Program-made: the position numbers and the translations under genes | Part shown: in pieces, positions 1-25,376 of the stretch | Position numbering within the stretch: position 1 is the first letter of the stretch | How the letters are laid out: each line of letters opens with the position of its first letter | Origin: a virus | Length of the DNA stretch: 25,376 nt | Virus record (IMG/VR): IMGVR_UViG_3300003690_000310 | Location: 1-25,376 of that record | Direction: 5' to 3' (one strand) | Notes under the pieces: model-generated | What the model was told of the DNA's origin: nothing | Database searches by the model: none | The model's input: only the letters and a program-made list of their open reading frames with translations

Positions 1-34
1 AGTGCAATAGTGAAGTGGGTTCCTCCAAAGTGCA

Positions 35-115
35 TTATTCATGAATCAGTGCTTTTAAAATTACTTTATTATCTATTATTTCAAAATCAAATTGGTCTGA
101 AATCTCTTCTATCAA
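35..115 (-). CDS. possible tiny downstream ORF (26 aa), TTG start
   Basis: A short open frame downstream of the integrase reads leftward from a TTG and ends in LIHE-stop. A purine-rich AAGGTGGAG (118-126) lies just before the TTG, closer than ideal, and a sigma70-like promoter (148-176) lies upstream. Its TAA overlaps an ATG (33-35) by one base, a TAATG junction. That second frame stays open to the window edge, which would fit a two-gene leftward unit continuing outside. The product is acidic and not recognised. The region could equally be non-coding DNA next to the phage attachment site. Confidence 0.22.
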   Translation of the reverse strand: MIEEISDQFDFEIIDNKVILKALIHE

Positions 116-147
116 ATCTCCACCTTTTCTTATTAAGACGTTTACAT

Positions 148-176
148 AATTTACTTCTGTAAGGTTTTAATGTCAA
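148..176 (-). promoter_or_regulatory. putative sigma70 promoter, leftward
   Basis: On the minus strand a perfect -35 TTGACA (171-176) is followed after 17 bases by TAAATT (148-153). It lies just past the integrase stop and points away from the integrase, toward the window edge. It could drive genes to the left independently of the early operon. The -10 matches only partly. Confidence 0.4.
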
Positions 177-198
177 GAGATATTTCTCGACGACAAAA

Positions 199-765
199 TC
201 AAAGCTCGAAGTTTCCATAAGCTTCATCGATCTCATCCTGTTCAATTCCAAGGTATCTCATGGTTACCGAAGGTCTGCTATGGTTCAGCATGCTCATAAC
301 CAGTGCGATGTTCTTCGTCTTCCGGTAGACATGGTAGGCAAGGCTTTTTCTCATGGAATGGGTACCAAAATTCTCTATCCCTATGGATCTGGCTGCCTTC
401 TTAAGATGTTTCCATGCAGTGACCCGATCTATATGATTGCGGGGATTCCGGTAGCTAAAGAATATCCAGTCATCATTGGTCAGTTCATAGTGATCGACGT
501 ATTCCGTGATAAGGCTGCGTATTTTGCCGTTTAACGGGACTTTCTTCATCTTGCCGTTCTTAGCCTCATTCAAGCGGAGATAATGCCGATAATCGCCATT
601 CTTGGCGAAAATATCGCTATATCTGATCCTGAGCAGATCGCCAATTCGCAGGATCGTATTGCATCCCAGCCGGAAAAGCAGTGCGTTCCGCAGATTCTGA
701 GAATCACGAAGCTTTATATATAGGCGTTCTATGTCCTCCAGATTTCTGATCGGTTCCACGGTCAT
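199..765 (-). CDS. int: short tyrosine recombinase / phage integrase
   Basis: This 188-aa protein is a tyrosine site-specific recombinase (phage integrase catalytic-domain family) that would integrate or excise the phage DNA. The full catalytic set is visible: Arg40 in the LRIGDLLRIR helix, a lysine in the AKNGK beta-hairpin (Lys69 or nearby), His136 and Arg139 in THSMRK, His162 in LNHSRP, and nucleophile Tyr171 in MRYLGI. It is much shorter than usual phage integrases (300-400 aa) and lacks the N-terminal arm-binding and SAM-like core-binding domains. In size it is closer to FimB/FimE-type invertases. The ATG overlaps the stop of the upstream 42-aa gene (ATGA) and has GGAG about eight bases upstream. 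It is the last clear gene of the leftward operon, so it is expected to be transcribed with the early genes. The attachment site is probably to its left, but none was identified. Confidence 0.9.
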   Translation of the reverse strand: MTVEPIRNLEDIERLYIKLRDSQNLRNALLFRLGCNTILRIGDLLRIRYSDIFAKNGDYRHYLRLNEAKNGKMKKVPLNGKIRSLITEYVDHYELTNDDWIFFSYRNPRNHIDRVTAWKHLKKAARSIGIENFGTHSMRKSLAYHVYRKTKNIALVMSMLNHSRPSVTMRYLGIEQDEIDEAYGNFEL

Positions 766-890
766 GACTTTTTCTCCAGTTTCCGAATCCGGTAGTTAAG
801 GTTGATAATTAATTGCTCCAGATGATCCAGCTTGTCGAAGACCGTTGAAAGGTCTTTCATGATCATTTCGATTCTCTCTTTGTCTGTCAT
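762..890 (-). CDS. small coiled-coil protein coupled to integrase (42 aa)
   Basis: This 42-residue charged helical protein begins MTDKERIEMI and ends RKLEKKS. It has a heptad-like spacing of Leu/Ile (VFDKLDHLEQLIINLNYRI), suggesting a short coiled coil. Its ATG overlaps the stop of the upstream 80-aa gene and its TGA overlaps the integrase ATG. Both are ATGA junctions, so translation of the three genes is probably coupled. A GGGGAG SD precedes the start. It could be an integrase partner or a small regulator, but no family is recognised and the role is unknown. Confidence 0.6.
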   Translation of the reverse strand: MTDKERIEMIMKDLSTVFDKLDHLEQLIINLNYRIRKLEKKS

Positions 891-1129
891 TCTCCCCTCT
901 CTTTTTTTATGCTCTCTTTGATATCAGTTATTGATTTTCCATAAGGACGAAATACCTTCTGTCTTGGAATCACATAGACCTTTGGCTCGCAAAACATACA
1001 GACCGCATATTCGTCATAAATATCTATCATGTGGCTTCCTCCGCTATCACAATCAACAACCTCTTCGCCACATTCTGGGCAATTAGCATTCCAACATTGT
1101 GTAACTGCATTAACTGTTACTATCTTCAT
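887..1129 (-). CDS. hypothetical zinc-ribbon protein (80 aa)
   Basis: Two cysteine pairs, CPEC (Cys17/Cys20) and CMFC (Cys44/Cys47), have the spacing of a four-cysteine zinc ribbon, followed by a basic C-terminal tail (KESIKKERGE). GGAGGAG precedes the ATG at good distance. The stop overlaps the next start by ATGA. Such small zinc-ribbon proteins are common in phage early regions, and nucleic-acid or protein binding is possible. No specific family is recognised. It is one of at least four CxxC proteins in this operon. Confidence 0.65.
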   Translation of the reverse strand: MKIVTVNAVTQCWNANCPECGEEVVDCDSGGSHMIDIYDEYAVCMFCEPKVYVIPRQKVFRPYGKSITDIKESIKKERGE

Positions 1130-1170
1130 GTTATTCTCCTCCGTTCTCTTTGATAGGTTGGACGGTCATC

Positions 1171-1485
1171 TTATTCCTCGTCTATCTTGATTGGCTCATG
1201 CCTATATAAACTATCTTCACATTCTAAAGTCCATGCTGTCCTGCAATGGTATTTGTTCTTGAATATACCAGCATTCCATACCTCCTCACTCAATTCAAAA
1301 TACTTATCAAAAGATTTAGTCGTGGCTTTGTCCATCATTACTCTTGTATCCCAATCCAGTTGCACCTTCAAGAATCGCTTAATTAGTGCATAGTGTTTTT
1401 TGGGAATAGATAGAGCAGAATTGCTGTCGCCCATTCCGAACTTGGAATAATCCCCACTTGTTGATACTAAATAAAGTTTTTTCAT
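1171..1485 (-). CDS. hypothetical protein (104 aa)
   Basis: A 104-aa acidic protein begins MKKLYLVSTSGDYSKFG. The N-terminus resembles a short beta-strand/loop start, followed by a helical middle (FLKVQLDWDTRVMMDKATTK) and an acidic end. No catalytic or metal motif is evident, and the family is not recognised. The ATG overlaps the stop of the upstream gene (ATGA at 1482-1485), so it is read as part of the leftward operon. A 12-codon open frame follows it before the next gene and may only serve to couple translation. Confidence 0.6.
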   Translation of the reverse strand: MKKLYLVSTSGDYSKFGMGDSNSALSIPKKHYALIKRFLKVQLDWDTRVMMDKATTKSFDKYFELSEEVWNAGIFKNKYHCRTAWTLECEDSLYRHEPIKIDEE

Positions 1486-1733
1486 CTTATTCCTCGTCCT
1501 CCTTCCGCTTTAGCGATTGCTGTTCTTGCATTTTCAAAGCACTCTAATTTCTCACTATAATCATCCTCGTATTCTGAGAAATAATCCAGTATACCATTGA
1601 GTGCCTTTAGCAATTCTGGAGAACTGGCTATCAGGTTGGCGTTGGTTGTGGTGGTGCGGGTGTAGGTATAACCATGTGTTTCCGCTCCTTCAACCGCTTC
1701 AATAGCAACCCATTTACCTTTTGTGTATGTCAT
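1482..1733 (-). CDS. small phage protein of the MTYTKGKW family, copy 1 (83 aa)
   Basis: The 83-aa protein starts MTYTKGKW, carries a NANLIASSPELLKAL segment in the middle and ends TAIAKAEGG. This pattern (TKGxW, then ANLIAxxPELL, then AIAKAEG) is familiar from many uncharacterised small phage proteins. A paralogue lies at 3068-3373, and the two share an identical 24-base stretch at their 5' ends (1711-1734 and 3351-3374). A strong AGGAGG SD lies before the ATG. The TGA overlaps the next ATG. The function is not known, and the conserved helix suggests protein-protein contact only by inference. Confidence 0.7.
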   Translation of the reverse strand: MTYTKGKWVAIEAVEGAETHGYTYTRTTTTNANLIASSPELLKALNGILDYFSEYEDDYSEKLECFENARTAIAKAEGGRGIR

Positions 1734-1762
1734 TTTCGTTCCTCCTTTTAGTTAGCACCACC

Positions 1763-1781
1763 CGAGGGTTTCGAGCCCTCG
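1763..1781 (-). terminator. intergenic hairpin, possible attenuator or processing site
   Basis: CGAGGG (1763-1768) and CCCTCG (1776-1781) form a 6-bp GC-rich stem with a 7-base loop. It sits about a dozen bases after the stop of the 75-aa gene and before the SD of the next. No U-run follows on the minus strand, so a full intrinsic terminator is unlikely. An RNA-stability, processing or attenuation element fits better. Confidence 0.35.
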
Positions 1782-1793
1782 AATGGCGTGGCG

Positions 1794-2021
1794 TTACTCT
1801 TCGGTTTCCTCAAGCCATGGTGAAAAGTATTGAAACAGTGCATCCACATCCCTGATATAGCAATACTCAGCAAGCTCCATCTCGTCGATCTCTCCAGCCC
1901 AGTATTTCTTGAATCCATCTATCATGGACTCTTCGACATAAAGAGGGTGTCGAGGGTAGAAGTTATATTTAATGTGCTGCTCCAGACCTACCAGCCTGCG
2001 AACATCCTCAAGATTCCTCAT
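1794..2021 (-). CDS. hypothetical acidic protein (75 aa)
   Basis: The start is placed at the ATG at 2019-2021 (MRNLEDVRRL) because AGGAGG lies seven bases upstream. A longer frame from 2042 would put the SD inside the gene, although that ATG does overlap the upstream stop. The protein has aromatic and acidic stretches (YFSPWLEETEE at the end) and no cysteine motif. No family is recognised. It lies within the leftward operon, and a hairpin follows its stop. Confidence 0.6.
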   Translation of the reverse strand: MRNLEDVRRLVGLEQHIKYNFYPRHPLYVEESMIDGFKKYWAGEIDEMELAEYCYIRDVDALFQYFSPWLEETEE

Positions 2022-2038
2022 TTTATTTCCTCCTTTAA

Positions 2039-2254
2039 TCAAGACCAGTCATCAGGTTCAAGCTGTTCACCGTATCCATCATGTTCAATAGTCGGATAAC
2101 GGTCTTTTTTGTAAGGGTATCTATCTGAATCGAAACATTCATCACAGTAAAGTCCTGTATATATACCGTAATAGTCCGACCTTGCCCACCAGTGATGAGT
2201 GATTGGTCTGATACCTTCTTCTTCCTTCTCGCATCCCTTACAGCGTATTTTCAT
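2039..2254 (-). CDS. hypothetical zinc-finger protein (71 aa)
   Basis: Cys5/Cys8 (CKGC) and Cys37/Cys40 (CDEC) form a probable four-cysteine zinc site, separated by a His/Trp-rich stretch (THHWWARSDYYG). The C-terminus is acidic. A GGGAGG SD precedes the ATG. Its stop overlaps an in-frame upstream ATG of the next gene. The architecture resembles small treble-clef or ribbon proteins encoded by many phages. The actual role is unknown. Confidence 0.62.
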   Translation of the reverse strand: MKIRCKGCEKEEEGIRPITHHWWARSDYYGIYTGLYCDECFDSDRYPYKKDRYPTIEHDGYGEQLEPDDWS

Positions 2255-2275
2255 TCTACTTCCTCCCTGTTCTGA

Positions 2276-2626
2276 TTATTCTTTAATTACCTTATGTGAT
2301 GATATGTGAACCTCAAATCTACATTTGTCGTATTCAAATGTAATGTCAACTCCACCAAAGCCAGAACCACCACCAGTAACCTCTAAACCTTCGATGTGTT
2401 TTTCTATGGTTCGTTCTATTTTATAACGTAAGTCTACAAACTTTAGTACGTCATAGTATTTGCCAACGTCGTGTATCATTTTCACCTCCTCATTCTCGTC
2501 GATGCCACCACAAGGAATGCAGCGATCCTCGGAATCCAAGTCCTCTCTGCACTGACCACAGTCAACGCAAAAGAGGTGGTCTTCGCTATCTGTATGCTCA
2601 CAGTAGTATCCTGTTTTTGTAGTCAT
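2276..2626 (-). CDS. hypothetical cysteine-rich protein (116 aa) with probable internal start
   Basis: The N-terminal 40 residues hold a cysteine cluster: Cys9, Cys20, Cys23 and Cys26 (CVDCGQC), then Cys36/Cys39 (CIPC), likely binding one or two zinc ions. The C-terminal 67 residues (from Met50, MIHDVGKYYD) read as a separate alpha/beta domain with a glycine-rich loop (TGGGSGFGG). AGGAGGTG (2483-2490) lies directly before Met50 (ATG at 2477-2479), as strong as any SD in the operon, so a 67-aa product may also be made from within. The gene may be a fusion of two formerly separate ORFs. Start and stop both overlap or lie close to neighbours in the operon. No known family is recognised. Confidence 0.6.
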   Translation of the reverse strand: MTTKTGYYCEHTDSEDHLFCVDCGQCREDLDSEDRCIPCGGIDENEEVKMIHDVGKYYDVLKFVDLRYKIERTIEKHIEGLEVTGGGSGFGGVDITFEYDKCRFEVHISSHKVIKE

Positions 2627-2808
2627 TTCACTTCCTCCTTCTTCTCAAAATAGTCATAATTTATATTCTGTAATTCCGCTTGCTCAATAATCCAATCACG
2701 GAACCCAACCCTTTTAAACCCATCGTATTCTTCTTGGTCAATCTCAAGACTTTGTAGGTGTATTGTATATCTCCATGTTCCTGCTCCTACAAATGTTTTT
2801 ACAGTCAT
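2623..2808 (-). CDS. hypothetical protein (61 aa)
   Basis: A 61-aa protein begins MTVKTFVGAGTWRYTIHL and has an acidic, aromatic C-terminal half ending EKKEEVK. AAGGAGG precedes the ATG. Both ends overlap neighbours by ATGA, typical of this operon. No motif or family is recognised. Confidence 0.55.
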   Translation of the reverse strand: MTVKTFVGAGTWRYTIHLQSLEIDQEEYDGFKRVGFRDWIIEQAELQNINYDYFEKKEEVK

Positions 2809-3071
2809 TTTTGTATCCTCCTTCCATTTTTATTCCATTCTTTTAGTGCTTTCACTGCTCTCTGCATTATATTATTCTCTATAGCCTCTTCTCGCTTTTC
2901 AAGTGAATCGAATGGAGTATAGGTATCACCACATCCTTCACAATCGCTATCTACATAGCTGCACCACCTATCATCCCATGCGAAATCACAATCAGGGCAG
3001 TAGTAATGCAGATCAAAGACCTGCGGATCCATATGCCAGAATACCTTATTTGTTTTTCTTCTTGTTGTCAT
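2805..3071 (-). CDS. hypothetical zinc-ribbon protein (88 aa)
   Basis: CPDC (Cys25/Cys28) and CEGC (Cys44/Cys47), with an extra Cys37, give a probable zinc ribbon rich in Trp/Asp (FAWDDRWCSYVDSDC). The N-terminus is basic (MTTRRKTNK) and the C-terminal half is a charged helix (KALKEWNKNG). It overlaps both neighbours by ATGA. It is similar in style, but not obviously in sequence, to the other cysteine proteins of the operon. Nucleic-acid binding is possible but unproven. Confidence 0.62.
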   Translation of the reverse strand: MTTRRKTNKVFWHMDPQVFDLHYYCPDCDFAWDDRWCSYVDSDCEGCGDTYTPFDSLEKREEAIENNIMQRAVKALKEWNKNGRRIQK

Positions 3072-3373
3072 TTTCTTCCTCCTTCTGCCTTAGCGATTGC
3101 ATCTTCTATCATGCCTGTATCTATGCTTTCATCTAAGATGTCAGCAATCTGTTCTGCATATGCTTCGGGTATGCTCCACAATACGTCCAGTGCATACTTA
3201 CAGGCAGTTAGTAATTCGGGTGCTGATGCGATCAGACTTGCTAATGTCTGAGATTCTTCATCGCTACCATATACTTCAGCAATGACCTCATCGTTACGCT
3301 CTATTGCCGTCCAACCCGATGAACTTTCAGATGGCGATGGATTTATTGTCCATTTACCTTTTGTGTATGTCAT
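3068..3373 (-). CDS. small phage protein of the MTYTKGKW family, copy 2 (101 aa)
   Basis: This paralogue of the gene at 1482-1733 shares MTYTKGKW at the start, LASLIASAPELLTA in the middle and AIAKAEGG at the end. The middle is longer than in copy 1 and includes a serine-rich loop and an acidic helix. The start is taken at the ATG 3371-3373 because AGGAGG lies seven bases upstream; an in-frame ATG ten codons earlier would place that SD inside the coding region. Function unknown. Two diverged copies in one operon imply an old duplication or separate acquisition. Confidence 0.7.
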   Translation of the reverse strand: MTYTKGKWTINPSPSESSSGWTAIERNDEVIAEVYGSDEESQTLASLIASAPELLTACKYALDVLWSIPEAYAEQIADILDESIDTGMIEDAIAKAEGGRK

Positions 3374-3399
3374 TATTCTACCTCCTTCTCTGTTGTGCT

Positions 3400-3522
3400 T
3401 CACAGTACCTTCAGCAAATCAAGTACACCGACACCAAATAGAATAAATACTCCTACCCAAATGGTTACAAATGCTGGTGGATTGATCCTGAAAAACCTCT
3501 TTTTTCTCTCTCTTAACGTCAT
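3400..3522 (-). CDS. small single-pass membrane protein (40 aa)
   Basis: A 40-aa frame has a basic N-terminus (MTLRERKKRFFR) and one hydrophobic segment (FVTIWVGVFILFGVGVLDLL, about residues 18-37), so it is predicted to sit in the inner membrane with its N-terminus inside. AGGAGG precedes the ATG, within the AGAGAAGGAG leader shared by several genes of the operon. Possible roles include superinfection exclusion, a toxin-like peptide or a small holin. None can be assigned from sequence. Confidence 0.6.
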   Translation of the reverse strand: MTLRERKKRFFRINPPAFVTIWVGVFILFGVGVLDLLKVL

Positions 3523-3537
3523 GGTGTCCTCCTTCTC

Positions 3538-3759
3538 TTAAAACTGCTGAATGATAAAAGACTCACCATCGACAGGAATAACTGTCGTCTGCTCTTCAAT
3601 GTCTTCTATCGTTTTGTCAAGCTCGAACTCTTCGCCAGTTCCCTCTTCCAATTCTGTCAGGTAATCAAACAGTGCGTTTTGCCCCTGATAGGTGAACTGA
3701 TCTGGACGTAGCTGTTCAAATGCTCGATGAAAAGTATGTTCGTTTACTGTCTGTTTCAT
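3538..3759 (-). CDS. small acidic phage protein (73 aa)
   Basis: The central part (RPDQFTYQGQNALFDYLTELEEGTGEEFELD) matches a pattern I recall from widespread uncharacterised small phage proteins, where a short helix precedes an YLEELEExTGEExELD-type segment. Those relatives usually end in a cysteine-containing tail; here the end is VDGESFIIQQF with no cysteine. The protein is strongly acidic, so DNA mimicry is imaginable, but there is no direct evidence. The SD is AAGGAG. It lies immediately downstream of the antirestriction gene. Confidence 0.62.
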   Translation of the reverse strand: MKQTVNEHTFHRAFEQLRPDQFTYQGQNALFDYLTELEEGTGEEFELDKTIEDIEEQTTVIPVDGESFIIQQF

Positions 3760-3796
3760 TTACGTTCTCCTTCTCTTGGTTTTAAGTTTACCATCG

Positions 3797-3834
3797 ATCC
3801 CCAGCATTGACTGGGGATTTCGTCCCTTTAGGAC
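3797..3834 (-). terminator. two adjacent hairpins after the ardC stop
   Basis: ATCCCCAG (3797-3804) and CTGGGGAT (3811-3818) form a perfect 8-bp stem with a 6-base loop. A smaller stem, GTCC/GGAC (3822-3825 with 3831-3834), lies between it and the ardC stop. No T-run follows in the leftward direction, so partial termination, mRNA protection or processing is more likely than strong termination. Confidence 0.4.
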
Positions 3835-3837
3835 TCT

Positions 3838-4782
3838 TCAGGATGGCTGTTTTCTGTCGCCAAGTATCCAGTCCACACCCTTAGCTGCTCTTGACGATGC
3901 CCAAACAAGCCAGTCGGTGTTATCCTGTAGCTTCTGTTTCCAGTTAGCGATGTAGGATGCTGAATTGTCCATCACTGAATCACCATTCACTCCGGTAATT
4001 CCTCGAAGGAATGTCGCACCCATCTCTGCAACCAACTCTTCTTTGCTGTACTTATGATTCCCAAAACCGTCACTGTTTACGAGAGAATCTCTATCCAGTC
4101 TTGATTGATGACCAGTGCTGTGTACCATCTCATGGAACCTTGTCGAGTAATACTCTGATGGAGTATTGAACTGGTCTGGATTAGGTAAGTGAATATCATC
4201 ATTTGATGGAGAGTAGTATGCTCTATCAGACTGGTCGTGGTATGTGTCCGGTGCATTCTCATAGCCGTCACAGATTTTCTCACATTCCTCGACAGGATCA
4301 AACTCCTCTCCTTCTCCCTCTTCTGGCTTGATGGTCTCGTAGTATTTCTCCGGCAACCCTTCACATTGCAGTGCATTGAAGACATTGAATGAGAATAGCT
4401 GTGGATACTTGGACTTATATATACCAGTTCCGTCGCAAGCTGTACACTGACCATTACTTGACAATCCTGATCCACCACAGGTACGACAATCGTATTCCTG
4501 ATTGAATTTCCAGTAATGGACTGGCATGGATTTCTCTCCTTTGCGTACCATACCACCAAGCTTCCGAGCTTGACCGAAGGTAAGCCACCAAGGGGAAGAA
4601 TATCCTGCACAACCGAGAATCATAGAGTTAGCACCTCGGTAGTGTTTCTTGGTCGAGATTGACCTTGGTGCATTGGAAATACCACCAACCCAAGGTTTTT
4701 TCCAAGGGATGATACCCTTATCGAGCATCTCAATGACCATCTCTGTGATCTTTTTGGTGATTTGTTTGTACATTTTACTCAT
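3838..4782 (-). CDS. ardC: ArdC-type antirestriction protein with inserted DnaJ-like zinc ribbon
   Basis: This 314-aa protein combines an N-terminal ArdC-type ssDNA-binding domain (about residues 1-140; PWKKPW and WWLTFGQARKLGG are typical) with a C-terminal zincin-like metallopeptidase domain. The active-site helix is FHEMVH, with His217, Glu218 and His221, and the downstream EELVAEMGA supplies the usual glutamate (Glu253 or Glu249). ArdC proteins protect incoming DNA from restriction. Unusually, residues 99-120 carry two CxxCxGxG motifs (CRTCGGSG at Cys99/Cys102 and CTACDGTG at Cys113/Cys116), as in the DnaJ zinc centre, placed between the WKF strand and the LFSFNVFNALQ strand. An acidic linker (EEGEGEEFDPVEECEK) separates the domains. 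The ATG overlaps the stop of the upstream gene (ATGA). It is the largest gene of the leftward operon and near its promoter, consistent with early expression against host restriction. Confidence 0.88.
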   Translation of the reverse strand: MSKMYKQITKKITEMVIEMLDKGIIPWKKPWVGGISNAPRSISTKKHYRGANSMILGCAGYSSPWWLTFGQARKLGGMVRKGEKSMPVHYWKFNQEYDCRTCGGSGLSSNGQCTACDGTGIYKSKYPQLFSFNVFNALQCEGLPEKYYETIKPEEGEGEEFDPVEECEKICDGYENAPDTYHDQSDRAYYSPSNDDIHLPNPDQFNTPSEYYSTRFHEMVHSTGHQSRLDRDSLVNSDGFGNHKYSKEELVAEMGATFLRGITGVNGDSVMDNSASYIANWKQKLQDNTDWLVWASSRAAKGVDWILGDRKQPS

Positions 4783-5030
4783 GTTTCGATCCTCCTGATA
4801 GCGGACTCTTCGGTAACTTGAAAGTAGCCATCACCGGAATATGCCCAGCAACAGCCGTCTGTGTCGATGTTGATGTAGCTTCTGGACACTATGTTCTTGT
4901 AGAGGTTGATCTCACCGCTCTTACCCATATGCATGAAATCACCGCAGTCGATTAGGTTAGGATACTTATCCGAGAAAGTTTCCAGAGGTATCCAGTTAGG
5001 TCGGTTGTCGAATGATATTTCCATTTCCAT
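4779..5030 (-). CDS. hypothetical protein upstream of ardC (83 aa)
   Basis: An acidic 83-aa protein begins MEMEISFDNRPNWIPLETF and contains two adjacent cysteines (DGCCWAY). No transmembrane segment or known family is seen. GAGAAGGAG precedes the first of two in-frame ATGs. Its TGA overlaps the ardC ATG, so the two are probably translated together. It could be a partner of ArdC or an unrelated early protein; its position is the only evidence. Confidence 0.6.
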   Translation of the reverse strand: MEMEISFDNRPNWIPLETFSDKYPNLIDCGDFMHMGKSGEINLYKNIVSRSYINIDTDGCCWAYSGDGYFQVTEESAIRRIET

Positions 5031-5060
5031 TTTTGTTTCTCCTTCTCTGTTTAGTTTCCC

Positions 5061-5258
5061 TTAGCCAGTGTGACGAGCATCGAGTACCTTGAAGACTCTC
5101 TTGTTCCTGCCAGTAGGTGTCCTCTTATTAAGTTCGACACACTTAACAGTGATCCTGTCCCTGCTCGAGTGACATGTGATGGTAGTTACTACTCCAACAA
5201 TCATGTTAGCTTTTACTCTGCCTACTATCTTCTTTAACCCTTTAGTAGTTAGGTGCAT
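5061..5258 (-). CDS. small basic protein, first gene of leftward operon (65 aa)
   Basis: A lysine/arginine-rich 65-aa protein begins MHLTTKGLKKIVGRVKANM and is followed by alternating hydrophobic strands (VGVVTTITC, ITVKCVEL, RVFKVLDA), which suggest a small beta-barrel. No helix-turn-helix is seen. GAGAAGGAG precedes the ATG. It is the promoter-proximal gene, about 40 bases from the predicted start of transcription, so it should be made first. A nucleic-acid binding role is plausible from charge and position but is inference. Confidence 0.58.
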   Translation of the reverse strand: MHLTTKGLKKIVGRVKANMIVGVVTTITCHSSRDRITVKCVELNKRTPTGRNKRVFKVLDARHTG

Positions 5259-5306
5259 TTTTGTTCTCCTTCTCAGTTGTGATAGTTCATATTGATTTCA
5301 ACGGTA

Positions 5307-5336
5307 AGTTTACAAACCATACAAGTCCAAAGTCAA
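5307..5336 (-). promoter_or_regulatory. leftward early promoter
   Basis: On the minus strand TTGACT (5331-5336) and TAAACT (5307-5312) are separated by 18 bases, a good sigma70 fit. Transcription would begin near 5300, giving a leader of about 40 bases before the 65-aa gene. The -10 lies inside one arm of the inverted repeat at 5307-5361, so repression by a protein bound there is likely. Confidence 0.6.
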
Positions 5337-5361
5337 GCTATTAATGCAATGTTTGTAAACT
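5307..5361. repeat. paired operator-like inverted repeat
   Basis: AGTTTACAAAC (5307-5317) and its exact reverse complement GTTTGTAAACT (5351-5361) lie with centres 44 bp apart, about four helical turns. Each arm is itself nearly symmetric (GTTT-2-AAAC), as expected for a dimer half-site pair. The left arm covers the -10 of the leftward promoter. A second repeat, TGCAAT (5345-5350) with ATTGCA (5364-5369), brackets the right arm. Confidence 0.5.
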
Positions 5362-5506
5362 ATATTGCACTGGAACGTTGCAATAAAGCATAAATTTCTT
5401 GATTGCTACCTCTATAATGATACCATACGGTAGACTGTCCAGATGTATCTCAACCTAATGAAACATGGGTAGTTGGTGTACCTTGGGATCGCTGTAACTG
5501 AAGGAT

Positions 5507-5526
5507 TAAAACTAAATACAGTTTTA
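5507..5526. repeat. 7-bp stem-loop in control region
   Basis: TAAAACT (5507-5513) and AGTTTTA (5520-5526) form a perfect AT-rich stem with a 6-base loop (AAATAC). It lies within the non-coding divergent region, with no gene in either direction nearby. It may be part of a structured RNA or a protein-binding site. Confidence 0.3.
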
Positions 5527-5588
5527 CACCGCCAGCACTGTGGTGAGCCATTGGAAGGGGGCAGGGACGGCTACTCTCAGGACGACAG

Positions 5589-5614
5589 TGCAACAATTTA
5601 CCCAAAATGTTGCA
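5589..5614. repeat. TGCAACA/TGTTGCA inverted repeat
   Basis: TGCAACA (5589-5595) and TGTTGCA (5608-5614) are perfect inverted copies; after one mismatch three more inner bases pair (TTT with AAA). The total length of 26 bp suits a repressor or replication-initiator dimer site. Related TTGCA/TGCAA words occur at 5345, 5365 and 5379. Confidence 0.4.
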
Positions 5615-5683
5615 TTATAAGGATATGCATGCACATGGTGGTGGGGTCAGGAGGAGGGAGCATCATTGTTGGGTGATCACAGG

Positions 5684-5719
5684 AGGGGGGCACCCACCCA
5701 GACCTTGGGGTACCCCCCT
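5684..5719 (+). terminator. GC-rich hairpin, possible terminator
   Basis: AGGGGGG (5684-5690) pairs with CCCCCCT (5713-5719) across a 22-base loop. GGGGTACCCC (5707-5716) can alternatively fold on itself. The segment after it is AT-rich but has no clean T-run. It may insulate the rightward promoter from upstream transcription or form part of an origin. Runs of G upstream could also make a quadruplex. Confidence 0.3.
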
Positions 5720-5768
5720 TCGACATATATATAACCACCGCTTACACAAAACGTGAAAATAAAAGATG

Positions 5769-5797
5769 TTGACAAAGTTAACTTAATTGATTATACT
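5769..5797 (+). promoter_or_regulatory. rightward early promoter
   Basis: A consensus TTGACA (5769-5774), a 17-base spacer and TATACT (5792-5797) give a near-perfect sigma70 promoter facing the replication genes. The spacer contains the perfect palindrome AAGTTAACTT (5775-5784), a possible operator. Transcription would start near 5804, almost at the first ATG (5803). Confidence 0.75.
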
Positions 5798-5802
5798 TGT
5801 TC

Positions 5803-6036
5803 ATGTTTGTTTCCAAGAAAACGTTAGCTAAAGAGCGTCAGGAGTGGCACAAGGAGCTTCAGAGGCAGAGGGAGCAGGTCATAGAGTTAGGTGACACGCT
5901 GCGTAGGGTACAATTAGATTTAAACAATGTTATCAAAGCCTGTATGTTGTGGCGTAGCAAGAAGATAGGCAATTTAAACGCTATAAGTTCCATAGACACA
6001 ATTTTAAGCTCTTCCATAGTTGAAAAAGATAAATAA
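5803..6036 (+). CDS. small coiled-coil early protein (77 aa)
   Basis: A charged, mostly helical protein begins MFVSKKTLAKERQEWHKEL and has a long predicted coiled coil across residues 5-45 (QRQREQVIELGDTLRRVQLDL). The ATG at 5803 is used because a TTG at 5797 lies inside the promoter -10. There is no SD, and the predicted transcript starts at or next to the ATG, so translation may be leaderless. It is the first gene of the rightward operon. It overlaps the next gene by 17 bases. No family is recognised. Confidence 0.55.
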   Translation: MFVSKKTLAKERQEWHKELQRQREQVIELGDTLRRVQLDLNNVIKACMLWRSKKIGNLNAISSIDTILSSSIVEKDK

Positions 6037-6283
6037 ACCAGCAGCATTTCAATTTTATCCCAAGGATTGGCTAAGTGATGCCGATGTGGTTTGCATGACT
6101 TTTGCTCAAAAGGGAGCTTATATAACCCTATTATGTTACTGTAGGATGGAGGGTCAACTTCCGAATAATGATGATTATATAAGAAAACTTCTTGGGAATG
6201 TCCGTAATTGGAAAACCCTGTGGAGTGGGATTAAACACAAGTTTGAAGTAGAGGGTGATTTTTTAGTTCATCCCCGTCTTTAA
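6020..6283 (+). CDS. DUF1376-type replication-associated protein (87 aa)
   Basis: The protein begins close to the typical DUF1376 opening (KPAAFQFYPKDWL, residues 6-18) and continues through KGAYITLLCYCRMEGQLPNND and the helical IRKLLG segment. DUF1376 domains occur at the N-terminus of phage replication or helicase-loader-like proteins. Here the protein stops after the domain (87 aa), so any C-terminal part is absent. The TTG at 6020 is the only start compatible with the domain, because a stop codon precedes it and the next ATG is too far in. It has no clear SD and overlaps the previous gene, suggesting translational coupling. Confidence 0.72.
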   Translation: MKKINKPAAFQFYPKDWLSDADVVCMTFAQKGAYITLLCYCRMEGQLPNNDDYIRKLLGNVRNWKTLWSGIKHKFEVEGDFLVHPRL

Positions 6284-6292
6284 TGTGAACGA

Positions 6293-6343
6293 ATGAAACA
6301 GAAAGATATATATACATCATTTAACAAAAAGAGTGATCAATGA
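6293..6343 (+). CDS. possible 16-aa coupling peptide
   Basis: A 17-codon frame (MKQKDIYTSFNKKSDQ) ends in a TGA that overlaps the ATG of the next membrane peptide by ATGA. There is no SD for its own start. It may be a leader that couples translation, or chance. Confidence 0.2.
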   Translation: MKQKDIYTSFNKKSDQ

Positions 6344-6468
6344 TAGAGATAGCCAATTTCATATCGAATTTAGTTCTTTTCGGTTTAGCTGTATTTTTAC
6401 TGGGTATTGGTGTTTTTTGCTTTTTGCTATTATTTTACGCATTTAGGGATTGGAGGGAGAGATGTTAG
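6340..6468 (+). CDS. small membrane peptide (42 aa)
   Basis: A 42-aa frame is almost all one transmembrane helix (LVLFGLAVFLLGIGVFCFLL, about residues 11-32) with a charged end (FRDWRERC). Its end overlaps the start of the next gene. The SD is weak (GAGTGA). Position in the early rightward operon and size suggest a host-envelope interacting or accessory peptide. It could also be a holin-like protein, but it is not next to the endolysin. Confidence 0.5.
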   Translation: MIEIANFISNLVLFGLAVFLLGIGVFCFLLLFYAFRDWRERC

Positions 6469-6779
6469 GAGGAACAAAGTCTATAGTAGAGCGATTAATT
6501 AGTGATCATCCTCATTTACGGGATGATGATTTAAAGTTACTGGCGACGATATACTGGTTCAGGGTAGAGGATGAGATGTCATACAGTTTAACTGAGGAGG
6601 AGCTGGGTGGCATAAAGAAATTTTTACAGCATTTAGCTGATGGAGAGTTACCTAATTTCGAGTCTATAAGAAGGTGTCGTCAGAAGCTTCAGGAAGAGAA
6701 CACATTTTTGAGGGGTAATTTATATGAAGAGCGGCACAACTATCAGGAGAACATAAAGGAAGAGCTAAGGTTATGGTAA
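6462..6779 (+). CDS. phage hypothetical protein, IRRCRQKLQEENTFLRG family (105 aa)
   Basis: The 105-aa protein has the layout of a family often seen in phage early regions: an N-terminal LISDHPHLRDDD-type helix, the middle IYWFRVEDE, then GELPNFESIRRCRQKLQEENTFLRG near the end. The family is common but functionally uncharacterised as far as I know. The ATG at 6462 is chosen over an in-frame TTG at 6450 because GGAGGGAGAG directly precedes it. It overlaps the membrane peptide upstream by 7 bases and the helix-turn-helix gene downstream by 7. Confidence 0.7.
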   Translation: MLGGTKSIVERLISDHPHLRDDDLKLLATIYWFRVEDEMSYSLTEEELGGIKKFLQHLADGELPNFESIRRCRQKLQEENTFLRGNLYEERHNYQENIKEELRLW

Positions 6780-7021
6780 AGAACACAAGTTTAGTATCGA
6801 CGAGTCAGTTATCTGATATATTACAGGTAACAAGGCAGGCGATATACAAGTGGCGTAAGAACGGAATGCCGGTTGTTGTTGATAATTCTGGCAGGCAGGG
6901 CAAGACAATACGTTATGATTACGATGAGGTTATAGATTGGTTGAACGAAAAGAAGAAGAAGCGGGAGAGGATAGTCTTAGAGGACATGGATCTGGAGATG
7001 ATAGATCCATACGAAACATAG
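6773..7021 (+). CDS. helix-turn-helix DNA-binding protein (possible small terminase Nu1-like or excisionase)
   Basis: Residues 9-34 (STSQLSDILQVTRQAIYKWRKNGMPV) form a winged-helix/MerR-type recognition motif, followed by IRYDYDEVIDWLNEKKKKRER. This arrangement is seen in lambda Nu1-type small terminase subunits and in excisionase-like proteins. At 82 aa it holds only the DNA-binding domain, so it is shorter than a full Nu1. Position argues for regulation or packaging: it lies before the replication-like gene and about 1.4 kb upstream of the large terminase. It overlaps the upstream gene by 7 bases. A small-terminase call is a guess; DNA binding is well supported. Confidence 0.7.
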   Translation: MVKNTSLVSTSQLSDILQVTRQAIYKWRKNGMPVVVDNSGRQGKTIRYDYDEVIDWLNEKKKKRERIVLEDMDLEMIDPYET

Positions 7022-7179
7022 ATGCCAAGTGGATAGTCCGTAAAAGGACTAAATCTGGCATTTACATCACCATAGCCTCGGGCAATACTCGCAAAGAGAT
7101 AATAGACAAGACCATAGCTGACTCAGAAACATTTAGTCGGCAGAGAGAGGAGCATAGCGATGGCAAAGAGGTTCACTGA
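6937..7179 (+). CDS. hypothetical protein, start uncertain (up to 80 aa)
   Basis: A frame overlapping the end of the helix-turn-helix gene continues through the otherwise empty 7022-7159. Its last ~53 residues (from NIDAKWIVRKRTKSGIYITI to EEHSDGKEVH) look like a real small basic protein. No ATG or good SD lies near 7010-7030. The only near-cognate start, TTG at 6937, would make the first 25 residues an overlap of the upstream gene. A -1 frameshift in the AAG-rich stretch of that gene, or a non-AUG start, are alternatives. It overlaps the start of the next gene by 20 bases. Confidence 0.4.
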   Translation: MVERKEEEAGEDSLRGHGSGDDRSIRNIDAKWIVRKRTKSGIYITIASGNTRKEIIDKTIADSETFSRQREEHSDGKEVH

Positions 7180-7999
7180 TACTGAGAAATGGGAGAAGCG
7201 ATGGTTAAGAAAGCTTGGTGGGAAGTTCCAGTTATTCTGGCATTTCATCAATGATCGTTGCAATCACGCAGGCATATGGGACGTAGACATGGAATCTTTT
7301 GAATTTCATACAGGCTGGAAGCTGACTCGTAAAGAGACATTGGAGGCTTTTAACCGTAAGATATTCAAGATTAAAGAGGATAAATGGTTTATACCCAAGT
7401 TTGTAGAGTTCCAGTATGGTCGTTATCTTAATCCAGATAGCAATGTACACAGAAGTGTGCGTAAATGTTTGGATAAGTATGACCTTATTAATGGAAACTT
7501 TATTAAACCCTTGACCAACCCTTCCCCAAGGGTTAAGGATAAAGATAAGGCTAAGATTAAGGTTAAAGATAAAAGAAAAGAATTAAATAATATAAATATA
7601 GATTTTGACTTTTTTTGGGATGCCTATGATTATAAGAAAGACATCTACCGTTGTGAGCTGCTGTGGAGAGGGGAGAGAAAGCTGTCAGACGGATCCTTTA
7701 TGAAAGAGGAGGACAGAGAGTCTGTTATGGATAATGTCCCTTTTTATGTTGAGGCTACCCCGGAGAAGAGGTATAGAAAGAATCCATCCACTTATCTGTA
7801 CAATAAGCTGTGGCTGGATGAGATTGTTGAGCGTAAACAGGAAGAAAACGATAAGATACGACTGTCGGACTTTAAAATCAATACCACAGGACATTATATC
7901 GGCTATTGTGAAGAATGCAGTGTAAGTGATTTCTACGATAAATGGGAGCTTCGAGAAGATTCCAGATGTTGTAAGGCGAGGATAAGTGCTGAAAAATAA
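7160..7999 (+). CDS. phage replication protein-like (279 aa)
   Basis: The N-terminus (about residues 4-105) resembles phage replication proteins with the pattern FTDTEKWEKRWLRKL, then FQLFWHFINDRCNHAGIWDVD, then WFIPKFVEFQYG. This domain resembles replication initiators or DnaD-like proteins. A lysine-rich linker (KDKDKAKIKVKDKRK) leads to a C-terminal domain with an FDFFWDAY start and RYRKNPSTYLYNKLW, recurrent in replisome-organiser proteins. A final four-cysteine group (Cys250, Cys253, Cys270, Cys271) may bind zinc. GAGAGGAG precedes the ATG. It probably recruits the host replication machinery to the phage origin. The exact family is not settled. Confidence 0.65.
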   Translation: MAKRFTDTEKWEKRWLRKLGGKFQLFWHFINDRCNHAGIWDVDMESFEFHTGWKLTRKETLEAFNRKIFKIKEDKWFIPKFVEFQYGRYLNPDSNVHRSVRKCLDKYDLINGNFIKPLTNPSPRVKDKDKAKIKVKDKRKELNNINIDFDFFWDAYDYKKDIYRCELLWRGERKLSDGSFMKEEDRESVMDNVPFYVEATPEKRYRKNPSTYLYNKLWLDEIVERKQEENDKIRLSDFKINTTGHYIGYCEECSVSDFYDKWELREDSRCCKARISAEK

Positions 8000-8011
8000 A
8001 AGGAAATAAAA

Positions 8012-8392
8012 ATGGCTAAATATGGGAAAAGATCAAGAAAAAGGCTTGAAGGGATCGATGAAAAGCTTTTGAAAGTGTTGAATGAGCTTATTAAAATTAT
8101 GGATGTCACAGTGCTGGAAGGACTCCGGTCTCAGGAAAGGCAGGACATGCTCGTCTCTGAGGGAAAGAGCAAGACCCGGCATAGCAAGCATATACAAGGA
8201 CGTGCTGTCGATATAGCTCCCTATCCTGTGGACTGGGAAGACCGGGAACGGTTTCACTATATGGGCGGTATGCTGAGAGGTATCGCTCTGTCTCTCGGTG
8301 AAAAAGTACGCTGGGGAGGAGACTGGGACTCTGACGGAGAGATAAAGGATAATAATTTTGACGATCTTGTTCATGTGGAGCTTATTGGCTGA
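8012..8392 (+). CDS. M15-type peptidoglycan peptidase (endolysin)
   Basis: A 126-aa protein matches the LAS (M15/VanY, T5-endolysin-like) peptidase fold: the GLRSQERQ segment, then SKHIQGRAVDI giving zinc ligands His60 and Asp67, then RWGGDW, then DDLVHVEL with Asp118 as likely catalytic acid and His121 as third ligand. It would cut peptide cross-links in host peptidoglycan (L-Ala-D-Glu or D-Ala-D-Ala type) during lysis. Length is normal for single-domain phage endolysins of this class. No signal peptide or cell-wall binding domain is present, so a holin is expected. AAAGGAAA precedes the ATG. It lies unusually between the replication gene and terminase, with only six bases before the terminase start. 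Confidence 0.88.
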   Translation: MAKYGKRSRKRLEGIDEKLLKVLNELIKIMDVTVLEGLRSQERQDMLVSEGKSKTRHSKHIQGRAVDIAPYPVDWEDRERFHYMGGMLRGIALSLGEKVRWGGDWDSDGEIKDNNFDDLVHVELIG

Positions 8393-8398
8393 TAAGCT

Positions 8399-9955
8399 GT
8401 GACTGATATAGTTCTAAGACCCCATAAGGGGAAACAGACCGAGTTCCTGAAATCAACAGCTAACTGGGTCTTCTATGGCGGTGCGAGGGGAGGAGGCAAG
8501 TCCCTCATGCTGGCATGGAAAGCGGCACTTACACCGAGGAAATGGCACTATGAATATAAAAGAAAAGAGATCACAGAAGATTCGGCAATGCGACTCAAAG
8601 CGGCAAAAAAACCCTGTAAAACAGTGGTCGACAATGTATCCATTGACTATCCGGATTATATCGCATTATTGGTCAGAAGAACCTATCCGCAGCTTGAACG
8701 TAACCTTAAGCCCGAATGTGACAAACTGTACCGCCACTATAATGCCAAATGGCAGGAAAGAAACAAGTGCTATCTCTTTCCCTCGGGAGCCAAGGTCTAC
8801 CTTGTGCATTGTCAGGATCGTAGGGCACTTGATAACTATATAGGTGGAAACTATAACTTCCTCGGAATAGATGAGGCTAACCAGTTTCCGGAAGACTGGG
8901 TGGATGAGCTTGCCACATCGGTAAGGACAGATAACCCGAACCTGAAACCGCAGATCTGCCTGACATCTAACCCCGGTAATATCGGTCATGTATGGCTTAA
9001 GCGTAAGTTTATCGACAGATGTCCACCGGAAACCTATGGCAAGGTAATATATGATGACCGGTTTGGAGTTGATTATCAGCGTAAAAAAACAGGAAAAATG
9101 TATACGGACGATGATGGCATCAGCTGGAAGTTTATACCCGCTACCGTGTTTGATAACCCGTCGCTTCTTGATAATGATCCCGGCTATGTGAAGAAACTGA
9201 AACAGCTCAATCCAGTGCTGAGAGCTATGTGGCTGGAAGGGAGATGGGACGTGTTCGCCGGAACCTATTTTGATAACTGGAACCCGATGCATCATATTGT
9301 CTATGACTCAGACTTTGTCTTTAACAGGAACTTTAAAAAGTCTACCCACGCACTGTACCGGTTCTATGACTATGGAACAAAAGCACCCTTCGTCTGCCTG
9401 TTTGCCGCCGTTGACCGCAATCAGGATATGATTATATTCGACGAGATCGTGGAAACCGGTCTCTCTGCATCACGGCAGGCAAAATATGTTAACGAGTATA
9501 CCTATAAGAATTATAAACTTAAACCAAACGATTTTGTTGAGGATATAGCAGATCCAGCCTACTGGACAAAGCATTCTGAGAAAGAGGGTCGCCTCTATTC
9601 CCCTGCTGACTTTTATAGCGATGAGGGTATATATCTTTCAAAAGCAAACAACGATAGAAAAGCGAAAGCAAAAATTGTCTATGAAGGTCTCACCGTACCT
9701 GACGAGGGACACCCAAGAGTTCGCTTTACAGAAAAATGTTGTTATTGTATAGAAACATTGCCTAATTTGCCGGCGGCACCTAATGATCCAGAGGATGTAG
9801 ATACCAAGTCTGAGGATCACGCCTTTGATGCTCTATCCTATGGCATGCTGAAGGTGCTGACTGGGATCGTTACCGAAGAGAAGCGAAAAAAAGGATGGAG
9901 ATATAAACTTTTAGAGAGAGCAAGAGGAGGAACTTTGAACTGGAAAACAGCATAG
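8399..9955 (+). CDS. terL: large terminase subunit
   Basis: This 518-aa packaging motor ATPase/nuclease has Walker A GGARGGGKS (residues 27-35), Walker B FLGIDE (Asp158/Glu159), the coupling motif LTSNPGN (188-194), and a C-terminal RNase H-like nuclease with acidic residues Asp324 (FYDYG), Asp385 (ADPAYW) and the DHAFDALSYG motif (Asp473/Asp477). Length and motifs match full-length terminases that cut concatemers and pump DNA through the portal. The start is GTG, six bases after the endolysin stop and without a clear SD, so it is probably translated by coupling. The stop directly abuts the portal start. A charged insert of about 35 residues (TPRKWHYEYKRKE onward) follows the Walker A helix. 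Confidence 0.95.
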   Translation: MTDIVLRPHKGKQTEFLKSTANWVFYGGARGGGKSLMLAWKAALTPRKWHYEYKRKEITEDSAMRLKAAKKPCKTVVDNVSIDYPDYIALLVRRTYPQLERNLKPECDKLYRHYNAKWQERNKCYLFPSGAKVYLVHCQDRRALDNYIGGNYNFLGIDEANQFPEDWVDELATSVRTDNPNLKPQICLTSNPGNIGHVWLKRKFIDRCPPETYGKVIYDDRFGVDYQRKKTGKMYTDDDGISWKFIPATVFDNPSLLDNDPGYVKKLKQLNPVLRAMWLEGRWDVFAGTYFDNWNPMHHIVYDSDFVFNRNFKKSTHALYRFYDYGTKAPFVCLFAAVDRNQDMIIFDEIVETGLSASRQAKYVNEYTYKNYKLKPNDFVEDIADPAYWTKHSEKEGRLYSPADFYSDEGIYLSKANNDRKAKAKIVYEGLTVPDEGHPRVRFTEKCCYCIETLPNLPAAPNDPEDVDTKSEDHAFDALSYGMLKVLTGIVTEEKRKKGWRYKLLERARGGTLNWKTA

Positions 9956-11842
9956 TTGGCTCAATATAGCGTAAAATCATCAGGAAGGGGTCTTGATCCC
10001 CGTGCAGAGAAGATTCTAAAGAGTTTTCTCTTCGCCTACGACTCCTTCAAAACAGCGAGAGAGGACAGCGAAAAGGCTGTCCGATATCTTAATAACGACA
10101 CTTGGACTTCAGCTGAAAAAAGTGCCGCAGTAAAATATAAAAAACCGACCCTTTCCTATAACATAATCACCCCTATTATATCCACTCTCATGGGTAACGA
10201 GCAGCTTAACCGTAGGCAGGCTCGCTACAAACCGACCACTCTGGAAAGCGTTCAGGTGGCTGATATAGTCCAGAGCCGCTGGGCAGCAATGGTGGACGAA
10301 CAAGATATCGAAGAAAAGCTCCAGATCGTATTTGCCGACGCACTGACCACCAAGGTGGGAGGCTGGATCCAGAGATCCTTTGAGATGGATGAAGACGGCT
10401 ACCTTGATTTTAAGTATGATGTTCTGAATAATATGAGGATCTTTATCGATCCGGAGACCAGAGCCAACGACTATAAGCTTGAGCATTGCCGCTGGATCAT
10501 AAAAGAGGGGTGGGAGACGCTTGACGTAATCTCTGAAAAATACAGCATTAATCCTGACGACCTTAAAAGAGAGCGTTCAAGGGACTGGTGGACTCAGCTG
10601 TCCATGACCATCAGGCGTTTTACTGACAAGGAATATTCCAAGGATCTGGAAAACTTTGACAAGGAAAATGACCGCTACCGAATTCTGGAGATGCAGGAAC
10701 GGACAGTAAGAAAGATGGTGCGGATATTTGACGGTGAGAACTATATGACCGTGGAGAATAAAGATTATAACAGGCTAAAAACCGATAACCCGAGGCTGGC
10801 AAAGGTTCAGGACTTTGAACAGTGTTCAATCCATGTTACCACACTTGTCCCGTTCTTTAAGAATCTCATTGTTATAGACGAAGAATCTAAGAATCCAACG
10901 CCAAGCTTTGATGTGTTCCCTGTGTTCTCGTATAACTATAATATTCAAGTCTCAGAACAGACCTCGCTGGTGGATCTTTTGCTGGACATTCAGGATGACG
11001 TTAACAAGGCTAAAAGTCAGGTGCGTGACTATGTGACTCAGATATTGTCCGGGGGAGTTTTTATAGACAAAAGAGAAAAGGAGACAATTAAGGCACTCAA
11101 GACCAAAGGGAACCAACCTAACATGGTCTATGAGCTTAATAATCCCGCCGTGATGCCCCAAAAAATGCCTCCTTCCACAATTCCCTCGGACATCATGTTG
11201 AATGCTGAGAACTCAGTTGCTTTCGCTCAGAGGGTATCGCTCATATCTGAGGCGATGAAGGGTGAGACGGCGAGATCAGGCGAGTCTGGTGTCCTGTTTG
11301 AACAGAAGGTAAAGAGAGCTGCTGCGGCTATTAACCCTTACTTCAGGAACCTTGCAAGGCTAAGAAAGACTATCGCTGAGGATTTTGTTGACAACTTCGG
11401 TTTTGTCTATTCAGAAAAAGACCGTGTCATCAGGGTGAAAGAGGACAATATTTTCTCTCAGGTCATTGTGAACCTTCAGGCTGCGGGAGAGACGCTTAAC
11501 AATGTAGTGAACCCTTCCATCTATGTGGAGCTGGACGAAGGAGAACAGAATGTCACCAATATTGAGGATAACTTCAACCGCCTCCTCGCTCTGGTCAATC
11601 TTATCGGGCAGTTTAACCCGGCTCTTGTGGACGTGGAAACTATTGTGGCTCAGGCTCCGATTCCGGGTGCTGATAAGATGGTCGAGTTCATACGGAAAAT
11701 GCAGCAGTCCCAAGCAGAATCGGCACAGGAACAGGGAGACATCGAAAGAACCAAAGCATTACTCGAAAACGTCAAAACGGAAAGAGGTATAATGACCGAC
11801 GAAGAAAAGATGCGTATGGATGCAGCCAAAGGAGAAAAATAA
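9956..11842 (+). CDS. P22-like portal protein
   Basis: A 628-aa portal forms the ring at the capsid vertex through which DNA enters and leaves. The N-terminal region (RYLNNDTWTSAEK, then PTLSYNIITPIISTLMGNEQLNR) and the later ESGVLFEQKVKRAAAAINPYFRNL segment are characteristic of P22-type portals; the length is slightly shorter than P22 (725 aa). The C-terminal ~50 residues are a charged helix (barrel or coiled coil). The start is TTG at 9956, the base after the terminase TAG; the next ATG is about 78 codons in and would remove conserved sequence. Position after terL fits the usual packaging module. Confidence 0.9.
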   Translation: MAQYSVKSSGRGLDPRAEKILKSFLFAYDSFKTAREDSEKAVRYLNNDTWTSAEKSAAVKYKKPTLSYNIITPIISTLMGNEQLNRRQARYKPTTLESVQVADIVQSRWAAMVDEQDIEEKLQIVFADALTTKVGGWIQRSFEMDEDGYLDFKYDVLNNMRIFIDPETRANDYKLEHCRWIIKEGWETLDVISEKYSINPDDLKRERSRDWWTQLSMTIRRFTDKEYSKDLENFDKENDRYRILEMQERTVRKMVRIFDGENYMTVENKDYNRLKTDNPRLAKVQDFEQCSIHVTTLVPFFKNLIVIDEESKNPTPSFDVFPVFSYNYNIQVSEQTSLVDLLLDIQDDVNKAKSQVRDYVTQILSGGVFIDKREKETIKALKTKGNQPNMVYELNNPAVMPQKMPPSTIPSDIMLNAENSVAFAQRVSLISEAMKGETARSGESGVLFEQKVKRAAAAINPYFRNLARLRKTIAEDFVDNFGFVYSEKDRVIRVKEDNIFSQVIVNLQAAGETLNNVVNPSIYVELDEGEQNVTNIEDNFNRLLALVNLIGQFNPALVDVETIVAQAPIPGADKMVEFIRKMQQSQAESAQEQGDIERTKALLENVKTERGIMTDEEKMRMDAAKGEK

Positions 11843-12108
11843 TGCCAACACATTATAAAGGCAAAACAGGAACAGTTTATAAAAAAGCTTTGAAAGAGCA
11901 TAAAGCTGCTGTTAAAAAAAATAAGAAAAAGACTGAACCCAAACTGCGTCCTCAACCTGATTGGGAAATGTCTGACTTTCAGTGGGTTTCCAATCCAGCC
12001 ACTGGTAAACTTAAGTTAAAATACACAGAGAGTGGATTGAAAAAGAAGAGGAAAAAGAAAGCACCCAAAGCAGCTGATATATATAAGACAATGAAACCTC
12101 GGACATAG
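11842..12108 (+). CDS. small lysine-rich protein (88 aa)
   Basis: An 88-aa protein is very rich in lysine (HKAAVKKNKKKTE and LKKKRKKKAPK). The middle (PDWEMSDFQWVSNPATGKLKLKYTE) is less charged. Its ATG shares one base with the portal TAA (TAATG), so translation is coupled. The position between portal and scaffold suggests a DNA-binding or capsid-internal protein packaged with the genome. No family is recognised. Confidence 0.65.
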   Translation: MPTHYKGKTGTVYKKALKEHKAAVKKNKKKTEPKLRPQPDWEMSDFQWVSNPATGKLKLKYTESGLKKKRKKKAPKAADIYKTMKPRT

Positions 12109-12113
12109 ATAAG

Positions 12114-12287
12114 ATGCCATTCCAGTCAGAAGCACAGCGAAGATTTATGTTTGCAAAGCTACCAAGCTTGGCAAATAAATGGCAGCAAAAGACTCCTAAA
12201 AAGAAGTTGCCTAAAAAGGCAAGTCACAATAATAAAACAACCTTAGCTAATATATATATAGCTAAAAACAACAGAAAGAGAGCATAA
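12114..12287 (+). CDS. small basic virion-type protein, MPFxSxAQRRFM family (57 aa)
   Basis: A 57-aa protein opens MPFQSEAQRRFMFAKLPSLANKW, a pattern I know from many short phage proteins encoded in capsid or packaging modules (MPFxSxAQrRFMya followed by AxxW). The rest is lysine-rich. It begins five bases after the previous stop and ends two bases before the scaffold start. The actual function is not established. Probably a DNA-binding or minor head protein. Confidence 0.7.
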   Translation: MPFQSEAQRRFMFAKLPSLANKWQQKTPKKKLPKKASHNNKTTLANIYIAKNNRKRA

Positions 12288-12289
12288 AA

Positions 12290-13234
12290 ATGGCGGAAGT
12301 AGAAGAGAAATATACAAAAGAACTTGAAAGTTTAGAGTCAAAAACAGTGGAGGAGACCTCTACAGAGGAAACTTCCGAAGAGAGTGGAATTTTAGAGAAA
12401 GACGGAGATCTTTATATTCTCGATAAAGCCGGTCAGGAAGGAACTGAAGCCAGTCCCGAAGAGGGAGAGCTGGAAAAGGATAGCCAACTGGAAACTGGTG
12501 AGCGGGAAGTCTCCTATGAAGGAACTCCTTATGATGGGAAATCCATCAATGATGTCGTGGAAATGCATCGCAATGCTGAAAAGAAAATCACGGAACAGGG
12601 CGAAGAGCTTGGTGGTTTGCGTAAGATAGCTTCTGAGGAAGAAATTACCGAGGAAGAGGCTTACAATAGGCTTGGCGGTGATGATATTGAAATGGGTCTA
12701 ACAATCGAAAGAAAGAAGTTAAAAGATTTAGACCCTTACGATTCTGATTCCTATGACGATCAGGTGGATGTAGTCTCACAACTTGAAAACGATCTTATCC
12801 GGAAAAGAACACAGGAAGCTATTGCGGAACGCTATAACAGTCGTGACAATGAGCGGTTCGTCCGGGAACAGAGGCAGAAGTTTGCCAATGGAGGGATTGA
12901 GCTTAAGGATGGGGAGTTCGATAAGGTCATAGAGAATTCTAAACTCTATCGTGAAGACGGGCTGCTTACAGAGAGATCCTTTCACAAAGGGCTTATTGAT
13001 GAGTTCGGTGTAGAAAGGGTCACGAAGTTTCTTACCATGGAAGGCGAAAAAAAGGCAAGAGAGGATATCCAGAAGGCTTCAGCCAAGACCTCTGAGAAGG
13101 TCGATGTCCGTGGCTCCGGAAAAGGAGCTAAGTTTGCCAAAGTCGAAGATATGGGCAAAAGGGAGCTTCGTAAAAATCTGAAAGATCTTTCCGAGACAGA
13201 GCTTAAACGTCTCTATGATCGTTTAAATCAATAA
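12290..13234 (+). CDS. scaffolding protein
   Basis: A 314-aa, highly acidic, helical protein lies directly before the capsid gene, the expected place and composition for a phage scaffold. The first ~90 residues are glutamate/serine/threonine-rich and disordered. Residues 90-250 are charged helices. The C-terminal region (KGAKFAKVEDMGKRELRKNLKDLSETELKRLYDRLNQ) ends with a basic helical segment that typically contacts the coat protein. It would direct procapsid assembly and then leave. Assignment is by context and composition, not by a strong motif. Confidence 0.75.
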   Translation: MAEVEEKYTKELESLESKTVEETSTEETSEESGILEKDGDLYILDKAGQEGTEASPEEGELEKDSQLETGEREVSYEGTPYDGKSINDVVEMHRNAEKKITEQGEELGGLRKIASEEEITEEEAYNRLGGDDIEMGLTIERKKLKDLDPYDSDSYDDQVDVVSQLENDLIRKRTQEAIAERYNSRDNERFVREQRQKFANGGIELKDGEFDKVIENSKLYREDGLLTERSFHKGLIDEFGVERVTKFLTMEGEKKAREDIQKASAKTSEKVDVRGSGKGAKFAKVEDMGKRELRKNLKDLSETELKRLYDRLNQ

Positions 13235-13258
13235 CTTAGTAACAGGAGATTTCAATAA

Positions 13259-14530
13259 ATGGAAACAAGTCAAAGTTGGATTGCGAATGTTGAGATCCTG
13301 AACGAACTTTTGCGTAAAGAAAGCTGGCACAATACTTTCTTCGCCAAGTTCGCAGGATTTGTCGATATTTCGCAAGATGATAACGGACAGCCAACATATT
13401 CTCCATCTGGAAAACCCATTGAGATCCTCACTGACTTCGTATCAGAAGGTCGGGACAATATGCTTATCCCGTTCCTCCGTGATCTTACTGGATCGCCGGT
13501 TTATGGTGATACGGTTCTAAAAGGCACCGGAGAAGACCAGTCCATGTACTGGCTCCGTAGCTATGTGAACCAGTATCGTAAAGCGGTGATGAAGCGATCA
13601 GGACAGATGTCAGAGCAAAGACAAAAAATGTTTAAGCTTTATGACGCTGCCAGACCGCAACTTTCCAAATGGTTTAGTAAATGGGAAAACCAGTCAATCT
13701 TCGGAACCTTTTACGAGGGCGTGTCGCCTAACCTTTCGTTGGGCACATCCGATGACGGACTCGGGCTGAACAAGCGATACCATCCTAATTGGTATATTCT
13801 TGATGGCGATGTGGTAACAGCAATCGGTACAGAGAAGTATACCTGTACAAATGCACAGCTTGATTCTGCAATTGGTACTGGTGGATCATGTGATTCAGAC
13901 ATGACCGCAGACGCATTGTTAGATCTGCGTGTCAAGTGCATGGAGCTTATGATACCACAGATCGAGTCTTCTCAAGGGCATAAGTTTTGGGTAATGCTTT
14001 TACATCCAGAACAGATGGCATCACTCCAAAAAGATGATGACTATAAAAATGCTCAACAGAGAGCTTTCATGGGTAAAATGCTTGATCTTCCTGAGCTTTC
14101 AGGAGCCCAAGGATATTATGCTGGATTTGTTCTCTTTGAGGATATTGTCGGTGTTCGTGAATGGGATGCAACTGATGTTGGTGTTGATGGTATCACTGGA
14201 TCATTCTTCGGTGATAGTACATCAGACCGCCTAAGCCCTTCCGCAGTAGGTACAAGTATGTGGAACGCTATTGTCTTTGGCAATAGCTGCGTTGGCAAGG
14301 GTGTCGCTGATGATCTGCATTTCACGGATGAGATCGATGATCATGAGAATACCATTGAAGTTGGTGGAGCTGTGATTAATGGATATAACCGTGCTGATTT
14401 CGTCGCTGAAGGTGTAGCTGACGAATCATCCAATGTGTTCAAAAAGAATCAGGCTTCGGCTGCTGAATATGCTGCCGTAACTGCTGCTACTAACCAAAGT
14501 TCGTTGATTTTCTGCACGGACGAAGGTTAG
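13259..14530 (+). CDS. major capsid protein (N4-gp56 / DUF4043 type)
   Basis: The 423-aa protein forms the head shell (HK97-like fold expected). Segments DNMLIPFLRDLTGSPVYGD, then YRKAVMKRSGQMSEQRQKM, then LSKWFSKWENQSIFG match the N4-gp56/DUF4043 major capsid group by pattern. Position right after the scaffold supports this. There is no obvious N-terminal delta or protease domain. AGGAGA precedes the ATG at about nine to ten bases. The C-terminal third includes the FGDSTSDRLSPSAVG loop and ends SLIFCTDEG. Confidence 0.85.
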   Translation: METSQSWIANVEILNELLRKESWHNTFFAKFAGFVDISQDDNGQPTYSPSGKPIEILTDFVSEGRDNMLIPFLRDLTGSPVYGDTVLKGTGEDQSMYWLRSYVNQYRKAVMKRSGQMSEQRQKMFKLYDAARPQLSKWFSKWENQSIFGTFYEGVSPNLSLGTSDDGLGLNKRYHPNWYILDGDVVTAIGTEKYTCTNAQLDSAIGTGGSCDSDMTADALLDLRVKCMELMIPQIESSQGHKFWVMLLHPEQMASLQKDDDYKNAQQRAFMGKMLDLPELSGAQGYYAGFVLFEDIVGVREWDATDVGVDGITGSFFGDSTSDRLSPSAVGTSMWNAIVFGNSCVGKGVADDLHFTDEIDDHENTIEVGGAVINGYNRADFVAEGVADESSNVFKKNQASAAEYAAVTAATNQSSLIFCTDEG

Positions 14531-14542
14531 GAGGCTTGAATA

Positions 14543-14971
14543 ATGGCTTTTAAAAAGCAAAAATCAAGCAATTGGTGGAGAACACAAGGTGGTGCAACAG
14601 AGTTAACATTAACTCAAACTGGTGCAGGCACAGGAACAGCTGTCATTCAGGGCAATCAAATAATATTTGATGTTGCTGCTGTTGCAGTCAATGATTATGC
14701 TATGACAGTCACTACTCCCATATCATTTAGAATAATAGATGTAAGAGCCATATCAACGGCAGCAACAGCTGCTGTGTTAGATATTGATAATGGTACTTCA
14801 TCTGTTCTTGGCGGTGAAAAATTAACTATGTCTGGTGATACAGATGTAGTCAGAGCCGTAGAAATAGATGATGCACAATGGGAATTTTCAGCGGGCGATG
14901 ATGACCTAAGAGTTCATGTCGGTACTGCTGTATTCGCAGGGATGATCATAATAGACATTCTGCCACTGTAA
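14543..14971 (+). CDS. predicted virion/head decoration protein (142 aa)
   Basis: A threonine/alanine-rich beta-strand protein (GGATELTLTQTGAGTGTAVI, then AMTVTTPISFRIIDVRAI) directly follows the capsid gene, the usual place for a head decoration or spike-associated protein. AGGAGG precedes the ATG. The tail has a hydrophobic end (FAGMIIIDILPL). No named family is recognised. It could also be an adhesin-associated cap. Confidence 0.6.
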   Translation: MAFKKQKSSNWWRTQGGATELTLTQTGAGTGTAVIQGNQIIFDVAAVAVNDYAMTVTTPISFRIIDVRAISTAATAAVLDIDNGTSSVLGGEKLTMSGDTDVVRAVEIDDAQWEFSAGDDDLRVHVGTAVFAGMIIIDILPL

Positions 14972-15022
14972 TAATCAATAGTCCTAAATTGGGGAGGTAA
15001 TAGCCTCATATATGGATTCTGG

Positions 15023-15048
15023 CTGAGGGCGGTTTGCACTGCCCTCAG
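15023..15048 (+). terminator. 8-bp hairpin between head and fibre genes
   Basis: CTGAGGGC (15023-15030) pairs perfectly with GCCCTCAG (15041-15048) around a 10-base loop, with TTTT a few bases later (15056-15059). It lies in the ~100-base gap between two predicted virion genes and may act as a partial terminator that lowers downstream expression, or as an mRNA-stabilising stem. Confidence 0.5.
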
Positions 15049-15078
15049 TCGCAAGTTTTAAAATAAGGAGAAACAAAT

Positions 15079-15402
15079 ATGGCTGACGATAGAAAATATT
15101 CATCACAACAGGCAGATAATCTTGGTCTTGGACAGGCGGGTGTCGCTTTTGTATCAGGGACAACAACATACACACCTCCAACTGGACAGGTTGTAGTTGC
15201 CATTCAGTTTACAGAGGATGCATTGTTTGATTCATCAGACGCTACTACAGCTGACTCTGAATATCCTACTGACGCTCAGGGTGGTGCGGGAACAAACAGT
15301 GTTGCCATCAACCAGACTACGATGCCTCAAGGTATGATAATATTTGGCAGATGGAAAACAGTAGCACTTGATCAGGGTTCAGCGTTTTTATATCTCGGTT
15401 AA
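15079..15402 (+). CDS. predicted minor virion protein (107 aa)
   Basis: A 107-aa beta-rich protein with many Thr/Ala/Gly (GTTTYTPPTGQVVVAIQFTED, then GGAGTNSVAINQTTMPQGMII). It resembles decoration or adhesin-support proteins often found next to phage fibres. AAGGAG precedes the ATG. Named function not supported. Confidence 0.55.
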   Translation: MADDRKYSSQQADNLGLGQAGVAFVSGTTTYTPPTGQVVVAIQFTEDALFDSSDATTADSEYPTDAQGGAGTNSVAINQTTMPQGMIIFGRWKTVALDQGSAFLYLG

Positions 15403-15405
15403 TTT

Positions 15406-15537
15406 ATGCCAAGGTTAGGAATATCATTAAGGCTACAAACGATGGTCATACAAGTGGCTCGTCTTGCTCGTGATTTATGGGAAACGATTAGTGATGCTTG
15501 GGAGAACGAAACCCGCAAATGGGAAGACATAGTTTAA
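15406..15537 (+). CDS. small hypothetical protein (43 aa)
   Basis: A short frame just after the previous stop reads MPRLGISLRLQTMVIQVARL, then LWETISDAWENETRKWEDIV. The C-terminal half is an amphipathic tryptophan-rich helix. It fills the whole gap before the fibre gene, in line with the compact operon, but has no clear SD. It may be a fibre-associated chaperone or simply a small virion protein. Confidence 0.45.
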   Translation: MPRLGISLRLQTMVIQVARLARDLWETISDAWENETRKWEDIV

Positions 15538-15544
15538 GAATGAA

Positions 15545-18500
15545 ATGGCGACTTTAACAGGAAGTAGTGTTGCTTCAACTTATACGCAACTATTAAAGAT
15601 TACATCTGCAACATTAACTGCGGATGCTTCAGCTAAATACATCGAGGACGGTGCTGGTACTGATTCAGCATTATCAATATCAACAACGAGGGTAGGAATT
15701 GGAACTGCGTCTCCAGACCAAGGTCTGCACGTTGTAGATGCTGGGGGTATCGTATCCACTTTTGAATCTTCTGATAACACCGAAGCATTTTTAGAGATTA
15801 AAGACTCAAATGATACTATTTGGAGAGTTGGAAACAATAATGATTCTTTTGAGATACGAGAGGATGGCACTACAAGAATGAAAATCGATGCCAACTCCCG
15901 CATCTCGCTCTCGAATAATGATAGTAGCAATACTTCAAATACCATATTTGGAAAATCAGCTTGGAATAATTCAAGTAATAATGGTTCAGACTTCAATACG
16001 ATTTTTGGCGAAGGAGTTATGGGTACTGGAGCAGTTGCTGGGGCAACTTATAATACTGCTATGGGGGCTAATACACTTATCGATATTACAGATGGTGACA
16101 TGAATACAGCATTAGGAGCAAGTGCATTAGCAAATCTTACATCAGGAAGTGAAAATATTGCTATTGGTACAGGTGCTGGTGAATTTCTTACTGATGCAAA
16201 TAAGTGTGTTTTCATTGGTAGGGAAGCTGGTGATGCAGTTACTGTAACTAATGGTGCTGCTTCTGATGGCACAGTTGCTGTAGGATACCAAGCACTCTCA
16301 CTCCTCACATCTGGCCCTGGAAATACAGCGGTTGGATATCAAAGTGGCGATGCTATTGCTGTCGGTGGAAGAAATACAGCGATGGGTTATTCTGCTATTT
16401 CAGCAGCTGCTGGTGATGATAATACAGGAATAGGATTTAATTCGTTAATTGTTAATACAGCTTCAGATAATACAGCCGTAGGTGCTTATTCGGGAGCTGC
16501 TCTTGCTGGAGTAGCTGGTAATACGATTGTCGGTAAAGGTGCTCTTTCTGTATCTACTGCGGCAGCAGACTGTGTCGCTATTGGTCACCTTGCAATGAGT
16601 GCTGGCACTGCAACTCAAGTTGGAACTGTGGCAATCGGTTCATATGCCCTTTCAGCCCTCACATCTGGTGTTGGGAATGTGGCTGTGGGGTATCAAGCCT
16701 CTGATTCAGTTACTGATGGTGCTAATAATATTGCAATCGGGGGTTATGATGGTACTCTTCAAGCTGCTTTAGGAGCTAATCAATCTGGTTCTTTTAATAT
16801 CGCAATAGGTACTAGTGCTTTATCTTTAATAAATGATTCCGATAATAATGGTACTATAGCAATAGGATATAAGGCTGGGCTTGCACAAGCTGGTACTGCT
16901 GGTTCTGAATTTGATTCAGCTCAAGTTTATATAGGACATGAGGCAGGTATGTCAGTCACTACAGCAACTGCCAGTCTCGCTATCGGTTTTCGTGCATTGA
17001 AGACACATACGACTGGTGGAAAGAATACGGCTATTGGATATGGTGCAATGCAGGATACCGATGAAGGTTCTACGAGTTTAGGTTCTATTAATAATATTTT
17101 TCTTGGTTATAATGCAGGTGGTGGTACTTGGGCAAATGTCGCATCTAATTATAATGTAGCTGTTGGCAATTATACAATGGATGCCGTTATGAATGGGGCT
17201 TTGAGCAACACTGCTGTTGGTTATGCATCATTGTCTGCTTTAACAACTGGAGATTATAACGTAGGCATTGGAAACACTGCATTAACGGCATTAAATACGG
17301 GAGAAGCTAATATTGCAGTCGGGAGAAATGCAGGGCTTGCTATTACTGGGCAAAATGAGTGTGTTCTTATAGGTCATAATGCTGGTGCTGCCATCAATGA
17401 TGATGCGGCAGACGGCAGTGTTGCAGTCGGATACCAAGCCCTCACAGCCCTCACAGATGGTGCTGCGAATTTGGCAATAGGGTATCAATCAATGGCTGCT
17501 TCTACAGATAGCACTGAAAATGTTATGATTGGATACCAATCGGCTGTGGCTGCTAATGATGCCAGTTTTAGATATAATGTTGGTGTTGGTAATTATGTTT
17601 TTGATGGAGTTGCTTCGGGTATTGATGCAGAAAGAAATACAGCTATTGGACATAGAGTAATGTCTGGAGTTTTAACTGACGTCAGTCATCATAATACTGG
17701 CGTTGGTTTTGAAGCTTTATTAAGTCTTACTTCTGGGGAGACTAATACTGTGGTTGGCAGTATAGCAGGAGATGCACTAACTGACGGTGCAAATAATGTA
17801 TTCATTGGATTTAATGCCGCTGGGGCTACCACAAGTTTAGACAAAGCAGTTGTTATAGGAGTTTCAGCAGTAGCTGATGTCGATATAACAGGTACTGATG
17901 CTGAAGGTACTGTGGCTATTGGGTATCATGCTTTAAAATCCCTCATATCTGGTGCTGCGAATACGGCTATTGGGTATCAATCTGCAGACGCATTAACAAT
18001 AGGAACAAGTAATGTTGCATTGGGAACTAGTGCCCTCGGTGCTGCTGTAGTAGATTCAAGTTGTACTGCTATAGGTTATAATGCACTTATACTTGCAAAT
18101 GTTTCTTCTGGTAGTGGTAGTGCTATAGAATCTCATAATACAGCAGTTGGCAAAGGTGCTGGAGCTGCGGTTTCAGTAGGATATTACAATACTCTTATAG
18201 GTTCATTGGCTGGAGATGGATTTGATGTAGAAAGTCATAATACTTGTCTTGGATATGCGGCTGGAGGAAATGCTCATGCTCTTAATAATACACTTGCTCT
18301 TGGTTCAAATTCCACACCAACTCAAAGTAATGAAACAGCAATAGGCAGAGCAAGTATATTTAAATTTGTATCTACAGAATATACTTGTGACCATGCACAC
18401 GGTGTGGATACAGCTTCAGCAGCAAGTCAGGCTACCCCTATTAAATTACCAGCTTATTCAATTATTAAAAGCATATCAGTAATAGTTACTCAATTAAGTA

Positions 18501-18808
18501 ACATCGGAACATATAATGTTGCTTTATACCTCAGTAGCGATACAGCAGCACCAGCAGACACGACTAATTTAACAGCTTCAGGATTAGTTGAAGTATTAGG
18601 TGCAGGAGCTTCTGCAGTAGATATTGCATTAGGCTCTGGAGCAATTGTAAAGCAATCATATTACAATGCTTATGGTGGAGCAGGGTTGCCTGTCGGGACT
18701 GCTGATTTATATATCAATGTTGGTAATGCTGGAACTGGTAATGGAACTACTGACCCAAGTACGGCTGGATTGATAAACGTATTAGTAGAATATGTAGGAT
18801 TAGATTAA
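15545..18808 (+). CDS. giant beta-roll repeat tail fibre/adhesin (1087 aa), no S74 domain
   Basis: The N-terminal ~150 residues include VGIGTASPDQGLHV, an opening common in environmental phage fibres. Residues ~140-940 consist of about 45 copies (counted by eye) of an N-T/V-A-V/I-G unit (NTAVGY, NIAIG, CVAIG and similar), as in trimeric autotransporter-like beta-roll stalks. A larger unit, GTVAVGYQAL.ALTSG.NTAIGYQS, recurs at residues 242, 360, 624 and 788. The last ~140 residues (from about YTCDHAHGVD to VEYVGLD) are a different, non-repeat domain, probably receptor-binding. Unlike the second fibre it lacks the S74 chaperone. It is expected to form a trimeric fibre that touches the host surface. 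It lies between capsid and adaptor genes rather than at the end of the tail module. Confidence 0.75.
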   Translation: MATLTGSSVASTYTQLLKITSATLTADASAKYIEDGAGTDSALSISTTRVGIGTASPDQGLHVVDAGGIVSTFESSDNTEAFLEIKDSNDTIWRVGNNNDSFEIREDGTTRMKIDANSRISLSNNDSSNTSNTIFGKSAWNNSSNNGSDFNTIFGEGVMGTGAVAGATYNTAMGANTLIDITDGDMNTALGASALANLTSGSENIAIGTGAGEFLTDANKCVFIGREAGDAVTVTNGAASDGTVAVGYQALSLLTSGPGNTAVGYQSGDAIAVGGRNTAMGYSAISAAAGDDNTGIGFNSLIVNTASDNTAVGAYSGAALAGVAGNTIVGKGALSVSTAAADCVAIGHLAMSAGTATQVGTVAIGSYALSALTSGVGNVAVGYQASDSVTDGANNIAIGGYDGTLQAALGANQSGSFNIAIGTSALSLINDSDNNGTIAIGYKAGLAQAGTAGSEFDSAQVYIGHEAGMSVTTATASLAIGFRALKTHTTGGKNTAIGYGAMQDTDEGSTSLGSINNIFLGYNAGGGTWANVASNYNVAVGNYTMDAVMNGALSNTAVGYASLSALTTGDYNVGIGNTALTALNTGEANIAVGRNAGLAITGQNECVLIGHNAGAAINDDAADGSVAVGYQALTALTDGAANLAIGYQSMAASTDSTENVMIGYQSAVAANDASFRYNVGVGNYVFDGVASGIDAERNTAIGHRVMSGVLTDVSHHNTGVGFEALLSLTSGETNTVVGSIAGDALTDGANNVFIGFNAAGATTSLDKAVVIGVSAVADVDITGTDAEGTVAIGYHALKSLISGAANTAIGYQSADALTIGTSNVALGTSALGAAVVDSSCTAIGYNALILANVSSGSGSAIESHNTAVGKGAGAAVSVGYYNTLIGSLAGDGFDVESHNTCLGYAAGGNAHALNNTLALGSNSTPTQSNETAIGRASIFKFVSTEYTCDHAHGVDTASAASQATPIKLPAYSIIKSISVIVTQLSNIGTYNVALYLSSDTAAPADTTNLTASGLVEVLGAGASAVDIALGSGAIVKQSYYNAYGGAGLPVGTADLYINVGNAGTGNGTTDPSTAGLINVLVEYVGLD

Positions 18809-18876
18809 TCTAAGTTATGATTATTAGAAGGTGCAGTCAGGGACATAGAGTACGATTACAACAATAGGAGAATAAA

Positions 18877-19200
18877 ATGCATAAATACAAAGCCTTAAAG
18901 GCGGCGAGCAAAGTATCTGTAAGGAATCAGAAAGTAGTTGATAGAGCTGCTGTCGATGAAGTATTGGACGACGATGGAGTTGTTGTCCGTGCTGCTCAAG
19001 CAGAACAATCACACTTTGAACTTCAGGTAGTCAAGAAATGTTTTGACTCAGATACTGGCGAAGCTCAATCTGATTCAGTTAGGTCTTACTCACTCTCACA
19101 AGTAAAGAGTGAAGTAGATCGCTGTAAATCAGATGTTGCAAAAATACAAGAGCAACAAGCCGAATGGGTGCAACTTGAAAAAGATTTGAAAGCACTCTAA
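18877..19200 (+). CDS. hypothetical coiled-coil protein (107 aa)
   Basis: A 107-aa protein begins with a basic N-terminus (MHKYKALKAASKVSVRNQK). The last ~40 residues are a charged helix (SLSQVKSEVDRCKSDVAKI, then EWVQLEKDLKAL) likely to form a coiled coil. AGGAG precedes the ATG. The place just after the fibre suggests a fibre-assembly or accessory virion protein; no family recognised. Confidence 0.55.
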   Translation: MHKYKALKAASKVSVRNQKVVDRAAVDEVLDDDGVVVRAAQAEQSHFELQVVKKCFDSDTGEAQSDSVRSYSLSQVKSEVDRCKSDVAKIQEQQAEWVQLEKDLKAL

Positions 19201-19223
19201 TAACATAACAAAAAGGAGACAAA

Positions 19224-19445
19224 ATGGCTAAAAAGAAAAAAGACGAGCCTACAGTCAACATCGATGGACAGGAATACAAAGTGGCTGATTTGAGTCAAGA
19301 TCAAGTAATGCTGGTGAATCACGTTGCAGATTTGGATCGCAAACTCGGTTCATCTCAGTTTAATGTGGCTCAGTTACAGGGTGGTCGCAATTACTTCATG
19401 GATTTATTAACGAACAGTCTCAATGGTGAAAGCAAAGAAGAATAG
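19224..19445 (+). CDS. DUF6447-like small phage protein (73 aa)
   Basis: The pattern VNIDGQEYKVADLSQDQ, followed by a helical segment with a final QGGRNYFMDLLTNSL, resembles small phage proteins of the DUF6447 type (IDGxxYxxxxLSxxAKxxxxxxxxVDxxI), often near fibre genes. The resemblance is from memory. AAGGAG precedes the ATG. Its 3' end overlaps the next gene by 23 bases. Possibly a fibre-assembly factor. Confidence 0.55.
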   Translation: MAKKKKDEPTVNIDGQEYKVADLSQDQVMLVNHVADLDRKLGSSQFNVAQLQGGRNYFMDLLTNSLNGESKEE

Positions 19446-19668
19446 CGGGCTTAAGGTCAATGGTGGGATCTCTCTTGGTAACATGCTTGTTATCATAACA
19501 ATGATTGTTACGGTTACCATGGCATGGACATCTATATCTTCCAGCGTAGACATGTTAAATGAAGAGATTGATGGCAAAGCTGACGAAGATGTTGTTACGG
19601 TAAAGTTTGAATATATTCAGCATGAGTTAGAAGAGATCAAGGACTTGATAAAGGAGAGAAAACAATGA
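19423..19668 (+). CDS. membrane-anchored coiled-coil protein, holin or spanin candidate (81 aa)
   Basis: One hydrophobic segment (residues ~18-38, LGNMLVIITMIVTVTMAW) follows a short basic N-terminus, then an acidic coiled-coil tail (MLNEEIDGKADEDVV, then FEYIQHELEEIKDLIKERK). This is the topology of small single-pass holins and inner-membrane spanins. It overlaps the previous gene in another frame and its stop overlaps the next ATG. The endolysin lies 11 kb upstream, so a lysis role is a guess. Confidence 0.55.
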   Translation: MVKAKKNSGLKVNGGISLGNMLVIITMIVTVTMAWTSISSSVDMLNEEIDGKADEDVVTVKFEYIQHELEEIKDLIKERKQ

Positions 19669-19862
19669 ATAAGTTAATGAAGGTTATACACGGTATGGCT
19701 GTTAAAATGATTTTGTCTCAAAAGGATAAGATCATAGAACATTTGAACAAAAAGATAGATCTACCCTTTCTTAATGAAGAAGAAGAAAAAGAGCTTATGG
19801 AAGGTGTATGGTCAGCCATAGAAGACGGCGTTAAATCAGTCCTTCCGGGTAACAAGGAATAA
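19665..19862 (+). CDS. hypothetical helical protein (65 aa)
   Basis: A 65-aa protein reads MNKLMKVIHGMAVKMILSQ, then DLPFLNEEEEKELMEGVWSAI, ending LPGNKE. Helical, slightly amphipathic N-terminus and an acidic middle. Its ATG overlaps the stop of the membrane protein (ATGA), so the two are likely made together and could work as a pair, for example holin with partner. No family named. Confidence 0.5.
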   Translation: MNKLMKVIHGMAVKMILSQKDKIIEHLNKKIDLPFLNEEEEKELMEGVWSAIEDGVKSVLPGNKE

Positions 19863-19881
19863 CCCCTATCTCGCAGGAAAA

Positions 19882-20220
19882 ATGTCAGAAGTATCATATA
19901 TAGACAGGCAGGCAGAACCGAACTCTCCCTCTTCCCGGTTTTTGAGGAAAGAAGAGTTTAAGGATGTTATGCCCAGTAATATGCAGAACAGGCTGAACTT
20001 CATCTTCAGGCATGATATCCCCCAAAAAATAGATGTTAAAGTGGGAAAGCTTCTAATGCGGAAATATCCCAGCATAATATTCTTGAATAAAGAAGACAAC
20101 TTGGACAGGATGAAATATAAGACACTGAAAAAGTTAGCCGTCAAGAAAGGAATTCAAAATAAAGATACATTCGTGAAGAGAGATATATTAATTGAAATGA
20201 TAAGAACCTTAAACCGATGA
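19882..20220 (+). CDS. hypothetical protein with SAP/HeH-like C-terminus (112 aa)
   Basis: A 112-aa basic protein has a C-terminal segment (YKTLKKLAVKKGIQNKD, then FVKRDILIEMIRTL) matching the two-helix SAP/HeH/Rho-N-like DNA-binding pattern found in many phage head-neck proteins. The N-terminal half is not recognised. GGAAAA precedes the ATG. The stop overlaps the ATG of the adaptor gene (ATGA), tying it to the connector module. Confidence 0.55.
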   Translation: MSEVSYIDRQAEPNSPSSRFLRKEEFKDVMPSNMQNRLNFIFRHDIPQKIDVKVGKLLMRKYPSIIFLNKEDNLDRMKYKTLKKLAVKKGIQNKDTFVKRDILIEMIRTLNR

Positions 20221-20795
20221 CATATGACGGCTTAGTGGTTGAGATTTGCAGCAGGGTGAATGATCCCGATAAGGATACCTTTGGCGATAGAGCGTCTGAG
20301 CTGGTATATGAAGGGATCGCAGCACTGGCAAAATCTGGTGAATTTGGAAAAGATGATATTCCGGGGATTATGAAGACGAAGGGGATAGTTATTGATGAGT
20401 TAGCCTATGATTATCAGATTAAAATTTATGGAAGCACAAATGAGCTTGATGATGATAGTGTATTAAAAATTATAGCAATAACTGACGATCCACTTTATAT
20501 AACTGATTCTAAATATAAGTTTATTTTTATTACAGTAGAGGAATTAAATCGCATTTCAAATGACAGCGATCTGAATCCATTATCTGATGAATTGTTTTTT
20601 TGGGAGATTAATAATAATTTAAGATTTTATCCTATTGACAGATTGAGCGGTCAATATATTTATATTCATTATATAAAAGATCCCGGGACTTATAATGATG
20701 CTGCTGAGCTGACGGGAATATATTCTACACATTTCCAGTATCAGGTAATTGGCTATGCCACTGATAGATTGCGAGCAGAGATAGCTGGAGCCTAA
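20217..20795 (+). CDS. head-tail adaptor-like protein, paralogue 1 (192 aa)
   Basis: A 192-aa alpha/beta protein begins MTYDGLVVEICSRVNDPDKD and has the size and context of gp4-like or T7-type connector (adaptor) proteins that attach below the portal. It is closely related in layout to the next gene (MTFDDIKKEIGKRLNDPD): both share an N-terminal helix, a DDIPGI/EDIPDL segment and an aromatic strand (FFWEINNNLRFYPID). The overlap with the preceding stop and the 2-base gap to the next gene show a tight operon. The specific assignment rests on context. Confidence 0.6.
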   Translation: MTYDGLVVEICSRVNDPDKDTFGDRASELVYEGIAALAKSGEFGKDDIPGIMKTKGIVIDELAYDYQIKIYGSTNELDDDSVLKIIAITDDPLYITDSKYKFIFITVEELNRISNDSDLNPLSDELFFWEINNNLRFYPIDRLSGQYIYIHYIKDPGTYNDAAELTGIYSTHFQYQVIGYATDRLRAEIAGA

Positions 20796-20797
20796 TA

Positions 20798-21379
20798 ATG
20801 ACATTTGATGATATTAAGAAAGAGATTGGAAAGCGTTTAAATGATCCTGATCTAAAAAAATATAGAGGAGTGCTTAATAATGTCTTTACTCAGTCTATGT
20901 GCCAATTAATAGCTGAGAACAAATATCAGCCAGAGGATATTCCAGATCTTATTATTGATGATGTACCTGATGATGATGTAGTATTTGAGAATTATGAGGC
21001 AAGCTATGAATTACCCTTTAACACGCTCAAGTTCCTTGATATTTATTTGTCTACAGCGAGCTTAATGACAACCCCATTGACTCTAAAGGAAGTTGATCAT
21101 GAAGAGATAAAAAGGATACAGCTTGAGCCAGCGTTTGCACCTACGCATACAGAGTGTTTCTGGTACAGAAAGGGGAAAGAGGTCAAGTTCGTTTTGAGCA
21201 AAGATTTTGATTCAGATGAAGCACCAAATAGTTTCCCCTTTATCTATTCATATATTGAAAATCCAGATCCAGATGAATGGGACTCTTCAGTGGATTTAAT
21301 CGCTGATAAAGGTTATAGCAGGGATTTTTTATATAATTGTATTGATAGGTCGTTGGGAATGTTGGGTGGATCTAAATAA
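20798..21379 (+). CDS. head-tail adaptor-like protein, paralogue 2 (193 aa)
   Basis: A 193-aa protein has the same opening and length as the upstream paralogue: MTFDDIKKEIGKRLNDPD and YQPEDIPDLIIDDVPDD correspond to MTYDGLVVEICSRVNDPD and FGKDDIPGIMKTKGIVID. The middle is different (LNTLKFLDI-type strands, then FWYRKGKEVKFVLSKD). The duplication suggests two rings or sites of the tail neck, or one copy that has changed role. It shares one base (TAATG junction) with the next ATG. Confidence 0.6.
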   Translation: MTFDDIKKEIGKRLNDPDLKKYRGVLNNVFTQSMCQLIAENKYQPEDIPDLIIDDVPDDDVVFENYEASYELPFNTLKFLDIYLSTASLMTTPLTLKEVDHEEIKRIQLEPAFAPTHTECFWYRKGKEVKFVLSKDFDSDEAPNSFPFIYSYIENPDPDEWDSSVDLIADKGYSRDFLYNCIDRSLGMLGGSK

Positions 21380-22125
21380 TGCCTGTTTTAACTAAAAAGA
21401 AAACCGCAATAAAAAACCCATTAAACTTTATGGATATTTATGCAGACATAGCTATAGAGCTTCCCAAGCAGCCCAATGTAGGTATTGTCAGGACAGAGAT
21501 AAACAAAATTATTAGACGCATTAATGATGAGATTGGACTTTGGAAGGAGATGGTAAGGGTTGCAGCAGGAACGCTCACTACAGGATGGCAAAACTTAGAT
21601 TCAAATAATTGGGATGCTGAAGACGATCAGGATTGGGATATGTGGGGTAAGTTCACACATGGCTGGGACTATGATGCTACAGACAACATATTGAGGCTGG
21701 CTGATACTGTTGTCGAGGTTGAAGAGGTTTACATTGATGATGTCGAATGGCAAGCGGTTTCCTATGAGGTGGTAAAGGATAGCGATAACTCCACAGAAAA
21801 AATATATGCTCAGATAGGAAGATATATATATTTTCCTTTTGACCTATCAACATCGTCCAGTATCTGCGATATTCGTGTAAATATGAGCTATTCTTTTGTT
21901 GAGGAAAATGTTTCCAGTGGTACATCTATTGATTTGCCTGAAAGCTATAGACAGATGCTTATATCAGGTGCCTTGTTTTCATTGACCAGTCGTGAAAAGT
22001 ATAAAGATCCTGATGTTTTTTCTGTGAACAAAGAAATATTTGAGCGTGAACACGCCTCATTAAAGAATCAATACGAAAACTTGGAAGTTGAATATGTCTC
22101 ATACGACGCAACCTATAAATATTAA
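21379..22125 (+). CDS. predicted tail connector/tubular protein (248 aa)
   Basis: A 248-aa acidic, tryptophan-rich protein (NNWDAEDDQDWDMWGKF, then GWDYDATDNILRL) is followed by a helical end (YRQMLISGALFSLTSREKYK, then EREHASLKNQYENLEVEY). The last part resembles the C-terminus of phage adaptor/gp4-type proteins. Start and stop are tight in the operon. It may be a third neck component or a tubular tail protein. Named family not certain. Confidence 0.5.
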   Translation: MPVLTKKKTAIKNPLNFMDIYADIAIELPKQPNVGIVRTEINKIIRRINDEIGLWKEMVRVAAGTLTTGWQNLDSNNWDAEDDQDWDMWGKFTHGWDYDATDNILRLADTVVEVEEVYIDDVEWQAVSYEVVKDSDNSTEKIYAQIGRYIYFPFDLSTSSSICDIRVNMSYSFVEENVSSGTSIDLPESYRQMLISGALFSLTSREKYKDPDVFSVNKEIFEREHASLKNQYENLEVEYVSYDATYKY

Positions 22126-22143
22126 TTAAAAGGAGAAATCACA

Positions 22144-25100
22144 ATGCCTGAATATCACTTTAGCAATGATCCCAAAGACACTTACACAACATTATTGTCT
22201 GTTGGGACTAAAACAAATCCCGGTTTACACGCAACAAGCCAAAGGTCTGTATGGACTGACGATGGAGATGACTCTAAATCAGATGCTCCCTTTCAAATAG
22301 CAATGGATGCTATGCAAATGCAAAGCACAAGACCTCTGGAATTTAATGCAGCGACGGAATTTATTAATTCATCAACTGCTGGGCAGCTTGATATAGATGC
22401 AGGCACAACAATTGAAGTGACAGCACCAACCATTGAGCTGGCTGGTGCCACTCTTATAGATTTGCAGGGTGATACCGTTAAAATTGGTGAGGGTGGAGAC
22501 ACTGATATTACCTTAACATTCAATGCGAACAGCAATGATGGCGTTCTGACATGGATGGAGGATGAAGATAATTTTAAGTTCAGTGATGATGTGCTTATTA
22601 ATGGCTCTGAGAAGTTATATCTATATGATATTGGAGGTGAATATATATCTTCCGACGGTACAGATTTTACCATTAACTCCGGAAACGATATAAAACTTAC
22701 ATGCGGTGCAAGTGGAGATGTAGTTATACCTGCCAATGTAGGGATTACATTTGGCACAGGTGAAAAAATAGAAGGTAACAATACTGACCTAACTATAACA
22801 TCTGGTGCTAATATTAATCTTACTGCTACCTCAGATGTAGTTATACCCGCAGATGTTGGTATTACTTTTGGTTCTGGAGAAAAAATAGAAGGTAATGATA
22901 CAGATTTAACAGTTACATCTGGAGCAGATATTAATTTAACTGCTACTTCTGATGTTAATATTCCTTCTGATGTAGGAGTGACATTTGGTAATGACGGTGA
23001 AAAGATAGAGGGTGATGGATCCGACCTGACCATATCAAGCAGCGGAGCTTTAAATGTGACAAATTCAGGTTCAGGTAACAATATTGTCATCGATTCTACT
23101 GCTGGCTCTGTATACATAGACGGTGGAGAGAGTTCGGCAGCGGCAATTTATCTATCTGCAACTGGCTCTCATGCCAACACAACGGTTCTTATAAGCAGTG
23201 CTGGAACTGGAGCCTCGGCAATCGATATTGATTCCTCTGGCGGTTTTGATTTAGATACTATAAAGGGCATTACAGCAGACTGTACAACTTTGTCATTGGA
23301 CTCTACCGACACAACCAATCTCACAATGACAGCCAGCCATGCGTCAACTAAAGTATTGACTATTTCTGGCACAAACGCTGATGGTAGTGGTCAGGCTGAT
23401 CTGCATCTGGACATGGACGGCGACATTCATTTAAAATCCAATATTACTGGAGCGATAACAAATATGGCTTCATTATCTACATCTGTCTCGACAGCCGCAG
23501 GGATTCAGATTGGGACTGATCTTGCTGCTGTTGACATTGCGATAGGAGAAGCAAGCGATTCAAATGTTCTAATATCAGACAATTTAAAGGTTGGCGGTGA
23601 TGCTTGGGTGTCAGGAACATTGACAGCAGGCACAGTCAGTTATACAACTCTAACAATAACTCACGCCACGAAGTCCGTGTTAACACTGCACAACAGCGAA
23701 GAGTCTGATTCTGAGGGTGATAGGGATAGCTGGATTGTTTTTGAGGGTGAAGTTGCTGGAGAATCAGGTACAGGACATCAGCTCGCATATATAAAAGTTA
23801 CCCATGATTCTGGCGATTCAGATAAAGACGGTGGTATGTATTTTAACACCAATGATGGTTCAGACACTGATGATGCTTTGACTGAGCGGCTATTTTTTGA
23901 TCATGCTGGCAATGCTCAGTTCTCAACGGATATTGGGATCGAAGCCACAAGTAAATTATATCTTGATGGCAAAGGTTGCAGTGGCGATACATTTCTTTAT
24001 GAGAAAGCTGCTGATGAAGTTGTTCTGTCTTGTGGTGGTGAAGAGATCAGAATGGCAGATGCAACAGGAACAGGCAAGAACACAATATATGGCGTTGATG
24101 CGGGTCTAAGCCTTGATTCATCTTCAGATGAAAATGTATTTATCGGAGCATATTGTGCGGACGGCAGCCTGAGCGGTGCTGATAAAAATGTGGGCGTAGG
24201 TTACTTAAGTTTGTCGGCATTGACGAATGGTCGTAAAAATACCGCCGTGGGCTGGTCATCCCTTCTAAAGAACACCACGGGGCAATACAACACTGGTCTT
24301 GGTGATGAGACTTTATATGAAAATCTTACAGGGACTTGCAATACTGCTTGTGGATTTTCGAGTTTGTATAATACTACAGGAAGCCAGAACTCAGCAGTAG
24401 GATATAGAGCGATGTATACAAATGCTGGCGGTGCATATGCAGTCGCAATGGGCTATGATGCTCTTCATGGCAACACCTCGGGAAATAACAACACAGCCGT
24501 TGGTGCTATAGCTCTCAAAGAAAATGAGGGCGGGTCAGACAATGTCGCCGTTGGATACAGTGCTGGTGAGCATGATGATGGTGGTAATGATGTCGTTACA
24601 GCAACCCAGTGTGTGATCATTGGATCAGAGGCAGACTTTGAAACCACAACTCCTACCAATGAAATAGTTATTGGATATGGAGCTGATGGAAATGGTGATA
24701 ATAAAATTGCCTTGGGCAACACCTCTATAACCGCTGTACAAGGTCAGGTTGACTTTACTGCCTATTCTGATGCCAGAATAAAGCGTGCTATAAAACCAAC
24801 GGATATTGGCTTGGCTTTTATCAATAAATTAAATCCAATTCAATACAAACGGGTCAACCCTTTTGATTATCCGTCTGCACTAAAAGAACGAAGGTTTAAA
24901 AAGACCTCGATTACTAATGAAGATGGTACCAAGAGATTTAGAGAGCCAGATAAAAAACCACCAGCTGATAATTCGATATGTCACGGTTTAATTGCCCAAG
25001 AGGTAAAAGCGGTTTTGGATGAGCTAAGTGTTGAATCTAATATCTGGAACGAGACAGGAAGAGGCAAACAGGGTCTCCAGTATGCGACATTGGTAGTTCC

Positions 25101-25158
25101 ACTTGTAAAAGCCATTCAGGAACTTTCTGCCAAGGTAGAAGCATTGGAGAAACAATAA
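22144..25158 (+). CDS. tail fibre/spike with beta-repeats and C-terminal S74 intramolecular chaperone (1004 aa)
   Basis: The N-terminus (MPEYHFSNDPKDTYTTLL) may attach the spike to the tail. Residues ~190-310 are three 39-aa repeats. Residues ~310-650 are serine/threonine-rich beta-strands. Residues ~655-870 are NxAVGY beta-roll units of the same kind as in the fibre at 15545. The final ~130 residues are a peptidase S74 (endosialidase-type) chaperone: YSDARIKRAI places Ser875/Asp876 at the self-cleavage point, followed by the LNPIQYKR strand, GLIAQEVKAVL and a closing coiled coil (KAIQELSAKVEALEKQ). Such chaperones help trimer folding, then cut themselves off. An AAGGAG SD precedes the ATG. 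The spike probably binds or degrades a surface polysaccharide, although no enzyme active site is evident. Confidence 0.85.
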   Translation: MPEYHFSNDPKDTYTTLLSVGTKTNPGLHATSQRSVWTDDGDDSKSDAPFQIAMDAMQMQSTRPLEFNAATEFINSSTAGQLDIDAGTTIEVTAPTIELAGATLIDLQGDTVKIGEGGDTDITLTFNANSNDGVLTWMEDEDNFKFSDDVLINGSEKLYLYDIGGEYISSDGTDFTINSGNDIKLTCGASGDVVIPANVGITFGTGEKIEGNNTDLTITSGANINLTATSDVVIPADVGITFGSGEKIEGNDTDLTVTSGADINLTATSDVNIPSDVGVTFGNDGEKIEGDGSDLTISSSGALNVTNSGSGNNIVIDSTAGSVYIDGGESSAAAIYLSATGSHANTTVLISSAGTGASAIDIDSSGGFDLDTIKGITADCTTLSLDSTDTTNLTMTASHASTKVLTISGTNADGSGQADLHLDMDGDIHLKSNITGAITNMASLSTSVSTAAGIQIGTDLAAVDIAIGEASDSNVLISDNLKVGGDAWVSGTLTAGTVSYTTLTITHATKSVLTLHNSEESDSEGDRDSWIVFEGEVAGESGTGHQLAYIKVTHDSGDSDKDGGMYFNTNDGSDTDDALTERLFFDHAGNAQFSTDIGIEATSKLYLDGKGCSGDTFLYEKAADEVVLSCGGEEIRMADATGTGKNTIYGVDAGLSLDSSSDENVFIGAYCADGSLSGADKNVGVGYLSLSALTNGRKNTAVGWSSLLKNTTGQYNTGLGDETLYENLTGTCNTACGFSSLYNTTGSQNSAVGYRAMYTNAGGAYAVAMGYDALHGNTSGNNNTAVGAIALKENEGGSDNVAVGYSAGEHDDGGNDVVTATQCVIIGSEADFETTTPTNEIVIGYGADGNGDNKIALGNTSITAVQGQVDFTAYSDARIKRAIKPTDIGLAFINKLNPIQYKRVNPFDYPSALKERRFKKTSITNEDGTKRFREPDKKPPADNSICHGLIAQEVKAVLDELSVESNIWNETGRGKQGLQYATLVVPLVKAIQELSAKVEALEKQ
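22720..23070 (+). repeat. three tandem 117-base repeats in spike gene
   Basis: The segments beginning at 22720, 22837 and 22954 are exactly 117 bases apart and encode a 39-residue unit starting VVIPA(N/D)VGITFG, with EKIEGN and TDLT(I/V)TSGA. The third copy is diverged and ends in a serine-rich stretch. The unit looks like one or more coils of a beta-helix. It is a likely spot for recombination or copy-number change. Confidence 0.85.
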
Positions 25159-25192
25159 GGATTGTGGGAGAATGTGAGCCGAGAAAAGGCAC

Positions 25193-25376
25193 ATGACAAA
25201 AAGGGCATTACCTTTATTAACAGGTGGATTAAACGAAATAGTACGTCCCGATCTTATTGACGACAGCCAGCTTCAACAATGCCAAAATTATGAGATAGAG
25301 GGAGACGGAACATTAGTCTTGCGTACTGAACCAGAGCAGTTTGACAGCACTCTGGATGTTTTGTTATCTGAACTTT
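25193..25376 (+). CDS. probable tail/stabilisation protein, 3'-truncated by window
   Basis: An open frame runs off the right edge (61 codons seen). It begins MTKRALPLLTGGLNEIVRPD, then DDSQLQQCQNYEIEGDGTLVLR. The TGGLNE(x)RPDLIDDSQLQQCQN pattern resembles P22 gp10/T7-tube-like tail or stabilisation proteins in podoviruses, where it lines the lower tail. The ATG is preceded by AAAAGG. The family call is from context and pattern only. Confidence 0.55.
   Translation, partial: MTKRALPLLTGGLNEIVRPDLIDDSQLQQCQNYEIEGDGTLVLRTEPEQFDSTLDVLLSEL

Follow-up and report, generated by a model that had tools for sequence, protein, structure and literature searches.

The closest solved relative of the protein described here is R388 ArdC (6I89, 6SNA). 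In its single-stranded-DNA-binding domain the beta3-beta4 hairpin is 'long and protuberant' and the motif VFNADQ stands just after beta4; the ligands in the Mn-bound structure are H201, H205 and, as the third, E229 (PMC7213743). Antirestriction by R388 ArdC does not need protease activity, and the only partner pulled down with it is a protein of unknown function (PMC7213743). Full-length homologues at 24–44% identity to the present protein are found in PHROG 7245 and among other phage ArdCs (Caulobacter, Brevundimonas and Synechococcus phages). In the open papers searched a zinc insert in ArdC was not described, and the terms 'zinc ribbon', 'treble-clef' and 'cysteine' were all absent from the text of the polyvalent-protein survey. 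The DNA polymerase of HMO-2011-type marine phages carries two inserted CXXCXGXG motifs, a partial DnaJ central domain (PMC9038755), so such inserts are not unheard of in phage DNA enzymes.

The ardC gene and its setting

The window, meaning the whole stretch of DNA analysed here, is a virus record of 25,376 bases (IMGVR_UViG_3300003690_000310) with genes for a P22-type portal, a terminase and a capsid protein. One open and intact reading frame on its minus strand encodes a protein of 314 aa that was matched by Pfam ArdcN (PF08401; 97.8 bits against a cut-off of 22.6), by MPTase-PolyVal (PF18818; 105.1 bits against a cut-off of 27.5) and, over its entire length, by PHROG 7245 'anti-restriction protein' (4e-73). 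The positions of the features are collected in Table 1. An AlphaFold2 model was made with 70 homologues (mean pLDDT 88.7), and its best solved match in Foldseek was R388 ArdC 6I89 (E 1.1e-20, TM 0.69/0.78), which the protein matched by sequence as well. H217, E218, H221, E248 and E249 were invariant in alignments of 17 and of 70 homologues and occupy the positions of H201, E202, H205 and E228-E229 of R388 ArdC, to which the protein is alike in both domains, the fold, the metal-site motif, the VFN squiggle and the hairpin. The identification as ArdC in the preliminary description was thus borne out by the two domain matches and the fold match: judged from sequence and predicted fold, the gene product is a phage ArdC with a BHD/Rad4-like single-stranded-DNA-binding domain and a gluzincin-type metallopeptidase domain, its activity being predicted.

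Table 1. Location of ardC, its neighbour and the features of its product within the window.
Feature	Position	Strand	Basis
ArdC-type anti-restriction protein, 314 aa	3838..4782	-	ORF, Pfam, PHROG, R388 ArdC match
ArdcN domain (residues 6-98)	4489..4767	-	Pfam match, ends at insert
Predicted strand beta3 (residues 86-98), first hairpin arm	4489..4527	-	AlphaFold2
Four-cysteine insert core CRTCGGSGLSSNGQCTACDGTG (residues 99-120), Cys99/102/113/116	4423..4488	-	Sequence, alignments
Predicted strand beta4 (residues 121-136), second hairpin arm, leading to VFN 'squiggle' (134-136)	4375..4422	-	AlphaFold2
MPTase-PolyVal zincin domain (residues 182-297)	3892..4239	-	Pfam match
HEMVH metal-binding motif (residues 217-221)	4120..4134	-	Sequence and alignments
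E248-E249	4036..4041	-	Alignment position of R388 ArdC E228-E229
83-aa gene directly upstream of ardC	4779..5030	-	ATGA stop/start overlap with ardC

The small gene directly upstream of ardC has a homologue in related phages, where it does not adjoin ardC. The minus-strand block of ardC also contains four small ORFs that are rich in cysteine and have CxxC pairs (887-1129, 2039-2254, 2276-2626 and 2805-3071); none of the four had a PHROG match or a double CxxCxG, and none of the three scanned had a Pfam match. Two related genes of the same phage genome fragment (1482-1733 and 3068-3403, minus strand) both match PHROG 1273, of unknown function. An integrase family protein is encoded at 199-765 (minus strand) and has homologues of 46–50% identity in several related phages, which suggests that the group is temperate. 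Outside the block, a 1087-aa ORF (15545-18808, plus strand) is rich in repeats of the 'NTAIGYxAL' type and had no Pfam match, and similar repeats recur in another ORF (22144-25158), the end of which is a Peptidase_S74 intramolecular chaperone.

Four cysteines in the turn of the hairpin

The cysteines are set in CRTC, from residue 99, and CTAC, from residue 113, each of which opens a CxxCxGxG octet (residues 99-106 and 113-120). The last residue matched by ArdcN is 98, and the insert begins with the very next one. In an alignment with 17 database ArdCs the insert forms the turn between a strand ending in '..FW.F' (here FWKF) and the strand that runs to VFN; R388 ArdC is without it, and its two aligned stretches flank the insert of the window protein. 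The two motifs, the four cysteine positions, the location between beta-strands of the ssDNA-binding domain and the order with the insert (cysteines 99-116) well ahead of HEMVH had all been given in the preliminary description, and all agree with the translation and the alignments. In the AlphaFold2 model the pLDDT was 64–66 at residues 101-120; another run, on 13 relatives that bear the insert, gave 75 at 111-120 and still 64 at 101-110. Both models present the region as a plausible hairpin with two turns, at low confidence (pLDDT about 64–75).

The same description had called the insert DnaJ-type. The cysteine-rich domain of DnaJ has four CxxCxGxG motifs and two zinc sites. The pattern is common to DnaJ (Hsp40, PF00684) and the window protein, but the latter has two motifs only, and other bearers of the insert keep one full motif or none. 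The window protein scored 19.5 bits against DnaJ_CXXCXGXG (PF00684), below the cut-off of 32.7, and six insert-bearing relatives gave no DnaJ match at E values up to 1. Kinship with DnaJ is not supported by these results, which leave a resemblance of motif. The HMO-2011-type polymerase likewise handles DNA in a phage and has two inserted CXXCXGXG motifs, but the carrier protein is another one and its insert lies between two domains, not in a hairpin turn; the resemblance noted is one of motif. No other ORF with a double CxxCxG that could have served as donor was found in the window and the related contigs examined.

Four cysteines were kept in all 14 distinct bearers of the insert despite at least four spacings. 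The spacing C-x2-C-x10-C-x2-C was found in the window and the L068 group, C-x2-C-x6-C-x2-C in L225 and L323, C-x2-C-x4-C-x2-C in L232 and L233, and C-x9-C-x4-C-x2-C, which has no first CxxC pair, in six bearers (L226, L227, L228, L230, L307 and L308). Relatives within the window's own group differ in the first half and hardly at all in the second, CxxCxG(S/T)G. Two cysteine pairs, as in a structural zinc ribbon or double zinc knuckle, are conserved across these bearers, the first pair being C-x9-C in one class. Their persistence through changes of spacing fits a single structural metal site and would not be expected of a drifting loop.

CxxC pairs can be redox active, and in a further reading the four cysteines would be a switch, responsive to redox state or metal, between the hairpin and the metallopeptidase domain. 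The putative DNA-binding groove of R388 ArdC does lie between its two domains (PMC7213743). However, six of the 14 bearers are without the first CxxC pair, metal binding fits the spacings better than a dithiol switch does, and direct evidence for a switch was not found; we regard it as highly improbable.

Distribution and origin of the insert

The number of cysteines in the hairpin segment was bimodal among the 277 distinct ArdCs listed: none in 239, one in 22, two in one, three in one and at least four in fourteen. Four cysteines were found there in one of 78 proteins among the matches listed for a viral scan with a general ArdC profile, which is the least biased viral sample, and in none of 17 from the phage database (in this unlike the window protein), none of two plasmid proteins and none of 73 listed from cellular genomes; the other ArdCs of the 277 came from scans aimed at the window protein's kin, and all these collections are samples rather than censuses. 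The preliminary description would have held the insert to be ordinary had most ArdC homologues carried it; most of those sampled do not, and the insert is restricted to a subgroup, with bearers found chiefly in the window's own phage group. At the cysteine frequency of hairpins in insert-less ArdCs (0.0029), at least four cysteines in 48 residues would arise in one protein with a probability of about 1e-5; this, and the recurrence of four cysteines in 14 distinct proteins, argue that the motif is not due to chance.

Of two profile scans of cellular-genome contigs, one gave no relative and the other at least 80 loci, none with the insert. When the insert region alone was used in tblastn, the best matches were plasmid ArdCs, and the two that were read had no four-cysteine pattern. 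A DNA pattern scan (VFN plus four cysteines) yielded noise, with no ArdC among the loci examined. Viral contigs scanned with exact 8-mers of the window protein gave no match, since its close kin apparently share none of them; the kin were found by profile scans.

The ArdCs of L225-L231, L305-L313, L319 and L323 are 53–58% identical to the window protein (many are the same contigs twice, and counts were made on distinct proteins). All the distinct proteins among them have the four cysteines, and most of their contigs have about 74% terminase and 63–68% capsid identity to the window. By these sequence comparisons most of these insert carriers belong, with the window, to one environmental phage group. 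A full ArdC was present on eight contigs (about 74% terminase identity) among 45 terminase relatives, many of which are too short for the presence of ArdC to be judged, and the insert was found in all eight as well as in the window. Several long terminase relatives have no ArdC near the terminase. One of them, L467 (IMGVR_UViG_3300025082_000176), is 88–90% identical to the window in terminase, portal and capsid (terminase 90%), and the 7.2 kb upstream of its terminase yielded no homologue of ardC or of any other gene in the minus-strand block. Because several similar phages lack it near the terminase, ardC is an accessory gene of the group. Four-cysteine inserts of different build occur in L232 and L233 (terminase 67–68%) and in L068, L102 and L103 (terminase about 40%). 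In L323 the insert is present and no terminase match was found in the 57-kb record, which suggests gene transfer.

In trees computed after removal of the insert columns, L232/L233 branched together with the window group (98 SH-aLRT, 127 rows); in the 50-row tree this branch, with support 99/82, holds eleven bearers including the window. A single origin of all inserts was recovered in 24% of bootstraps with 50 rows, and two changes are needed with 127 rows. The inserts may thus have had one or two origins, the placement of the L068 group on the trees being uncertain. On the comparisons made, the insert is a real, lineage-restricted variant of the known protein ArdC.

One pair of relatives differs mainly in the insert. 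The DNA upstream of ardC in contigs L305 and L306 is 95.4–95.8% identical, and their ArdCs (L225 and L226, respectively) differ by nine substitutions over the 281 residues that flank the insert, where every 28-residue stretch has at least 86% identity. The DNA of the two genes is 98% identical before the insert and 92% after it. The inserts themselves, of 28 and 33 residues, belong to different spacing classes and have 50% aligned identity with nine gap positions. The tree places L225 in one nested cluster with L226 and L307. The simplest reading of these sequences is that the insert was replaced by recombination or changed very fast. This strongest case for exchange comes from one 6.8-kb contig (L225/L305), for which an assembly error is possible, and the insert is not hypervariable in every pair, being conserved about as much as the remainder between L226/L307 and L227/L308.

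Predicted role of the insert

It is proposed that, in this phage lineage, a small two-knuckle, four-cysteine module has taken the place of the tip of the long beta3-beta4 hairpin. The module, with its CxxCxGxG-type halves, the second of them more conserved, is predicted most likely to hold one structural zinc ion, which would pin down a loop that is otherwise floppy and make it a rigid cap projecting from the DNA-binding domain. The cap would add a recognition surface, for a host-defence protein or a DNA-protein complex more likely than for DNA alone, and the core function of ArdC, to bind single-stranded or entering phage DNA and shield it from restriction, would be unchanged. The suggestion in the preliminary description that the insert may alter DNA or protein targeting stands as a hypothesis. 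Zinc binding, rigidity and any recognition role are what we infer for the insert. A zinc-pinned cap serving as an added recognition surface on an otherwise unchanged ArdC is, on balance, the somewhat probable account.

The cap could instead have no binding role and serve purely as a structural clamp, its zinc closing a hairpin that is over-long, in a turn that tolerates inserts of many lengths. The turn does vary widely in cysteine-free ArdCs (24–54 residues between fixed points), which indicates a tolerant site. Pure filler, however, would lose its cysteines, and all four are kept while the spacing and nearly everything else change; a clamp would still be compatible with their retention, and we consider it unlikely.

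With somewhat more in its favour, though still rather doubtful, the cap may be a zinc knuckle that binds nucleic acid and extends the ssDNA surface of the hairpin, affecting affinity or the preference for strand or junction, with no protein target. The hairpin that bears it belongs to a domain that binds ssDNA in R388 ArdC (PMC7213743), CXXCXGXG modules occur in the HMO-2011-type phage DNA polymerase (PMC9038755), and Spartan's SprT, a structural relative of the ArdC peptidase domain, has a distinct sub-domain that binds zinc. Basic residues are present in the second half of several relatives, for example in CGKCKGSGTYK of L228. The window insert, however, has no Lys or Arg between Arg100 and Lys123, and strong change of the insert between near-identical proteins is not needed for a generic contact with ssDNA. 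With lower confidence, then, a protein or nucleoprotein target seems likelier than DNA, because the cap can change where the DNA-binding core does not; the window cap is also without basic residues in that stretch, although some relatives have them.

Since R388 antirestriction needs no protease site, it is reasonable to look to the N-terminal domain for recognition of a partner. Our best guess is that the window insert is a zinc-pinned, exchangeable recognition tip. In a stronger form, which we consider improbable, the hairpin tip would be an exchangeable zinc-pinned specificity cassette, comparable to the variable tips of receptor-binding proteins: by exchange or fast diversification of the cap, related phages would direct an otherwise constant ArdC against one or another restriction or defence protein of the host. 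A small surface patch that can change on a nearly constant protein points to a possible site of partner recognition. Proteins of the L225 and L226 types would be natural swap mutants with which such recognition could be tested.
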